From Leifsonia sp. Root4 (GTDB lineage Bacteria > Actinomycetota > Actinomycetes > Actinomycetales > Microbacteriaceae): DNA of 64,000 nt. The DNA lies in assembly GCF_001425085.1 (NCBI RefSeq), contig NZ_LMDN01000005.1, positions 124,001 to 188,000 on the forward strand, in the 5' to 3' direction. Positions 1-64,000 of the stretch are shown here, one piece after another (the stretch's first letter is position 1; each line of letters starts with the position of its first letter). The position numbers were made by a program, and so were the translations under genes. The notes below the pieces were generated by a model. That model was not told the DNA's origin. It searched no databases and was given only the letters and a program-made list of their open reading frames with translations.

Positions 1-333
1 GCCCGGGATGAGACGCACGCGGTTGGCCGGGATGCCGGCCTCGGCGAAGTTCGCCTTGGCGTGCAGCTGGTGGTCAAGCTCTGTGTCGATCGAGGTGAGC
101 GTCGCACCGGGGGCGCCGGCGAACAACCACATGCCGGAGACACCGACGCCTGTGCCGATCTCGACGATGTTGTTGGCCCCGGTGGCTGCGGCGATGACGG
201 CGATCTGGGCTCCGGTTGCCGGGGAGATCGGGTCGATGCCGAGCTCCAACGACTGCTGTCTGGCCTTGCTCAGGGCATCGGATTCGGTGACGACGTCGTC
301 GGCGTACTTCCAGTTCAGGTCATTGTCAGACAC
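1..333 (-). CDS. O-methyltransferase, class I SAM-dependent (partial, C-terminus off the left edge)
   Basis: The first 111 codons are present, reading leftward from a GTG at 333. SAM motif I is visible as VEIGTGVGVSG near residues 57-67, followed by an acidic residue after a hydrophobic strand (LTSIDTELD), the usual ribose-binding acid. The N-terminal helical part (WKYADDVV) resembles actinobacterial COMT-like O-methyltransferases, which often sit beside tatB. A GGGAG ribosome site 7 bases upstream supports the GTG; the nearby ATG is out of frame. Divergent from tatB. The substrate cannot be deduced. Confidence 0.88.
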   Translation of the reverse strand, partial: MSDNDLNWKYADDVVTESDALSKARQQSLELGIDPISPATGAQIAVIAAATGANNIVEIGTGVGVSGMWLFAGAPGATLTSIDTELDHQLHAKANFAEAGIPANRVRLIPG

Positions 334-408
334 GTTGTAGCTCCCGGTGATGTGTGAATTACAGAGTACGGGCGTTGCCTCGTTGCGGGGGGGAGCCTCG
401 CCGCAGGT

Positions 409-420
409 TATTCTGAAGAC
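409..420 (+). promoter_or_regulatory. Leaderless promoter -10 of tatB
   Basis: TATTCT at 409-414 is followed by six bases and then the ATG at 421. With the normal -10 to start distance, transcription would begin at the start codon. There is no Shine-Dalgarno sequence between the hexamer and the ATG. Confidence 0.6.
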
Positions 421-804
421 ATGTTCGGGCTGACGATGGAAAAGGTGCTGATTATCGGCGTCCTCGCCGTCTTTCTGCTCGGTCCGGAGCGGCTGCCCCA
501 CTACGCGGCGCAGCTGGGACGCCTCGTGCGCTCGCTGCGCGACATGGCCAATGGCGCCAAGGATCGCATGCGCGATGAGATGGGCCCGGAATTCGACGAT
601 GTCGACTGGAAGAAGCTCGACCCCCGCCAGTACGACCCGCGGCGGATCATCCGTGAGGCGCTGACAGATGACACCCCGGATGCCGTGGCAGCTGCCGCTG
701 CCGCGCCGACCCTGACGCGGGCGGCGAAGCCCTCGGTGACGCTCAGCCGTCCGACTCCGCTCGGTGTCGGCGAGCCCGCCCCGTTCGACTCCGAAGCCAC
801 CTAG
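421..804 (+). CDS. tatB: Sec-independent protein translocase TatB
   Basis: TatB partners TatC in the receptor complex for twin-arginine precursors in the cytoplasmic membrane. The 127-residue product has the family layout: a short N-terminal transmembrane helix (residues about 6-21, ending FLLGPERLP with the conserved GPE/LP hinge), an amphipathic helix rich in Arg and Asp (residues 25-50), and a disordered Ala-rich tail. The DDVDWKKLDPRQYDPRRIIREAL block (residues about 60-82) is characteristic of actinobacterial TatB. Only one tat gene is present; tatA and tatC must lie elsewhere. Confidence 0.93.
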   Translation: MFGLTMEKVLIIGVLAVFLLGPERLPHYAAQLGRLVRSLRDMANGAKDRMRDEMGPEFDDVDWKKLDPRQYDPRRIIREALTDDTPDAVAAAAAAPTLTRAAKPSVTLSRPTPLGVGEPAPFDSEAT

Positions 805-840
805 ACGCTCATACCGCAGCCGCAGCCGCGCTTCGTTTCC

Positions 841-1008
841 GGCGAGGGCTCAGGGCTTCGCGTGCGTCGCTGCTCCTTCGTCGCGGCGCCGCTCGCTCAA
901 GCCGGCGTGGGCAGTGCGCCTCTCACGCCGGCTCGAGGCGCCCGCGTATTCTCCCGCGGGCTCGAGGGAGCAGCCGAGGAACGAGGCCGCCCCCGAAGCC
1001 CTGACACA
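841..1008. repeat. Large palindromic dispersed repeat, copy 1
   Basis: The gap between the convergent 3' ends of tatB and the thiolase holds an inverted-repeat element. CTCAAGCCGGCGTG (895-908) pairs with CACGCCGGCTCGAG (about 926-939), and the outer ends CAGGGCTTCG and CGAAGCCCTG face each other. The left arm recurs inverted at about 17640-17690 and the right arm at about 53605-53645. It may act as a bidirectional terminator. Confidence 0.6.
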
Positions 1009-1030
1009 TCCGAAAACGCCGGCCGATCCG

Positions 1031-2239
1031 TCAGCGGCTGAGGAGGAGGGCGTCTCCCTGTCCGCCGCCGCCGCAGAGCGCGACCGCGGCGCGGCCGGAA
1101 CCGCGTCGCGAGAGCTCCAGCGCGGCGTGCAGCGCCAAGCGCGCACCGGATGCGCCGATCGGGTGGCCGAGTGCGATCGCCCCGCCGTGGATGTTCACGA
1201 TTGCGGCGTCGACGCCCAGATCGCGGGTCGACTGGATGCCGACCGCGGCGAAGGCCTCGTTGATCTCGATGAGGTCGAGCGATGCGGCATCCCACCCCTG
1301 TCGGCCGAGCGCTGCGGTGATGGCGTTGGACGGCTGCGAGTGCAAGGAGTTGTCCGGCCCGGCGACGTGGCCACTGGACTCGACGACGGCGAGCCAGGCG
1401 TGACCGTTCGCCTCGGCCCACGCCCTGCTGGCCAGCACGAGCGCGCTGGCGCCATCGCTCAGCGGGGAGGAGTTACCCGCCGTGATCGAGCCGTCGACGT
1501 CGAACGCCGGGCGGAGCGCCCCGAGCGTCTCGGCGGTGCTGCTGGGGCGCACGCCCTCGTCCCCGGTCACCACTACGGGCTCGCCCCGGCGCTGCGGGAT
1601 CTCGACGGGAACGATCTCGTCTGCGAAGAGGCCGGATTCCGCGGCAGCCCCGGCGCGCCGATGGGAGGACGCCGCGAACTCGTCCTGCTCGACGCGTTCG
1701 AGGCCGAGCACGGCGATCGAGCGCTCGGTGGAGAGTCCCATCGAGAGCCCGTCGAATGCATCGGTCAGACCGTCGTGGGCGGCGTGGTCGAGCATCTCGA
1801 CGCTGCCGTACGGCCAGCCGCGGCGGGAGCCTGGCAGCAGGTGCGGCGCGTTCGTCATCGACTCCTGACCACCGGCGACGACGACATCCGCCTCGCCCAG
1901 CCGGATCAAGCGGGCGGCGTCGACCACGGCCGCGAGGCCGGAGAGGCACACCTTGTTCAGGGTGATCGCGTTCACCGACCACGGGACACCGGCCGCGATC
2001 GCACTCTGCCTGGCCGGGTTCTGGCCGGCACCCGCCTGCAGCACCTGGCCCATGATCACGGCCTGCACCGCCGAGGCGTCGACCCCGGCCCGCTGCAGGG
2101 CGCCGCGGATCGCGTGCGTGCCGAGCTGCACCGCACTGAGGCTCGCGAGCTGACCGTTGATGCGCCCCTGCGGGGTGCGGGCCCCCGCCAGGATGACGAC
2201 CTCGACGGTGCCGGATGCGGCCTGCGTGCTGTTGCTCAT
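1031..2239 (-). CDS. Thiolase family protein (acetyl-CoA C-acetyltransferase)
   Basis: Cytosolic thiolase that condenses two acyl-CoA molecules or cleaves 3-ketoacyl-CoA. The 402-residue length matches the family. The nucleophilic Cys98 lies in LNKVCLSG, the catalytic His359 in ALGHPIG and the second Cys389 in the C-terminal CGGGGQG. ATG start with AAGGAG six bases upstream. Divergent from scoAB, so a shared role in ketone-body or leucine carbon metabolism (acetoacetyl-CoA to two acetyl-CoA) is likely. The direction in vivo cannot be read from sequence. Confidence 0.93.
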   Translation of the reverse strand: MSNSTQAASGTVEVVILAGARTPQGRINGQLASLSAVQLGTHAIRGALQRAGVDASAVQAVIMGQVLQAGAGQNPARQSAIAAGVPWSVNAITLNKVCLSGLAAVVDAARLIRLGEADVVVAGGQESMTNAPHLLPGSRRGWPYGSVEMLDHAAHDGLTDAFDGLSMGLSTERSIAVLGLERVEQDEFAASSHRRAGAAAESGLFADEIVPVEIPQRRGEPVVVTGDEGVRPSSTAETLGALRPAFDVDGSITAGNSSPLSDGASALVLASRAWAEANGHAWLAVVESSGHVAGPDNSLHSQPSNAITAALGRQGWDAASLDLIEINEAFAAVGIQSTRDLGVDAAIVNIHGGAIALGHPIGASGARLALHAALELSRRGSGRAAVALCGGGGQGDALLLSR

Positions 2240-2301
2240 GATGACTCCTTCGTCTGGCCGGGATCCACGGCGGCGCTCAGCGCGCGCAACTCGGCCGGAA
2301 T

Positions 2302-2330
2302 CCTTGACACTCTCTGCACTCCATCGTACT
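2302..2330 (+). promoter_or_regulatory. Sigma-70-type promoter of scoAB
   Basis: TTGACA (2302-2307) and TACTTT (2325-2330) are separated by exactly 17 bases, the best canonical -35/-10 pair in the window. It would start transcription near 2337, leaving a leader of about 45 bases before the GTG at 2382. Confidence 0.6.
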
Positions 2331-2381
2331 TTTCAGACAGAGGGCTGGGGCGGCGTCGCCCCGCGAGAGGACGGTTTCCCT

Positions 2382-3170
2382 GTGACCATCGACAAAGTCA
2401 TCGGCTCCGCCGCCGCCGCCATTGCAGACATTCCGGATGGCGCATCGATCGCGGTCGGCGGGTTCGGTCTCTGCGGCAACCCGATGGTGTTGATCACGGC
2501 CCTGCTCGACGCGGGCGCGAATGATCTGTCCGTCGTCAGCAACAACTGCGGTGTCGATGACTGGGGGCTCGGGCTGCTGCTCGCCGCCGGCCGCATCCGC
2601 AAGATGACCTCCTCCTACGTCGGCGAGAACAAGGAGTTCGAGCGGCGCTACCTGAGCGGCGAGCTTGAACTCGAGCTGACGCCGCAAGGCTCCCTCGCCG
2701 AGAAGCTGCGTGCCGGCGGCAGTGGCATCGCCGGGTTCTTCACGCAGACCGGCGTGGGAACCCAGGTGGCGGAGGGCGGGCTCCCGCAGCGCTACAACCC
2801 CGACGGCACGATCGCCCAGGCCTCACCGGCCAAGCAGACCCAACAGTTCGAGGTGCACGGCGTGCTCAAGGAGTTCGTGCTCGAGCCGGCGATCAGCACC
2901 GACTTCGCGATCGTGCACGCGCTCCGTGGCGACCGGCACGGCAACCTCGTCTTCAATAAGTCGGCCCGCAACTTCTCGCCTCTCGCTGCGATGGCCGGCC
3001 GTATCTGCATCGCCGAGGTCGAAGAACTCGTCGAGCCGGGGGCGATCGATCCGGATGCCGTGCACCTTCCCGGCGTCTACGTGCACCGCGTCGTCGAGGT
3101 CGGAACCGCGATGCCGAAACGTATCGAGCGGCGCACCGTGCGCGCCTCCGAGAACGCAGGGGGGAACTGA
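2382..3170 (+). CDS. scoA: 3-oxoacid CoA-transferase subunit A
   Basis: Alpha subunit of succinyl-CoA:3-ketoacid CoA-transferase, which activates acetoacetate to acetoacetyl-CoA. The 262-residue product shows the family CoA-binding loop GGFGLCGNP (residues about 26-34), [12 protein letters not shown], and the C-terminal [10 protein letters not shown]. The GTG at 2382 ([10 protein letters not shown]) was chosen because upstream codons in the same frame look unlike the family and lie over the promoter; an AGAGGA is about 11 bases upstream. Followed after one base by scoB. In Mycobacterium tuberculosis scoAB sits in the bkd/acc cluster, which here is 30 kb away. Confidence 0.93.
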
Positions 3171-3171
3171 G

Positions 3172-3813
3172 ATGGCGCTCAGCAGAGAACAGATGGCGGC
3201 GCGCGCCGCGGCAGAGCTCGTCGACGGCTCCTACGTGAACCTCGGCATCGGCCTGCCGACGCTCGTGCCCAACTACGTGCCCGATGGCGTCACGGTCGTG
3301 CTGCAGAGCGAGAACGGCATCCTCGGTGTCGGCCCGTACCCGACGGAGGATCAGGTCGACCCCGATCTGATCAACGCGGGCAAGGAGACGGTGACCCTGC
3401 TGCCGGGCAGCGCGTTCTTCGACTCGGCGACGAGCTTCGGCATGATCCGCGGCGGCAAGATCCAGGCCGCCATCCTCGGCGCCATGCAGGTGTCCGCATC
3501 CGGCGACCTCGCCAACTGGATGATCCCGGGCAAGATGGTCAAGGGCCCTGGCGGCGCGATGGACCTCGTGCACGGGGCCGAACGAGTGATCGTGCTGATG
3601 GAGCACGTCGCCCGCGACGGCTCGGCCAAGATCGTGAACGAGTGCTCGCTGCCGCTGACCGGTCGCGGCGTCGTGAACCGCATCATCACCGACCTCGCCG
3701 TGATCGATGTGACGCCGGAGGGGCTCGTGCTCGTGGAGACGGCGCCGGGCGTCAGCGTCGACGAGGTGATCGCTGCCACCGAGCCGCCGCTCATTGTCGC
3801 TATCGACTCGTGA
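3172..3813 (+). CDS. scoB: 3-oxoacid CoA-transferase subunit B
   Basis: Beta, catalytic subunit of the acetoacetate:succinyl-CoA transferase. The catalytic glutamate is Glu47 in LQSENGILG, following the LGIGLPTLV motif; [17 protein letters not shown] and [19 protein letters not shown] are family signatures. 213 residues, normal for a split subunit. ATG overlaps the scoA stop region with a strong AGGGGGG site just upstream, so the two are translated as an operon. No further co-directional metabolic gene follows. Confidence 0.94.
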
Positions 3814-3897
3814 CCATCACGCTCAGCGGGGAGCGGGCCGAGACGCCGTAGGCTGCGGGGAGCGGGCGTCTCGGCACGCTGAGCGAGGGGGGATTGG

Positions 3898-4638
3898 ATG
3901 TCGCGACGTCAGAGAGTCGGGCAGCTTCTGCTCGGGTCGTTCATCATCGCCGGACTGATCACGGGGTGCACCGCGTCCCAGCCGGGAGCGACACAGGCAC
4001 CGACGTCGTCGGACGCCGTTCCGGTTCCCTCACCCTCCCCGTCGGAGACCGCACCGAGTGCCGATCCGTTGTCGACGGTGACCGCGCTGGTTGCTCGGCC
4101 GGAGGCGCTTGAGCTGCAGGACGAAAGCGGCGCCGTGGTTCAGGCCTTCGATTACCGATCCGACGTCACGGAGGCGCTCGGTGTGCTGACCGCGGTGCTC
4201 GGTGAGCCGCCGATCGACACCGATTATCCAGGCGGCAGCCATGACGCGCCGAGCACCGCGCACCGCTGGGGTGCGTTCGAGCTCTGGGAGGCGCGCTACG
4301 TCGACAACTGGGAGGGCCTCGGTGAACCGCGAACCTTCTACATGCCGAGCTTTCGCACCCGCTTCACCGGTGCAGAATCGGCCGGGATCACCCTGACGAC
4401 GCTCGAGCAGATCAGCGCCGGAAGTTCGTGGTCAGAACTCAGCGCCACGCCCGAGCTCCAGACGAATCCCTCAGGGTGTTCCGGTCCGTACCTCGACTAT
4501 GTCGAGTACCAAGAGACCGACGCGGACGGCAATACATACGTGCAGAAGGTCTCCGTCGACTTCCGGCCCACGGACGACGGAGCGACCGTCGGAGAGGTAC
4601 GTGCTCCCGTGCCCGTCTATGAGGAGGGCTGCGCATGA
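3898..4638 (+). CDS. Predicted lipoprotein of unknown function
   Basis: 246 residues with a lipoprotein signal: basic N-terminus (MSRRQR), hydrophobic core (LLLGSFIIAGL) and lipobox LITGC with Cys24. A Thr/Ser/Pro-rich linker (residues about 25-58) leads to a soluble domain rich in Asp, Glu and aromatic residues, including HRWGAFELWEARYVDNWEG. Two later cysteines (GCSGP and the penultimate residue) could pair. I recognise no family. A GAGGGGGG tract precedes the ATG. It stands alone between scoB and ispG. Confidence 0.8.
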   Translation: MSRRQRVGQLLLGSFIIAGLITGCTASQPGATQAPTSSDAVPVPSPSPSETAPSADPLSTVTALVARPEALELQDESGAVVQAFDYRSDVTEALGVLTAVLGEPPIDTDYPGGSHDAPSTAHRWGAFELWEARYVDNWEGLGEPRTFYMPSFRTRFTGAESAGITLTTLEQISAGSSWSELSATPELQTNPSGCSGPYLDYVEYQETDADGNTYVQKVSVDFRPTDDGATVGEVRAPVPVYEEGCA

Positions 4639-4697
4639 TCTGCCTGCGCGCGAGCAGCGCGCACGGTGCGGCTCAGCTTGCTCCGAGTCATCACGCG

Positions 4698-4709
4698 TAA
4701 GCTGGGCTG
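4698..4709 (+). promoter_or_regulatory. Leaderless promoter -10 of ispG
   Basis: TAAGCT (4698-4703) is six bases upstream of the GTG at 4710. This spacing favours the GTG over the in-frame ATG at 4731. Confidence 0.55.
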
Positions 4710-5870
4710 GTGGCTGCAATAAATTTGGGAATGCCCAAGGTCCCCGAGGTTCTCGCTCCGAGGCGTAAGTCTCGTCAGATCAAGGTCGGCAAGGTCCTCG
4801 TCGGCGGTGACGCTCAGGTGAGCGTGCAGTCGATGACGACGACACCGACGCCGAACATCAACGCGACCCTGCAACAGATCGCCGAGCTGACGGCATCCGG
4901 ATGCGACATCGTGCGCGTCGCGGTGCCGAGCCGTGATGACGCAGAGGCGCTGCCGATCATCGCCAAGAAGAGCCAGATCCCGGTGATCGCCGACATCCAC
5001 TTCCAGCCGAACTACGTCTACGCCGCGATCGACGCCGGCTGCGCCGCCGTGCGTGTGAATCCGGGCAACATCCGCAAGTTCGACGACCAGGTCGGCAAGA
5101 TCGCCGCGGCCGCGAAGGCGGCAGGCGTCTCGCTCCGCATCGGCGTCAACGCCGGGTCACTCGAGCCGAGCCTGCTGCAGAAGTACGGCAAGCCGACGGC
5201 GGAGGCGCTCGTGGAGAGCGCCGTCTGGGAGGCCAGCCTCTTCGAGGAGCACGACTTCCACGACTTCAAGATCTCGGTCAAGCACAACGACCCGATCGTC
5301 ATGGTCAAGGCGTACCGCCTTCTCGCCGAACGCGGCGACTGGCCGCTGCACCTCGGTGTGACCGAGGCCGGCCCGTCGTTCCAGGGCACCATCAAGAGCG
5401 CGACGGCCTTCGGCATCCTGCTCTCCGAGGGCATCGGCGACACCATCCGCGTCTCGCTCTCCGCGCCGCCTGTCGAGGAGATCAAGGTCGGCCTGCAGAT
5501 CCTGCAGTCGCTCAACCTGCGCGAGCGCAAGCTCGAGATCGTCTCCTGCCCGAGCTGTGGCCGGGCCCAGGTCGACGTCTACAAGCTCGCGAACGACGTC
5601 ACCGACGGTCTCGAGGGCATGACGGTTCCGCTGCGCGTCGCCGTGATGGGCTGCGTCGTGAACGGACCGGGTGAGGCCCGCGAGGCCGACCTCGGCGTTG
5701 CGTCCGGCAACGGCAAGGGCCAGATCTTCGTCAAGGGTGAGGTCATCAAGACCGTCCCGGAGTCCGAGATCGTTGCCACCCTGATCGAGGAGGCCAACCG
5801 CCTCGCCGCCGAAATGCCGGCGAGCGACACCTCGACCGGAGCCCCGACCGTCACCGTCGGCGCCAACTGA
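4710..5870 (+). CDS. ispG: 4-hydroxy-3-methylbut-2-en-1-yl diphosphate synthase (flavodoxin)
   Basis: IspG/GcpE reductively opens the cyclic MEcPP intermediate to HMBPP, the penultimate step of the MEP isoprenoid pathway, using a 4Fe-4S cluster. The TIM-barrel part begins [11 protein letters not shown]; the cluster ligands are Cys280 and Cys283 ([10 protein letters not shown]) and Cys315 ([16 protein letters not shown]), with the conserved glutamate close behind. 386 residues, typical of the bacterial short form. The C-terminal 20 residues are low-complexity. dxr and the site-2 protease often precede it in Actinobacteria but are not here. Confidence 0.96.
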
Positions 5871-5921
5871 GGCAGCGCGGTATCCGCCCGCCAACCGGCG
5901 CCGCCGCTCGGCGTTGCCGGG

Positions 5922-5933
5922 TACGCTGACGCC
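5922..5933 (+). promoter_or_regulatory. Leaderless promoter -10 of the YihY gene
   Basis: TACGCT (5922-5927), six bases, then ATG at 5934, with no Shine-Dalgarno sequence in between. Confidence 0.55.
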
Positions 5934-8460
<2,527 letters not shown>

Positions 8461-8482
8461 ATCGCACCAGCTTCAACCCGGC

Positions 8483-8513
8483 CGGGCCGGCTCGCACCTC
8501 GCGAGCCGGCCCG
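8483..8513 (+). terminator. Hairpin terminator after gdhA
   Basis: Perfect 13-base inverted repeat, 8483-8495 against 8501-8513, with a five-base loop. No U-tract, as is common in this GC-rich background. Confidence 0.65.
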
Positions 8514-8548
8514 TCCTCGTCTGTCGGGGGCGCGGAGCGGGCGTGCAC

Positions 8549-8560
8549 TAGCCTGAGCCA
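8549..8560 (+). promoter_or_regulatory. Leaderless promoter -10 of the PrsW-like gene
   Basis: TAGCCT (8549-8554), six bases, then GTG at 8561. This supports the GTG as the start. Confidence 0.6.
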
Positions 8561-9811
8561 GTGAGTTCACCCCAGCCCGATCCCCAGCTCTCCCTGCAGC
8601 CGGACCCGGCCACGCACCATCCCCGGCACGCGGCCGTGCAGCGCCCGCCTGCTGCGCAGACCGCCGCGACGCATGCGGTGTGGTCGGGGGCACCGGCGGC
8701 CCGCGGCTCCGGAACCGGTTTCGTCTTCGGGATCATCGGCATCGTGATCGGCGCGGCATTGCTGTTGCTCGTGATCGGCTACTTCACGGCCTCATTCGGC
8801 GCCGGCGCCGTCGTGGTCAGCGCGCTCGTCGCGCTGCTCCCGCTGCTCGGAGTGCTCTTCGCGGTGCGCTGGATCGACCGCTGGGAGCCGGAGCCGCGCT
8901 TCGCCCTCGCGTTCGCGCTGCTCTGGGGTGCCGGAGTCGCGGTCGCCATCGCGCTGCTCGTCGACCTCTTCGTGCAGATCACGCTCGCCATCGGCGGCGG
9001 CGGAACGAGCGAGGCGAGTGAGGCACTCTCGGTCGCCGTGCAGGCTCCCGTCGTCGAGGAGATCGCCAAGGGACTCGGTGTGTTGCTGCTCGTCTGGATT
9101 GCCCGGAAGAGTTTCGACGGACCGGTGGATGGCCTCGTCTACGCCGCGGTCGTCGCGGCCGGCTTCGCGTTCACCGAGAACATCCTCTACTTCGGAGAGG
9201 CCCTCATCGAGGGCGGCACGGTCGACCTCGGAGCGACCTTCGTGATGCGCGGGCTCTTCTCGCCGTTCGCCCACGTCATGTTCACGGCGTGCACGGGCAT
9301 CGCGATCGGCTTCGGCGTCACACGCACCCGCGGCGCAAGCATCCTCGGCTACGTCGCACTCGGGCTCGTCTTCGCGATCGGACTGCACGCGCTCTGGAAC
9401 GGCTCGCTGCTGGTCGTCACCGACTTCTTCGGCTACTACTTCCTCGTCCAGGTGCCGCTCTTCGCCTTCGCCATCGTGCTCGTCGTGTTGCTGCGGCGTG
9501 CAGAGCAGCGCGCCACCCGGGTGCGCCTGCAGGAGTATGCGGATGCCGGCTGGTTCGCCGAGGGCGAGGTGCACATGCTCGCCACCGCGCAGGGGCGTCG
9601 GGCCGCCAGGCGCTGGGCTCGCGCGCTGCCGGGGGAGAAGGGCGCGGCCATGAAGCAGTTCACCGCGGATGCCACGCGGCTGGCGCTCGTGCGTCAGCGC
9701 ATCCTCTCGGGCCGCGGGGGCCTCGAGGTGATCGGCGAGGAGCGTGCGCTGCTCGACGCGATCACCCGCGATCGCGCGGCGCTGCTTGCCCCCACTGGGC
9801 CGGCCTTTTAA
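8561..9811 (+). CDS. PrsW family intramembrane metalloprotease
   Basis: Membrane-embedded protease-like protein of 416 residues. After a Pro/Ala-rich cytoplasmic N-terminus (about 50 residues) there are eight or so hydrophobic segments. The PrsW signatures are present: the glutamate pair in APVVEEIAKG (166-167), GFAFTENILYFGEA (FxxxEN), the PFAHVMFTACTG histidine and the GLHALWNGS histidine. In Bacillus, PrsW cleaves the anti-sigma factor RsiW; the target here is unknown. A soluble C-terminal region (residues about 310-416) is rich in Arg and Ala. Confidence 0.87.
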   Translation: MSSPQPDPQLSLQPDPATHHPRHAAVQRPPAAQTAATHAVWSGAPAARGSGTGFVFGIIGIVIGAALLLLVIGYFTASFGAGAVVVSALVALLPLLGVLFAVRWIDRWEPEPRFALAFALLWGAGVAVAIALLVDLFVQITLAIGGGGTSEASEALSVAVQAPVVEEIAKGLGVLLLVWIARKSFDGPVDGLVYAAVVAAGFAFTENILYFGEALIEGGTVDLGATFVMRGLFSPFAHVMFTACTGIAIGFGVTRTRGASILGYVALGLVFAIGLHALWNGSLLVVTDFFGYYFLVQVPLFAFAIVLVVLLRRAEQRATRVRLQEYADAGWFAEGEVHMLATAQGRRAARRWARALPGEKGAAMKQFTADATRLALVRQRILSGRGGLEVIGEERALLDAITRDRAALLAPTGPAF

Positions 9812-9816
9812 AGACC

Positions 9817-9861
9817 TATCGCCCGGTGGTGCGGCAATGCCTGCTACTCGCCCGGGCGATA
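9817..9861 (+). terminator. Inverted repeat after the PrsW-like gene
   Basis: TATCGCCCGG (9817-9826) and CCGGGCGATA (9852-9861) are a perfect 10-base inverted repeat separated by 25 bases. It lies just past the stop and is probably a terminator; the large loop lowers confidence. Confidence 0.4.
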
Positions 9862-9965
9862 AGTTGATCTGTTCTCATCTTCTCTCCCCGCTGTGTCGAG
9901 CGCAAGAGTTACCCCGAAATTCACGGCCCGCACGCAGCCGGCGTGCAAAGTCGCCCGGAATCGGC

Positions 9966-9977
9966 TTGGATGGTTGC
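9966..9977 (+). promoter_or_regulatory. Possible leaderless promoter -10 of the FKBP gene
   Basis: TTGGAT (9966-9971), six bases, then ATG at 9978. The hexamer departs from TAnnnT, but the spacing matches the other leaderless genes of the window. Confidence 0.35.
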
Positions 9978-10352
9978 ATGACTGAATCCACCAACAGCAA
10001 GCCAGAGATCGAATTCCCTGAGGGTCCCGCCCCCGAGGTTCTCGTTATCGAAGACATCGTCATCGGCGACGGCGCGGAGGCCACCCCCGGCGCCACCGTC
10101 GACGTGCACTACCTCGGCGTCGAGTACGAGTCCGGCGACGAGTTCGACTCCTCCTGGGGTCGCGGCCAGTCGATCAACTTCCCGCTGAACCGTCTGATCG
10201 CCGGCTGGCAGGAAGGCATTCCCGGTATGAAGGTCGGCGGCCGTCGCAAGCTCGTCGTCCCGCCGCACCAGGCATACGGCCCCGTCGGCGGAGGACACCA
10301 GCTCTCCGGCAAGACCCTGATCTTCGTGATCGACCTGCTCGGCGTCAGCTAA
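9978..10352 (+). CDS. FKBP-type peptidyl-prolyl cis-trans isomerase
   Basis: Single-domain FK506-binding-type isomerase, 124 residues, accelerating cis-trans prolyl isomerisation during folding. Core motifs are VDVHYLGVEYESGDEFDSSWGRGQ, GWQEGIPGMKVGGRRKLVVPPHQAYG and LIFVIDLLGV at the C-terminus. No signal peptide, so it is cytoplasmic. ATG at 9978 begins MTESTNSKPEIEFPEGPAP, the usual actinobacterial N-terminus. Flanked downstream by a terminator hairpin. Confidence 0.95.
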   Translation: MTESTNSKPEIEFPEGPAPEVLVIEDIVIGDGAEATPGATVDVHYLGVEYESGDEFDSSWGRGQSINFPLNRLIAGWQEGIPGMKVGGRRKLVVPPHQAYGPVGGGHQLSGKTLIFVIDLLGVS

Positions 10353-10370
10353 GCAGCGCCGCTCTCGACA

Positions 10371-10406
10371 ACGGCCCCGATCCCCGCTCGCGCGGATCGG
10401 GGCCGT
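10371..10406 (+). terminator. Hairpin terminator after the FKBP gene
   Basis: ACGGCCCCGATCC (10371-10383) pairs perfectly with GGATCGGGGCCGT (10394-10406) around a ten-base loop, followed by a short T-containing stretch. Confidence 0.7.
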
Positions 10407-10471
10407 TGTGCGTTTCGGCGACGTTTGTGCGGATGTGCGTCAGCGTGGCGGGTGCCGCGGCATCCGTCGTC

Positions 10472-10483
10472 TAGCGTTAAGAG
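10472..10483 (+). promoter_or_regulatory. Leaderless promoter -10 of apt
   Basis: TAGCGT (10472-10477), six bases, then GTG at 10484. Confidence 0.55.
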
Positions 10484-11047
10484 GTGACCTCCGAAAACGC
10501 CGCCCCCAGCACGCCACCCGCCACACCGACCGCGTCGGGCGAGCTCAAGCGCCTGCTGACCGAGATTCCCGACTTCCCGAAGCCGGGAATCCTGTTCCGC
10601 GATGTCGCACCGGTCTTCGCCGACGGCCCGGCGTTCCGCGTGATCGTGGACGAGATCGTCACTCGCTTCGCCGGCCGTTTCGACGCCGTCGCCGGTGTCG
10701 AGGCCCGCGGCTTCGTACTGGCCGCCGCCGCGGCATACGCCACGGGCACCGGCCTGCTCGTCGTGCGCAAGGCAGGCAAGCTGCCCGGCGAGGTGATCGC
10801 CGAGAGCTACGACCTCGAGTACGGCACCGCCACTCTTGAGCTCGAGCCGAATCAGCTCGCACCGGGCGCCCGGGTGCTCGTGCTCGACGACATCCTGGCA
10901 ACGGGTGGAACGCTGCGTGCCGCCGCGAGCCTCATCGAGCGTGCTGGCTACACGGTCGCCGGCATCGGCGTGCTGTTCGAGCTCGCCGAGCTGGAGGGGC
11001 GCGCGAAGCTCGCCGGATACGACACCGAGGTGCTGCTGGCCGAATGA
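10484..11047 (+). CDS. apt: Adenine phosphoribosyltransferase
   Basis: Purine salvage: adenine + PRPP to AMP + PPi. 187 residues. N-terminal IPDFPKPGILFRDVAPVFADG is the Apt adenine-pocket signature, and the PRPP-binding loop VLVLDDILATGGT lies at about residues 131-143. The first 18 residues (Ser/Thr/Pro/Ala-rich) are an extension beyond the usual start. In many Actinobacteria apt sits next to secF and relA; that context is absent here. Confidence 0.95.
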   Translation: MTSENAAPSTPPATPTASGELKRLLTEIPDFPKPGILFRDVAPVFADGPAFRVIVDEIVTRFAGRFDAVAGVEARGFVLAAAAAYATGTGLLVVRKAGKLPGEVIAESYDLEYGTATLELEPNQLAPGARVLVLDDILATGGTLRAAASLIERAGYTVAGIGVLFELAELEGRAKLAGYDTEVLLAE

Positions 11048-11094
11048 TCCGGCGCGTCGCGGCCCACCGCAACGGGCGGGCCGCCCGCACTCGG

Positions 11095-11106
11095 CAGAAT
11101 GAGCAG
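11095..11106 (+). promoter_or_regulatory. Possible leaderless promoter -10 of the YhhN gene
   Basis: CAGAAT (11095-11100), six bases, then ATG at 11107. It supports this start over an in-frame ATG at 11044 that overlaps apt. Confidence 0.45.
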
Positions 11107-11832
11107 ATGACACCGATGTCGATTCCCCACGCCGCGCTCGAGCCCACAGCCGCGAAGACGCTCGGCCCCCGCCGTTCTTTCGCACCGTTCGTCGTGGTGT
11201 CCGTGCTGCATCTGGTGTTCCAGCTTGCAGAGCTCCAGGCTCTGACCACCATCTCGAAGTGGATGCTCATGCCCGCGCTCGCGCTGGCGGTGATCGCCTC
11301 GACCCCTGCCAGGCGCTCGAGCGCGACGGCGCTGTTACTGGCGGCGATCACCCTGTCGTGGTTCGGCGACATCACCCCGCTCTACGCGAGCGACTGGTTC
11401 TTCGTGCTCGGGCTGAGCTTCTTCCTCCTGGCGCACATCGCCTATCTCGCGCTCTTCGTGCGTGGCCTCGGCTACCGCAGGCCGCGCCCGATCGCGCTCG
11501 TCTACGTGCTCTGGTGGCTGGCTTTCGTGGCCCTGCTCGGCCCGTGGCTGGGCGCACTGCTGGTCCCGGTCGCCGCCTACGGCGCCGTGCTCGGCGCCAT
11601 GGCGGCCTTCGCCACTCGGGGCACCATGCCGATCGCCATCGGCGGTGCGCTCTTCCTGATCTCCGACACGCTCCTCGGCAGCGACCGATTCCTGCCGGGC
11701 CTTGATCTCTGGCAATCGGGCTTCCTGATCATGATCACCTACCTCGGCGGTCAGGGCCTGATCGCCTGGGGCGTCATCGCCCTCCAGCGCGAGGGTCATC
11801 GGGGCCGGGCCCTTCAGCAGCAGGTCCTGTAG
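11107..11832 (+). CDS. YhhN family membrane protein (lysoplasmalogenase-like)
   Basis: 241 residues, about eight transmembrane helices. Family motifs are TLSWFGDITPLY (the S-x-x-GD site), the central FFLLAHIAYLALF and GGALFLISDTLLG near the C-terminus. Mammalian relatives (TMEM86) hydrolyse lysoplasmalogen; the bacterial role is less defined. The last 59 bases overlap antisense with the 3' end of the emfourin-like gene on the other strand. Confidence 0.83.
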   Translation: MTPMSIPHAALEPTAAKTLGPRRSFAPFVVVSVLHLVFQLAELQALTTISKWMLMPALALAVIASTPARRSSATALLLAAITLSWFGDITPLYASDWFFVLGLSFFLLAHIAYLALFVRGLGYRRPRPIALVYVLWWLAFVALLGPWLGALLVPVAAYGAVLGAMAAFATRGTMPIAIGGALFLISDTLLGSDRFLPGLDLWQSGFLIMITYLGGQGLIAWGVIALQREGHRGRALQQQVL

Positions 11833-12136
11833 GGCCGCTCCCGTCAGAAGTGGGGAATCGGCGCGCGGGCTCCGGCTTCGCGTTCAACTGCACCCGGGTG
11901 ACGAGTTCACGCCACGGCCCCTCGAGTTGCGGTTCGCTGAGCGTCGCACTGCGCTGAGCGCAGCGGATGCTGTAGATGTATCGGTCCGGCTCCGGCGGTG
12001 CCGGTCTGACCTCACTCCACGGTAGCTCGGCGATCAGCGCCAGCCACTCCTCGGCGTCCGGCCGCTCATCCAACTGCACCTGCCAGGTGAGTCGGATGCC
12101 GGCGAAGCCACCGCTCCGCGAGACGATCACCTTCAC
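11774..12136 (-). CDS. Emfourin-like inhibitor of the adjacent M4 peptidase
   Basis: 120 residues beginning MKVIVSRSGGFAGIRLTWQV, the hallmark N-terminus of emfourin (protealysin inhibitor) proteins. It starts with GTG 13 bases after the stop of the protealysin-like gene, with an AGGAGG site in the gap, so the two form an operon. Known members bind and inhibit the cognate protealysin-like peptidase. The C-terminal ~40 residues (Pro/Gly/Ala-rich) are not part of the conserved fold and overlap antisense with the YhhN gene. Confidence 0.82.
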   Translation of the reverse strand: MKVIVSRSGGFAGIRLTWQVQLDERPDAEEWLALIAELPWSEVRPAPPEPDRYIYSIRCAQRSATLSEPQLEGPWRELVTRVQLNAKPEPARRFPTSDGSGPTGPAAEGPGPDDPRAGGR

Positions 12137-12149
12137 TTCCCTGCCCTCC

Positions 12150-13370
12150 TCACGCTACTGCCCCTGTGGCTGCCCCTGTGGCTGCGCCAGGCCCGCCGGC
12201 TGGTGCTCCGTCGGCCGGCGCCTCGTCCGCCGGAATCCCGACGGTGCGCCAGCCTTCCGCGACCGCACGCCACTCCGCCGAGCCCCGGCCGTAGAGGGAC
12301 TCCGCCGCCGCGAGGGTGACCTCGGCGAAGCGGGCGAAGTCGGCATCCGGTGTCAGGTCGCCGCTGGTCAGAGCGTCGTACCAGATGCGCCCGGCCCGCT
12401 CCCACGCGTCACCGCCGATCGCGAGTGCTGTGAGGGCGAATGCCCGGTTCGGGATGCCCGAGTTGAGGTGCACGCCGCCGTTGTCCTCCTCGGTGACGAT
12501 GTAGTCGCGCATGTGCGCCGGCTGCGGGTCGCGCCCGAGCACATCGTCGTCGTAGGCGGTGCCGGGGTGGAGCATGTCGCGCAGCGCCCGCCCCTGCACG
12601 GCGTCGGTGAAGATCTCAGCGCCGATCAGCCAGCTCGCCTGTGCGGCACTCTGACCGTGTGCGAACTGCTCCGTCAGGGCACCGAAGACATCGGAGACAT
12701 GCTCGTTGAGGGCCCCAGACTGGCCCTGGTAGCGCAGCCCGGCGGTGTGCTCGGTCACGCCGTGGGTCAGCTCGTGCCCGACCACGCTGAGCGAGGAGGT
12801 GAAGTCATGGAACACCTCGCCGTCCCCGTCGCCGAAGACCATGCGCTCCCCGTTCCAGAACGCGTTGTCGTAGTCGCGGCCGTAGTGGACGGTGGCGTCC
12901 AGCGGCAGATTCGCGCCGTCGATGGAGTCGCGCTGAAACGCCTCCCAGAACAGTTCATAGGTGCTGCCGAGCCCGTCATAGGCCTCGTTCACGCTCTGGT
13001 CGGCGGTCGGCGGCTGTCCCTCCTCGCGCACGAGCACGCCGGGGAGTCGCGTCGTGCCGCGGGCGTCGGCGATGAAGCGGCGGGGGCTGCCCGGCGTCTC
13101 GCCGACGGTCTCGCCGATCGTCTCTGAGAGTGTCTCGCGAAGCCCGCGAGTCTGCTCCACGAGTCCGGTCGCGGCGATCGGAGCGAGAAGTTCGGTGCCG
13201 CCCGGCAGCTCCGCTTCGGGGTCCGCTCGCCACTGCCGCAGCGGTTCATCGCGGGCCAGCGAGCTTCTGGCCGCCTCCGCGGCCACGGGGAATCGTTCGT
13301 CGCCGGCCCGGGCGACCGCCTCGAGGAGATAGGGCGGAACGATGAAACACTGCGGTGAGTTGTGCGCCAT
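12150..13370 (-). CDS. Protealysin-type M4 family zinc metallopeptidase
   Basis: 406 residues. Zinc site HELTH at 199-203 and the third ligand Glu223 in GALNEHVSD mark a thermolysin-family peptidase; the later NGGVHLNSGIPNRAF motif contains the catalytic His region. There is no signal peptide, and the N-terminus carries the short protealysin precursor motif (CFIVPPYLLEAV, residues 8-19) instead of the long FTP/PepSY propeptide, so the enzyme is probably made in the cytoplasm. The C-terminus ends in a GAATGAATG-type repeat (residues about 395-404). Immediately followed by an emfourin-type inhibitor. Confidence 0.9.
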   Translation of the reverse strand: MAHNSPQCFIVPPYLLEAVARAGDERFPVAAEAARSSLARDEPLRQWRADPEAELPGGTELLAPIAATGLVEQTRGLRETLSETIGETVGETPGSPRRFIADARGTTRLPGVLVREEGQPPTADQSVNEAYDGLGSTYELFWEAFQRDSIDGANLPLDATVHYGRDYDNAFWNGERMVFGDGDGEVFHDFTSSLSVVGHELTHGVTEHTAGLRYQGQSGALNEHVSDVFGALTEQFAHGQSAAQASWLIGAEIFTDAVQGRALRDMLHPGTAYDDDVLGRDPQPAHMRDYIVTEEDNGGVHLNSGIPNRAFALTALAIGGDAWERAGRIWYDALTSGDLTPDADFARFAEVTLAAAESLYGRGSAEWRAVAEGWRTVGIPADEAPADGAPAGGPGAATGAATGAVA

Positions 13371-13382
13371 GCGGTGAGCATA
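13371..13382 (-). promoter_or_regulatory. Leaderless promoter -10 of the M4 peptidase gene
   Basis: On the minus strand TATGCT (13382-13377) is followed by six bases and the ATG at 13370. Confidence 0.6.
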
Positions 13383-13460
13383 GCGCCGCGCACCGACCCG
13401 GGGTAGTGCCTCGCAGCGTCGCCTCTGGCGGGGCGGATGCCGGCCGCGCCGACCGTGTGC

Positions 13461-13472
13461 AATGCTGAACGC
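13461..13472 (+). promoter_or_regulatory. Possible leaderless promoter -10 of the CPBP-like gene
   Basis: AATGCT (13461-13466), six bases, then GTG at 13473. The first base deviates from TAnnnT. Confidence 0.4.
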
Positions 13473-14306
13473 GTGCAGCCTGCATCCGTCGCCCCGTCAC
13501 CGTCCGGCGGCGATGTGCGCGCTGCGCTCTCGTGGAAGCTGCTGCCCGCCATCCTCGTCTGCGGATCCGCCGTGCTGCTGTTCGGCGTGCAGATCGCACT
13601 CGCAGGATACGCCGTGCTGCTGCTCGGTCTGGGAGTGGGATGGTTCGTCGACCGCCAACTCTTCCGCGACCTGCTGCTCATCGCCGTCGGCCTCGTGATC
13701 ATCAGCACGATCTCGCTCGAAGCCAACATCGACTACCCCAACATGGTGTTGTTCGCCGTCGTGCTCTCATCTGCCGTGGCGGTGCCGTTCCTCATCCACC
13801 GTTTCGTTTTCCGTGAGCGCGTCATCGCCTTCCCCTGGCGGGGGCGCGGCCGCTGGACGCGTGCGCAATGGATCTACATCGGTGCCGTCGTGGTGATGGC
13901 GATCGTGCTGTTGCCGTTCTACTTCATCTCAAGCGGTGCCTACCAGAACTGGCCGGCCGTGCACGAGCCGGATGCCGTCATCCGGCTGTTCATCGGGGTC
14001 AACGCCGTCGGCATCTGGGACGAGCTGTTCTTCATCTGCACGGTGTTCACGCTGCTATGCCGGCACTTCCCGGTGTGGCTGGCGAACCTGCTGCAGGCGA
14101 CCGTGTTCGTGTCGTTCCTCTGGGAGCTCGGCTACCAGAGCTGGGGCCCGCTGCTCACCATCCCGTTCGCGCTCGTGCAGGGGGCGATCTTCCGCATGAC
14201 GCGTTCGCTCAGCTATGTGGTGACCGTGCACCTGTTGTTCGACCTCGTGGTGTTCCTCGTGATCGTCTACGCCCACAACCCGGAGTGGTTCGGCGCCGCC
14301 GGGTGA
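13473..14306 (+). CDS. CPBP-like (CAAX protease/bacteriocin-processing related) membrane protein
   Basis: 277 residues with about seven hydrophobic segments. GIWDELFFICTVFTLLCR (residues about 177-194), FLWELGYQ and VTVHLLFDLVVF resemble the three CPBP motifs, but the first motif has DE where the catalytic EE is expected, so activity is uncertain. Start chosen at the GTG 13473, giving MQPASVAPSPSGG; an in-frame ATG at 13437 is possible. Divergent from the M4 peptidase with about 100 bases between them. Confidence 0.62.
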   Translation: MQPASVAPSPSGGDVRAALSWKLLPAILVCGSAVLLFGVQIALAGYAVLLLGLGVGWFVDRQLFRDLLLIAVGLVIISTISLEANIDYPNMVLFAVVLSSAVAVPFLIHRFVFRERVIAFPWRGRGRWTRAQWIYIGAVVVMAIVLLPFYFISSGAYQNWPAVHEPDAVIRLFIGVNAVGIWDELFFICTVFTLLCRHFPVWLANLLQATVFVSFLWELGYQSWGPLLTIPFALVQGAIFRMTRSLSYVVTVHLLFDLVVFLVIVYAHNPEWFGAAG

Positions 14307-14310
14307 GCCG

Positions 14311-14443
14311 CTCCCGCTGGTTGAGCCGCTCCCGTTGGTTGAGCCTGTCGAAACCCGCTCCCGTTGGTTGAGCCTGTCGAAACCCGCTCCCGTTGGTTGA
14401 GCTTGTCGAAACCCGCTCCGTTGGTTGAGCCTGTCGAAACGCG
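14311..14443. repeat. Tandem 29-base repeat array of the GGTTGAGCCTGTCGAAAC family
   Basis: Four near-identical units (14329-14357, 14358-14386, 14387-14415, 14416-14443, the last one base shorter), preceded by a partial unit at 14311-14328. The common core is TTGGTTGAGCYTGTCGAAAC. The units abut with no spacers. Located between convergent genes. Confidence 0.85.
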
Positions 14444-14452
14444 CTCTGACGA

Positions 14453-15061
14453 TCAGTCCGGTCGGCGCATGTCGAAGCGACCGTCGGCCAGCAACTCGAA
14501 GTAGGCGGTCGGGCCGCCCCCGCGCAGCACGGGGTAAGCGAGCGCGGTCTGGTAGACGCCGTCCTGCAGCAGAGCCTCGTCGATGTGCACGCCGACGACC
14601 TCGCCGATCGTGAGAACACCCGGCGATTCGCGCCCGTCGGCGCCGCGGAGCGGCACGATCTGGCTGACCCGACACTCGAAGCTCACCGGGGAAGCGGCGA
14701 CGCGCGGTGCCTCGATCTCCAGGGATGCCGCGGCATCCAGCCCCGCGGCCTCGAACTCATCCACCTCGCCCGTTGTTGACGTGGCGTTCATCTGCTCCGC
14801 GAGCACACGGGTAACGAGGTTCCACGTGAACTCGCCACTCAGCTCGGCGTTGCGGGCGCTGTGTTTGAGGCTCGTGCTCGAGAAGCCGACGAGCGGCGGC
14901 GTGTACGAGAAGACGTTGAAGAAGCTGTACGGCGCGAGATTGCGCACACCGCTGGGGGAGAGGGTGCCGATCCAGCCGATCGGTCGCGGCGCGATGATGG
15001 CGTTGAGTGGATCGTGCGCCAGGCGGTGTCCCTCGGCTGGGCGATAGAAGTGCGTCGGCAT
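14453..15061 (-). CDS. Flavin reductase family protein (FMN-binding split barrel)
   Basis: 202 residues from the ATG at 15061 (MPTHFYRPAEGH); a TTG four codons earlier is also possible. The flavin reductase-like split-barrel signatures IIAPRPIGWIGTLSPSGVRNLAPYSFFN and GEFTWNLVTR are clear. Members reduce flavin with NAD(P)H for a partner monooxygenase or are DIM6/NTAB-type oxidoreductases. No partner oxygenase is adjacent; the neighbouring gene encodes another split-barrel protein. Confidence 0.87.
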   Translation of the reverse strand: MPTHFYRPAEGHRLAHDPLNAIIAPRPIGWIGTLSPSGVRNLAPYSFFNVFSYTPPLVGFSSTSLKHSARNAELSGEFTWNLVTRVLAEQMNATSTTGEVDEFEAAGLDAAASLEIEAPRVAASPVSFECRVSQIVPLRGADGRESPGVLTIGEVVGVHIDEALLQDGVYQTALAYPVLRGGGPTAYFELLADGRFDMRRPD

Positions 15062-15166
15062 GCGCCCAGTCAAGCAGCTGTGACCGCTGGCACGGGCCAG
15101 CTCGCGGCATCCGTGTAACGAAGGGCCGCAAGTCGCCCTCTAAACAGCTGCCCAGATGCCGGAGCG

Positions 15167-15607
15167 CTAGACGTCGGTGAAGCTGCGGGTGTCGTCGGGA
15201 GCCGGGCCCAGCTCGAAGCGTCGACCGGTGATCTCGACAGGGTCGATTCGAACCCAGACATGCTTCTCGGTCGGAACAAGCGGCTGCAGCACGAGTTGTT
15301 CCGCGGCCTCGATCTCGGCGGCCGTCTGCAGAATGCGAGCGGTGCCCTTGACGACGACGCTCCAACCCTGTTCACGCCCCACGCCATCGATCTCGAAGGC
15401 GACGTGGTCGTTGATCGTGAGTTCGAGCAGCTTGGTGCCCTCGGAGGTACGAATCGTGAGCACACCGTCGTGCGCAACGTAGTTGACGGGGTAGATGTCG
15501 ATCACGCCACGGACGGTCAATGCCAGCCTGCCGAGGCTCTCGGAGAGCAGGAGCTCCCAACATTCGTCGGGCGAGAGTGTGATGAGCGGTGATCCACCGG
15601 TGTCCAT
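15167..15607 (-). CDS. Pyridoxamine 5'-phosphate oxidase-like family protein
   Basis: 146 residues: LGRLALTVRGVIDIYPVNYVAHDGVLTIRTSEGTKL is the PNPOx-like split-barrel core found in many small actinobacterial flavin or F420-binding proteins. The C-terminal half (VRIDPVEITGRRFELGP) completes the barrel. ATG at 15607 was chosen because a -10-like hexamer sits six bases upstream; a longer in-frame reading would start at 15658. The physiological substrate is unknown. Confidence 0.82.
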   Translation of the reverse strand: MDTGGSPLITLSPDECWELLLSESLGRLALTVRGVIDIYPVNYVAHDGVLTIRTSEGTKLLELTINDHVAFEIDGVGREQGWSVVVKGTARILQTAAEIEAAEQLVLQPLVPTEKHVWVRIDPVEITGRRFELGPAPDDTRSFTDV

Positions 15608-15619
15608 GACCTCATCCTG
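15608..15619 (-). promoter_or_regulatory. Possible leaderless promoter -10 of the PNPOx-like gene
   Basis: On the minus strand CAGGAT (15619-15614), six bases, then ATG at 15607. Confidence 0.45.
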
Positions 15620-15675
15620 ACACGCGGAGGCCGAATCCGCACCGCCCAATCTGGCCACGAATGGCCCCGGCGAGA

Positions 15676-15966
15676 CTCAGCTGGTTGAGCTTGTCGAAAC
15701 CCCGCGAAACCGCCCCGTCCCGCTGGTCGAGCCTGTCGAACCCGTCGGCATCGCTCGCGATTCCTGAGGTTGCCTGACTGGGCTGCCGCCTTTCGCGAGG
15801 CTCTGCGTCGCGCTGGTTGAGCCTGTCGAAACCCCTGCTGGTTGAGCCTGTCGAAACCACCCGACTCTCGCCCCATCCCGCTGGTCGAGTGGCGCGACGC
15901 GCAGCGTCGCGAAAGGCGGCAGCCCTTCCTTCGGCAACCCCGGGAACCGCCACCGATGCTGGTGCG
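15676..15966. repeat. Repeat-dense intergenic block upstream of the DUF222/HNH gene
   Basis: No gene is seen in the 467 bases from 15608 to 16074. The block contains four copies of the GGTTGAGC-TGTCGAAAC core (about 15681, 15721, 15811 and 15837). It also holds two copies of a second element, one inverted (15746-15813) and one direct (15885-15966), sharing TCGCGAAAGGCGGCAGCCC. A third copy of the second element lies downstream of the HNH gene. Confidence 0.75.
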
Positions 15967-16061
15967 GCTTCACTTCGCGACCACCTCTCCTCCACAGGCA
16001 CCGATTCCCGGAAACTTATCCACATCAGGCCTTTTTCCTAGGTGAACCTGCCTTGTCGGGG

Positions 16062-16074
16062 TAAAATTGGACCC
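16062..16074 (+). promoter_or_regulatory. Leaderless promoter -10 of the DUF222/HNH gene
   Basis: TAAAAT (16062-16067), seven bases, then ATG at 16075. Confidence 0.55.
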
Positions 16075-17481
16075 ATGGGAACCCCAACGGAGTCACTCGC
16101 AGAAGCACAGCAACTGCTGCTGGATGCCCTCGCCGGTTCCGACGAACGTTTGTTCCACCCCGACGCCCTGTTGGAGTTCACCGCCTCCGCCGAAGCCGTC
16201 GGCCGCCTCGCCGACGCCCTCCGCGTCCGGGCCGCCGGTGAGGTGGCGTTCCACTCCCGGCCCGAGCTCGGCGAGGACCGGCTCTCGGCGAAGAGGGGCT
16301 GCCGGAACGGTGTCGAGCTCCTCGCCCGCATCACGCTGGCCTCGGAGCGCACGCTGACGCAGCGGATGCGGCTCGGCGAAGCCACCCGGCCGCGGATGGC
16401 GCTCAGCGGGGAGAGGATGCCGGCCCGCTTCGACCACGTCGCCGAGGCCCTCGGTACCGGCACGCTCGGCTACGACAGTGCGACCGCGATCATCGGCACC
16501 CTGGAACCGATCCGGGGCCGAGTCGGTGACTTGAACGTCGAACACGCCGAAACCGCCCTCGTCGCCGCCGCCACGGGGCCGACCGTGGAGTCGCCGTTGC
16601 CGTTCGCCGCCGACGAGGTCCGCGGCCAGGCCCACGTCTGGGAGAGTGTCCTCGATGAGGACGGGGTGGTCCCGGCCGAAGAGCGGGCGATGCAGGCGCG
16701 GGGTATCAGTGCCGGGTTTACCCGGGACGGGGTGGTGCACCGGAAGATGACGTTGCTGCCGGAGATTGACGCGAAGTTCGAAACGTTGATGAACGCGTAT
16801 CTGAACCCGCGCAGCAAACCCTCCTTCAACGATGCCGACCCGGAGCAACCCAAGGACCCGCGGGCGACCGCGCAGGCCCGGCACGACGTCTTCGCCAGTC
16901 TCATCGACGGGGCCGCCCGCAGTGCGGACAGTCCCAGCATCGGTGGGGCGGCGCCGACCGTGCTGGTCTCGGTCCGGCAGGTCGACCTGGATGCCGGCAC
17001 CGTGTCTGGGTTCATTGAGGGCTGCGAGGCGCCGATCTCGATGCGGGCGGTGGAGCAGTTCATCTGCGCCGGCGGGCAACAACACGTGGTGATCGGCCCG
17101 GATGGCACCATCAATGCGATCGGCAACAATGACCGTCTCTTCAACGCCACGCAGCGGCGGGCGATCAGCCTCCGCGACGGCGGTTGCATCATCCCGGGCT
17201 GTTCCATCCCGGCCGCGTGGAGCGAGATCCACCACGTCAAGGAACACCAGATTGGTGGCGAAACGGAAACGTGCAACGGTGTCCTCCTCTGTTGGTTCCA
17301 CCACCACACGATCGAGACCAGCGGGTGGCAGATCATGATGATCGGCGGCGTCCCGTATGTGAAACCGCCGCCCTGGCTCCGCGGCGGCCGCTCCGACGCC
17401 GACACCCCGTGGCGCAGGTCGACGAAGTCCCGCACCCAACAAGCCGACCTCCTGCAGCTCTCTGCGCTGCTAGTCGAGTAG
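16075..17481 (+). CDS. DUF222 / HNH endonuclease domain protein (13E12 family)
   Basis: 468 residues. The N-terminal two thirds are the helical DUF222 region (AEAVGRLADALRVRAAGEVAFHSR...). The C-terminus is an HNH nuclease fold: CIIPGCSIPAAWSEIHHV, then CNGVLLCWFHHHTIE, with paired CxxC-type zinc ligands and the HH/H active-site residues intact. These proteins are multi-copy in mycobacteria (13E12 REP family) and Microbacteriaceae; their function is not established but their spread resembles mobile genes. Flanked on both sides by the same ~80-base repeat. Confidence 0.92.
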   Translation: MGTPTESLAEAQQLLLDALAGSDERLFHPDALLEFTASAEAVGRLADALRVRAAGEVAFHSRPELGEDRLSAKRGCRNGVELLARITLASERTLTQRMRLGEATRPRMALSGERMPARFDHVAEALGTGTLGYDSATAIIGTLEPIRGRVGDLNVEHAETALVAAATGPTVESPLPFAADEVRGQAHVWESVLDEDGVVPAEERAMQARGISAGFTRDGVVHRKMTLLPEIDAKFETLMNAYLNPRSKPSFNDADPEQPKDPRATAQARHDVFASLIDGAARSADSPSIGGAAPTVLVSVRQVDLDAGTVSGFIEGCEAPISMRAVEQFICAGGQQHVVIGPDGTINAIGNNDRLFNATQRRAISLRDGGCIIPGCSIPAAWSEIHHVKEHQIGGETETCNGVLLCWFHHHTIETSGWQIMMIGGVPYVKPPPWLRGGRSDADTPWRRSTKSRTQQADLLQLSALLVE

Positions 17482-17940
17482 CGCGAGGCGAAGCCTCGCG
17501 AAAGGCGGCAGCCCCCACCCAGGCAACCTCAGGAACCGCAACCGATGCTGGTGCTGCGGCGGGCGACCCGATCCGGTCAGACGCTCAGGGCTTCGGTCAC
17601 TGGCGCTCCCTCAAGCCAGCGTGAGAAAGCACGCTGGCTCGAGCGAGCGGCGCCGCGATGAAGGAGCAGCGACGCACGCGAAGCCCCGAGCGCGTGCCCG
17701 ACACTGCAGCCACGACACCCACGCTGGTCGAACTGCAGCCGCGACACCCACGCTGGTCGAGTAGGCCGGCCGCGGCCGTATCGAGACCCGGGCGACCCGA
17801 TCCGGTCAGGCGCTCAGGGCTTCGGTCGCTGGCGCTCCCTCAAGCCAGCGTGGAAATCTACGAGGTCCCGAGCGGATCCGCCGACACCGCAGCCCAGTCA
17901 TCCGCGGCGCTCCCTTGAGCCGGCGTGGAGGCGTGCGCAG
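17466..17940. repeat. Repeat-dense intergenic block downstream of the DUF222/HNH gene
   Basis: The 580 bases 17482-18061 hold no gene apart from the rpsO promoter at the right end. From the left: a third copy of the HNH-flanking element (about 17470-17553); a palindromic repeat related to that at 841-1008 (about 17580-17695, arms CTCAAGCCAGCGTG / CACGCTGGCTCGAG); two tandem CTGCAGCC-CGACACCCACGCTGGTCGA units (about 17704-17760); a palindrome-like GGTCGAGTAGG...CGTATCGAGACC (about 17755-17788); and a half copy of the palindromic repeat at 17812-17855. Confidence 0.75.
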
Positions 17941-17965
17941 CGCTTCGAGTCGCGCATTACTCTGC

Positions 17966-17971
17966 TAAACT
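17966..17971 (+). promoter_or_regulatory. Extended -10 of the rpsO promoter
   Basis: TGC-TAAACT (-10 at 17966-17971), with CTTCGA (17943-17948) as a weak -35 at 17 bases. It gives a leader of about 85 bases. Confidence 0.5.
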
Positions 17972-18061
17972 CTTGAGGTTGCCGTCTGAACGGCCGCGGA
18001 TAAAGAGAGCCCAGGCATCCTGCCCCGGGCACCGCGCAATGAGAGAAAAGGGGATCAATTT

Positions 18062-18331
18062 ATGGCACTCGAAGCAGATGTCAAGAAGGCGATCATCGAA
18101 GAGTACGCGACCCACCCCGGTGACACCGGATCCCCCGAGGTTCAGGTTGCGATGCTGACGCGTCGCATCAAGGACCTCACGGAGCACCTCAAGGAGCACA
18201 AGCACGACCACCACTCGCGTCGTGGACTGCTTCTCCTGGTCGGCCAGCGTCGTCGTCTGCTCGGATACCTCTCCGACGTCGACATCAACCGTTACCGCTC
18301 GCTCATCGAGCGTCTCGGACTGCGCCGCTAG
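18062..18331 (+). CDS. rpsO: 30S ribosomal protein S15
   Basis: 89 residues, the full family length. Binds 16S rRNA at the three-way junction and helps form bridge B4 to the 50S subunit. Signatures: [38 protein letters not shown] and [24 protein letters not shown]. Ribosome site AAAAGGGGAT upstream of the ATG. In most bacteria rpsO is followed directly by pnp; here pnp is about 10 kb further on. Confidence 0.98.
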
Positions 18332-18377
18332 TCGCAGCCGAAACGGTGGATCTTCGCTGATACGCGAACTTCTTACG

Positions 18378-18412
18378 AAACGGGCCGTCACCTTCGGGTG
18401 GCGGCCCGTTTT
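18378..18412 (+). terminator. Rho-independent terminator after rpsO
   Basis: GC-rich stem (18378-18392 against about 18397-18411) closed by a TTCG tetraloop and followed by TTTT, a classical intrinsic terminator. Confidence 0.85.
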
Positions 18413-18478
18413 GTGTGCGTTGCACGGCACCGCTGCGCAACGCCGTGTATCTCGACGGTCGCTGTGCGCTCGCCCCCG

Positions 18479-18490
18479 TAGGCTCGCCTC
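18479..18490 (+). promoter_or_regulatory. Leaderless promoter -10 of the LLM oxidoreductase gene
   Basis: TAGGCT (18479-18484), six bases, then ATG at 18491. Confidence 0.6.
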
Positions 18491-19405
18491 ATGCGCTTTG
18501 GAATTGTGATCCTTCCCCAGCACGACTGGCCGGATGCCGCCCGCTACTGGCGCGGTGCGGAACAGCTCGGCTTCGACCACGCCTGGACCTATGACCACCT
18601 GTCGTGGCGCAGCCTTGCCGATGAACCGTGGCATGCGACCGTGCCGACGCTGACGGCTGCTGCGATGGTGACGGAGACGATCCGGCTCGGCACCTTCGTC
18701 GCCTCGCCGAATTTCCGGCATCCGGTGCCCTTCGCCAAAGACCTGGCGACGCTGGACCAGATCTCCGGAGGGCGCTTCACGCTCGGCCTCGGCTCCGGTG
18801 GGACGGGCTTCGACGCGTTCGTGCTCGGTCAGGAAACGTTCACGCCGCGCCAACGGTTCGACCGCTTCGCCGCGTTCGCCGAGGGCCTCGACCTGTTGCT
18901 GCGCGGCGAATCTGGCCCGGGGGAGGCGCCGGCCGAGACTGGCGCACCGGACGGAATCTCGTTCTCCGACGAGTGGTACACGGCGCATGGCGCTCGCATG
19001 GTGGGGGAGCCGACGCAACGGCCACGGATGCCGTTCCTGATGGCCGCGAATGGGCCGCGCAGCATGCGGCTTGCGGCCCGCCTCGGCCAGGGCTGGGTCA
19101 CGACCGGGCCCGACGGTCTGGTCGGCGAGGAGTGGTGGCAGGGTGTCGCCGCGCTGAGCGAGCGCATGACCGAGGCGTGCGAGGCGGCCGGCATCGACGC
19201 GAGCGGCTTCGACCGCAGCCTGTCGCTCGATTCCGGTGGCCACTTCGCGCTGGAGAGCATCGGCAGCTTCGAGGACAGCGTCGGCCGGGCGGCCGAGCTC
19301 GGCTTCACAGACGTGATGGTGCACTGGCCCCGCGCGGACGGCATCTACGCGGGCTCGGAGAGCGTGCTGGAAGAAGCCGCCGCGCGGCTGCCCACGCTGC
19401 GCTGA
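18491..19405 (+). CDS. LLM class (luciferase-like) flavin-dependent oxidoreductase
   Basis: 304-residue bacterial-luciferase-fold TIM barrel. Typical motifs: MRFGIVILPQHDW, GFDHAWTYDHLSW, TIRLGTFVASPNFRHPVPFAKDLATLDQISGGRFTLGLGSGG and the C-terminal GFTDVMVHWPR. The fold serves both FMN monooxygenases and F420-dependent enzymes; neither cofactor nor substrate can be fixed from sequence. Transcribed alone; a convergent VOC-family gene follows after one base. Confidence 0.87.
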   Translation: MRFGIVILPQHDWPDAARYWRGAEQLGFDHAWTYDHLSWRSLADEPWHATVPTLTAAAMVTETIRLGTFVASPNFRHPVPFAKDLATLDQISGGRFTLGLGSGGTGFDAFVLGQETFTPRQRFDRFAAFAEGLDLLLRGESGPGEAPAETGAPDGISFSDEWYTAHGARMVGEPTQRPRMPFLMAANGPRSMRLAARLGQGWVTTGPDGLVGEEWWQGVAALSERMTEACEAAGIDASGFDRSLSLDSGGHFALESIGSFEDSVGRAAELGFTDVMVHWPRADGIYAGSESVLEEAAARLPTLR

Positions 19406-19406
19406 G

Positions 19407-19826
19407 TTACTCGGCGGGCGGACCCTCCTGGGCAGCCTGCTCGTCCATCCACATGATCTCCCAGATGTGGCCGTCCGGGTCGGCGTACGCGCGGCTGTAC
19501 ATGAAGCCCATGTCCTGCGCGTCGCGCGTTTCGGTGCCGCCTGCGGCGACCGCCTTGTCGACGTGGGCATCGACCTCGGCGCGGCTGGGTTCGTCGAGCG
19601 CGTTCAGCACCTGCACGCTGTTCTGCGCATCGATGAGCTCCTTCGTCGTGAACGTCTTGAAGAAGTCCGGCTTGAGCAGCATCGCGTAGATGGCATCACT
19701 GATCACCACGCAGATTGCGTTCTCATCGGAAAAGTTCTCGTTGATGCCGTAGCCGAGCGCGCTGTAGAAGTCGCGCGATCGCTGCAGGTCGTCAACGGCC
19801 AGGTTCACGAAGATCATGCTGGGCAT
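19407..19826 (-). CDS. VOC family protein (glyoxalase/bleomycin-resistance fold)
   Basis: 139 residues starting MPSMIFVNLAVDDLQRSRDFYSALGYG. The paired beta-alpha-beta-beta-beta modules and the C-terminal YADPDGHIWEIMWMDE are those of the PhnB/glyoxalase-like branch; the His and Glu of the last motif are candidate metal ligands. Acidic C-terminus. A purine-rich GAGAAAGCGAG lies upstream of the ATG. No substrate can be assigned. Convergent with the LLM gene and divergent from the APC permease. Confidence 0.85.
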   Translation of the reverse strand: MPSMIFVNLAVDDLQRSRDFYSALGYGINENFSDENAICVVISDAIYAMLLKPDFFKTFTTKELIDAQNSVQVLNALDEPSRAEVDAHVDKAVAAGGTETRDAQDMGFMYSRAYADPDGHIWEIMWMDEQAAQEGPPAE

Positions 19827-19951
19827 TGCTTGGCTCGCTTTCTCATGGAGTCGCCTGCGTGGGAGCAGGCGAGTCGAAACAGACTCAACGCTGCACTGCG
19901 GCCGCGGCATCCGCAAGCCCCCGTCTGTCGACCGCGGCGGGAGAGTCAAGA

Positions 19952-19964
19952 TATTCTCAGGTCT
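19952..19964 (+). promoter_or_regulatory. Leaderless promoter -10 of the APC permease gene
   Basis: TATTCT (19952-19957), seven bases, then ATG at 19965. Confidence 0.55.
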
Positions 19965-21476
19965 ATGTCCATATGGCGCACCAAGAGCATCGAGGCCTCG
20001 CTGGCCGACTCCCACCTCGAGCATCGCAGCCTCAAACGCTCGCTGGGAACGTTCGACCTGATGATCATGGGTGTGGCCGTCGCGGTCGGCGCGGGAATCT
20101 TCTCGGTCGGCGCCAAAGCGGCGGGCCAGTACGCCGGGCCCTCCGTGACCGTCGCCTTCGTGCTCGCCGCGATCACGTGCGCCCTCGCGATCATGTGCTA
20201 CGCCGAATTCGCCTCCACGATCCCCGTCGCGGGATCGGCATACACCTACACCTATGCGACGCTCGGCGAGCTGCTGGCCTGGATCATCGGATGGGATCTG
20301 ATCCTCGAGATGCTCACCGCCGGGGCTGTGATCGCCAAGTACTGGGGCATCTACCTCAGCAACGTGTTCGAACTCTGGAACTGGGACGTTCCGTCGACGA
20401 TCCCCGTGCTCGGCCTCGACGTCAGCTGGGGCGCGTTCATCATCGTGGCGATCTTCACCGCCTTGCTCGTGCTCGGAACCAAGCTCAGCTCGCGCGTCGG
20501 TGCGGTGTTCACGATCATCAAGGTCGCGATCGTGCTCTTCGTCATCGTGGTCGGAGCCTTCTTCATCAACCCCGCCAACTACACCCCGTTCATCCCGCCG
20601 AGCGTGCCGAGCGCGCCGGGGGAGGGTGACGCCTGGGCACAGTCGCTGTTCTCGTTCATGACCGGGGCCGCCCCCGCCCAGTACGGAATCTTCGGGCTCC
20701 TCGCCGGGGCATCCATCGTGTTCTTCGCCTTCATCGGTTTCGACGTCGTCGCCACCTCGGCCGAGGAGGTGAAGAACCCGCAGCGCACCCTGCCGCGCGG
20801 CATCTTCGGCGGCCTCGCCATCGTCAGCGTGCTCTACATCGGTGTCAGCCTCGTGCTGACCGGGATGGTTCCGTACACGGTGCTCGCGGATGCCGACGAC
20901 CCCAGCCTCGCGACCGCCTTCGTCGCGGTCGGCGCCGGGTGGGCGGCCCAGGTCATCTCCATCGGCATCCTCGCCGGCCTCACCACGGTGATCATGGTGC
21001 TGTTGCTCGGCCTGGCCCGCGTGCTCTTCGCCATGAGCCGCGACGGACTGCTGCCGCAATGGATGAGCCGCACCTCCGACAAGCGCCACACCCCGGCCCG
21101 TGTGCAGATCCTCGTCGGAGCGATGGTCGCGCTTCTGGCCGGGCTCACCGACGTGTCGGTGCTCGAGGAGATGATCAACATCGGAACGCTCTCCGCCTTC
21201 GTGCTGGTGAGCATCGCCGTCGTGGTGCTGCGCAAGAAGCGCCCCGATCTGCCGCGCGCATACAAGGTGCCGTGGTCGCCCGTGCTTCCGATCCTCTCCG
21301 CCGTGCTCTGCGTCTGGCTGATGCTCAACCTGACGACGCTCACCTGGGTGCGTTTCCTCGTCTGGCTCGCCCTCGGCCTCATCGTCTACTTCGGTTACAG
21401 CAAGCGGCATTCCCTGCTCGGCAAGCAGCAGGCAGCCGAGAAGGCCGCGGCCACGCAGCAACGCGCGAGCGAGTAG
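19965..21476 (+). CDS. Amino acid permease (APC superfamily)
   Basis: 503 residues with 12 predicted transmembrane segments. The first helix carries the APC substrate and sodium-site glycine motif VAVGAGIFSVGAKAAG (residues about 39-54); IGFDVVATSAEEVKNPQRTLPRGI is the conserved loop after helix 6, and the C-terminal part RAYKVPWSPVLPILS is typical of the cationic amino acid transporter branch. Imports amino acids by proton or exchange coupling; specificity is inferred only at family level. Ends in an Ala/Gln-rich cytoplasmic tail and a terminator hairpin. Confidence 0.9.
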   Translation: MSIWRTKSIEASLADSHLEHRSLKRSLGTFDLMIMGVAVAVGAGIFSVGAKAAGQYAGPSVTVAFVLAAITCALAIMCYAEFASTIPVAGSAYTYTYATLGELLAWIIGWDLILEMLTAGAVIAKYWGIYLSNVFELWNWDVPSTIPVLGLDVSWGAFIIVAIFTALLVLGTKLSSRVGAVFTIIKVAIVLFVIVVGAFFINPANYTPFIPPSVPSAPGEGDAWAQSLFSFMTGAAPAQYGIFGLLAGASIVFFAFIGFDVVATSAEEVKNPQRTLPRGIFGGLAIVSVLYIGVSLVLTGMVPYTVLADADDPSLATAFVAVGAGWAAQVISIGILAGLTTVIMVLLLGLARVLFAMSRDGLLPQWMSRTSDKRHTPARVQILVGAMVALLAGLTDVSVLEEMINIGTLSAFVLVSIAVVVLRKKRPDLPRAYKVPWSPVLPILSAVLCVWLMLNLTTLTWVRFLVWLALGLIVYFGYSKRHSLLGKQQAAEKAAATQQRASE

Positions 21477-21529
21477 TGTCTGAGCGCGGCCGGGGCAGTA
21501 TTTCCGGCCGCCATTGGGCCGTTGAGAAA

Positions 21530-21570
21530 CGGATGCCGGCGCGCGGGAATACCGCGGCGCCGGCATCCGT
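21530..21570 (+). terminator. Hairpin terminator after the APC permease
   Basis: CGGATGCCGGCGC and GCGCCGGCATCCG form a near-perfect stem with an inner GCGG/CCGC pairing. It uses the GGATGCC/GGCATCC heptamer in its stem. Confidence 0.7.
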
Positions 21571-21589
21571 TATCTCAACTACATGCAAA

Positions 21590-21601
21590 CGCATGGATCG
21601 A
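21590..21601. promoter_or_regulatory. Possible operator upstream of the CE1758-type gene
   Basis: ATGC-AAAC-GCAT, a small inverted repeat, lies about 40 bases before the ATG at 21643. It could bind a regulator; this is inference from position and symmetry only. Confidence 0.25.
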
Positions 21602-21642
21602 TTTGTACTCGCACCACGCGAGAGAAGGAGCGGGCGTTCGCC

Positions 21643-22806
21643 ATGCAGTTCGGACTCTTCACCGTCAGTGACATCACCCAGGACCCCACAACGGGCAAGA
21701 CCGCGAGTGAGAACGAGCGCATCAAGGCGACCGTCGCCATCGCCAAGCACGCCGAAGAAGTCGGACTCGACGTCTTCGCTCTCGGCGAGCACCACAACCC
21801 GCCCTTCTACTCCTCCTCGCCGACCACCACATTGGCCTCGATTGCCGCGCAGACCACGACCCTGACGCTCTCGACCGCGACCACCCTGATCACCACGAAC
21901 GACCCGGTGAAGATCGCGGAAGACTTCGCGATGCTGCAGCACCTGGCCGACGGTCGCGTCGACCTCACGCTCGGCCGTGGCAACACCGGCCCGGTCTACC
22001 CGTGGTTCGGCAAGGACATCCGTCAGGGCATCGAACTCGCGCTCGAGAACTACGCGCTGCTGCGCCGGCTCTGGCGCGAGGACTTCGTCGACTGGAGCGG
22101 CCAGTTCCGTACCCCGCTGCAGGGGTTCCAGTCCACGCCGCGCCCGCTGGATGACGTGCCACCGTTCGTCTGGCACGGCTCGATCCGCAGCCCCGAGATC
22201 GCCGAGCAGGCCGCCTTCTACGGCGACGGCTTCTTCGCCAACCACATCTTCTGGCCGGCATCCCACACGCAGAAGATGGTGGCGTTCTACCGCCAGCGCT
22301 TCGAACACCACGGCCACGGCACCGCCGACCAGGCGATCGTCGGTCTCGGCGGTCAGATCTTTATCGGCAAGACCTCGCAGGAGGCCAAGTCGGCCTTCCG
22401 CCCCTACTTCGACAACGCGCCGGTCTACGGTCACGGCCCGAGCCTCGAAGAGTTCACCAGCCAGACGCCTCTGGCCGTCGGCAGCCCGCAGGAGATCATC
22501 GACAAGACGCTGGGCTTCCGCGACTACGTGGGCGACTACCAGCGCCAGCTGTTCCTGATGGACCACGCCGGACTGCCGCTGAAGACCGTGCTCGAACAGC
22601 TCGACCTGCTCGGCAGTGAGGTGTTGCCCGTGCTGCGTGCCGAGTTCGCTGCCCGCCGTGCGCCGGGAGTGCCAGACGCTCCGACCCACGCCTCGCTGCT
22701 GGCCACCAAGAATGCAGCCAACAGCGCGGCACCGGATGCCGTGCCGGCCGCCTCCGGAGCCGCATTCGGCCTCGGCGCCTCCACCACAACCTCGACGGGA
22801 GCCTAG
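21643..22806 (+). CDS. CE1758 family FMN-dependent luciferase-like monooxygenase
   Basis: 387-residue luciferase-fold protein: MQFGLFTVSDITQDPTTG, LDVFALGEHHNPPFYSSSPTTTLASIAAQT, VDLTLGRGNTGPVYPWFGKD and IAEQAAFYGDGFFANHIFWP match the CE1758 group, always paired with a CE1759-type FMN reductase, as here. The enzyme should use FMNH2 supplied by that partner; the substrate is unknown. AGAAGGAG precedes the ATG at 21643. The C-terminal 50 residues are Ala/Thr/Ser-rich. Confidence 0.9.
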   Translation: MQFGLFTVSDITQDPTTGKTASENERIKATVAIAKHAEEVGLDVFALGEHHNPPFYSSSPTTTLASIAAQTTTLTLSTATTLITTNDPVKIAEDFAMLQHLADGRVDLTLGRGNTGPVYPWFGKDIRQGIELALENYALLRRLWREDFVDWSGQFRTPLQGFQSTPRPLDDVPPFVWHGSIRSPEIAEQAAFYGDGFFANHIFWPASHTQKMVAFYRQRFEHHGHGTADQAIVGLGGQIFIGKTSQEAKSAFRPYFDNAPVYGHGPSLEEFTSQTPLAVGSPQEIIDKTLGFRDYVGDYQRQLFLMDHAGLPLKTVLEQLDLLGSEVLPVLRAEFAARRAPGVPDAPTHASLLATKNAANSAAPDAVPAASGAAFGLGASTTTSTGA

Positions 22807-22808
22807 TC

Positions 22809-23435
22809 ATGACCGTTCGTAAACTGGCCGTCATCTCGGCCGGCCTCAGCCAGCCGTCGTCGACGCGCATGCTCGCAGACCACCTCGCAGCGGCAACGAG
22901 CTCGCGCCTGCGTGAGCAGGGCTTCGAGGTGGAGGTGACCACGGTCGAGCTGCGTGATGTCGCGAGCGACATCATGAACAACATGCTCACCGGCTTCCCG
23001 AGCCCCAAGCTCGAGGCCGTGATCGACGCCGTCACCGGCGCCGACGGCCTTATCGCCGTGACGCCGATCTTCACGACCAGCTACAGCGGGCTGTTCAAAT
23101 CGTTCTTCGACGTGATCGACAACCAGTCCCTCACCGACATGCCCGTGGTCATCGGTGCGACCGCCGGCACGCCGCGGCACTCGCTCGCCCTCGACTACGC
23201 GCTGCGCCCGATGTTCACCTATCTGCACGCGAACGTTGCCACGACCGGTGTGTTCGCCGCCACGGGTGACTGGGGCGAGAGCGCAGACTCGGTCAAGACG
23301 CTGCCGAACCGCATCGAGCGGGCGGCCGGCGAGCTGGCCGCGCTGATGCACGACTCCGACCGCTCCTCGCAGATCCGCGACCCGTTCGGGTTCGACTCGG
23401 TGATGAGCGGAGTGGGTGGCTTCCAACCCAGCTAG
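22809..23435 (+). CDS. CE1759 family FMN reductase
   Basis: NADPH-dependent FMN reductase of flavodoxin-like fold, 208 residues. LAVISAGLSQPSSTRMLADHL forms the FMN phosphate loop, and TPIFTTSYSGLFKSFFDVID and VVIGATAGTPRHSLALDYALRPMF are family signatures. Starts two bases after the stop of the luciferase-like gene, so the reductase and monooxygenase are co-expressed as a two-component system. Confidence 0.92.
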   Translation: MTVRKLAVISAGLSQPSSTRMLADHLAAATSSRLREQGFEVEVTTVELRDVASDIMNNMLTGFPSPKLEAVIDAVTGADGLIAVTPIFTTSYSGLFKSFFDVIDNQSLTDMPVVIGATAGTPRHSLALDYALRPMFTYLHANVATTGVFAATGDWGESADSVKTLPNRIERAAGELAALMHDSDRSSQIRDPFGFDSVMSGVGGFQPS

Positions 23436-23484
23436 ACACCACGGGATCCGTTGCCGCCAACGCGGTCTCGATCTGGCGCCCCGC

Positions 23485-24321
23485 TCACCGAACTGCGGAC
23501 AGCAGCTGGCGAGCGAGGCGCCAAGCGTCGTCGGAGGCTCCGAGCGTGACATTGCCGACCCGGTTGAGCTTCTTGCGCGCGAGGGACTTCTCGAGCGTCG
23601 TGGCGGGAAGGGCCAGGCCCGTCGCCGTGCTGGTCGCCTTCACTTCTGCTCGCCAGTTCTTCCACGCTTCCTTGCAGGACTTCCACGAATTGGCGACTCC
23701 CTGTGCGCCCTTGACGGTCGAGACTCCCTGTTTCGCCAGGTCAAGGACGTCATCGGTGCCGAGCAGCTCGGAGGCATCTTCGGCAAGCATGGACGCTTCG
23801 TAGACGGCGGTCGTGCAGAGCTTCAGTACGGTTGTGCGCAGGAATCCCAACACCACCGAGCCTGCGGCGTCCTCTACGCTCTTCGCGATGACGTCGGCTC
23901 GCCAGTATGCGACCGTCAGCAAGACATCGGGGGCGAAGGACCACCCGTAGAGGACGGGCTTGACCGCCAATGCTGAATGCGGGGCGACGAGCACGGTGTT
24001 GGACTCAATCTCAGCGACCCCGAGTCGGAAGAGCTCCTGCACCGGGCTCTCGTCGGTCCAATCGGGAATCGTCGTTTCGTAGCTTGTCCCCGGCGGCGCG
24101 TAGACGCGCCAGGCGACATCGGTGTTGTTCTCGACGTAGACGTAGTCGTCACCGGTGCTACATGTGATGAAATCCGGATCCTGGCCTGCAGGAAAATCGC
24201 CCGTGTAGTCTGCGAAAGAAAGCTCGGCGCACCGCTCCGTCGTGCCCCAAGCCGGTGCCGACACGGACGTGAGCGCTACCGCGAATCCTGCCCACATTGC
24301 GATGAGGGTCCGGGTGAGCAT
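23485..24321 (-). CDS. Secreted hypothetical protein
   Basis: 278 residues from the ATG at 24321 (GAGG five bases upstream). Residues 1-26 (MLTRTLIAMWAGFAVALTSV...APAWG) are a Sec signal peptide with an Ala-x-Gly/Ala-type cleavage region. The mature part has four cysteines (CAEL, ITCS, KLCTT, KSCKE), a first half of beta character (DYVYVENNTDVAWRVYAPPG) and a helical second half. I recognise no family. No neighbour points to a job; it lies downstream of a terminator on the same strand. Confidence 0.7.
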   Translation of the reverse strand: MLTRTLIAMWAGFAVALTSVSAPAWGTTERCAELSFADYTGDFPAGQDPDFITCSTGDDYVYVENNTDVAWRVYAPPGTSYETTIPDWTDESPVQELFRLGVAEIESNTVLVAPHSALAVKPVLYGWSFAPDVLLTVAYWRADVIAKSVEDAAGSVVLGFLRTTVLKLCTTAVYEASMLAEDASELLGTDDVLDLAKQGVSTVKGAQGVANSWKSCKEAWKNWRAEVKATSTATGLALPATTLEKSLARKKLNRVGNVTLGASDDAWRLARQLLSAVR

Positions 24322-24466
24322 GTGAACCTCGATTCTCAGCAGCCGCCCGTTCAAGCGGTGCTGATGCGCTGTCGCCCACAGCGTAGTGCGCGCGCTCCAG
24401 CCAGGGACCGGGGGTGTCCCCGATCCTGTCCAAGGGCCGCCGCCCGCTGCTCAGCGAGCCGAATGC

Positions 24467-24504
24467 ACGATGCCCCGCCCTCGAGATCGAGGGCGGGGCA
24501 TCGT
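24467..24504 (-). terminator. Strong hairpin terminator after the DUF5302 gene
   Basis: An 18-base perfect inverted repeat (24467-24484 / 24487-24504, core GATGCCCCGCCCTCGA) with a tight centre. It sits between two minus-strand genes. Confidence 0.8.
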
Positions 24505-24524
24505 TGTCGTGATGTGAGGCTGGA

Positions 24525-24716
24525 TCAGCCGCTCTTGCGGCGGAATTCGCGCTGGTGGGAGGCCGGGCCCTGGCTGCGGTTTGCCGCACCCTGACCGTCG
24601 AGGTGGGACTCGCCCTTACCCCGGCTGGCCGCCTTCTGCTTGCGCTCCAACGCCTCACGGAACTTGCGCTTGGTCTCTTCTGCCGCGCTGGTGGCGTTCT
24701 GTTCTTCGGAACTCAT
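24525..24716 (-). CDS. DUF5302 domain-containing small protein
   Basis: 63 residues, highly charged and Lys/Arg/Gln-rich: MSSEEQNATSAAEETKRKFREALERKQ is the conserved N-terminal helix of the actinobacterial DUF5302 family, and the C-terminus ends FRRKSG. Function unknown; composition suggests a nucleic-acid-associated or disordered protein. Start fixed by the conserved MSSEE and a -10-like hexamer six bases upstream. Confidence 0.83.
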   Translation of the reverse strand: MSSEEQNATSAAEETKRKFREALERKQKAASRGKGESHLDGQGAANRSQGPASHQREFRRKSG

Positions 24717-24728
24717 GTGCTCAGTCTG
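24717..24728 (-). promoter_or_regulatory. Possible leaderless promoter -10 of the DUF5302 gene
   Basis: On the minus strand CAGACT (24728-24723), six bases, then ATG at 24716. Confidence 0.45.
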
Positions 24729-24803
24729 CCACGCACTCGTGCGCGTTGGCCCCATTCGGCCGCTGGCGCACCGCGCAGTGACCCGGCTGCCGTTCCGCGG
24801 CCA

Positions 24804-26444
24804 TCACTGCCGGGCAGACCGTCTGGCGGCGGCGATCATCACGCTGCCGAGTAGCAACAGGGCGAGGACGGCCCCCGCGAGGGGCGCCGGATCGCTGCCC
24901 GTGCTGGCCAGCGCGGTCGTGGCGGGCGTGGGCGACGTGGTCGGTCCCGCCGGGGAACCGGCCGGCGTGGGCGTCGTCGGCGTGACGGGCGGCACTGTCG
25001 TGGGCGGGGCGGTGGGCGGCGTGGTCGCCGGTGGGATCGTCTCCTCGGGAGTCGGAGTCGGAGTCGGAGTCGGAGTCGGAGTCGGAGTCGGCGTGACGGC
25101 CGCGCCCGCACTGTTCTGCAGGCTGACCTCGACGGTCGACCCGGCCGCGATCGTGAGCGTCGCCGATGCGCCCAGCACACTCACGTCGCTGCCGCCGAAG
25201 ATCGGGGCTCCCCAGACGACTCCGGCCTGCGCCGCCGGCTCGCGCTCGCTCAGCGTGACGACGGTTCCGTCCGGCAGTTCCGAGACTCCGGCGCGCCCGC
25301 CCGCCCGCACCGTCAGAGAGCCAGTCACGATCTCCCCGTCGAGCGTGTAGCGGTAGTCGACGATGTACCCCGTCGACGCGTCAACGGATGCCGCGGCGGC
25401 CCCGTTCACGGTCTTGCTCACGGTGAAGCCGCCCAGGTCGGGGATCGGCGTTCCTCCGCCGTCGCCGCCGGCCTTCACGAACTCGACCGGCCACGACTGG
25501 AGCTGCGCATCGTTCGCCGTGAGGCTGTTCTCGAAGACGTCACCGGACTTCGCGTCATCCGGAAGCGTCGTCGTGTAGCTGAACGCGTACATCCGCTCGG
25601 CGTCGAAGACGGGACTGTTCACGGTGAAGGTGAACGAGTTGTTGGCGGGGTCATCGATCAGCGTGTACCCGCCTGGACCGGGGGAGAGCTCGGTGTAGTG
25701 CGGGCTGTTCCACTCGGACGCGAGGATCCACGATGCCCGGAACGAGTCGGCATCGAAGCGCAGGCGTGGATCGTAGCTGTCGGTGAGCACGACGGGTTCG
25801 GTGCCGTCACCGCGCAGGTCCTCGGCCGGGATGAAGATCTGCCAGGTCAGGCTGACCCCATCGCTGTTCAACCAGCCCCATTTGACGGGCTCCGTCGGCG
25901 CCGTTCCCGGCTCGCCGACTACGATCCCGCCTCCGGGCACGCTGACCGGGATCGTCACCCCGGTTCCGGAGACGAAGGTGAGGCTGCCGGAGGAGTCCTC
26001 CTCTGATGACTGGGCGAAGAAGTACAACGAGCCGGCGACGTCGCGGTGGGTCTCCACGTAGTCGTTGAGCGTGCAGGTGAAGGAGTTCTGGCCGACGACG
26101 CAGCTGCCGACCGCGATCTCATCCTCGTCCAGCAGATCGAAGGTCGATTCGAAGCCGATCACCGGGCCGGGGAAGGCCAGGCTGAAGGTGTCGCCCCGCT
26201 GGGCGCCCGGCGGGGCGCTCCACTCGGCGTTCACGGTGAACTGCTCCCAGACCTTCAGGGCGACAGTCGTATCGTGACTCTCAATACTGACGCTGCTGAT
26301 CGCATCGAGCTCGGCGGCCTGGGCGCTGCCGGCGACGGCGATCGCGGGCACCAGGCCGATGAGCGCGGCGAGTGCAACGGACACGCGGGCGGAACCGGCG
26401 CGGCGGCGCCGGCCCGCGCTGGGGGTGGACGGGGACGGGAGCAT
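24804..26444 (-). CDS. LAXTG-type cell-surface protein with DUF5979-like domain
   Basis: 546 residues. N-terminal signal peptide (Arg-rich then VALAALIGLVPAIAVAGSAQA), adhesin-like beta domains resembling the N2/N3 fold of Gram-positive surface proteins (residues about 45-330), a DUF5979-like beta domain (FTVSKTVNGAAAASVDASTGYIVDYRY...), a (TP)n linker and a C-terminal sorting signal LASTG, hydrophobic helix and RRSARQ. LAxTG is the motif of class E sortases; no sortase gene is in the window. RBS AAGGAG at the ATG 26444. Probably wall-anchored; ligand unknown. Confidence 0.83.
   Translation of the reverse strand: MLPSPSTPSAGRRRRAGSARVSVALAALIGLVPAIAVAGSAQAAELDAISSVSIESHDTTVALKVWEQFTVNAEWSAPPGAQRGDTFSLAFPGPVIGFESTFDLLDEDEIAVGSCVVGQNSFTCTLNDYVETHRDVAGSLYFFAQSSEEDSSGSLTFVSGTGVTIPVSVPGGGIVVGEPGTAPTEPVKWGWLNSDGVSLTWQIFIPAEDLRGDGTEPVVLTDSYDPRLRFDADSFRASWILASEWNSPHYTELSPGPGGYTLIDDPANNSFTFTVNSPVFDAERMYAFSYTTTLPDDAKSGDVFENSLTANDAQLQSWPVEFVKAGGDGGGTPIPDLGGFTVSKTVNGAAAASVDASTGYIVDYRYTLDGEIVTGSLTVRAGGRAGVSELPDGTVVTLSEREPAAQAGVVWGAPIFGGSDVSVLGASATLTIAAGSTVEVSLQNSAGAAVTPTPTPTPTPTPTPTPEETIPPATTPPTAPPTTVPPVTPTTPTPAGSPAGPTTSPTPATTALASTGSDPAPLAGAVLALLLLGSVMIAAARRSARQ
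25051..25090. repeat. GTCGGA hexanucleotide tandem repeat inside the surface-protein gene
   Basis: The unit GTCGGA repeats 6.7 times without a mismatch and encodes the Thr-Pro linker. Changes in unit number keep the frame and would only change linker length. Confidence 0.9.
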
Positions 26445-26680
26445 CGGGTTCTCCTTTGACAAGGGACAAGTTGAATCGGGCGAGCTCGGCACCGGAACGG
26501 GGTAAGCGTCTCGGTGTCTTCGCTCTCGGTGTCTTCACTGTGGAGACGCGCCAACGAGTGCTTCATGACGCGACGTCGGAAGATCCGTTGCGCGCCGCAA
26601 CGCGTACGGCGGAGTTCTGGCGCAGCTGTGCGCGTTCCGGGAGCGCGCCCTGAGCCATGTCGTGCCGGGGAATGTCGGCG

Positions 26681-26686
26681 TAGCAT
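26681..26686 (+). promoter_or_regulatory. Possible -10 of the FAD oxidase gene
   Basis: TAGCAT lies 38 bases before the ATG at 26724, allowing a 31-base leader with a GGAGG ribosome site. The 279 bases from 26445 otherwise contain only a short CTCGGTGTCTTC direct repeat (about 26511-26535). Confidence 0.35.
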
Positions 26687-26723
26687 CGCACGGTGAGGCA
26701 CTGCTCAGGCATGGAGGCCAGCC

Positions 26724-28055
26724 ATGAAATGGATCACTCCGGGCGTCGAAGAGTATGACGACTCGCGCGCCCTGTTCAATGCAATGATCGACAGCCGACC
26801 AGCGGTCATCGCCGCCTGTTCCGATCCCACCGACGTCGCCGAGGCGCTCGCGTGGGCCTCCGCGCACGGACTCCCCGTCGCGGTCAGGTCCGGCGGGCAC
26901 TCGGTCGCCGGCATGTCGACGATCGACGACGGACTCGTCATCGACGTGCGCCCAATGAAGGGCACCCTGGTCGACCCGGCCGCGCGCACCGCAACGGTCG
27001 GCGCCGGCCTCACCTGGGGTGAGTTCGACCGCGCAACACAGCAGCACGGACTCGCCACGACGGGCGGCCGCGTGTCGACAACGGGCGTGAGCGGGCTCAC
27101 CCTCGGAGGTGGATCCGGCTGGCTCGAACGTTCATACGGCCTGGCCTGCGACAGCCTCCTGGCGGTTGACCTCGTCACGGCCGGCGGCGAACGGGTGCAC
27201 GCCAGCGCAGAGGAGAACCCTGATCTGTTCTGGGCGCTGCACGGCGGTGGCGGCAACTTCGGCGTCGTGACCTCTCTCACTTTCGCGCTGCACGAGCTCG
27301 GGCCGCTCGTCCTGGCCGGCCTGATGCTGTGGCCGGAGAGCGAGGGGCGGGCGGTCACCCGCGCCTACCGCGACTTCGCCGTCGACGCCCCTGACGCGCT
27401 GGGGTCCGCCCTGATCTGCCTCACCGCTCCGCCGGAGGAGTTCGTCCCAGAACACCTCCGGGGCAAGCCCGCTGTCTCGGTCGGGCTCGTCTATGCCGGC
27501 CCCGTCGATGAGGGCATCGAGGTGATCCGGCCGCTGCGCGAACTGCGACCGGTGGTCGACCTCGTCGACGCGATGGGCTACGCCGACTTCCAGTGCATGG
27601 TCGATGACCCGCCTGGCCTGTACAACTACTGGACGGCCGACTACCACGATGCGTTCCCGGATGCCGCCATCGACGCCTTCCTCGAATCCGGGCACAATCG
27701 CCGATCCGAGAGCTCGCAGCAACTGCTCGTTCCATGGGGCGGCGCCATCGCGCGCGTCGCGGGCGGCGAGACACCGTTGGCCAATCGTAGTGCTCGCTGG
27801 GTTTCCCACCCTTTCGCGATGTGGGAAGGGCCGGAGGGCACGGAGGAGAACATCGCCTGGGCGCGTGAATTCCGGCGGAACATCGCTCCGCACACGAACG
27901 GCGGCGTCTACCTGAACTTCATCGGGAACGAGGGGCAGGATCGCATCCGCGCAGCGTTCGGCGAGGAGAACTACGCCCGTCTGGCGCGGATCAAGGGGGA
28001 GTTCGATCCCGGCAACGTCTTTCAGGGCAATCAGAACATCGTCCCGGCGGGCTGA
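26724..28055 (+). CDS. FAD-dependent oxidase of the berberine bridge enzyme (BBE) type
   Basis: 443 residues. FAD-binding p-cresol methylhydroxylase-type domain with AVRSGGHSVAG, where the histidine is the usual covalent FAD attachment site, then TTGVSGLTLGGGSGWLERSYG; the position that carries the second, Cys-linked bond in bicovalent enzymes is Ser here, so monocovalent linkage is expected. C-terminal BBE domain with GGVYLNFIGNEG and FDPGNVFQGNQNI. No signal peptide. Oxidises an alcohol, sugar or alkaloid-type substrate; unknown which. Confidence 0.9.
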   Translation: MKWITPGVEEYDDSRALFNAMIDSRPAVIAACSDPTDVAEALAWASAHGLPVAVRSGGHSVAGMSTIDDGLVIDVRPMKGTLVDPAARTATVGAGLTWGEFDRATQQHGLATTGGRVSTTGVSGLTLGGGSGWLERSYGLACDSLLAVDLVTAGGERVHASAEENPDLFWALHGGGGNFGVVTSLTFALHELGPLVLAGLMLWPESEGRAVTRAYRDFAVDAPDALGSALICLTAPPEEFVPEHLRGKPAVSVGLVYAGPVDEGIEVIRPLRELRPVVDLVDAMGYADFQCMVDDPPGLYNYWTADYHDAFPDAAIDAFLESGHNRRSESSQQLLVPWGGAIARVAGGETPLANRSARWVSHPFAMWEGPEGTEENIAWAREFRRNIAPHTNGGVYLNFIGNEGQDRIRAAFGEENYARLARIKGEFDPGNVFQGNQNIVPAG

Positions 28056-28097
28056 CCCCGGCGCCGCGGCATCCGGGGCCGACACAGGCCGCTCTGC

Positions 28098-28370
28098 TAG
28101 AGTGAGCGAGGATGTCGTGTGCCTCTGGGTGCAGGGCATTCTCAACTGAATAGAGCACCAACGGAGCAGGCTGGCAGGATGCTGGTCCCCTGTGGTGGTA
28201 TTCCGAGCACAACACTGCGCATGTCAGCAGGTACGTGCACGGCGTATTTCTACTGGTGGCCAGTGCAAGCACATTCACTCGAACGCGCTGAAATCTGTCT
28301 GTTCCCCTGCTCCGATGTTCTACTCGCGCGCCACACGGGCGAGCGAGGCTAAACAAAGGAGATAGACCTC
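28098..28370 (+). promoter_or_regulatory. pnp promoter and long 5' leader
   Basis: The 315 bases between the FAD oxidase and pnp hold no gene. TGC-TAGAGT (-10 at 28098-28103, extended) would start transcription near 28110, giving a leader of about 260 bases. A long structured leader is usual for pnp, where RNase III and PNPase control the messenger in other bacteria; I do not see a clear hairpin by eye. Confidence 0.4.
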
Positions 28371-30671
28371 TTGGAAGGTCCAGAAATCACGTTCGCCGAA
28401 ACCGTTATTGACAACGGCAAGTTCGGAACGCGCACCATCCGCTTCGAGACCGGCCGTCTCGCTCAGCAGGCTCAGGGTTCTGCAGCCGCATACATCGACG
28501 AAGAGACCATGCTTCTCTCGGCGACCTCTGTCAGCAAGCAGCCGAAGGACAACTTCGACTTCTTCCCGCTCACCATCGACGTCGAAGAGCGTATGTACGC
28601 CGCGGGCCGCATCCCGGGCTCCTTCTTCCGTCGCGAGGGCCGCCCCTCCACCGAGGCGATCCTCACCTGCCGTCTGATCGACCGGCCGCTGCGTCCGTCG
28701 TTCGTCGACGGTCTCCGCAACGAGATCCAGGTTGTCGTCACCGTTCTGGCCATCGCGCCGGACGAGCTGTACGACGTGCTCGCGATCAACGCGGCCTCGA
28801 TGTCGACCCAGATCGCCGGTCTGCCGTTCTCCGGCCCGATCGGTGGCGTTCGCGTCGCCCTCGTTCCGACCGAGGCTGGCGCAGGCCAGTGGATCGCCTT
28901 CCCGAAGCACTCGCAGCTGACGGATGCCGTGTTCAGCATGGTCGTCGCCGGCCGTGTCGTCACCGACGCCGATGGCAAGGAAGACGTCGCGATCATGATG
29001 ATCGAGGCCGAGGCCACCGACAACGCCTGGGACCTCATCCAGGGCGGAGCCATCAAGCCGAACGAGCAGGTCATCGCCGAGGGCATCGAGGCATCGAAGC
29101 CGTTCATCAAGCAGCTCGTCGAGGCTCAGGCCTCCGTCGCGGCCCGTGCCTCCAAGCCGACCGCCGACTTCAAGCTGTTCCCGCCCTACTCCGACGTGGT
29201 CTACGAGGCCGTTTCGGCCCTCGCCCTCGAGGAGCTCAAGGGCATCTACCTGATCGCCGACAAGGTCGAGCGTCAGAACGCCGATGACGAGCTCAAGGGC
29301 CGCGTCAAGGAAGCCATCGCCGCCAAGGTTGAGGCCGGAGAGCTCGACGCTTCCGCCCTGAACCAGGTCGGTGCCGCCTACAAGTCGGTCACCAAGAACG
29401 TTGTGCGCACCCGTGTGCTCAACGAGGGTGTTCGCATCGACGGCCGTGGCCTGGCAGACATCCGTCCGCTGGACGCCGAGGTTGCTGTCATCCCGCGCGT
29501 GCACGGTTCGGCGATCTTCCAGCGCGGCGAGACCCAGATCCTGGGTGTCACCACGCTGAACATGCTGAAGCTCGAGCAGTCGATCGACTCCCTGAGCCCG
29601 GTCACCAAGAAGCGCTACATGCACAACTACAACTTCCCGCCCTACTCGACCGGTGAGACCGGCCGTGTTGGAACGCCGAAGCGTCGCGAGATCGGGCACG
29701 GCGCACTCGCCGAGCGCGCCCTCGTGCCGGTTCTGCCGACCCGCGAGGAGTTCCCCTACGCGATCCGTCAGGTGTCTGAGGCTCTCAGCTCCAACGGCTC
29801 GACGTCGATGGGCTCCGTCTGCGCCTCGACCCTGTCGCTGCTGAACGCCGGTGTGCCCCTCAAGGCCCCCGTCGCCGGTATCGCCATGGGCCTCATCTCC
29901 GACACCATCGACGGCCAGACCCGCTACGCGGCTCTCACCGACATCCTCGGTGCCGAAGATGCCCTCGGCGACATGGACTTCAAGGTTGCCGGAACCAGCG
30001 AGTTCGTCACCGCGATCCAGCTCGACACCAAGCTCGACGGCATCCCCGCCTCGGTGCTCGCTGCCGCTCTGACGCAGGCGAAGGATGCCCGCAACACGAT
30101 CCTCTCGGTGATGACCTCGGCCATCGACGTTCCCGACGAGATGGCACCGACCGCGCCTCGCGTGATCTCGGTCCAGATCCCCGTCGACAAGATCGGCGAG
30201 CTGATCGGCCCGAAGGGCAAGACGATCAACGCCATCCAGGACGAGACCGGCGCCGACATCTCCATCGAGGAAGACGGCACCGTGTACATCGGCGCCGTCG
30301 ACGGCCCCTCGGCAGAGGCTGCGCGCGCGCAGGTCAACGCCATCGCGAACCCGACCAACCCCGAGGTTGGCGAGCAGTTCCTCGGAACCGTCGTGAAGAT
30401 CGCCACCTTCGGTGCGTTCGTCTCGCTGCTCCCCGGCAAGGACGGCCTGCTGCACATCTCTGAGGTGCGCAAGCTCGCCGGTGGCAAGCGTGTCGAGAAC
30501 GTCGAAGACGTGCTCGGCGTCGGCCAGAAGATCCTCGTCGAGATCACCAAGATCGATGACCGCGGCAAGCTCTCGCTGGCCCCGGTTGTCGTCGAGGACG
30601 CCGCCGACAGCGAAGGCCGTGGCCACGAGACCGCGCACGCCGAGGCTCCGGCCGAAGGCGCTGCCGAGTAG
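28371..30671 (+). CDS. pnp: Polyribonucleotide nucleotidyltransferase (PNPase)
   Basis: 3'-5' phosphorolytic exoribonuclease and RNA polymerase, 766 residues. Two RNase PH domains ([26 protein letters not shown]...; [12 protein letters not shown]...), the [25 protein letters not shown] motif, a KH domain ([18 protein letters not shown], residues about 603-620) and a C-terminal S1 domain ([28 protein letters not shown]). TTG start with AAAGGAGA eight bases upstream. In mycobacteria-type actinobacteria the activity is also linked to stable-RNA turnover with RNase J, which lies at 60.6 kb. Confidence 0.98.
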
Positions 30672-30704
30672 TTCAGCACTGCTTCACGCACCATCGCGGT
30701 AACG

Positions 30705-30739
30705 CGGATGCCCGTCTCCCTCGTGGAGGCGGGCATCCG
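30705..30739 (+). terminator. Hairpin terminator after pnp
   Basis: CGGATGCCCG-TCTCC and GGAGG-CGGGCATCCG form the stem around a five-base loop, again built on GGATGCC/GGCATCC. Confidence 0.7.
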
Positions 30740-30809
30740 TCGTTTCCGGGCGCGGCCGCCGCACCCGCCTGGGGCGCGAAACCGCTTGCCGTGCCTCCGG
30801 CGGGCGGAG

Positions 30810-30821
30810 TACTGTGCGCCC
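30810..30821 (+). promoter_or_regulatory. Leaderless promoter -10 of the SGNH hydrolase gene
   Basis: TACTGT (30810-30815), six bases, then ATG at 30822. Confidence 0.6.
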
Positions 30822-31733
30822 ATGTCGACAAATCCTCAGTTTCGCGTGCGGTTCCTGTCGCGCCTCGGCGCCCTCTCTCTGATCACCATCGGATTGGTCG
30901 CGGGCATTGCCGCGGCTCCAGCCACCGCGCTGCAGGGCGCAACCCTGCAGGCCACAACACTGCAGGCCACAACACTGCAAGGCACGGCCGCGACGGCGGT
31001 GCCGAGTTCGGGATGGTCGCCCCCGGCCTCCTCGAGCTACGTTGCACTCGGCGACTCGTTCACCGCGGGTCAGGGCGCTCCGCCGTACAAGGCCGGAGCA
31101 TGCCTGCAGAGCAAGTACGCGAGCTATCCGAGCATCGCGGCCGCGTTCAGCCGGCTCCGGTTGATCGAGAACAAGGCGTGCTCGGGAGCGACGGTCGCCG
31201 ATGTCGGGGCTCAGCTCGTCGGCGTGAGCGCGTCCACGAAGATTGTCACCCTCACGGTGGGGGCGATCGATGCCGGCTCGAATGACGTGCTCGCCGCCTG
31301 CGCTCCCGACCCGGCGTCGCCGCTCTGTGCCGCCGCGATCGCCGCCAGCACCGCGAAGCTGCAGGCGCTCGGCCCCCAGCTCGCCGGGCTCTACGCCACG
31401 ATCGCCGCGACCCTGCCGGAAGCGCACGTCGTCGTGCTGAACTACCCGAAGCTGTTCAACCCGGGCGTCGCGCCGTTGGGCGACCTCGTCAACACCGCCA
31501 CCGACGCCTTGAACGCCGTCATCCAGGGCGCCGTCGCGGCGACCGCCAACCCGCGGATCATCCACGTCGATGTGACGCAGGAGTTCGCGGGCCACGGCAT
31601 CGGCGCCCGGCTGCCGTACATCAGCTTCGATCAGGCCAATCTGCTCGCGCCGGCGAATTTCCACCCGAATGCACTGGGCAACGCGCTCGGCTACACCCGG
31701 GCACTCGCCAACGATGGGGTGCTCCGCCGCTGA
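30822..31733 (+). CDS. Secreted SGNH/GDSL hydrolase
   Basis: 303 residues. Signal peptide (RLGALSLITIGLVAGIAAAPATA), then three 5-residue LQATT-type repeats, then the esterase/lipase fold: block I VALGDSFTAGQG with the nucleophile Ser, block III-type GAIDAGSNDV, and block V FHPNALG with the His (residues about 285). Closest in layout to actinobacterial SGNH lipases and esterases; substrate unknown. The repeats (30930-30974) are 15-base tandem units. Confidence 0.88.
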   Translation: MSTNPQFRVRFLSRLGALSLITIGLVAGIAAAPATALQGATLQATTLQATTLQGTAATAVPSSGWSPPASSSYVALGDSFTAGQGAPPYKAGACLQSKYASYPSIAAAFSRLRLIENKACSGATVADVGAQLVGVSASTKIVTLTVGAIDAGSNDVLAACAPDPASPLCAAAIAASTAKLQALGPQLAGLYATIAATLPEAHVVVLNYPKLFNPGVAPLGDLVNTATDALNAVIQGAVAATANPRIIHVDVTQEFAGHGIGARLPYISFDQANLLAPANFHPNALGNALGYTRALANDGVLRR

Positions 31734-31767
31734 CGCGCCCACAATGTGGCGCGCAGCGGGTGGGGCG

Positions 31768-32247
31768 CTATCGCCGGGACGTGCCCAAGCGGCGACGCAG
31801 CAACGGCTCCAAGCGGAACGGGATCAGTTCGCCCATCGAGAGCGAGGTCTGGGTGCGCTTGACGCCGCGGCAGGCGAGGATCAGGGCGTCGATGCGGAAC
31901 AGGTCCTCAGCGTCGAGGCAGACGACGCGTACGAGCAGGTCGCTGCGGCCGCTCAGGCCGTGGGCCTGCACGACCTCCGGTACGGCGGCCAACTCCCGCA
32001 CAATCGACGAGACGCGTTTCTGCTTCACGTGCACCTCGATGAAGGCCGTCAGCGGGTAGCCGAGCGCCGCGCTGTTGATCCGGCGCTCGAAGGAATCGAA
32101 GAGCCCGGCCGACTCCAGTTTCGCCATTCTGGCTTGCACGGTGTTGCGGCTGAGCCCGAGCTGTTCGGCCAGTGCGACGGTCGTGGATCGCGGTTCGGCG
32201 GAGAGCGCCAGGAGGAGCTCGACATCGCTCGCGTCAAGAGTGTGCAT
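31768..32247 (-). CDS. Lrp/AsnC family transcriptional regulator
   Basis: 159 residues with an N-terminal winged helix-turn-helix (ELLLALSAEPRSTTVALAEQLGLSRNTVQARMAKLESAGL) and a C-terminal RAM/AsnC effector domain (TAFIEVHVKQKRVSSIVRELAAVPEVVQAHGLSGRSDLLVRVV). Divergent from the bkd operon, it is the likely BkdR-type activator or repressor responding to branched-chain amino or keto acids. ATG at 32247 is preferred; a TTG three codons earlier is possible. Confidence 0.88.
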   Translation of the reverse strand: MHTLDASDVELLLALSAEPRSTTVALAEQLGLSRNTVQARMAKLESAGLFDSFERRINSAALGYPLTAFIEVHVKQKRVSSIVRELAAVPEVVQAHGLSGRSDLLVRVVCLDAEDLFRIDALILACRGVKRTQTSLSMGELIPFRLEPLLRRRLGTSRR

Positions 32248-32276
32248 AATGCGCAAAAATAGCAGCGGCTGGCCGC

Positions 32277-32291
32277 GTTGTACAGGGCAAC
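32277..32291. promoter_or_regulatory. Possible Lrp-type operator in the bkd divergent region
   Basis: GTTG-TACAGGG-CAAC is a short inverted repeat between the regulator and the bkd promoter. Assignment to the Lrp-family protein is inference from position. Confidence 0.25.
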
Positions 32292-32314
32292 ATGCTCAAG
32301 GGAATCCGCGGTGA

Positions 32315-32343
32315 TTGTGCTTGATGTGCAGGCGGCGTAGCCT
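32315..32343 (+). promoter_or_regulatory. Sigma-70-type promoter of the bkd operon
   Basis: TTGTGC (32315-32320) and TAGCCT (32338-32343) at 17-base spacing. Transcription would start near 32350, an ~80-base leader before bkdA. Confidence 0.5.
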
Positions 32344-32429
32344 CGCAGTAGCACCGGCAGCGTGGCCGGATGCCGGGTCGAGGGCGCCACAAGCGTGATC
32401 GACTGTCGCCGTGACCGAACGGAGTTCGC

Positions 32430-33776
32430 GTGATGATCAAGACGCAGATACCGACCCCGATGCCAGGCCAGACGATGGCAGCCCCAAGCCCATCCGAAGC
32501 GGGCTCGTCCGAACCGGGCTCCCCGGCATCGAGCTCCCCGGCATCGAGCTCGCCGGAACAGGACGCGGCCACCCGGTCCGATACGGCGCCGGCGATCGCC
32601 GACGACGACACCGCCGCCCGACTTCTCACTGCCGCGGGCGAGCGAGTTCCCAATGCCGAGCTTGAGCCGTGGGCCAGCGAACTCGACGCAGAGGCCATCG
32701 GCGGGCTCTACCGCGACATGGTGGTCGTGCGCCGACTCGACGCGGAGGGCATCGCGCTGCAGCGTCAGGGCCAGCTCGGCCTGTGGCCGCCGCTGCTCGG
32801 CCAGGAGGCCGCCCAGATCGGCTCGGCCAGGGCACTGCGGGCAGACGACTTCGTCTTCTCCAGCTACCGCGAAATGGCCGTCGCCTGGGTGCGCGGCGCC
32901 CGCCCGGAGGGGCTCACCCGCGCGTGGCGGGGCATCTCGGCATCCGGATGGGACCCGTTCACCGTGAACATGGCCCCGATGCAGGTGATCATCGGTGCGC
33001 AGTCGCTGCACGCGACGGGCTACGCGCTCGGCATTCAGAACGACGGCGACGACGCCGTCGCCGTCGCCTACTTCGGCGACGGCGCGACGAGCGAGGGCGA
33101 TGTGAACGAGGCGATGGTGTTCGCCGCGAGCTTCCAGGCGCCGGTGATCTTCTTCTGCCAGAACAACCACTGGGCCATCTCTGAGCCCGTCGGTCTGCAG
33201 GCGCACCGGGCCATCTCCGACCGGGCCCCCGGCTTCGGGATCCCGAGCATGCGCGTGGACGGCAACGACGTGCTCGCGGTGTTCGCCGCCATGCGGAGCG
33301 CACTCGACCGCGCACGGAACGGAGGCGGCCCGACCTTCATCGAGGCCGTGACCTACCGCATGGGCCCGCACACGACCGCCGACGACCCCACCCGCTACCG
33401 CGACCCGGCCGAGCTGGAGCTCTGGGCCGGCCGCGACCCGATCCGCCGCGTCGAGGCACTGCTGCGCGAGATGGGAGCGTTCACGCCCGAGTTCGAGCAG
33501 CAGGTCGCGGATGCCGCTGACACCGCGGCCGCCGAGCTGCGCGCCGTCACCATCGCGCTGCCGGATCCCGCGCCGCTCAGCGTGTTCGACCACGTCTACG
33601 CCGAGCCGCACAGCGCCCTGGAGCGGGAGCGCGAGCAGTACCGGATCTACCTGGAGCAGTTCGAGCCGGCCGCGGGAGAAAGCACAGCTGGAGCCAGCAC
33701 ACCGGGAGCCAGCACGCCGGGAGCCAGCTCAGGCCCTGCAGAATCCACGAGCCCAGACAATGGAGGTGCACGATGA
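32430..33776 (+). CDS. bkdA: Branched-chain 2-oxoacid dehydrogenase E1 component, alpha subunit
   Basis: Thiamine-diphosphate-dependent decarboxylase subunit that works with E1 beta and E2. 448 residues; the ThDP-binding motif GDGATSEGDVNEAMVFAASFQAPVIFFCQNN is complete, and GQEAAQIGSARALRADDFVFSSYREM and GPHTTADDPTRYRDPAELELW are E1-alpha signatures. The first ~60 residues and last ~30 residues are low-complexity Ser/Pro/Ala with exact 15-base repeats (32520-32549; 33693-33722), not part of the fold. GTG ATG at the start; ATG at 32433 is the alternative. In an operon with the six genes that follow. Confidence 0.9.
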   Translation: MMIKTQIPTPMPGQTMAAPSPSEAGSSEPGSPASSSPASSSPEQDAATRSDTAPAIADDDTAARLLTAAGERVPNAELEPWASELDAEAIGGLYRDMVVVRRLDAEGIALQRQGQLGLWPPLLGQEAAQIGSARALRADDFVFSSYREMAVAWVRGARPEGLTRAWRGISASGWDPFTVNMAPMQVIIGAQSLHATGYALGIQNDGDDAVAVAYFGDGATSEGDVNEAMVFAASFQAPVIFFCQNNHWAISEPVGLQAHRAISDRAPGFGIPSMRVDGNDVLAVFAAMRSALDRARNGGGPTFIEAVTYRMGPHTTADDPTRYRDPAELELWAGRDPIRRVEALLREMGAFTPEFEQQVADAADTAAAELRAVTIALPDPAPLSVFDHVYAEPHSALEREREQYRIYLEQFEPAAGESTAGASTPGASTPGASSGPAESTSPDNGGAR

Positions 33777-34799
33777 CCGTGATGACACTCGGTGGCGCGA
33801 TCAACGCCGGACTGCGTGCCGCACTCGCCGGCGACGACAAGGTCATGCTGATGGGCGAGGACATCGGTGCGCTCGGCGGTGTCTACCGGATCACCGACAA
33901 ACTGCAGGCGGAATTCGGCCCGCGCCGCGTCGTCGACACCCCGCTGGCGGAAGCCGGCATCCTCGGCACCGCCGTCGGCCTCGCGTTCCGGGGCTACCGC
34001 CCGGTCGTCGAGATCCAGTTCGACGGCTTCATCTACCCGGCGTTCGACCAGATCGTGAGCCAGGTGTCGCGGATGCACGCACGCACGGAGGGCGCCGTGA
34101 CGCTGCCCATAACGATCCGGGTGCCCTTCGGAGGCGGTATCGGCTCCGCCGAGCACCACTCCGAGTCGCCGGAGGCGTACTTCGCGCACACACCCGGTCT
34201 GCGGGTCATCAGCCCGTCGACGCCCCAGGATGCGTTCACCATGATCCAGCAGGCGATCGCCAGCTCCGACCCCGTGCTGTTCTTCGAGCCGAAGCGGCGC
34301 TATCACGTGAAGGGTGAGGTCGACATCGATCGCCCGCTCGCCGACGCGGCACCGATGGGGGGGCGCCCACGTCGTCGTTCCCGGCACCGACGTCACGCTC
34401 GTCGCCTACGGGCCGCTCGTGGCCACGGCCAGAGACGCGGCCACCGCGGCGCTGGCCGAAGGCGTGTCGATCGAGGTCGTCGATCTGCGCTCGCTCGCCC
34501 CGCTCGACCTCGAGACCCTCGCGGCATCCGTGCAGAAGACGGGCCGTCTCGTCATCACCCACGAGGCGTCCGGCGCGGGCGGGCTCGGCGCGGAGGTCGC
34601 CGCGAGCATCACGGAGCGCTGCTTCGAGTATCTGGAGCACGCTCCCGTGCGGGTGACCGGATTCGGGGTTCCGTACCCGCCGGCCAAGCTCGAACGGCAC
34701 TATCTGCCGGACCTCGACCGCATCCTCGATGGCGTCGACCGCGCGCTCGGCCGCGCGGGCTCTGCAAACACCGTGCTCGACGCGGGGGTGACGCGATGA
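33773..34799 (+). pseudogene. bkdB: Branched-chain 2-oxoacid dehydrogenase E1 beta subunit, frameshifted at a G7 tract
   Basis: The E1-beta homologue is recognisable end to end but not in one frame. Codons 1-197 (MTVMTLGGAINAGLRAAL ... HVKGEVDIDRPLADAAPMG) are normal. At the run of seven G, 34357-34363, the frame changes. The remaining third (GAHVVVPGTDVTLVAYGPLVATARDAA ... GFGVPYPPAKLERHYLPDLDRI) continues one base out of phase to the TGA at 34797-34799. Removing one G restores the whole gene. Without that, the first frame stays open and runs into bkdC in phase. Real mutation, sequencing error or slippage cannot be told apart here. Overlaps bkdA by ATGA. Confidence 0.88.
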
Positions 34800-36259
34800 G
34801 TGAGATTCGTGCGTTCCGCTTGCCCGACCTCGGTGAGGGTCTGACCGAGTCGGAGGTCGTCAACTGGCGCGTCGCCGTCGGTGACACGGTCACGCTCAAC
34901 CAGATCATCGCCGAGGTGGAGACCGCCAAGGCCATCGTCGAGCTTCCGGCTCCCTACGCGGGCACGATCACGCGCATCTACGCCGAGCCTGGCGTCACCG
35001 TGAACGTCGGCGAGCCGCTGATCGACTTCGAGGTGCCGGATGCCGGCGGCAACGGCAGCAGCGATGCGCCGACGACACCGATCGCTCAGGCCGGAGGAGC
35101 GGAAGCCGTGACGCCGAACCTCGTCGGCTACGGTGCGCCGCCCGAGTCCGGTGACGGCCCCGCGCGCCGGGCCCGTCGTCGATTGGAGACGCAGGCGATC
35201 CCGATCGTGCGCGGCCAGGACGCCGGTGCGGACGTCGCGGGCGGAACCGGAACCGTTGCCACCGCCACGGGAACGGGGCCGGTGGGCACCACGACAGGCG
35301 GCATGGCGGCGCGAGCGCGCTCGACGCCGCCCGTGCGCAAGCTCGCACACGATCTCGGCATCGATCTCGAACAGCTGCATGGCAGCGGCACCGGGGGAGC
35401 CGTGACCCGCGACGACGTGGAGGCCGCCTTCGCCGAGCGCTTCGGCGGTGGCACCGCGACATCCGCCACTCAGGCATCCCCAGCGACCACAGCTCCCGCC
35501 GAGGCACCCAGCGCGGCGCAGGCGACGGGGCGCCCGAGTGTGCCGGCCCCCGACGAGGACGGCGTGACCCGCATCCCCATCCACGGTGTGCGCAAGCACA
35601 CGGCGGCCGCGATGGTGCAGAGCGCCTTCACCGCGCCGCACGTGAGCTGCTTCCTCACCGTCGACGTCGGGCGGAGCGTCGAGCTCCTCGCGGAACTGCG
35701 GGCAGAGCGCACGGCCGACGGCCCCAAGATCGGTATCCTCGCGCTCGTCGCCCAGGCCGTGTGCCTGGCTGCACGGCGCACGCCGGAGTTGAACGCGCAC
35801 TGGGACGAGGCCGCCCAGCAGATCGTGCAGTACCGCTCCGTGCACCTCGGCATCGCCGCGGCCACCCCGCGCGGACTGATGGTTCCGGTGATCGCCGACG
35901 CGCAGGCGATGGGACTCGCCGAGCTCGCCACCGCCATCGCCGGGCTCAGCGAGGCGGCCAGGGCGGGGACCACGACTCCGCAGGCCCTCCGCGGCGGCAC
36001 CTTCAGCATCAGCAACATCGGTGTCTTCGGTGTCGATGCCGGCACGCCGATCCTGAACCCGGGGGAGGCCGGCATCCTGGCCATCGGGGCCTTGCGCCGG
36101 GAGCCGCGCGAGTGGCAGGGCGAGATCGCGCTGCGCGATGTGCTCACGCTCAGCCTCAGCTTCGACCACCGGGTCGTCGACGGCGAGCAGGGGGCCCACT
36201 TCCTTCGCGATGTCGGAATGATCCTGAACAATCCCGGCCGTGTTCTGAGCATGCTGTGA
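34796..36259 (+). CDS. bkdC: Branched-chain 2-oxoacid dehydrogenase E2 (dihydrolipoyl acyltransferase)
   Basis: 487 residues. Domains in order: lipoyl domain (residues 1-78, lipoyl Lys45 in VETAKAIVE), linker, peripheral subunit-binding domain (TPPVRKLAHDLGIDLEQLHGSG..., residues about 178-215), a second linker rich in Ala/Thr, and the trimeric catalytic domain ending with FDHRVVDGEQGAHFL (catalytic His458 and the DG of the HxxxDG motif). Its ATG overlaps the E1-beta stop as ATGA. An E3 lipoamide dehydrogenase is not encoded here. Confidence 0.93.
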   Translation: MSEIRAFRLPDLGEGLTESEVVNWRVAVGDTVTLNQIIAEVETAKAIVELPAPYAGTITRIYAEPGVTVNVGEPLIDFEVPDAGGNGSSDAPTTPIAQAGGAEAVTPNLVGYGAPPESGDGPARRARRRLETQAIPIVRGQDAGADVAGGTGTVATATGTGPVGTTTGGMAARARSTPPVRKLAHDLGIDLEQLHGSGTGGAVTRDDVEAAFAERFGGGTATSATQASPATTAPAEAPSAAQATGRPSVPAPDEDGVTRIPIHGVRKHTAAAMVQSAFTAPHVSCFLTVDVGRSVELLAELRAERTADGPKIGILALVAQAVCLAARRTPELNAHWDEAAQQIVQYRSVHLGIAAATPRGLMVPVIADAQAMGLAELATAIAGLSEAARAGTTTPQALRGGTFSISNIGVFGVDAGTPILNPGEAGILAIGALRREPREWQGEIALRDVLTLSLSFDHRVVDGEQGAHFLRDVGMILNNPGRVLSML

Positions 36260-36272
36260 GCCGTCGGCTGAC

Positions 36273-36278
36273 TAGGGT
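36273..36278 (+). promoter_or_regulatory. Possible internal promoter -10 before the carboxylase genes
   Basis: TAGGGT lies in the 73-base gap after bkdC, giving a leader of about 48 bases to the ATG at 36333. No clear -35. Confidence 0.3.
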
Positions 36279-36332
36279 GGGATCACGTTCCGCCGGGGTG
36301 ACGTCCGGCCGCGAAGCAGCGGGGAGGCCTCG

Positions 36333-38015
36333 ATGAGCGCTCTGTTCGACACCGCCGGGGCCCGAGCGGGCACGACGACCCCATCGGGCACGACAACACT
36401 GACTGGCACGACAACACTGCGGAGCGCGATCGATCCGGATTCCGCGCCGTTCCTCGCCAACGACTCCGCGCAGCGCGGCCTCGTGGCCGAGCTCAACGAG
36501 CTGTTGGCGACGGCGGCCAGAGGCGGGCCGGAGCAATCGCGCCTCCGGCACACGGGGCGCGGCAAGCTGCTGCCCCGCGATCGCGTGGACCGCCTGCTCG
36601 ATCCGGGCAGTCCCTTCCTCGAGATCGCGCCGCTCGCCGCTCATGGGCTCTACGATTCGGAGGCGCCGGCCGCCGGGGTCATCGCCGGCATCGGGCTGGT
36701 GCACGGGCGACACGTCATGGTGATCTGCAACGACGCCACCGTGAAGGGCGGCACCTACTTCCCGCTGACGGTGAAGAAACACCTCCGTGCCCAGGAGATC
36801 GCCCTGGAGAATCGGATCCCGTGCATCGCGCTCGTCGATTCCGGTGGCGCCTACCTGCCGATGCAGGACGAGGTGTTCCCCGACCGTGAGCACTTCGGGC
36901 GGATCTTCTACAACCAGGCGCGGATGTCGGCGGCCCGCATCCCACAGATCGCGGCCGTGCTCGGCTCCTGCACAGCCGGCGGCGCCTACGTGCCCGCGAT
37001 GAGTGACGAGACGGTAATCGTGCGCGGACAGGGCACGATCTTCCTCGGCGGACCACCGCTGGTCAAGGCGGCCATCGGCGAGGTCGTCACGGCCGAGGAG
37101 CTCGGCGGCGGGGAACTGCACTCCCAGGTCTCCGGTGTCACCGACCACCTGGCCGAGAACGACGCACACGCCCTGGAGATCGTGCGGGACATCGTCGCAA
37201 CGCTCCCGCCGCCGGCCGCACCGGCCTGGGCCGTCGCGGAGAGCAGCGAGCCGCACGCGGTTCAGGGCGAGCTCTACGGCATCGTGCCGCTGGACGTGCA
37301 GGCCGACTACGACGTGCGCGAGGTGATCGCCCGCCTCGTCGACGACAGCGCCATGCACGAGTTCAAGCGGGAGTACGGCACGACACTCGTGACCGGCTTC
37401 GCGCACATCCACGGCCACCCGGTCGGCATCGTCGCCAACAATGGCGTGCTCTTCAGCGAGTCGGCCGAGAAGGGCGCGCACTTCATCGAACTCTGCGACC
37501 AGCGCGGCATCCCGCTGCTGTTCCTGCAGAACATCTCTGGCTTCATGGTCGGCCGCGAGGCAGAGGCCGGCGGCATCGCCAAACACGGCGCCAAGATGGT
37601 GACGGCCGTCGCGACGACGCGGGTGCCGAAGCTCACCGTCGTCATCGGCGGGTCATTCGGCGCCGGCAACTATTCGATGTGCGGTCGTGCATACTCGCCC
37701 CGCTTCCTCTGGATGTGGCCGGGTGCCCGCATCTCGGTGATGGGCGGGGAGCAGGCGGCCTCCGTTCTCGCCACCGTCAAGCGCGACCAGTACGAGGCGC
37801 GCGGCGAGGAGTGGGCGGCGCCGAACGAGGAGGCGTTCCGTGCCCCGATCAGGGACCGCTACGAGAGTCAGGGCAGCCCGTACTACTCGACGGCGCGGCT
37901 CTGGGACGACGGCGTGATCGACCCGGCCGACACCCGCAGGGTGCTCGGCCTCGCCCTCGACGTCTGCAGCAGGACCCCGCTGCCCGAGCCGGCCTTCGGC
38001 CTCTTCCGGATGTGA
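36333..38015 (+). CDS. Acyl-CoA carboxylase, carboxyltransferase (beta) subunit, methylcrotonyl-CoA type
   Basis: 560 residues of crotonase-superfamily carboxyltransferase: N-terminal acyl-CoA half with [43 protein letters not shown] and [22 protein letters not shown]-terminal half with [24 protein letters not shown]. These are diagnostic of AccD1/MccB-type methylcrotonyl-CoA carboxylase beta subunits. The first 30 residues are an extension made of three 18-base tandem repeats (GTTTP/GTTTL, 36366-36419). Next gene is the biotin-carrying partner, overlapping by one base. Confidence 0.92.
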
Positions 38016-40291
38016 TGCGCGCCATGCCAGCCCCCGAAATGACTGATCAACATCGCCCCTCGGCGTCGACGGCGCCCTTCGACCGGGTGCTCGTCGCGAA
38101 CCGCGGCGAGATCGCCTGCCGCATCATCCGGACGCTGCGCCGCCTCGGCATCGTCTCCATCGCCGTGTACAGCGACGCCGACCGGGATGCCAAGCACGTC
38201 GGCCTCGCCGACGTCGCCATGCGCATCGGTCCGGCCGCCGCGAGCGAGAGCTACCTCGATGTCGCCGCGGTCATGGCCGCCGCCGTCGCAAGCGGTGCGG
38301 ATGCCGTCCACCCCGGTTACGGCTTCCTCTCGGAGAGCCCGCTCCTGGCCGCCGCATGCGAGCAGGCCGGGATCGCCTTCGTCGGACCGAGTGAGAATGC
38401 ACTGAGCGTGATGGGCGACAAGATCCGCTCGAAGCGCCACGTCGCCGCGTACGGGGTACCGGTGACGCCCGGCAGCGAATCGAGCGGAAACGAGTCCGGC
38501 GCGGACAGCAGCGACGCCGCGTTGACGGCATCCGCGACCGCCATCGGCTATCCGGTGCTCGTCAAACCCTCCGCGGGCGGCGGGGGCAAGGGCATGCAGG
38601 TGGTGCGGAGCGCAGAGGAGCTACCGGCGGCGCTCGCCACGGCCAGGCGCGTCGCGCGTGCGGCCTTCGGCGACGACACGCTCTTCCTCGAGAAGTTGAT
38701 CGAGCGGCCCCGGCACATCGAGGTGCAGCTGCTGGCCGACCGCGCAGGCAACACCGTGCACCTGGGGGAGCGCGAGTGCTCACTGCAGCGCCGGCACCAG
38801 AAGGTGATCGAAGAGGCACCGTCGCCGCTGCTGGACGCCGGCACGCGGGCGCGCATCGGCGAGGCGGCGTGCGCCGTGGCCCGCAGCGTCGGCTACGAGG
38901 GGGCGGGAACCGTGGAGTTCCTCGTCTCGGATGCCGCCCCGGAGGAGTTCTTCTTCATGGAGATGAACACACGCCTCCAGGTAGAACACCCGGTGACGGA
39001 GCAGGTGACGGGCATCGACATCGTCGAGTGGCAGCTGCGCACGGCGGCGGGGGAGTTGCTGCCGTGGCGCCAGGACGAGATCGCGCTGACAGGGCACTCG
39101 GTCGAGGCCCGGATCTACGCCGAGGACCCTGCTCACGACTTCCTGCCCACCAGTGGACGGATCGCGGCGCTCGCCGAAGCGTCCGCGCCGTGGCTGCGTG
39201 TCGATAGCGCGATGGTGGCCGGTGGAGAGGTCGGCACCCACTACGACCCGATGCTCGGCAAAGTGATCGCCTGGGGTCCCGACCGGGCCAGCGCACTCGC
39301 CCGCCTCGACGCCGCACTCGCCGACACGGTGATCCTCGGGCTCGGCACCAACGTCGACTTCCTGCGTGGCCTGCTCAGCGATCCCGCGGTGCGGGCCGGG
39401 CAGCTGGACACTGGACTCATCGAGCGGCACCTCGCCGCCGAGGGTGCCGACGGGCAGCAAAGCGGCTCGACCGCTGGCAGCCCGGACACGGTCAGCCGTG
39501 CCGAGATGCTCGCCGTCGCGGCCGTCGTGCTCTGCCCGCCCAGCCCTGCTCCCGGCGCGGCCTCCGCGCTCTGGCGCGACGGCGCCGGATGGCGCTCGGG
39601 TGGCGCCACCGCGGCCCGCCCGATCAGCACCCGTGTACTTCCGGGTGGCGACGACTCGCCACCGTCCGGCTCAGACCAGTCCGGTGCGGCGGTTGATCTC
39701 AGTGCGCGCCGAGACGGCTGCGGGTTCACCGTGACGGAGACCACGCCGGGCGCGAACGGCTCCGACGAAAGCTCCGAGCACAGCGTGAGCGTGTCGGGCG
39801 ATGGGCCGGGTGGGCCGTTCGAGCCCAGTGGAATCCGGGTCGGCATCGCCGTGGACGGCGTGCAGCGCCGCTGGAGTTGGGCCCTCGATGGCGATGAACT
39901 CTGGCTCAGCGTCGCAGGGCAGGGCGCCCGATTCACCGTGCAGAGCAGGGAGGAGGCGCTCCAACAGGGGCTCGCCCGGATCCGCGCCGATCGTGCGCTC
40001 CTCGCCGGTGGTGTTGCCGCGAGCCCGGAGCTGCGCACCCCGATGCCGGGAACCGTGGTGGCGCTGCACGCGGCATCCGGCGACCGGGTCGCGATCGGCG
40101 ATGCGATCGGCACGGTCGAGGCGATGAAGATGGAACACCTGCTGACGGCGAGCGTCGCCGGCATCCTGCGGCTGCATGTGCGGCTCGGCGAGGCGCTGCG
40201 GCGCGAACAGCTCGTCGCATCGATCGATGCGGATGCCGCGGCGCCCGATGCGGGAAGCAGCGACGTAGCGCGTGAGGGGAATCGGCCATGA
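38015..40291 (+). CDS. Acyl-CoA carboxylase biotin carboxylase/biotin carrier (alpha) subunit
   Basis: 758 residues. Biotin carboxylase ATP-grasp: VLVANRGEIACRIIRTLRRLGI, DAVHPGYGFLSESPLLAAACEQAGI, YPVLVKPSAGGGGKGMQVV and EMNTRLQVEHPVTE. C-terminal biotinyl domain with GTVEAMKMEH, biotin on about Lys705. The region between (residues about 475-640) is variable and polar. ATG at 38015 overlaps the beta-subunit stop (TGATG); ATGs at 38024 and 38039 are alternatives. With the beta subunit it should carboxylate 3-methylcrotonyl-CoA in leucine breakdown. Confidence 0.93.
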   Translation: MRAMPAPEMTDQHRPSASTAPFDRVLVANRGEIACRIIRTLRRLGIVSIAVYSDADRDAKHVGLADVAMRIGPAAASESYLDVAAVMAAAVASGADAVHPGYGFLSESPLLAAACEQAGIAFVGPSENALSVMGDKIRSKRHVAAYGVPVTPGSESSGNESGADSSDAALTASATAIGYPVLVKPSAGGGGKGMQVVRSAEELPAALATARRVARAAFGDDTLFLEKLIERPRHIEVQLLADRAGNTVHLGERECSLQRRHQKVIEEAPSPLLDAGTRARIGEAACAVARSVGYEGAGTVEFLVSDAAPEEFFFMEMNTRLQVEHPVTEQVTGIDIVEWQLRTAAGELLPWRQDEIALTGHSVEARIYAEDPAHDFLPTSGRIAALAEASAPWLRVDSAMVAGGEVGTHYDPMLGKVIAWGPDRASALARLDAALADTVILGLGTNVDFLRGLLSDPAVRAGQLDTGLIERHLAAEGADGQQSGSTAGSPDTVSRAEMLAVAAVVLCPPSPAPGAASALWRDGAGWRSGGATAARPISTRVLPGGDDSPPSGSDQSGAAVDLSARRDGCGFTVTETTPGANGSDESSEHSVSVSGDGPGGPFEPSGIRVGIAVDGVQRRWSWALDGDELWLSVAGQGARFTVQSREEALQQGLARIRADRALLAGGVAASPELRTPMPGTVVALHAASGDRVAIGDAIGTVEAMKMEHLLTASVAGILRLHVRLGEALRREQLVASIDADAAAPDAGSSDVAREGNRP

Positions 40292-40854
40292 CAGACGACA
40301 TCGGGCAGACGGCCCAGACTCCACAGGCACAGACCCCGCCCACAGAGGCGCCGTTCACGTCCATCGTGCAGCGCGGTCTCTTCTACGAGGAGTTCGATCT
40401 CACCGCTCGCTACATGCACCGCCCCGGCCGCACCATCACCGAGGCCGACAACGTGCTGTTCAGCACCATGACGATGAACCCACAGTCGCTGCACCTCGAC
40501 GCCGCGTTCGCCGCCGGGCAGCCGTTCGGCCAGCGCCTGGTCAACTCGATGCTCACGCTGTCGACACTCGTCGGGGCCTCCGTCGCCCAACTCACCCAGG
40601 GCACGCTCGTCGCCAACCTCGGCTTCGGCGCGATCGCGTTCCCGCTGCCGCTCTTCCACGGCGACACGCTGTACTCGGAGACCGTCGTCAGCGCCAAACG
40701 CCTCTCGGCCTCGCGCCCCGGTCAGGGGATCGTCACGCTCGAGCACACCGGGCGCAACCAGCACGGTGACATCGTGGCGACGGCGAGCCGCACGACCCTC
40801 GTGTGGTGCATCGACTCCGCACCCGCCGGCGCAGACGACGCGAGAGACGTATGA
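40288..40854 (+). CDS. MaoC family dehydratase
   Basis: 188-residue hot-dog-fold hydratase/dehydratase. VQRGLFYEEFDLTARYMHRPGRTITEADNVLFSTMTMNPQSLHLD contains the conserved Asp/His hydratase site; GDTLYSETVVSAKRLSASRPGQGIVTLEHTGRNQ completes the fold. The same position in M. tuberculosis (Rv2499c, next to citE) is implicated in leucine catabolism. N-terminal 22 residues are Gln/Thr/Pro-rich. ATGA overlap with the carboxylase gene. Confidence 0.9.
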   Translation: MTDDIGQTAQTPQAQTPPTEAPFTSIVQRGLFYEEFDLTARYMHRPGRTITEADNVLFSTMTMNPQSLHLDAAFAAGQPFGQRLVNSMLTLSTLVGASVAQLTQGTLVANLGFGAIAFPLPLFHGDTLYSETVVSAKRLSASRPGQGIVTLEHTGRNQHGDIVATASRTTLVWCIDSAPAGADDARDV

Positions 40855-41714
40855 GCGCGGCAGCCGGCGTAGTGCGGTCCGGCGGCATCGACGTCGGCTC
40901 CACCGGCCCCGCGCTGCTGTTCTGCCCGGCCGATCGCCCCGACCGCTTCGGCAAGGCGGCCGAGCGGGCGGATGCCGTCATCCTCGACCTCGAAGACGCC
41001 GTCGACCCCGCTGCCCGCCCGGCCGCGCGGCAAGCACTTCTCGCGCAGCGACTCGATCCACGCCGCACCATGGTGCGGGTGAACCCGTTCGGCTCAAGCG
41101 ACCACGTCGCCGACGTCGAGGCCGCATTCAGCGCCGGTTACCGCACGCTCATGCTTGCCAAGACCGAGTCGGTCGCCGCGGTGCACTCCGTCAACGCGCT
41201 CGCCGCGGCATCCGGCGTCCGCGCGGGTATCGTCGCACTCTGCGAGACGGCGGCCGGAGTGCTGGCCGCGCCGCAGATCGCCGCAGAATCCGCCGTGGTC
41301 GCGCTGATGTGGGGAGCAGAGGACCTCGTGGCCTCGCTCGGGGGCAGCTCCAGTCGCTTCGACGACGGCCGCTATCGGGCCGTCGCGCTGCACGCCCGCT
41401 CCGCGGTGCTCCTGGCCGCCGGGGCGCACGGCACCGCCGCCATCGACACGGTGTACCTGGACATCGCCGATGAGGCAGGGCTGGCCGCGGAGGCGAGGGA
41501 TGCCGCCGCGTGCGGTTTCGCGGCTACGGCGTGCATCCATCCGAGCCAGGTCGCCGTCATCCGCGCCGCGTACCGCCCGGACGAGCGCGCAGTGCAGGCC
41601 GCCCGCGATCTACTGGCGGCCGCGGCCGGGCAACCGGGCGTCTTCCGCCACGATGGCCGCATGGTCGACGAGCCCGTGCTGCGCCACGCGCGGGCCCTGC
41701 TCGCCCGCGCCTGA
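40851..41714 (+). CDS. CitE-like CoA ester lyase (HpcH/HpaI aldolase family)
   Basis: 287-residue TIM-barrel lyase: LLFCPADRPDRFGKAAERADAVILDLEDAVDP contains the metal- and substrate-binding residues, followed by VRVNPFGSSDHVADVEAAFSAGYRTLMLAKTESV, GIVALCETAAGVLAAPQIA and CIHPSQVAVI. Related to Rv2498c of M. tuberculosis, a beta-hydroxyacyl-CoA lyase linked to leucine use. Last gene of the operon; ATGA overlap with maoC. Its last 105 bases are also read on the other strand. Confidence 0.9.
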   Translation: MSAAAGVVRSGGIDVGSTGPALLFCPADRPDRFGKAAERADAVILDLEDAVDPAARPAARQALLAQRLDPRRTMVRVNPFGSSDHVADVEAAFSAGYRTLMLAKTESVAAVHSVNALAAASGVRAGIVALCETAAGVLAAPQIAAESAVVALMWGAEDLVASLGGSSSRFDDGRYRAVALHARSAVLLAAGAHGTAAIDTVYLDIADEAGLAAEARDAAACGFAATACIHPSQVAVIRAAYRPDERAVQAARDLLAAAAGQPGVFRHDGRMVDEPVLRHARALLARA

Positions 41715-42551
41715 CGCGCCGACGGCTCGGCGCACGCCGGAGCGGGAGTGTCGCAGCGCGGCGCCCGGCTCCCGGCCGGCGACGGCCAGGTTGTACCGCA
41801 GCCGTGGCGGCCCGGACCTCAGGCTTCTGAGCCACTCCGCCGATGCGGCCGCAAGGGGAAAGATGGTGACCAGCCGCATCGGGATCCGGGTGTCGAGCCC
41901 GTCACGCACGCCGTAGACGAGCGCGGCCGCCCCCGTTGCCGCCGTGACGACCCGGGTGCGTGCGAACACCGTGTCGTCCCACTCGTCCACCCACGCCGCC
42001 GCCTCGGCGCAGCTGGCCCCGGGCACCTCGCCGAGCCAGGGGAGCGCGGCATCGGTCACCCGCTGCAGCAGGCTCTCGCTTTCGTGCACCGGCACGGTCC
42101 ATGGTGAGAAGTGCTTCGGGGGCAGGTCGAGGGCGGCAGCCAGACCGCCGCCCGTCCAGCGCTCGCGCTTGTACCCGAACGGCGTCTCCTCCTCGCTGAA
42201 CAGGTAGCCATAGACGTGCAGCAGGCCGGCATTGCCGACGGGCCATGCCGCGCGGATGCCGGCCAGCTCGTGCAGCAGATCGAACAGCGCCCGCTCCACC
42301 ACCGCGGTGCCACTGTGCTCGTCGATCACGGTCGACTCTGCCCAGAGCGCGAAGCGGCCCGCAGCGGCATCTGCCGCCACCTGGGCGGCCAGCCACGGGG
42401 TGGACTGCGCCGTCACTGCGGCGGGATCGTCACCGGATGCGATCGCTGCGGACGCGCGGAGCACGGCATCAAGCGACGCCCTGGGTGAGGCGGGCTCGCG
42501 GTCCGCTGCCGCCGCGGAGCCGAGGGTGGAGAGCGGTTCTGTTGGCTGCAC
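41610..42551 (-). CDS. Hypothetical protein, conserved-looking
   Basis: 313 residues from a GTG at 42551 that follows a -10-like hexamer by seven bases. Contains well-ordered stretches such as VERALFDLLHELAGIRAAWPVGNAGLLHVYGYLFSEEETPFGYKRERWTGG, GGLAAALDLPPKHFSPWTVPVHESESLLQRV and [34 protein letters not shown]. The last ~35 residues run antisense into the citE-like gene and look compositionally arbitrary, because no stop codon occurs earlier. I do not recognise the family. Confidence 0.65.
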   Translation of the reverse strand: MQPTEPLSTLGSAAAADREPASPRASLDAVLRASAAIASGDDPAAVTAQSTPWLAAQVAADAAAGRFALWAESTVIDEHSGTAVVERALFDLLHELAGIRAAWPVGNAGLLHVYGYLFSEEETPFGYKRERWTGGGLAAALDLPPKHFSPWTVPVHESESLLQRVTDAALPWLGEVPGASCAEAAAWVDEWDDTVFARTRVVTAATGAAALVYGVRDGLDTRIPMRLVTIFPLAAASAEWLRSLRSGPPRLRYNLAVAGREPGAALRHSRSGVRRAVGASGAGEQGPRVAQHGLVDHAAIVAEDARLPGRGRQ

Positions 42552-42564
42552 ACGGGCAATGCTA
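42552..42564 (-). promoter_or_regulatory. Leaderless promoter -10 of the hypothetical gene
   Basis: On the minus strand TAGCAT (42564-42559), seven bases, then GTG at 42551. Confidence 0.5.
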
Positions 42565-42603
42565 GGCCGCCGGGACACCGGGCAGACCGAGTCGTTGCGC
42601 ACC

Positions 42604-42625
42604 GTTCACGGGCCGTTCACCCACC
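42604..42625 (+). promoter_or_regulatory. PHO box (PhoP-type direct repeat) of the phn operon
   Basis: Two adjacent 11-base units, GTTCACGGGCC and GTTCACCCACC, match the direct-repeat PHO box bound by PhoP response regulators in Actinobacteria (GTTCACC-type, 11-base period). They end just upstream of a possible -35 (42631-42636), with TACCAT (42654-42659) as -10. The downstream genes encode a phosphonate/phosphite-type importer. Confidence 0.6.
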
Positions 42626-42653
42626 AGTGGTCATTGCGTCGAGAAAGCCTGCC

Positions 42654-42659
42654 TACCAT
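42654..42659 (+). promoter_or_regulatory. -10 of the phn operon promoter
   Basis: TACCAT, with TCATTG (42631-42636) at 17 bases as a weak -35, consistent with an activator-dependent promoter. Leader of about 58 bases. Confidence 0.45.
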
Positions 42660-42723
42660 GGACGCATCGTCCCGGGCATCCGGCTCGATCACCGCCACAA
42701 CAGCCACATTCTCAAGGAGTCGA

Positions 42724-43473
42724 GTGTCCCAACAGCAACGCGTCATGGTCTGGGACTTTGACGGCACGGTCGCCCTCGGCAGCGGGCCGGTGCTCGCCTA
42801 CGCCAACGCCGTGGCCGCCGAGCTGGCCGCCCCCGCCGCACGGCAGCTCCGTGACACCGTCGAATCCGCGCTCGAGCAACACCCGTCCGGGCGTCTGCCT
42901 GGCAGCGGCGCGATCGACGGCTACGACCTCGTGCGGGTGCTCGCCGGGCGGTGGGGCACGGATGCCGCAGTGCTCGGCCGCGCGTACCGGCAGAGCCGCG
43001 AACTGCTCGCCACCCCATCCGCCCCGATTCACCCCGTGCCCGGACTGGCCGACTTCCTCGCCACCGCCCGCGAGAGCGCTGTGCTCGTCCTCGCGACGAA
43101 TGCACCGGACATCCGGCTCGAGGCGGCGCTGCAGCAGCTCGGCCTCGACGCCGCGTTCGACATCGTGCGCCACTCTGTCGGTAAGCCGCGCGGCATGTCG
43201 CCACTGCTCGACGAGCTCGCCGGGCCCGGCCTCGCGGCCGGCACCGTGCTGAGCATCGGCGACGTCTGGGCGAACGACCTGCAGCCGGTGCACGCCCGCG
43301 GCGGCATGACGGCCCTCGTCGGCCCTGTAGACCCGCTCGCCACGCCAAGCATGCGGGCGGAGACGCTCGACGAGCTGTTTCCAGCCTTCAGCGACTGGCT
43401 CTCCCTCCCTCATTCCCCTCCGATTCCCGCCCACCCCATCGAAGTCCGTACAACAGAACCCCAGAAAAGGTAG
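42724..43473 (+). CDS. HAD family hydrolase
   Basis: 249-residue haloacid-dehalogenase-like hydrolase. Motif I is VWDFDGTVAL with the nucleophile Asp10, motif II VLATNAPD, motif III K in SVGKPRGMSP and motif IV GDVWANDLQPVHARG, so it should be an active phosphatase or phosphonatase-type enzyme. GTG start with AAGGAG five bases upstream. First gene of the phn operon, which suggests it releases phosphate from an imported compound; it lacks the DWAGT motif of true phosphonoacetaldehyde hydrolase. Confidence 0.88.
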   Translation: MSQQQRVMVWDFDGTVALGSGPVLAYANAVAAELAAPAARQLRDTVESALEQHPSGRLPGSGAIDGYDLVRVLAGRWGTDAAVLGRAYRQSRELLATPSAPIHPVPGLADFLATARESAVLVLATNAPDIRLEAALQQLGLDAAFDIVRHSVGKPRGMSPLLDELAGPGLAAGTVLSIGDVWANDLQPVHARGGMTALVGPVDPLATPSMRAETLDELFPAFSDWLSLPHSPPIPAHPIEVRTTEPQKR

Positions 43474-43476
43474 ATC

Positions 43477-44451
43477 GTGAACACTCGCAAGCACCTCCCG
43501 CTCATCGGCGTCGCTGCCCTCGCCGCCATTGCACTCGCCGGCTGCGCGCCCAGTGCAACCGTCGGTGCCGAGACGGCACCCGCGGCCGACCCGACGTCGC
43601 TCACCCTCGCACTCGTGCCGTCGCAGGATCAGTCCGGTCTCGTCGACACCGCTGCACCGCTCACCGAGATGCTCACCGAAGCGCTCGGGATCCCGGTCAC
43701 CGGCGTCGTCTCGAAGGACTACCAGGCCGCCGTCGAGGCAATGGGTGCCGGCCAGGCGCAGATCGGCTTCCTGCCGTCGCTGCAGCTGTGGCAGGCCAGC
43801 GACATGTACGACGCCAACGTCGTGCTCCAGACCGAGCGCAACGGCAACATCACTTACCCGGCCCAGTTCATGACGAACAATCCAGACAAATACTGCGAGG
43901 ACACCCCGGTCGAACGCGACGGCAAGCTGTTCTGCAACGGCGCCGACGCCCTGCAGGGCCCCGCCGGACTCGATTCAATCGCCAAGGTCGCCGGTTCCAA
44001 GGTCGCACTGCTCGGCCCCGGCTCGCCCGCCGGCTACATCTACCCGGTGCTGGCGCTGCAGGAGGCCGGTCTCGACACGGACGCCGACATTGAGCAGCTT
44101 CCCGTGACAGCCAATGACGCGAGCGTGCTTGCCGTCTACAACGGTGACGCAGAGGTGGGCTTCAGCTTCTGGGACGCCCGCGACATCGTGAAGAAGGATG
44201 TTCCGGATGTGGGACAGAAGGTCGTCGTCTTCGCCCTCAGCGAAGAGATCCCGAACGACGGCGTCGCCGTCACCAACGATCTCTCCCCGGAACTCCAGGA
44301 GAAGATCTCCACCGCGCTGCTCGAGTACTCGAACACGGCGGAGGGCGCGGAGACGTTGACCTCCATCTACTCCATCACCAAGCTCGCGCCGGCCGACAGC
44401 TCCTCGCTCGACGTGGTCGCCCGTGCGGCCGCGAAGCTCGGCCTGCAGTAA
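43477..44451 (+). CDS. phnD: Phosphate/phosphite/phosphonate ABC transporter substrate-binding lipoprotein
   Basis: 324 residues with a lipobox (LAGC, Cys23). PhnD-type periplasmic binding fold: [62 protein letters not shown], with the serine/threonine-rich ligand loop in [13 protein letters not shown]. Binds phosphonate, phosphite or related oxyanions outside the membrane. GTG start three bases after the HAD stop; followed by phnC. Confidence 0.9.
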
Positions 44452-44453
44452 CC

Positions 44454-45278
44454 ATGAGCACTCAGAACGCCGTCGCAGCGGTCGGGGTCACCACCCCGGC
44501 CGCTGCGCCGTGGTCGATCCGCATGCACGAGCTCACCGTGCGCTACCCGACCGGGGTCGTCGCCCTCGATGGGGTGAGCCTCAGCATCGAGGCCGGCGAG
44601 ATGGTCTCCGTCGTCGGGCTGTCCGGCTCTGGCAAGTCCAGCCTGATCCGCACGATCAACGGGCTGGTCCCCGTCACCAGCGGCACTCTCGAGGTCGGTG
44701 GATTCCGGCTCGACACCGCCGGAGCCGGGGAGCTGCGCCAGCTGCGCGGGCAGATCGGCATGATCTTCCAGGGATTCAACCTGGCCGGCCGCACGAGTGT
44801 GCTGAACAACGTGCTCGTCGGCCGTCTCGCGCACACGAGCACCTGGCGCACCCTGCTCGGCGTGCCGACATCCGCTGACAAGCAGATCGCATTCGAGGCG
44901 CTCGACCGAGTCGACATCCTCGCCAAGGCCTGGGATCGGGCCTCGTCGCTCTCCGGCGGCCAGCAGCAGCGGGTCGCCATCGCCAGGGCCCTCGCCCAGG
45001 AACCCAAACTCGTCTTGGCCGATGAGCCCGTCGCGAGCCTCGACCCACCCACCGCACACGGGGTCATGCGGGATCTCCGCCGGATCAACCAGGAGCTCGG
45101 AATCACGGTGCTCACGAATCTGCACCTGATGGATCTGGCCAGGCAGTACGGCACACGGATGATCGGTCTGCGGGCCGGGCGCATCGTCTACGACGGCCCG
45201 GCCGCCACGGCGACGGATGCCGACTTCGAAGCCATCTACGGCCGCTCAATCGAGGCGGAAGACCGGCTCGGCTCGTGA
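44454..45278 (+). CDS. phnC: Phosphonate ABC transporter ATP-binding protein
   Basis: 274 residues. Walker A GLSGSGKS (55-62), Q-loop FQGFNL, signature [15 protein letters not shown] and Walker [14 protein letters not shown] are intact, followed by the His switch region (TNLHLMDLA). Powers the PhnE permeases. ATG two bases after the phnD stop; overlaps the first phnE by four bases (GTGA). Confidence 0.94.
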
Positions 45279-46099
45279 CGCAACTCCTCGCGGCACCGCC
45301 CGCCGTGCGCAGCATCGCGCCGCCGCCGCGCCCGGCCGGCCGCTGGAAGCCGTGGCTCGCGGCGGCCATCGTGCTGCTGATCACCATCATCACCATGTTG
45401 CCGGGCATCGGGGTCGGTTTCAGCCTCGATGCGATCCTCCGCAACTGGCAGAATGGAGCGGAGAAGATCCTCCAGCTCCTGCAGCCGGACTGGGCATTCT
45501 TCCCGCGCACCATCGCGCCACTCGTGGAGACGCTGCAGATGGCGGTGATTGCCACGGCCATCGGCGCGGCGATCTCGCTTCCGCTGAGCTTCCTGGCGGC
45601 GAGGCTGACGAACCCGAACATGGCCGGCCGCACGGCCGTGCGCTTCATGCTCAACGTGGTTCGCGCTGTTCCCGAGCTGCTCTACGCCGCCATCCTCGTG
45701 GCCATGGTCGGGGTCGGGGCACTCCCCGGCATCCTCGCCCTCGTGCTGTTCAACGTCGGCATCGTCGTGAAGATGGTGTCGGAGTCGATCGAGTCCAATG
45801 ACCCGGGTGCGCTCGAGGCCGGACGCGCGGCGGGTGCGAGTCAGTTCCAGATCAACAGGGCCATCGCACTGCCGGACACCTGGCCGGCCTTCGTGAACCA
45901 GACCCTCTACGTGCTCGAGCTCAACGTGCGGGCATCGACAGTGCTCGGCCTCGTCGGGGCCGGCGGCCTCGGCCTGCTCATCGACGCCGTGCGCACCTTC
46001 TACCGATACGACCAACTGTCGTTGATCATTCTGGAGATTCTCATCGTCGTCGTCGTCATTGACACCGTCAGCTCCGCCGTGCGGAAGAGGCTGGTATGA
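45275..46099 (+). CDS. phnE: Phosphonate ABC transporter permease, first subunit
   Basis: 274 residues, about six transmembrane helices. The coupling-helix (EAA) motif is [35 protein letters not shown] start overlaps phnC; ATGA overlap with the second permease. Forms the membrane channel with the next gene as a heterodimer. Confidence 0.92.
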
Positions 46100-46908
46100 G
46101 CCTCACCATCCCGCTGAAACCGCGGCAGCCCTGGCTGCACGTCATGTGGGTCTCCGTCACCGCCATCGTCGTGCTCGCATTCTGGTCGATCGACATCAAC
46201 TGGTCGCGTCTCGTCGACGTGCCTGCAGAGATCATCCGTTACCTCTGGCTGATGTTCTCTGACCCCAACTGGGAGAAGCTGCCTGAGGCACTCTGGCAGA
46301 CCTGGCGGTCCGTTCAGATGGCCTGGCTCGGCACCGTGCTCGGCATCCTCATCGCGACCCCGCTCAGTTTCCTCGCTGCACGCGGCTACGGCGCACCACC
46401 GGTGCGCGGAGTACTGCGCATCGGCTTCGCGCTGATTCGGGCGGTGCCGGAGATCATCATCGCCATCGTCATCCTCTCCGTCACAGGTCTCACGCCACTG
46501 ACCGGGGCGCTTGCTCTGGCCGTGAACGGCGTGGGAACCCTCGGAAAGTGGGGCTACGAATCCGTGGAGGGGATCGACCAGGGCCCCATCGAGGCCGTTC
46601 GTGCCGCCGGCGGTGGAACCATGCACGCATTGCGCTGGGGTGTGTGGCCCCAGTCGGCCCCCGCGTTCTTCTCGTTCTGGCTGTACCGCTTCGAGATCAA
46701 CGTGCGCTCCAGCGCCGTGCTCGGCCTCATCGGCGTCGGGGGCATCGGGGATATGCTCACCTCGTACACCCAGTATCGCGAGTGGTCCACCGTCGGCATG
46801 CTTCTGATCGTCGTCGTGGTCGTGACCATGAGCATCGACGCCGCATCGGCGGCCATCCGGCGCCGCATCACAGAAGGGGCCCCCGTTCGTGACTTGGACC
46901 GGCAGTGA
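46096..46908 (+). CDS. phnE: Phosphonate ABC transporter permease, second subunit
   Basis: 270 residues; EAA loop YESVEGIDQGPIEAVRAAGGGTMHALRWGVWPQ and C-terminal ITEGAPVRDLDRQ. Two PhnE-type permeases in tandem are common in phosphite/phosphonate importers. Overlaps the regulator gene that follows by 20 bases. Confidence 0.92.
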   Translation: MSLTIPLKPRQPWLHVMWVSVTAIVVLAFWSIDINWSRLVDVPAEIIRYLWLMFSDPNWEKLPEALWQTWRSVQMAWLGTVLGILIATPLSFLAARGYGAPPVRGVLRIGFALIRAVPEIIIAIVILSVTGLTPLTGALALAVNGVGTLGKWGYESVEGIDQGPIEAVRAAGGGTMHALRWGVWPQSAPAFFSFWLYRFEINVRSSAVLGLIGVGGIGDMLTSYTQYREWSTVGMLLIVVVVVTMSIDAASAAIRRRITEGAPVRDLDRQ

Positions 46909-47749
46909 GCTCGCCCATCCGACGACCCGCATCGCGACCGTCATCCCGTCGCTGCAACCCAGTGAGCGCCGCGTCGCCGAGCTGATCCTCGCCGAGGCGG
47001 AAAGCGTCGTCGAGCTCACCGCGCAGGAGCTAGCCGATCGGGCGGGGGTCGCACGCTCCACCGTTGTGCGCACCGGGCAGAGCCTCGGTTACCGCGGCTA
47101 CCCGCAGCTGCGGGTGGCGCTCACCCGTGAGCTCGCCCAAGCGGCCGGCCGCGATCACGACTACGGCAGCAGCGCGCTGGGTCGGATCCGTGCCGACATT
47201 GACGCGCTGGCCGACTCACTGCCCCAGATCTCGGCGATGCTGAGCGCGGACGCCGTCGATCGCGCGGTCACGCTGATCGTCGACTCCGCTCGGCTCCTCG
47301 CGGTCGCCAACGGCCTTTCCGCGCCGCTGGCGACCGACCTCTCGCTGCGGTTGACGGCCATCGGCCGACCGACCGAGTATGTCGGCGACGCCATCGGCCA
47401 ACAGATCGCGGCGCGGCAGCTGGGGGAGCGGGATGCCTGCATCATTATCAGTGGCAGCGGGGCCAACGAGTCGAGCCTCAAGGCCGCGCGTGCCGTGCGA
47501 GCCTCTGGGGCCACCCTCGTCGTTGTCACCTCTTTCGCCTCCTCGCCGCTCGTCTCGCTCGCCGACGTGTCCTTGGTGATCGCGCCGGCACGCGCGACGT
47601 TCCGTGGCGAACTCGAGCACACCTCCCGCATCCCGCACGTCGTGCTACTCGAGTCGCTCGTCGAGGTGGCAGCGAGCCGGCTCGGTGACGCGGTGGTGGC
47701 GACGCGGGCCAGGGTGCTCGACATCCTCAGCGACAACCTCAGCGACTGA
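46889..47749 (+). CDS. MurR/RpiR family transcriptional regulator with SIS domain
   Basis: 286 residues: N-terminal RpiR helix-turn-helix (LQPSERRVAELILAEAESVVELTAQELADRAGVARSTVVRTGQSLGYRGYPQLRVALTREL) and C-terminal SIS sugar-phosphate-binding fold (VNGLSAPLATDLSLRLTAIG; ACIIISGSGANESSLKAARAVRASGATLVVVTS). Co-transcribed with the phn genes, so it may sense a phosphorylated sugar or product of the imported compound. Its last bases begin a perfect 27-base tandem duplication. Confidence 0.9.
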   Translation: MTWTGSELAHPTTRIATVIPSLQPSERRVAELILAEAESVVELTAQELADRAGVARSTVVRTGQSLGYRGYPQLRVALTRELAQAAGRDHDYGSSALGRIRADIDALADSLPQISAMLSADAVDRAVTLIVDSARLLAVANGLSAPLATDLSLRLTAIGRPTEYVGDAIGQQIAARQLGERDACIIISGSGANESSLKAARAVRASGATLVVVTSFASSPLVSLADVSLVIAPARATFRGELEHTSRIPHVVLLESLVEVAASRLGDAVVATRARVLDILSDNLSD

Positions 47750-47797
47750 GCGCGGACCGGGTACCGCGCCGACTGAGCGCGGACCGGGTACCGCGCC
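47744..47797. repeat. Perfect 27-base tandem duplication at the end of the RpiR gene
   Basis: The unit 47744-47770 is repeated exactly at 47771-47797 and includes the stop codon TGA. Each unit has GCGCGG...CCGCGC self-complementarity, so it may also act as a double terminator hairpin for both converging genes. Confidence 0.85.
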
Positions 47798-47845
47798 CCG
47801 CACGAGTGTCGGGCTCGCCGAGGGCGTTCCGGGTGCACGCGGCGT

Positions 47846-48493
47846 TCAGAGATGCCGGCGGGCCTCGGCGAGGAAGGCCCGGGGGTCATCGGCCCAGAAA
47901 CGCGTTTCGATCACCGTGACGTACCCCGTCGGCATCCGCACGACGAGCGGACGTTCGAAGCGCACGGCGAGATTCGTCTCGTCCTGCATCCACAGCTTCA
48001 ACACGTCGCCCGCTCCGTCTTCGGCCGGGGCCACCTTCGGGGCCTTCTCCTCGTGTTCGCGCCGAATCTCGACCGAATACACATCGGCCCAGGGAACCAC
48101 GATGTCGACTTCCGGGCCGCTCCGAACGCTGATGCCGGCTGGGCCGACCGAGTGCGGGCGCGTGATGTAGCCCAGGAGCAGCCCGAGCATCCAGGTCACA
48201 CCCCAGATGCCGGCGGCGAGCAGCGGGATCCGCAGCCACGGCCACGGATGCACGATGAGGTCGATGATCGGGATCTCGACCGCCGAGAGCACGATGAACA
48301 CGATCAGCACCGTCTGCACGGGGCCGACGTAGCCGAAGGCTTTCGCGCCGGACGGGACCCGTCGTCGTCCGGTGAGGAAACGCCAGAGGCTCTGCCAGAT
48401 CCCGATCTCCATCTGCCACGCGCGGCGGGCGAGGTAGAACACTCGGCTGAGCAGAGTTCGGCGCGGCGCCGAGACGGGCTCGGCGCGCGTCAC
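47846..48493 (-). CDS. Membrane protein of unknown function
   Basis: 215 residues with two hydrophobic segments (VGPVQTVLIVFIVLSAVEIPIIDLIV and PLLAAGIWGVTWMLGLLLGYIT, residues about 55-110), a basic N-terminus and a soluble C-terminal beta-rich domain (SVRSGPEVDIVVPWADVYSVEIRREHE...), which resembles a PH-like fold but is not confidently assigned. GTG start overlaps the MarR stop by GTGA, so it is translationally coupled to that regulator. Confidence 0.75.
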   Translation of the reverse strand: MTRAEPVSAPRRTLLSRVFYLARRAWQMEIGIWQSLWRFLTGRRRVPSGAKAFGYVGPVQTVLIVFIVLSAVEIPIIDLIVHPWPWLRIPLLAAGIWGVTWMLGLLLGYITRPHSVGPAGISVRSGPEVDIVVPWADVYSVEIRREHEEKAPKVAPAEDGAGDVLKLWMQDETNLAVRFERPLVVRMPTGYVTVIETRFWADDPRAFLAEARRHL

Positions 48494-48993
48494 GAGGCCG
48501 ACCCCGCATCCGGCTCCGGGCCGGAGCCGTCGGCGGCTGGCTCCTTGGACGCCTGTGCGCTCGCCTCATCGATGAGGGTGCTCAGCGCGGCGATGACGGC
48601 GGCGAGGTCGTCGCCGAAGCGTTCCGGTTCGCTGACGGCCGCCGTCACGACGGCGTTGATGCGGCGGTGGTCGTCGGCCATCTGCTCCATGGTCTTCTCA
48701 CCCGCTTCGCTCAGCGTGACGATCGTCGCCCGCCGGTCGGACGGGTGCGCGGAGCGTGTGACGTATCCGCTCGCCTCGAGCGCGTCCACGAGCCCCGAGA
48801 TGTTGCGCGGGGTCACCTCGAGTGCGTGCGCCAGCGTGGCCTGCGTGCTTGGCCCCAAGCCATGGAGCACCCAGAGCAGATGTGTGCGCGCCGTGGTCAG
48901 GCCCGTGCCCTCGAACGCGCTGCTCATATCCCTTCCGAGGAGCACGGTCAGCTCGAGTAGCCGGTCAAAGGTGGTGGGGGCGGAAAGCGTCAT
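48490..48993 (-). CDS. MarR family transcriptional regulator
   Basis: 167 residues; winged helix in GLTTARTHLLWVLHGLGPSTQATLAHALEVTPRNISGLVDALEASGYVTRSAHPSDRRATIVTLSEAG, including the D-x-R wing motif (DRR). C-terminal 20 residues are disordered. Start ATG at 48993 preceded by a -10 hexamer at six bases. Likely autoregulated through the AT-rich repeats immediately upstream and controlling the coupled membrane protein. Confidence 0.9.
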   Translation of the reverse strand: MTLSAPTTFDRLLELTVLLGRDMSSAFEGTGLTTARTHLLWVLHGLGPSTQATLAHALEVTPRNISGLVDALEASGYVTRSAHPSDRRATIVTLSEAGEKTMEQMADDHRRINAVVTAAVSEPERFGDDLAAVIAALSTLIDEASAQASKEPAADGSGPEPDAGSAS

Positions 48994-49022
48994 ATGGTTA
49001 CCTTACTACTTAATTACCTCAC
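48994..49022 (-). promoter_or_regulatory. Leaderless promoter and candidate MarR operator
   Basis: On the minus strand TAAGGT (49005-49000), six bases, then ATG at 48993. On the plus strand the same segment carries a 16-base-spaced direct repeat TTACCTTAC (48998-49006) and TTACCTCAC (49014-49022), unusually AT-rich for this genome. It overlaps the -10 and would suit an autoregulator. Confidence 0.5.
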
Positions 49023-49168
49023 TTCTCTAAACGGTGATTTCTCCGAGCGCTGACATCCCGGACGCCCGCCCTCGGGTCTTGCGCCTACATTTTGGTAACG
49101 GTTCGCCTGTCGGTACGCCGGCTGTGAGGATGCTTGTCCTACCCTGAGAACAGGGAAGAGGGGTGAGT

Positions 49169-50287
49169 ATGACTCAATTTGTTCGGGTGGGGGCCCGAAA
49201 GCGCGTTGACGAGAGCCAGGAGCCGATTGTCGCTGAGATCCCGGCCGTGGGGCCGGAGTACTCGCCGCACTCCGGGGCCATATCCGGGCTCCCCGACATC
49301 CCGGAGCTGGGGGCCCCGGCTCCGGAGGAATCGATGGCACCGTCGCCGTCGAATGCCCGCTCAGCCGAGCGGCACCAGATCGCGGACACCGAGCTCGGTG
49401 TCTCCTCCGTCGCGCTCGGCACCAGTGTCTTCGGCTGGACCCTGGGCATCGAGATGGCGACAGAGGTGCTCGGCCGCTACCGCGAACTGGGCGGCAACTT
49501 CATCGACACGGCAGACAGCTACGCCTCGGGCAGGAGCGAGCACCTGATCGGCTCCTGGATGAGGGAGGAGCGTTGCCGCGACGAGATGGTGCTTTCGACG
49601 AAGATCGGGCGCAACCCGGACTTCCAGGGCCTGGGTGCGGCCGGCATCGAACGCGCCGTCAACGCCTCGCTCCGACGCCTGCGGACCGACCGCATCGACG
49701 TGCTCACCTTCCACGTCGACGACCGCGACGTCGAGCTGGAGGAGAGTCTGAGCGCCGTCGACGCCCTGATGCGCGCAGGGAAGGTCCGCTACCTGGCGGC
49801 GTCGAACTTCTCCGCAGATCGACTGCTCGAGGCCCGTGTGCTCGCCGCGAACGGCCTGCCGCGATTCAGCCTGCTGCAGACGCACTACAGTCTGCTGCAC
49901 CGCGCGGAGTATGAGTCCGAGCTCGCCCTGGTCGCCCGCGCCCAGGGTCTCGCCGTGATGCCGTACTTCGCTCTCGCGAATGGTTTCCTGGCGGGAGGCT
50001 ACCGCTCGCGTGCATCGATCGTGCCGTCGACGCGGGGTTTGCGGATCGGCGCCCACCTCAACAGACGCGGGGCCCGAGTGCTCTCCGTGATGGATCGGAT
50101 CGCCGGAGACTTCAATGTGCAGCTCGCCACGATTGCCATCGCGTGGCTGCGGGCCAAGAGCAGTGTCTGCGCGCCGGTGGTCGGCGTGAGCAGTGCGGCC
50201 CAGCTCGACGCCGTGATGGCGGCATCCGACTTTCGGCTCAGCCGAAGCGACATGATCGAGCTCGACAGGGCGACGGCGGCGAACTGA
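49169..50287 (+). CDS. Aldo/keto reductase
   Basis: 372 residues. The TIM barrel carries the AKR tetrad: Asp and Tyr in NFIDTADSYASGRSE, Lys in VLSTKIG and His in LTFHVDD; a C-terminal NADPH-binding stretch SSVCAPVVGVSSAAQLDAVM follows. An unusual ~70-residue N-terminal extension (MTQFVRVGARKRVDE...PAPEESMAPSPSNARSAERHQ) precedes the barrel. ATG at 49169 with GAGGGG; a GTG two codons earlier is possible. TACCCT at 49140-49145 may be its -10. Convergent with a TetR gene. Confidence 0.88.
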   Translation: MTQFVRVGARKRVDESQEPIVAEIPAVGPEYSPHSGAISGLPDIPELGAPAPEESMAPSPSNARSAERHQIADTELGVSSVALGTSVFGWTLGIEMATEVLGRYRELGGNFIDTADSYASGRSEHLIGSWMREERCRDEMVLSTKIGRNPDFQGLGAAGIERAVNASLRRLRTDRIDVLTFHVDDRDVELEESLSAVDALMRAGKVRYLAASNFSADRLLEARVLAANGLPRFSLLQTHYSLLHRAEYESELALVARAQGLAVMPYFALANGFLAGGYRSRASIVPSTRGLRIGAHLNRRGARVLSVMDRIAGDFNVQLATIAIAWLRAKSSVCAPVVGVSSAAQLDAVMAASDFRLSRSDMIELDRATAAN

Positions 50288-50291
50288 GCAC

Positions 50292-50897
50292 TCAGGCCTC
50301 GGCGCCGCCTGGCCCCGCCTGCTCGATCAGCTGCCTCATCGCGCGGCGCAACGCGGCCTGCGCCGCGACGGGGTCGCCGAGGTTGGCACTGGCGTACGCT
50401 CCATCGCGGGCGAGGAAGTAGTCATCGCGCGCCGTGCCGGGGTTCGGGTGCCCGGCGTCGCGGAACAGCGCTTCGACCTCCTCGCCGTACCACCGCCGAT
50501 GCCGGGCGATCGCCTCGCGAACGGGATGCGCCGGGTCGCTGAACTGGGCGGTCGCGTTGATGAACGGGCAGCCGCGGAACTCGGGCTTCTGCGCTTCGCC
50601 CGCGATCGCGTCGACGAGCAGCTCGAGGCGGGTCAGCGGCGCGTCGCTGCTGCGGAGGATCTCGGCGACGATGTCGCGGATGTACTCGTCTCGCCGTCTC
50701 AGATACGCGACGATCAGCAGTTCCTTGGACGGGTAGTACTTGTAGAAGGTCGTCTTGGTGACCCGCGCCTCCGCGATGATGCGGTTGATGCCGACCGTGT
50801 GCACACCCTCGTCGTAGAAGAGCCGATTCGCCGTGTCGAGGATGCGAACCCGTGCGTGGGTAGTTGGCCGGATGGGCGAATCGTTTCGCTCGACCAT
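50292..50897 (-). CDS. TetR/AcrR family transcriptional regulator
   Basis: 201 residues. N-terminal TetR helix-turn-helix: RILDTANRLFYDEGVHTVGINRIIAEARVTKTTFYKYYPSKELLIVAYL (residues about 17-66). The C-terminal ligand domain has CPFINATAQFSDPAHPVREAI, which groups it with repressors of redox or drug-type genes. ATG at 50897 with GGAGGAG eight bases upstream. Converges on the aldo/keto reductase gene with four bases between stops; a probable operator lies about 230 bases upstream. Confidence 0.9.
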   Translation of the reverse strand: MVERNDSPIRPTTHARVRILDTANRLFYDEGVHTVGINRIIAEARVTKTTFYKYYPSKELLIVAYLRRRDEYIRDIVAEILRSSDAPLTRLELLVDAIAGEAQKPEFRGCPFINATAQFSDPAHPVREAIARHRRWYGEEVEALFRDAGHPNPGTARDDYFLARDGAYASANLGDPVAAQAALRRAMRQLIEQAGPGGAEA

Positions 50898-51129
50898 TCG
50901 GCCAACTCCTCCTCGCGAGGCGAAAACCCGTGGGATCCCGCCTGTGCCACACGGGCTCTAGGGCGCCCGTTCGGTGCAATTCCGGAGAGTAGGGCTCTCG
51001 GAGCTCAGATGCTTCCTCCGACGTTCGGGTCGGTGGAAATGTGATCGACGCCCTCACGGCCGTGCAATCCATCGTTCTCGTGCGGTGTTTTGGGGGTGCC
51101 GCCGCGCGACAACGACACGACAGTAGCAT

Positions 51130-51151
51130 GGGCAGACAGATCTGTCTGCCC
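51130..51151. promoter_or_regulatory. Perfect 22-base palindrome, probable TetR-type operator
   Basis: GGGCAGACAGA followed by its exact reverse complement, centred at 51140/51141. The core AGACAGATCTGTCT is a typical TetR-family operator half-site arrangement. It lies between -35- and -10-like elements (CAGACA and TACTGT) for a minus-strand promoter. The remaining 423 bases between the TetR and M16 genes show no gene. Confidence 0.6.
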
Positions 51152-51307
51152 CTATTTTCCGCGGCAGATCCGCGCCTCACACGACCGTCGGCGCGCCCGG
51201 CGTCGCGACTCAGTCGCCGGGCGCGCCTGCCCCGAATCCGCTCGGATCCGGCACCAGCTGGCGCCGACTGCCCGGCACTCTCCGGGTCGTCTGTCGGAGC
51301 GCTGGCG

Positions 51308-51320
51308 TAGGGTGGCAGTG
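51308..51320 (+). promoter_or_regulatory. Leaderless promoter -10 of the M16 peptidase gene
   Basis: TAGGGT (51308-51313), seven bases, then ATG at 51321. Confidence 0.55.
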
Positions 51321-52838
51321 ATGAATGGTGCAGTAGATCTTCCCCTGGGCATGGCCGAGCTGTCCTTTCAGGCCTCCGGCGATGCGCGCGTGCGGCGCAG
51401 CGTGTTGCCGAGCGGCGTGCGCATCCTCAGCGAGCAGATCGTCGGCGCACGCAGCGCGACCATCGGCTTCTGGGTCGCGGTCGGCTCGCGCGACGAGCAG
51501 TCGGCGCGGCCTGCCAGCGACGGGATGCCTGCACACCCGGCGACCTTCGGCTCCACCCACTTTCTCGAGCACCTGCTCTTCAAGGGCACGACCACCCGCT
51601 CGGCGCTCGATATCGCCGTCTCCTTTGACGCCGTCGGCGGCGAACACAACGCCATGACGGCCAAGGAATACACCTGTTATTACGCCAAGGTGCGCGATCG
51701 CGATCTTCCGATGGCTGCCCGCGTGCTCACCGACATGCTCGCCTCCTCCGTGCTGGACCCGGGCGAGTTCGAGACCGAGCGCGGCGTCATCCTCGAAGAG
51801 CTCTCCATGTCGCAGGACGACCCGGCCGACGTCGCCAACGAGAGCTTCTTCCGCGCGGTGCTCGGTGAGCACCCGCTCGGCCGCCCGATCGGGGGCACAC
51901 CGGAACACATCGAGGCCGTCACCCGCGACGCGGTGATGGAGCACTACCGCGCCAACTACCGCCCGAACGATCTCGTCGTCTCCGTGGCCGGCGCCGTCGA
52001 CCACGACGAGCTCGTCGCGATCGTCACATCCAGCCTGGAGGCGGCCGGCTGGGACCTCAGCGTCGAGGCCGCGCCCGTTGCCAGACGCAGCCTGGCTGCC
52101 GTGCCGATCAGCCAGGGCAGCCCGCTGACCATCGTCAACCGGCCGCTTGAGCAGGTGAACATGCTGCTCGGCGTGCCAGGACTCGTCGCGGCCGACGACC
52201 GCCGCGTCACGATGAGCGTGCTCAACTCGATCCTCGGCGGCGGCATGTCCTCGCGCCTGTTCCAGGAGGTGCGCGAAAAGCGCGGCCTCGCCTACTCCGT
52301 CTACTCCTACGCGGCCTCCTACTCGGATGCCGGCCTGTTCGGGCTCTACGCCGGATGCTCCCCGGCCAAGAGCGGCCAGGTTGCTGAGCTCCTGCTCGGC
52401 GAGTTGCACCGTCTCGCAGAGCACGGCGTCAGCGTTGATGAGATGCTGCGCGCCAACGGTCAGCTCTCCGGGGCCTCCGCCCTCGCGCTGGAAGACTCCG
52501 ACACCCGGATGTCGCGGCTCGGACGCTCCGAGATCACCACGGGGGAGTTCGTCGACCTCGACGAGGCACTGCGCCGACTCGCCCTCGTCGGCGCCGAGGA
52601 CGTGCAGGCGCTGGCCGCAGACCTCGCCAGCGGCCCGCTCTCCATCGTGGCCGTCGGCGCCATCGACGAGGACGTCTTCTCCTCGATCCTGCCCAGCGGA
52701 TCGGGCGCTGCACCGTCGACGTCGCCGGCACACGGCGGCATCGCCGCGGTGCTGCCCGGCACACAGGCCGGCACAGCCGGTGATACGGTTGCCGCGGCAT
52801 CCGCCCCAGAACCCCCGTCATCAGCAACGCAGCGCTGA
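51321..52838 (+). CDS. M16 family zinc peptidase (PepR type)
   Basis: 505 residues. Inverted zinc motif HFLEH at residues 80-84 and the downstream ERGVILEE with the third glutamate ligand; R/Y pair of the C-terminal half in GGGMSSRLFQEVREKRGLAYSVYSY. This is the insulinase-like peptidase that normally lies between pnp and dapB in Actinobacteria; it remains upstream of dapB here but is 20 kb from pnp. The C-terminal 45 residues are Ala/Ser/Pro-rich. A GTG one codon earlier is possible. Confidence 0.93.
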   Translation: MNGAVDLPLGMAELSFQASGDARVRRSVLPSGVRILSEQIVGARSATIGFWVAVGSRDEQSARPASDGMPAHPATFGSTHFLEHLLFKGTTTRSALDIAVSFDAVGGEHNAMTAKEYTCYYAKVRDRDLPMAARVLTDMLASSVLDPGEFETERGVILEELSMSQDDPADVANESFFRAVLGEHPLGRPIGGTPEHIEAVTRDAVMEHYRANYRPNDLVVSVAGAVDHDELVAIVTSSLEAAGWDLSVEAAPVARRSLAAVPISQGSPLTIVNRPLEQVNMLLGVPGLVAADDRRVTMSVLNSILGGGMSSRLFQEVREKRGLAYSVYSYAASYSDAGLFGLYAGCSPAKSGQVAELLLGELHRLAEHGVSVDEMLRANGQLSGASALALEDSDTRMSRLGRSEITTGEFVDLDEALRRLALVGAEDVQALAADLASGPLSIVAVGAIDEDVFSSILPSGSGAAPSTSPAHGGIAAVLPGTQAGTAGDTVAAASAPEPPSSATQR

Positions 52839-52888
52839 GCCCTCGCTCGCCTGCTCAGTCTCCAGAGAAACATCAGAAAGGGTCACCG

Positions 52889-53491
52889 GTGCCCCATTAC
52901 CTTTATCTCGTGCGCCACGGCGAGCAGCAGGATGCCGAACACGGCCTCCCAGACGGACCGCTCTCGCCGCGCGGCATCCGCCAGGCGCAGCTCGTCGCCG
53001 AACGCCTCGGCGGTGTGCCGTTCACCGGCGCATGGCACTCCCCGCTGCAGCGCGCGGCCGAGACCGCCGCGATCATCGCGGAGCGGATGCCGGCCATCAC
53101 GCCGGAGCCGTCACCGCTGCTCTTCGACTGCATCCCCTCTGGGCCATCGCCGGAGACGCCATCCAGCTACGACCCCTTCTTCGGGTCGGTGACCGCCGCG
53201 GAGATCGAGGCCGGTCGCGCCCAGATGGAGGACGCGACGGCGGAGTTCCTGCAGTCGAGCAGCTCTGACCGGCACGACCTCCTCATCACCCACAACTTCG
53301 TGATCGGCTGGTTCGTGCGCGAGGTGCTCGGCGCGCCGGATTGGCGCTGGGTGAGTATCAACCAGGCGAACTGCGGGCTCACGGTGTTGCAGCAGAAGCC
53401 GGGGCGGCCGTGGACGCTCGTGACACACAACGACCTCGGGCACCTGCCGTTCGAGCTCCGCACGGGCCTGCCGGACCAGCTGCAGATCTAG
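52889..53491 (+). CDS. Histidine phosphatase superfamily protein
   Basis: 200 residues: YLYLVRHGEQQDAEHG holds the phosphoacceptor histidine (RHG), SPLQRAAETAAII the second Arg, and LLITHNFVIGWFVREVLG the catalytic-pocket His. Phosphoglycerate-mutase-like fold, probably a small-molecule or phosphoprotein phosphatase. GTG start with GAAAGGG upstream. Follows the M16 gene closely and may be co-transcribed with it. Confidence 0.9.
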   Translation: MPHYLYLVRHGEQQDAEHGLPDGPLSPRGIRQAQLVAERLGGVPFTGAWHSPLQRAAETAAIIAERMPAITPEPSPLLFDCIPSGPSPETPSSYDPFFGSVTAAEIEAGRAQMEDATAEFLQSSSSDRHDLLITHNFVIGWFVREVLGAPDWRWVSINQANCGLTVLQQKPGRPWTLVTHNDLGHLPFELRTGLPDQLQI

Positions 53492-53557
53492 CGGACCGTC
53501 CGCCGGGATATCGACGGGCTCACTCCGCGGGGGAGGTCCCGCTGCTTCCGCGGAGCC

Positions 53558-53677
53558 CCGTTGGTTGAGCCTGTCGAAACCCGTCCGCCTTCAGCGCGAA
53601 GCACGCTGGCTCGAGGGAGCAGCCGAGGGACGAGGCCGCCCCCGAAGCCGGGATTTCGACAAGCTCAATCAGCGGGC
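53558..53677. repeat. Dispersed repeats between the histidine phosphatase and GNAT genes
   Basis: Contains one GTTGGTTGAGCCTGTCGAAAC at 53560-53580 and the inverted form TTTCGACAAGCTCAATCAG near 53653-53672. Between them, about 53605-53645, lies an arm of the palindromic repeat seen at 841-1008 (GGCTCGAGGGAGCAGCCGAG). Confidence 0.75.
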
Positions 53678-53684
53678 TTGGGCG

Positions 53685-54179
53685 CTACGGGTTCAGCGGC
53701 TTGCCGTACCAGTTCGTCGCGTTCGGGTTGGCGTTGTACGCGGCGATGTCGCTGTAGCCGGCCCTCCGGTAGAGCGCCCCGGCCGATTCGAGGCTCGCGT
53801 TCGTGTCGAGCACGATCTCCTCGGCGCCGAGCAGCACGGCCCGGCGCTCCAGCTCGGTGAGCAGCAGGCCGCCGTAGCCGCGGCCGCGCACGCTCGGCCG
53901 CAGGAACAGGTGCTTGAGCTCGAACCGCACCAGGCCGGCATCCGCGCGTTGGATGCGTCGAATCCCGCCGCAGCCCACGAGCTCGCCGTGGCCGCCCGGC
54001 ACACTCTCCAGCGCGAGCACGAACTGCCCGGCCGGCGGCACGAACTGCTCAGGCTGCGGAAAGGTCGTCGTGTACTGGCCCTGGTCGGTGGGGAATCCAG
54101 CGGCGCGTTCGGCGAAGTACTCGACGAGGAGCTGGTGGGCCGGCGCGCTCTCCACGCTCGTCTCTTCAAACTGCAACAT
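53685..54179 (-). CDS. GNAT family N-acetyltransferase
   Basis: 164 residues. Acetyl-CoA-binding motif A is LKHLFLRPSVRGRGYGGLLLTELE (R-x-x-G-x-G/A), followed by AVLLGAEEIVLDTNASLESAGALYRRAGYSDI. The acceptor substrate is unknown. ATG at 54179 preceded by a -10 hexamer at six bases. Divergent from dapB. Confidence 0.9.
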   Translation of the reverse strand: MLQFEETSVESAPAHQLLVEYFAERAAGFPTDQGQYTTTFPQPEQFVPPAGQFVLALESVPGGHGELVGCGGIRRIQRADAGLVRFELKHLFLRPSVRGRGYGGLLLTELERRAVLLGAEEIVLDTNASLESAGALYRRAGYSDIAAYNANPNATNWYGKPLNP

Positions 54180-54191
54180 GAGCCAAGCGTA
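54180..54191 (-). promoter_or_regulatory. Leaderless promoter -10 of the GNAT gene
   Basis: On the minus strand TACGCT (54191-54186), six bases, then ATG at 54179. Confidence 0.6.
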
Positions 54192-54247
54192 CGGCCGCTT
54201 CCGGCCGCGCACTGCCCGCGAGCTGCCGGCGTGTATCGCGCGCTTGC

Positions 54248-54259
54248 TAGTCTGATGAG
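54248..54259 (+). promoter_or_regulatory. Leaderless promoter -10 of dapB
   Basis: TAGTCT (54248-54253), six bases, then GTG at 54260. Confidence 0.6.
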
Positions 54260-55102
54260 GTGACTTCACGCGTTGCCATCATTGGCGCCACCGGCAAAAT
54301 GGGACAGCTCGCCGCCCGCCTCGTGCACGAGACCGATGGCTTCGAGCTCGTCGCGGAACTCGACTCCTCGAGCGCCCTCGAGGAGATGCTCGGCGTCGAT
54401 GGCGCCCGCACCGACATCGCCATCGACTTCACGCACCCCGGCGTCAGCCCGGGCGTCGTCGACTTCGCGCTCGAGCACGGGCTCAGCGTGCTCGTCGGCA
54501 CCTCTGGCTGGTCGGCGGATGCCGTGGCAACCCTGAGTCGCCGCGTCGACGCGCTCGGCACCGACGCCGCGGTGCTCATCGTCCCGAACTTCTCGGTCGG
54601 CTCCGTGCTCGGCACGGCCCTCAGCACCCTCGCGGCGCGCTTCTTCGACTCGATCGAGATCATCGAGGCCCACCACGCGGGCAAGATCGATTCCCCGTCC
54701 GGCACCGCCGTGCGCACCGCCGAGCGCATCGCCGAGGCGCGTGGCCTGCTCGGTCCGGTCGAGGCGCCGCACACCGACCAGCGTGCCCGCGGGCAGAAGG
54801 TCGACGGCATCCCGATTCACAGCCTGCGCCTCAACGGACTCCTCGCCAGGCAGGAGGTCATCCTCGGAGGCAACGGTGAAACCCTGACCGTGCGCCACGA
54901 CACTCTGTCGAGCAGTTCCTACGAGCAGGGGATCGTGCTCGCTCTGCGGGCTCTGCCCGGGCTGAGCGGGGTCACCGTTGGACTCGACGGGCTGCTCAAC
55001 CTCGGGCTCCCGGATGCCGCGAGCCCCGTCGCGCCGCTCGGCGAGGCAGCCGGCTCTGCCGCAGCAGGCTCTGCCGCTTCGGCCACCGGTTCCGCACTGT
55101 GA
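54260..55102 (+). CDS. dapB: 4-hydroxy-tetrahydrodipicolinate reductase
   Basis: Second committed step of lysine/diaminopimelate synthesis. NAD(P)H Rossmann motif VAIIGATGKMGQLAARLV at the N-terminus and the catalytic segment EIIEAHHAGKIDSPSGTAV near residues 135-152, with the His-His and Lys. 280 residues, about 30 longer than most DapB because of a Gly/Ala/Ser tail after GLPDAASPVAPL. GTG start. Upstream of dapA by 5 kb, with thyA-folA in between. Confidence 0.96.
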   Translation: MTSRVAIIGATGKMGQLAARLVHETDGFELVAELDSSSALEEMLGVDGARTDIAIDFTHPGVSPGVVDFALEHGLSVLVGTSGWSADAVATLSRRVDALGTDAAVLIVPNFSVGSVLGTALSTLAARFFDSIEIIEAHHAGKIDSPSGTAVRTAERIAEARGLLGPVEAPHTDQRARGQKVDGIPIHSLRLNGLLARQEVILGGNGETLTVRHDTLSSSSYEQGIVLALRALPGLSGVTVGLDGLLNLGLPDAASPVAPLGEAAGSAAAGSAASATGSAL

Positions 55103-55542
55103 AGGGGCGGACCGCGGCCATTCTGATGGCCGCGCTGCTCGCGCTGTACATCGTGCTGATCGGCTGGCGGGCCGTGCAGTTCGTGGCGACGGGGGAGCCT
55201 ATCGCCGTCGGGATCGGCATCGCGCTCATCGTGCTGCCGCTGGTGGGCGCATGGGCGCTCGGCCGCGAGCTGATGTTCGGCGTCCGATCGCAGCGGCTCG
55301 TCGCCGTGCTGGATGCCGAGGGCGAGCTGCCAGAGGAGACTCTCCCGACCCGGGCGAGCGGTCGCCCGCTGCGGGACGCCGCCGACGAGGACTTCGCCCG
55401 CTTCCAGGCCGAGGTCGAGGCCGCACCGGAGGACTGGCGCGCCTGGTTCCGGCTGGGACTCGCCTACGACGCAGCCGGCGACCGTCGACGCGCCCGCAAG
55501 GCCATCATCCGCGCGATCGCGCTGGAACGCTCGGCCCACTGA
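55099..55542 (+). CDS. Small membrane protein with a TPR-like C-terminus
   Basis: 147 residues: two transmembrane helices (AAILMAALLALYIVLIGW and AVGIGIALIVLPLVGAWALG) followed by a soluble part ending EDWRAWFRLGLAYDAAGDRRRARKAIIRAIAL, a single tetratricopeptide-like helix pair. Coupled to dapB by a GTGA overlap, a common actinobacterial arrangement. Function unknown. Confidence 0.78.
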   Translation: MKGRTAAILMAALLALYIVLIGWRAVQFVATGEPIAVGIGIALIVLPLVGAWALGRELMFGVRSQRLVAVLDAEGELPEETLPTRASGRPLRDAADEDFARFQAEVEAAPEDWRAWFRLGLAYDAAGDRRRARKAIIRAIALERSAH

Positions 55543-55587
55543 GCGGATGCGGCATCCGCACGGGACGGTACGTTCCAGCGGTGATTC

Positions 55588-55632
55588 GGTCGACACACCG
55601 TCCACGGTGGCACCGGATCCGGCGTGTCGACC
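55588..55632. terminator. Possible bidirectional terminator
   Basis: GGTCGACAC (55588-55596) and GTGTCGACC (55624-55632) form a 9-base stem with a 27-base loop between two convergent genes. Confidence 0.4.
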
Positions 55633-55682
55633 GTTTCTCCGACGGAGCGTACGCATCCGAGGGAGACCAGAGCGTAAAGCGC

Positions 55683-56627
55683 TCAGCGGTCGAGCATCGC
55701 CGCGATCGCGGACTCCACCGTCTCGTGTCGGAAGCTGAAGCCGTCGGCCAGCAGCCTCTCCGGCACGACCTTCTGGCTGGCGAGCAGCAGCTGCTCGCCA
55801 GCATCCTGCAGCGCCAGCGACACCAGCCGCTCCGGCACGGCGAAGCGATATGGCCGGTGCAGCGCGGTCGCGAGGCTCTTGGTCACGCGATCGGCGGTCG
55901 CCGAGGTCGGCCCGACGACGTTCACGGGGCCGCTCAGCTGCGAGGTCAGCAGGTGCCGGATGGCGGCGGCCTCGTCGTAGAGGCTGACCCACGGCCAGTG
56001 CTGGCCACCGCTGCCGAGGGGGCCGCCGAGTCCGAGCTTGGTGATCGTCTCGAGCCGGCTGAGTGCGCCGCCTGCACCGAGGACGAGACCGCTGCGGAAG
56101 GTCACGACGCGCGTCTTCTCCGGGGCGAGGTGTGCAGCCTTCTCCCACGCCTCCACGACATCGGCCAGGAAGCCGTGGCCGCGCAGCGACTGCTCGGTCA
56201 GGCGTTCGCCGGGCCTGTCACCGTAGATGCCGACGGCCGAGGCGCTGAGGAACACCGGAGGAGGCGATGACGCCATGCGCATGGCATCCGTCAGGGCGTG
56301 CGTCGTCTCGATCCGCGACGAGAGGATCTCCTTGCGGTACGCACCCGTCCACGGCAGCCGGGCCAGCGAGGCGCCGGACAGGTTGACGACGGCATCGACG
56401 TTGTTCATCAGGGTGAAGTCGAGGATGCGCGCGGTCGGCGCCCAGTTCACCTCGTTCTCCGACTCCGGCCGACGGCGCACGAGACGGAGAACCGTGTGAC
56501 CGGTCGACTCCAGCTGACGGGTGAGTTCCGTGCCGATCAGTCCGGACGCCCCGGAGATCAGGACCCGCAGCTGCGACTCCTTCTGGCGACGCGTGCGCGG
56601 GATGTTCGGGGGAAAGCGGTCGACCAC
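55683..56627 (-). CDS. TIGR01777 family NAD-dependent epimerase-like protein
   Basis: 314 residues of extended short-chain dehydrogenase fold: VLISGASGLIGTELTRQL (GxxGxxG), VDAVVNLSGASL, FLSASAVGIYGD (with the Tyr of the YxxxK-type region altered in this family) and TRVVTFRSGLVLGAGGAL. Family members (SDR39U1) have no firm substrate. GTG immediately follows the OsmC stop (TAG-GTG), so it belongs to the OsmC transcription unit. Confidence 0.88.
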   Translation of the reverse strand: MVDRFPPNIPRTRRQKESQLRVLISGASGLIGTELTRQLESTGHTVLRLVRRRPESENEVNWAPTARILDFTLMNNVDAVVNLSGASLARLPWTGAYRKEILSSRIETTHALTDAMRMASSPPPVFLSASAVGIYGDRPGERLTEQSLRGHGFLADVVEAWEKAAHLAPEKTRVVTFRSGLVLGAGGALSRLETITKLGLGGPLGSGGQHWPWVSLYDEAAAIRHLLTSQLSGPVNVVGPTSATADRVTKSLATALHRPYRFAVPERLVSLALQDAGEQLLLASQKVVPERLLADGFSFRHETVESAIAAMLDR

Positions 56628-57053
56628 CTAGGCCAGTTCTGCTTCGAGCGTGATCGGGATGCTGGCGAGTGCCTGCGAGATGGGGCAGTTCACCTTCGCG
56701 TCTTCTGCGATGCGGTGGAACTCCTCCTCGCTGATCCCTGGCACGACGGCGTTTACGAGCAGGTGGCTGCCGAGAACGCCCTTGCCTGGCTCGAAAGTGA
56801 CGGCGGCCGTCGTCTGGATGCTGTCCGGCGTGTGGCCGGCCTGCGTCAGCGCGAGCGAGAATGCCATCGAGAAGCAGGCCGCGTGTGCCGCGCCGAGCAG
56901 TTCTTCCGGGTTGGTGGTGTGCGGGGCGCCCTCAGAGCGCGCCTTCCAGTTCACCGGGAACTCCGCGGCCTTCGACGAGTCGAGCGAGACGGTGCCCGCG
57001 CCCTCGAAAAGTGATCCGTTCCATACCGTTGTTGCTTCGCTGGTCAGCGCCAT
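56628..57053 (-). CDS. OsmC/Ohr family peroxiredoxin
   Basis: 141 residues with the two redox cysteines in AAHAACFSMAFSLAL and DAKVNCPISQALA, spaced as in OsmC. Reduces organic hydroperoxides with a thiol donor. AGGAGG precedes the ATG at 57053. Sits directly downstream of the thioredoxin-like and DUF4395 genes on the same strand, a plausible electron-donor context. Confidence 0.93.
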   Translation of the reverse strand: MALTSEATTVWNGSLFEGAGTVSLDSSKAAEFPVNWKARSEGAPHTTNPEELLGAAHAACFSMAFSLALTQAGHTPDSIQTTAAVTFEPGKGVLGSHLLVNAVVPGISEEEFHRIAEDAKVNCPISQALASIPITLEAELA

Positions 57054-57076
57054 TGTGAAACCTCCTGGCCCCCAGC

Positions 57077-57586
57077 CTAACCGCGCAGGCGCAGCAGCAG
57101 AACGTAAAGCTGGCATCCGATGCAGTACCCGAACACCGCGTTCAGGAATGCCGCGATGAAAGCCGCCGCCGCCGCGATGCCGACGGCCGCCGGGATCGCG
57201 AGCAGGCCGAGTACCACCCCGATCGCCGTCACGACGAAGCCGACGCCCTGGGCGAAGGTCGGCGGGCGCGGATCCTCCCACTCGGTGGGCGCAGCCAGGC
57301 GGGGCCGCACGAACGTCCGGAACAGCACGCCGTAGGGGTGGCGCTGGATGCCGGCGAACGCGCCCCACGCGAAGAGGGCAGAGATCGCGGCGAGGCCGAT
57401 CAGGGCGGCGGGGTCGGCACCGGCGAGCGAGAGCGCGACGACGGTGAGCAGCAGCACCGCGCTGATGGCGGCGCCGAAGCGCGGACCGCGCGGGTCGATG
57501 CCGGCCGGGGCCTCCTTGCCGGCCGCAGCCCCTGTTGCTGCCGTGCTGGCGGCCTGTGTCTGCGGTTCAACCGATGGCTGTGACAT
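57077..57586 (-). CDS. DUF4395 domain-containing membrane protein
   Basis: 169 residues, four hydrophobic helices; conserved C-terminal [17 protein letters not shown] with a CxxC pair within the last helix, the DUF4395 hallmark. The start overlaps the thioredoxin gene by 20 bases. The family frequently pairs with thioredoxin-like proteins, suggesting a membrane thiol carrier; this is inference. Confidence 0.86.
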
Positions 57587-58040
57587 GGGGGTCCCTTTCG
57601 AGGAGCGGCGCGAGTTGCTCGGTGATGGTGCGGCGGTCGGGGGCTCCGCCGATGCGCGCACGCACGACGCCGGCCGCGTCGAGCAGGAGCACCGTCGGCG
57701 TCTGCATGACCCGGAAGCGGCGGGCGAGTTCCGGCCGAGCGCCGAGATCGATCTCGATGGCGCTGACGCCGTCCGCGGCATCCGCAATGCCGACGAGCAG
57801 TGTGCGCGTCTGCGGGCAGCGGGCACAGAACTCGGTGGAGAACTGCAGCAGGGTCGCGCGCTCACCGAGAGGTGGGGCGACGGAGCCGGGGCCCGCGAGC
57901 TCGGCCGCCCGCACGATGGCCGGCGGGGCACCTGGCGCGGTGGTCTGCGCCCGCCCGGTGCGCGCCTTCCAGAGCAGCCCGAGAGCCGTGCTCGCGGCGA
58001 GCAGCGTGAGGGCGCCGATGAGGGCGTACGGCCAATCCAT
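57567..58040 (-). CDS. Membrane-tethered thioredoxin-like protein
   Basis: 157 residues: an N-terminal hydrophobic anchor ([20 protein letters not shown]), then a thioredoxin fold with [22 protein letters not shown] (redox site CARC) and [18 protein letters not shown] containing the cis-proline. Likely acts outside the membrane. First gene of the trx-DUF4395-osmC-TIGR01777 group. Confidence 0.88.
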
Positions 58041-58052
58041 GCGGTGAATCTA
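58041..58052 (-). promoter_or_regulatory. Leaderless promoter -10 of the thioredoxin-like gene
   Basis: On the minus strand TAGATT (58052-58047), six bases, then ATG at 58040. Confidence 0.55.
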
Positions 58053-58144
58053 CGCCGCGGTCACCCCGCGCGGGCCAGTATGACGGTGCATGACGCGAAC
58101 GGCGGCCGTGCGGCATGCTCAGCCGAAACGGGGTCGGCCCGGGA

Positions 58145-58157
58145 TACGATCATGGGG
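58145..58157 (+). promoter_or_regulatory. Leaderless promoter -10 of thyA
   Basis: TACGAT (58145-58150), seven bases, then ATG at 58158. The in-frame ATG at 58152 is only one base after the hexamer and less likely. Confidence 0.55.
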
Positions 58158-58967
58158 ATGAGCGCGACGATCCCCACTCCCTATGAAGACCTGCTGCGCG
58201 AGGTGCTGGCCACCGGAACGCAGAAGACCGACCGCACCGGAACCGGAACGCGCAGCGTCTTCGGCCGCCAGCTGCGCTTCGACCTCGCAGAGGGGTTCCC
58301 GCTGATCACGACCAAGCGCGTGCACTTCAAGTCGATCGCCTACGAGCTGCTGTGGTTCCTGCGCGGCGAGAGCAACGTCGGCTGGCTGCGCGAGAACGGC
58401 GTGACCATCTGGGACGAGTGGGCGGATGCCGCCGGCGAACTCGGCCCCGTGTACGGCGTGCAGTGGCGCTCCTGGCCGACCCCGAGTGGCGAGCAGATCG
58501 ACCAGATCAGCGAGGTGATCGAGGCGATCAAGACCAGCCCGGACTCCCGCCGCCTCATCGTCAGCGCCTGGAACCCGGCCGACATCCCCGACATGGCGCT
58601 CGCGCCCTGCCATGCCCTGTTCCAGTTCTACGTGGCCGACGGCAAGCTCAGCTGCCAGCTGTACCAGCGCAGCGCCGACATGTTCCTCGGCGTGCCGTTC
58701 AACATCGCCAGCTACGCGCTGCTCACCCACATGATCGCCGCGCAGACCGGCCTTGAGGTCGGCGACTTCGTCTGGACCGGCGGCGACTGCCACATCTACG
58801 ACAACCACGTCGCGCAGGTGACCGAGCAGCTCACCCGCGAGCCCTACGCCTACCCGACGCTCGAGATCACGGCCGAGCGCCCCAGCGTGTTCGACTACGA
58901 GTTCGGCGACTTCGAGGTCGTCGGCTACGAGCACCACCCCGCCATCCGCGGCGCCGTCGCCGTATGA
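58158..58967 (+). CDS. thyA: Thymidylate synthase
   Basis: dUMP + methylene-THF to dTMP + DHF. 269 residues of ThyA type. [20 protein letters not shown], the nucleophile Cys151 in [12 protein letters not shown], and the conserved [28 protein letters not shown] and HIYDNHVAQ are all present. Overlaps folA by four bases, so it is coupled to the enzyme that recycles its product. Confidence 0.97.
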
Positions 58968-59557
58968 GCGGGGGAGCGGATGCCGCGGGCGGCAGCCCCA
59001 TCAGCGGCGGCCCGATCGGCGGCGGCCCCATCAGCGTCGGCCTGATCTGGGCCGAGGCCCGCGGCGGCGTGATCGGTTTGGACGGCGTCATGCCGTGGCA
59101 CGTGCCGGAAGACTTGGCGCACTTCAAGGCGATGACACTCGGCGGCTCCGTGGTGATGGGCCGCAAGACCTGGGACTCGATTCCCGAGCGCTTCCGCCCC
59201 TTCGCCGGCCGCGAGAACATCGTCGTCACCCGTCAGGCCGACTGGTCGGCCGACGGTGCACACGTCGCGCACTCCGTCGCCGACGCCATCGCGCTGGCCG
59301 CCAGCCTGACGCCGGGGGAGCGGGTCTGGGTGACCGGCGGTGCCGAGATCTATCGGGCGGCCCTCGGCGACGCGGCATCCGATGCCTTCATCGTCGACCG
59401 GATCGAGGTGACCGAGATCGACGCGGACGTCTCCGGCGACACCCACGCACCAGAGATCGGGGCGGGCTGGCACGTCGAGACGGCGGACCCGGCATCCGAT
59501 TGGCACGTCTCCCGCGCCGGCCTGCCCTACCGCTTCCTGCGCTACGCACGCGCCTGA
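58964..59557 (+). CDS. folA: Dihydrofolate reductase
   Basis: Regenerates tetrahydrofolate for ThyA. 197 residues: [31 protein letters not shown] with the catalytic acidic residue, [31 protein letters not shown] for NADPH, and [14 protein letters not shown]. The N-terminal ~25 residues are an extension composed of three 15-base repeats (58991-59035) similar to the sequence encoding the first strand. Confidence 0.96.
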
Positions 59558-59592
59558 GCCGCTCGCGGATGCCGCAGTGCCGCTCGAACCGG

Positions 59593-59605
59593 TAGCCTAA
59601 GATTT
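59593..59605 (+). promoter_or_regulatory. Leaderless promoter -10 of dapA
   Basis: TAGCCT (59593-59598), seven bases, then GTG at 59606. Confidence 0.6.
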
Positions 59606-60583
59606 GTGTCTGCTTCAGCGAATCCCTTCGGCCAGGTCCTCGTCGCGCTCGTGACCCCATTCACCGCAGACGGTGAAGTCGACTGGCCGGCCGTTGAGAA
59701 GCACATCGACGACGTCATCTCGGCCGGTGCCGACGGCATCGTCGTGACGGGTACGACCGGCGAGACCTCCACGCTGACCGACCCGGAGAAGTTGCGCCTC
59801 GTCGAGGTCGGCAAGGACGTCGCGTCCGGCCGTGCCAGCATCATCACCGGCGGAGGTTCCAACGAGACCGCGCACGCGATCGAGCTGTACAAGGCGAGCG
59901 AGAAGGCCGGCGCCGACGGCATCATGATCGTCACGCCGTACTACAACAAGCCGACCCAGGCGGGAATCCTCACCCACTTCCGCATGGTCGCCGACGCAAC
60001 CGACCTGCCCGTCATCCTCTATGACATCCCGGGGCGCACCGGCGTGCAGATCAAGTACGAGACGATCATGCGTCTCGCCAAGCACCCGAACATCCTCGCC
60101 GTGAAGGACGCCAAGGGCGACTTCAGCGAGGTCAGCCGGGTGCTCAACCAGACCGATCTGATGTACTTCTCCGGCGACGATGCCAACGTGCTCCCACACC
60201 TGGCCATCGGCGCAACCGGTCTGATCGGCGTCACGGCGAACATCGCCCCGACGCCGTACCGCCAGATGATCGACGCCGTCAACGCCGGCGATCTGGCCAC
60301 GGCCACCGCCGCGCACCAGAAGCTCGAACCGCTCGTGCGCGCGGTCATGACCCACGTTCCCGGAACCGTCGCAGCGAAGTACATCCTGCACGGCCTCGGT
60401 CGCATCGGCAGCCCGCGCGTTCGGCTGCCCCTCGTCGGACCCGAAGAGTGGGAGGCGGCGCAGATCGAAGACGAAATCGATCTCGTGCGCGACATCCCCG
60501 GTGTCGACTTCAGTAACTTCCGCCCCGACCGCAACGCCGCCGCAGGTGGCGCGTTGCCGAAGGTGGCCGGCACCACACGCTAG
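59606..60583 (+). CDS. dapA: 4-hydroxy-tetrahydrodipicolinate synthase
   Basis: Condenses pyruvate with aspartate semialdehyde, first step of the lysine/DAP branch. 325 residues; Schiff-base Lys167 in ILAVKDAKGD, Tyr139 in VILYDIPGRTG, and VVTGTTGETSTLTDPEKLRL with the catalytic Thr pair. GTG start. RNase J follows, the usual actinobacterial order. Confidence 0.97.
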   Translation: MSASANPFGQVLVALVTPFTADGEVDWPAVEKHIDDVISAGADGIVVTGTTGETSTLTDPEKLRLVEVGKDVASGRASIITGGGSNETAHAIELYKASEKAGADGIMIVTPYYNKPTQAGILTHFRMVADATDLPVILYDIPGRTGVQIKYETIMRLAKHPNILAVKDAKGDFSEVSRVLNQTDLMYFSGDDANVLPHLAIGATGLIGVTANIAPTPYRQMIDAVNAGDLATATAAHQKLEPLVRAVMTHVPGTVAAKYILHGLGRIGSPRVRLPLVGPEEWEAAQIEDEIDLVRDIPGVDFSNFRPDRNAAAGGALPKVAGTTR

Positions 60584-60653
60584 GAAATCGCGCGACCAGC
60601 TCGCGCGCACAACAACGCGGCCACCCGTGGCCCGAAATACGCAAGGAGGGCAT

Positions 60654-62330
60654 ATGCCCAACGACGTCTACGCACCCGCACCGCTCCAGCCGGGAACGCT
60701 GCGCATCACCCCGATCGGCGGTCTCGGCGAGATCGGCCGCAACATGACCACCTTCGAGATCGACGGCAAGATCCTGATCGTCGACTGCGGCGTGCTCTTC
60801 CCGGAGGAGCACCAGCCGGGAGTCGACCTGATCCTGCCCGACTTCAGCCCGATCAAGGACCGCCTGGACGATGTGGTCGGCGTCGTGCTCACGCACGGCC
60901 ACGAAGACCACATCGGCGCGGTTCCCTACCTGCTCCGTCTGCGCGCCGACATCCCCCTGATCGGCTCCACGCTGACGCTGGCCCTGATCGAGGCGAAGCT
61001 CAAAGAGCACCGCATCAAGCCGTACACCCTCAACGTCGCAGAAGGCCAGATGGAGGCCCTCGGCCCGTTCGACCTCGAGTTCGTCGCGGTCAACCACTCG
61101 ATCCCCGATGCGCTGGCCGTCGTCATCCACTCGGTGGCAGGAACCGTGCTCGCCACGGGTGACTTCAAGATGGACCAGCTGCCGCTCGACGGGCGCCTCA
61201 CCGACCTCCGCGAGTTCGCCCGCCTCGGCAAGAGCGGCGTCGACGTGTTCCTCGTCGATTCCACCAACGCCGACGTGCCCGGATTCACCACGCCGGAGCG
61301 CTCCATCGGACCGGTGCTCGACCAGGTGATCTCCAAGGCCACCAAGAAGGTCGTCGTCGCCAGCTTCTCGAGCCACGTGCACCGTGTGCAGCAGGTTCTG
61401 GATGCCGCACACGCCAACGGCCGTCGCGTCGCCCTGCTCGGCCGCTCGATGGTGCGCAACATGACCATCGCCGCCGACCTCGGCTTCCTCAAGGTGCCGG
61501 CCGGCGTGCTCGTCGACTACAAGAAGGCCGGCGACATCCCCGACGACAAGATCGTCTTCATGTCGACCGGTTCGCAGGGCGAGCCGATGGCCGTGCTCAG
61601 CCGCATGGCGAACCGCGACCACCAGATCTCGGTCGGTGAGGGCGACACCATCATCCTCGCCTCCAGCCTGATCCCCGGCAACGAGAACGCGGTGTACCGC
61701 ATCATCGACGGCCTCACCAAGATCGGCGCCAACGTCGTGCACAAGGGCAACGCCAAGGTGCACGTCTCCGGCCACGCCGCCGCCGGCGAGCTGCTCTACT
61801 GCTACAACATCCTGAAGCCGAAGAACGTGCTCCCCGTGCACGGCGAGTTCCGTCACCTGCACGCCAACGCACAGCTGGCGATCCAGACCGGCATTCCGGC
61901 GGAGAACGTCTTCGAGGGCGAGGACGGCTCCGTCTACGACCTCAAGGACGGCGTGATGACGCAGGTCGGCCAGCTCGACATCGGCTTCGTCTACGTCGAC
62001 GGCTCCACCGTCGGCGAGATCACCGACGCCGACCTCAAGGACCGTCGCATCCTCGGCGAGGAGGGCTTCATCTCTGTCATCGTCGTCGTCGACGCGGCCA
62101 CGGGCAAGATCATCACCGGCCCGGAGATCCACGCCAAGGGCTTCGCAGAGGACGACGCCATCTTCGACGCCGTCAAGCCGAAGATCGCCGCCGCGCTGGC
62201 CGATTCCGCACAGAACGGCGTGCGCGACACGCACGCCCTCGCCCAGGTGGTGCGCCGCACGGTCGGTCGCTGGGTGAACGTCTCCTACCGCCGCCGCCCG
62301 ATGATCGTTCCGCTCGTCATCGAGGCATAA
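60654..62330 (+). CDS. rnj: Ribonuclease J
   Basis: 558-residue metallo-beta-lactamase/beta-CASP nuclease for RNA maturation and decay. Zinc motif HGHEDH at residues 81-86, GTVLATGDFKMDQLPLDG, VASFSSHVHRVQQ (beta-CASP motif A region) and HVSGHAAAGELLYCYNILKPKNVLPVHGEFRHL. Full family length. Strong AAGGAGGG site before the ATG at 60654. Partner of PNPase in RNA decay. Confidence 0.97.
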   Translation: MPNDVYAPAPLQPGTLRITPIGGLGEIGRNMTTFEIDGKILIVDCGVLFPEEHQPGVDLILPDFSPIKDRLDDVVGVVLTHGHEDHIGAVPYLLRLRADIPLIGSTLTLALIEAKLKEHRIKPYTLNVAEGQMEALGPFDLEFVAVNHSIPDALAVVIHSVAGTVLATGDFKMDQLPLDGRLTDLREFARLGKSGVDVFLVDSTNADVPGFTTPERSIGPVLDQVISKATKKVVVASFSSHVHRVQQVLDAAHANGRRVALLGRSMVRNMTIAADLGFLKVPAGVLVDYKKAGDIPDDKIVFMSTGSQGEPMAVLSRMANRDHQISVGEGDTIILASSLIPGNENAVYRIIDGLTKIGANVVHKGNAKVHVSGHAAAGELLYCYNILKPKNVLPVHGEFRHLHANAQLAIQTGIPAENVFEGEDGSVYDLKDGVMTQVGQLDIGFVYVDGSTVGEITDADLKDRRILGEEGFISVIVVVDAATGKIITGPEIHAKGFAEDDAIFDAVKPKIAAALADSAQNGVRDTHALAQVVRRTVGRWVNVSYRRRPMIVPLVIEA

Positions 62331-62348
62331 CAGCGATCCGCAGGACCG

Positions 62349-62387
62349 AGAGCTCCGGATGCCGCACTGCGCGGCATCCGGAGCTCT
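62349..62387 (+). terminator. Strong hairpin terminator after RNase J
   Basis: Perfect 17-base stem (62349-62365 / 62371-62387) with a five-base loop, again containing GGATGCC/GGCATCC, followed by TTCTC. Confidence 0.85.
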
Positions 62388-62496
62388 TCTCATTCCCCAT
62401 CAGGCATGACCCTGAATCATCCCTGAGGAGGGCGTATCGGCCTCGGGCGGGCCGATAGCGTTGGGGCTTACGTAATCGCCGAAACAAGGGGGCCCT

Positions 62497-63540
62497 GTGG
62501 GCGTTGTACGCAAGTGGATCTTTCCGATCCTCCGAATCCTGCTGTTGGCCGCACTCGCCGCTGCGCTCGTGAAGATCGCTTTCTTCCCCGACAACGCCGA
62601 GGCGAGCAACCCGGCGCAGCCGAGCGGGCAGATCACACAGCCGGAGGTCGCCGTCGCTCTCGGCAGCATCACCAATGAGGTGACTCTGAAGGGCGCCGTC
62701 GCCGCGGACCCGGCCGTGGCCGTGACCGCGACGGGCATGGGGAAGGTCGACGAGGTCTTCGTCTCTGTCGGTCAGTGGGTCGATTCCGGCACCAAGCTCT
62801 ACGACATCAAGGTCGAAACCGTGCCAGAGCCCGTCGAGAGCGTCGGGCCGGACGGCATGCCCATGATCACGCAGCCGAAGCCGTCGATCAGTTACGCCAA
62901 GGTGTTCGCGCCGATCAGCGGCACGCTCACCGCGCTCACGGTGCTGGAGGGGCAGCAGCTCGCCATCGGCGACACCACGGGGCAGATCGCGCCGCCGAGC
63001 TTCTCGGTGACGGGCGCGCTCAGCCCGGAGCAGCAGTACCGGCTCGTCAGTAAGCCGACCGAGGCCATGATCGCCATCACGGGCGGACCGGCGCCGTTCC
63101 AGTGCACGGGACTGACGATCACGACGCCGCTGCCCGGCACCGGCGACGCGGGTGCGGGCGCAGCCGGCGGAGCGGGCACAGGCGCGGCCGGTGGTGCGGG
63201 AACGACCGTGCGCTGCGCGGTGCCGGCCGACATCACGGTCTTCGCCGGGCTCGCCGCAGACATCACCATCGCGGCGGGCAGCGCGGAGAACGTGCTCACC
63301 ATCCCAACGACCGCGGTCAAGGGCTCCGCCGAGAACGGCACCGTCTTCGCCCCCCTGCCCGACGGTGGCGCGGAGGAGCGCCCGGTCGTGCTCGGCCTGA
63401 ACGACGGCACCGTCGTCGAGATCGTCAGCGGCCTGGCCGAGGGCGACACGATCCTCGAGTTCGTTCCCGGTGCCCCACCCGCGCTCGAGGACGGCTGCAT
63501 GCCGATGCCGGGCGGCGGCATGGCATGCGAGGGCAAGTGA
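62497..63540 (+). CDS. MacA-like periplasmic adaptor subunit (HlyD/RND type)
   Basis: 347 residues: N-terminal membrane anchor (WIFPILRILLLAALAAALVKIAFF), a beta-barrel/lipoyl-like part with KVFAPISGTLTALTVLEGQQLAIGDTTGQIA and a C-terminal VLTIPTTAVKGSAENGTVFAPL. The Gly/Ala segment around residues 210-235 (GAGAAGGAGTGAAGGAG) is a low-complexity insertion. GTG start. Adapts the ABC ATPase encoded next to an exporter permease expected further right. Confidence 0.86.
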   Translation: MGVVRKWIFPILRILLLAALAAALVKIAFFPDNAEASNPAQPSGQITQPEVAVALGSITNEVTLKGAVAADPAVAVTATGMGKVDEVFVSVGQWVDSGTKLYDIKVETVPEPVESVGPDGMPMITQPKPSISYAKVFAPISGTLTALTVLEGQQLAIGDTTGQIAPPSFSVTGALSPEQQYRLVSKPTEAMIAITGGPAPFQCTGLTITTPLPGTGDAGAGAAGGAGTGAAGGAGTTVRCAVPADITVFAGLAADITIAAGSAENVLTIPTTAVKGSAENGTVFAPLPDGGAEERPVVLGLNDGTVVEIVSGLAEGDTILEFVPGAPPALEDGCMPMPGGGMACEGK

Positions 63541-64000
63541 CCGTGCTGCTCACACTCGACGGCGTGACCAAGACGGTCCCATTGCCGGATGCCGCACCGC
63601 TCACGATCCTGCACGGCATCGACCTGGAGGTTGCTGCGGGTGACAGGCTCTCGATCGTCGGCCGCTCCGGCTCGGGCAAATCGACCCTGCTGAACCTGAT
63701 GGGGCTGCTGGACGGCCCGTCCACCGGAACGATCAGCTTCGACGGTCGGCCGGTGGAGAAGTTCTCCTCGGCCGAACGCGACAGGGTGCGCGGCCGCGAG
63801 ATCGGCTTCATCTTCCAACAGTTCAACCTGCTGCCGGGTCGAACGGCCAGGGAGAACGTGATGACTCCGCTGCTCTACTCCACAGGCAAGCAGTTCTGGA
63901 ACCGCTCGGCGCTGGCCGCCGAGATGCTCGAACGGGTCGGCCTCGGCCACCGCATCGACTCCATGCCGGAGAAGCTCTCCGGCGGCGAGCAGCAGCGTGT
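63537..64000 (+). CDS. ABC transporter ATP-binding protein, MacB/LolD type (partial, runs off right edge)
   Basis: At least 154 residues from a GTG that overlaps the adaptor stop (GTGA). Walker A GRSGSGKS, Q-loop FQQFNLLPGRTARENV and signature LSGGEQQRV are complete at the edge of the window; Walker B lies beyond it. The adaptor-ATPase pair indicates a tripartite-like efflux or lipoprotein-release transporter. Confidence 0.92.
   Translation, partial: MTVLLTLDGVTKTVPLPDAAPLTILHGIDLEVAAGDRLSIVGRSGSGKSTLLNLMGLLDGPSTGTISFDGRPVEKFSSAERDRVRGREIGFIFQQFNLLPGRTARENVMTPLLYSTGKQFWNRSALAAEMLERVGLGHRIDSMPEKLSGGEQQR

What the first reader, a model, noticed from the sequence alone, without database searches (positions are those of the whole stretch)
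34357..34363. bkdB broken by one extra G in a G7 run, opening a read-through into bkdC
The two frames of E1-beta join exactly if one of seven G is removed; both halves are otherwise intact and family-like. In the unshifted frame there is no stop for the remaining ~430 bases, so the frame enters bkdC in phase at its ATG (34796) and yields one 828-codon open frame: 197 residues of E1-beta, ~144 aberrant residues, then complete E2. The possibilities are a recent pseudogene, a homopolymer sequencing error, or slippage at G7 giving two product forms (truncated/fused and full length).
Basis: partly seen in the sequence, partly recalled or inferred. Interest (0 to 1): 0.72.

Follow-up and report, generated by a model that had tools for sequence, protein, structure and literature searches.

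The report
Recent one-base frameshift breaks bkdB
A gene for one part of an enzyme that burns branched-chain amino acids carries one extra G in a run of seven; this looks like an ordinary, very recent break (or a sequencing slip), in a bacterium whose repair machinery is expected to leave such slips uncorrected, and not a new kind of gene control.

Summary
Seven G lie at 34357-34363; E1-beta is split there between two frames, and the unshifted frame runs in phase into E2 as one 828-codon ORF. The break is private to this genome: all 84 other E1-beta loci examined (4 congeners, 80 loci of public genomes) are full length, with at most five G or C in a row at the site. In 328 kb compared with the nearest congener, bkdB is the only frame break found to separate recognised domains of one protein. 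Both halves evolved under strong constraint until now; the break can cover about 6% of the branch at most. The read-through is nothing special: that frame passes the E1-beta stop in 31 of 84 relatives. Programmed slippage is unlikely: the tract is not conserved, and a ribosomal -1 slip gives the third frame. The genome has no match to the MutS model and has NucS, which in mycobacteria does not correct indels; its genes avoid G/C tracts of six or more about tenfold. Best reading: a real, very recent slip, bearable because a second E1-alpha/E1-beta/E2 set is intact. A homopolymer error in the assembly cannot be excluded without reads. Ordinary.

The parts
31768..32256 (-). Lrp/AsnC-type regulator, divergent from the bkd operon
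   Evidence: Pfam AsnC_trans_reg, HTH_24, HTH_AsnC-type; 94-97% aa to G001
32430..33776 (+). bkdA, E1-alpha subunit (448 aa)
   Evidence: Pfam E1_dh; NCBIfam TIGR03181 over its cut-off
33773..34363 (+). bkdB part 1: E1-beta residues 1-197, with the Transket_pyr domain
   Evidence: Pfam Transket_pyr, residues 6-177 of the 828-aa ORF; 99% aa to G001
34357..34363 (+). seven-G tract with the extra base; lies between the two E1-beta domains
   Evidence: sequence; alignment with 4 congeners; whole-genome list of G7 tracts
34365..34799 (+). bkdB part 2: E1-beta C-terminal (Transketolase_C) domain, in the other frame
   Evidence: Pfam Transketolase_C; 94% aa to G001
33773..36259 (+). 828-codon fused open frame: E1-beta 1-197, 144 out-of-frame residues, whole E2
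34784..34791 (+). GGGGGTGA, Shine-Dalgarno-like, so E2 can probably start on its own
   Evidence: sequence; GAGGTGA or GGAGGTG at the same place in G001-G003, a plain G run in G004; the likeness to a Shine-Dalgarno site is my reading
34796..36259 (+). bkdC, E2 acyltransferase (487 aa), intact
   Evidence: Pfam Biotin_lipoyl, E3_binding, 2-oxoacid_dh
36333..38015 (+). acyl-CoA carboxylase carboxyltransferase subunit
   Evidence: Pfam Carboxyl_trans
38012..40291 (+). acyl-CoA carboxylase biotin carboxylase / carrier subunit
   Evidence: Pfam Biotin_carb_N, CPSase_L_D2, Biotin_carb_C, Biotin_lipoyl
40288..40854 (+). MaoC-type hydratase
   Evidence: Pfam MaoC_dehydratas
40803..41714 (+). HpcH/HpaI-type acyl-CoA lyase
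   Evidence: Pfam HpcH_HpaI

Best explanation
bkdB carries a real, very recent one-base expansion of a G tract. A change at a glycine third position lengthened a short interrupted run into a slip-prone G tract, and replication slippage then added a base. The organism shows no MutS and keeps NucS, so such loops are probably not corrected. The strain as sequenced makes no normal E1-beta from this locus: ribosomes either make a useless E1-beta fragment fused to E2 or start E2 afresh. The branched-chain 2-oxo acid dehydrogenase encoded here is therefore off. A second intact E1-alpha/E1-beta/E2 set elsewhere, and AceE for pyruvate, make the loss bearable. Shown: tract, break, absence in relatives, constraint on both halves, second set, AceE and NucS present, MutS model without a match. 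Inferred: slippage as the cause, the order of the two changes, lack of repair, enzyme off, compensation by the second set.
For: One extra base against four congeners, none with more than four G or C in a row there. 84 of 84 other loci full length, longest run five. In 328 kb against G001, 21 other ORFs were flagged as possible breaks in one genome or the other: in 17 the best Pfam stretch begins after the shift, 4 have no family, of which 2 overlap coding-like ORFs on the opposite strand. Of 21 G/C runs of six or more there, 14 show no net indel against G001, 1 a multiple of three, 3 have no comparable stretch and 3 are +1: bkdB, a C9 tract between two genes, and one outside called genes, so no general homopolymer overcalling is seen. 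dN/dS 0.012 (N part) and 0.118 (C part, mostly its variable tail) against G001; 3 core changes against about 123 expected under neutrality on the branch, upper bound 6% of its length. mutS1 model: 0 of 5 genomes; NucS_C 5 of 5. Coding G/C runs of six or more: 12 against a mean of 121 in synonymous shuffles. NucS corrects substitutions but not frameshifts in mycobacteria (passages of PMC10159617, and PMC9346131). Second set intact at G000:C4; AceE 5 of 5.
Against: No reads were available, and one genome per species is held, so the extra G could be an error or a culture mutation. Full constraint with no decay is what an error would show too. The GeneTack survey expected BLAST-confirmed singleton frame breaks to be sequencing errors rather than real indels (passage of PMC3711429). 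NucS specificity was measured in mycobacteria, not in this family. Two flagged ORFs without a Pfam family stay undecided.
Confidence: 0.6

Rival explanations
1. Sequencing or assembly error: the strain really has an intact bkdB, and the extra G is a homopolymer miscall.
For: Only a homopolymer differs; both halves are fully constrained with no decay; all 84 relatives examined are intact; singleton breaks with BLAST support were expected to be errors in PMC3711429 (passage).
Against: No other break separating recognised domains was found in 328 kb, and 14 of 21 long G/C runs agree with a separate congener's genome. One isolated miscall would still fit.
Confidence: 0.32
2. Phase variation: the tract gains and loses one G reversibly, so bkdB is an on/off switch within the population, as reported for the 7C tract of glpK in M. 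tuberculosis. (Overlaps with the best explanation: the break would be real but reversible.)
For: Same tract length and base class, metabolic gene, actinobacterium with NucS and no MutS match; glpK precedent (passages of PMC9765434, and PMC10159617). Very recent origin fits.
Against: The tract is absent from all 84 relatives examined, so nothing shows that it is kept; long G/C tracts are rare in coding sequence here. No second isolate to compare.
Confidence: 0.08
3. Programmed or tolerated recoding at the tract: +1 ribosomal shift or transcript slippage yields some full-length E1-beta besides the fused form.
For: Both frames are open around the tract; a run of seven G is named in a review as a site of very low-level compensatory frameshifting in a viral gene (passage of PMC5009743).
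Against: Site not conserved; a ribosomal -1 slip gives the third frame with a stop after 97 codons; the bacterial transcript slippage named in the passages seen of that review is on runs of nine A or T; the read-through is open by chance in 31 of 84 relatives.
Confidence: 0.03

Closest known systems
glpK 7C tract of Mycobacterium tuberculosis (reversible homopolymer frameshift)
   Same: Seven-base G/C tract, one-base change breaks a metabolic gene, actinobacterium with NucS instead of MutS (papers: passages only; this genome)
   Different: There the seven-base tract is the in-frame state, is maintained, and reversion is reported; here the seven-base tract is the broken state, is private to one genome, and nothing is known about reversion
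Branched-chain 2-oxo acid dehydrogenase E1-beta (2-oxoisovalerate dehydrogenase beta, 1qs0, 2bp7, 1dtw)
   Same: Both domains present and family-like; the five best solved matches of the C part are such beta subunits
   Different: Split between two frames
BCKD gene cluster of Micrococcus luteus (Mlut_06800-06820)
   Same: A BCKD complex whose loss phenotype is known: no growth on leucine, fewer branched fatty acids (passages of PMC5857589, abstract included)
   Different: Intact there; orthology with this locus was not tested; this genome has a second E1/E2 set
Singleton frameshift genes in the GeneTack survey
   Same: A frame break in one genome with intact homologues elsewhere (passages of PMC3711429)
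   Different: Here bounded in age by substitution counts and compared with the rest of the contig

Membership tests
BCKDH E1-beta (functional gene) | Transket_pyr and Transketolase_C in one reading frame | tested here: not met
   Transketolase_C only in the other frame
BCKDH E1-beta (functional gene) | beside E1-alpha and E2 genes | tested here: met
BCKDH E1-beta (functional gene) | acts on branched-chain 2-oxo acids | not testable with these tools
   read from neighbours, AceE and solved matches only; NCBIfam names the E1-alpha a pyruvate dehydrogenase subunit
Young pseudogene / recent indel allele | break absent from relatives | tested here: met
   84 of 84 full length
Young pseudogene / recent indel allele | no decay beyond the break | tested here: met
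   3 core replacements; upper bound 6% of the branch
Young pseudogene / recent indel allele | break present in the living strain | not testable with these tools
   no reads, one genome per species
Slipped-strand phase-variable gene | tract kept in relatives | tested here: not met
   at most 5 G or C in a row at the site in 84 loci
Slipped-strand phase-variable gene | tract length varies within the population | not testable with these tools
   no second isolate or reads
Programmed frameshift / transcript slippage | conserved shift site | tested here: not met
Programmed frameshift / transcript slippage | a -1 slip restores the downstream frame | tested here: not met
   -1 gives 97 codons of the third frame; +1 is needed

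The most novel reading that the evidence does not exclude
The G tract in bkdB is a newly born, reversible on/off switch for branched-chain amino acid breakdown in an actinobacterium that shows no MutS: tract-length mixtures in a culture would set how many cells make this dehydrogenase.
Probability: 0.07. Interest if true: 0.5.

Novelty: new member of a known kind. Interest (0 to 1): 0.18.

Why it matters
By itself this is one broken metabolic gene, or one doubtful base, in one genome. The context has more general use: in this genus, with NucS and no match to the MutS model in 5 of 5 genomes, coding G/C tracts of six or more are about tenfold (this genome) and sevenfold (G001) rarer than synonymous shuffles predict. 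Of the 12 such tracts in called genes of the sampled stretches of this genome, none but bkdB's was flagged as a frame-changing indel against G001. That fits a direct cost of uncorrected slippage, which the papers seen describe for mycobacteria, and it can be tested in other actinobacterial families.

Tried and rejected
Conserved recoding site: rejected, none of 84 relatives has the tract. Selected read-through fusion: rejected, the frame is open past the stop in 31 of 84 relatives; three of four congeners have a stop in that frame at the same place, where the window has a synonymous difference. Old pseudogene: rejected by the lack of replacements. Bad assembly in general: not supported. Separate start for the C-terminal half: the earliest start of the ORF listed in that frame, GTG 34314, has no spaced Shine-Dalgarno-like site by eye; not tested further. 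Intolerable loss: not supported, a second E1-alpha/E1-beta/E2 set and AceE are present, but which set does which job was not tested. Genus name: not established; the best named relative is Leifsonia poae at 82%, and near records may be left out there. Structure prediction was not run (the Pfam split already answers the domain question). MutL was not searched.

The genes are mechanically chosen, non-overlapping, coding-like ORFs, and the fused 828-codon frame is one of them; the shuffle control keeps protein and codon usage but not codon-pair context, and no genome with MutS was run as a comparison. The neutral-age bound leaves out the tail of the C part: 8 differences are listed for the C part, 7 of them in the tail, which also varies in the congeners.

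Full report
What is there. The window holds seven G at 34357-34363. The E1-beta frame that begins at 33773 passes through them and goes on without a stop to 36259, 828 codons. Pfam sees Transket_pyr at residues 6-177, then Biotin_lipoyl, E3_binding and 2-oxoacid_dh of E2; Transketolase_C appears only in the neighbouring frame, 34314-34799. The two E1-beta pieces match the nearest congener G001 at 99% and 94%. The break falls between the two domains.

Surroundings. Upstream are a divergent Lrp/AsnC-type regulator and E1-alpha; downstream are E2, a two-subunit biotin-dependent acyl-CoA carboxylase, a MaoC-type hydratase and an HpcH/HpaI-type lyase. From general knowledge of such clusters I read this as a leucine-type branched-chain breakdown operon. 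NCBIfam calls the E1-alpha a pyruvate dehydrogenase alpha subunit (TIGR03181, over cut-off), but all five genomes held for the genus have AceE, and the five best solved matches of the C part are 2-oxoisovalerate (branched-chain) dehydrogenase beta subunits. The substrate itself was not tested.

Is it private? Searching with the N part in the 5 genomes held for the genus gave an orthologue in each. Aligned over the site, the window alone has an extra base; in the four congeners the G run is interrupted and in frame. In 84 other loci (4 congeners and 80 from the public genome scan; the window's own locus L001 left out) E1-beta is 335-348 aa, and the longest G or C run in the 63 bases around the site is 2 to 5.

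Read-through. In the frame that one added base would open, 31 of 84 relatives run past the E1-beta stop; among the four congeners only G003 does. The open frame is thus common in high-G+C genes, and its entry into bkdC in phase follows from the ATGA overlap. bkdC keeps a GGGGGTGA in front of its ATG, so it can probably start independently.

Error or mutation? I compared 328 kb of this genome (contigs C5 and C6) with the matching stretches of G001. Of 332 G001 ORFs used as queries 286 had a hit, and 260 gave full-length matches (over 90% coverage, over 60% identity). The scan listed 14 rows of possible breaks in that direction and 10 in the other. bkdB is in both lists; the others are 21 ORFs. 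In 17 of the 21 the best-scoring Pfam stretch begins after the shift, so the shift lies in an upstream extension of the ORF (RecA, ClpP, exonuclease VII large subunit, FTR1 and LemA are among them). Four have no Pfam family: two overlap coding-like ORFs on the opposite strand, one has a cluster of indels at residues 50-69 of 580, and one is a 121-aa ORF with a one-base difference in a C run; these last two stay undecided. Of 21 G/C runs of six or more, 14 have no net indel against G001, 1 a multiple of three, 3 no comparable stretch, 3 are +1. In the whole genome there are 20 overlapping seven-G matches, which I count as 15 separate tracts. Ten of the 15 lie outside coding-like ORFs; five lie inside one: bkdB, a 782-aa ORF that runs through its tract, and three near the early end of an ORF counted from its earliest start. 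This speaks against general homopolymer overcalling, but one miscall cannot be excluded.

Age. Against G001, dS is 0.39 (N part) and 0.30 (C part), with 2 replacements in the N part and 8 listed differences in the C part, 7 of them in its variable tail. Without the tail, 3 replacements stand against about 123 expected if the gene had been neutral on its own branch; the 95% upper bound is 6% of the branch. If the break is real it is very young.

Why there? The mutS1 model has no match in 5 of 5 genomes of the genus, while it rings in 11 of 14 control genomes; NucS_C is in 5 of 5. Papers on mycobacteria state that the NucS system corrects substitutions but not frameshifts or indels, and that homopolymer frameshifts are common there (passages of PMC10159617; PMC9346131). 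In 244 called genes of this genome, G/C runs of six or more number 12 against a mean of 121 in 100 synonymous shuffles (lowest 100), and runs of seven or more 2 against 31. A second pass with 60 shuffles gave 11 against 123 for 242 genes of this genome, and 18 against 119 for 260 genes of G001. Such tracts are therefore avoided, and the bkdB tract is an exception. The likely history is a glycine third-position change that made a longer G run, then one slip. That order is inferred.

Consequence. Unless the ribosome shifts +1 or the transcript lacks one G, no normal E1-beta is made; a -1 shift ends after 97 codons. A second E1-alpha/E1-beta/E2 set at G000:C4 has its Pfam domains, with both E1-beta domains in one frame. 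In Micrococcus luteus, deletion of the BCKD complex stops growth on leucine and lowers branched fatty acids (passages of PMC5857589). Whether the second set here covers either job is unknown.

Compared with what is known. Reversible one-base change in a 7C tract of glpK in M. tuberculosis is the nearest described case (passages of PMC9765434). It may work alike, but membership fails on the one point that could be tested, maintenance of the tract. The GeneTack survey files such singletons as recent indels or errors (passages of PMC3711429). Two paper searches that could have shown a broken bkd gene in this setting (listings only, 10 of 12 and 8 of 349 papers listed) listed no title on it; that is not proof that none exists.

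Verdict. Observation confirmed; a young frameshift allele (0.6) or an error (0.32); reversible phase variation (0.08) overlaps with the first, and recoding stands at 0.03. Interest is low.

Noticed in passing
G000:C6:32609-32617 (L148:2010-2018): A nine-C tract, one base longer than in G001, between a pfkB-type kinase gene and the domain of a family-3 solute-binding-protein gene; a possible slip-prone site in front of a gene.
   Followed up: partly
G000 contigs C5 and C6; G001 counterparts: Coding G/C runs of six or more are about ten times rarer than in synonymous shuffles in this genome and about seven times in G001, in a genus with NucS and no match to the MutS model.
   Followed up: partly
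G002:C51:4484-4508: A run of 25 G in a 140-contig draft of a congener; possibly a poly-G sequencing artefact.
   Followed up: no
L136 (G004:C1:1450000-1468000): G004 has a third E1-alpha/E1-beta/E2 set, E1-beta N part 60% identical, with no counterpart in the other four genomes in the search.
   Followed up: no
window 24804-26492 (-): A 562-aa ORF with DUF5979 and Big_8 domains that has no match in the G001 stretch compared.
   Followed up: no
L095: A record titled Sporosarcina beigongshangi carries an E1-beta 72% identical to this one, odd for what I recall as a Bacillota genus; perhaps a mislabel or contamination.
   Followed up: no
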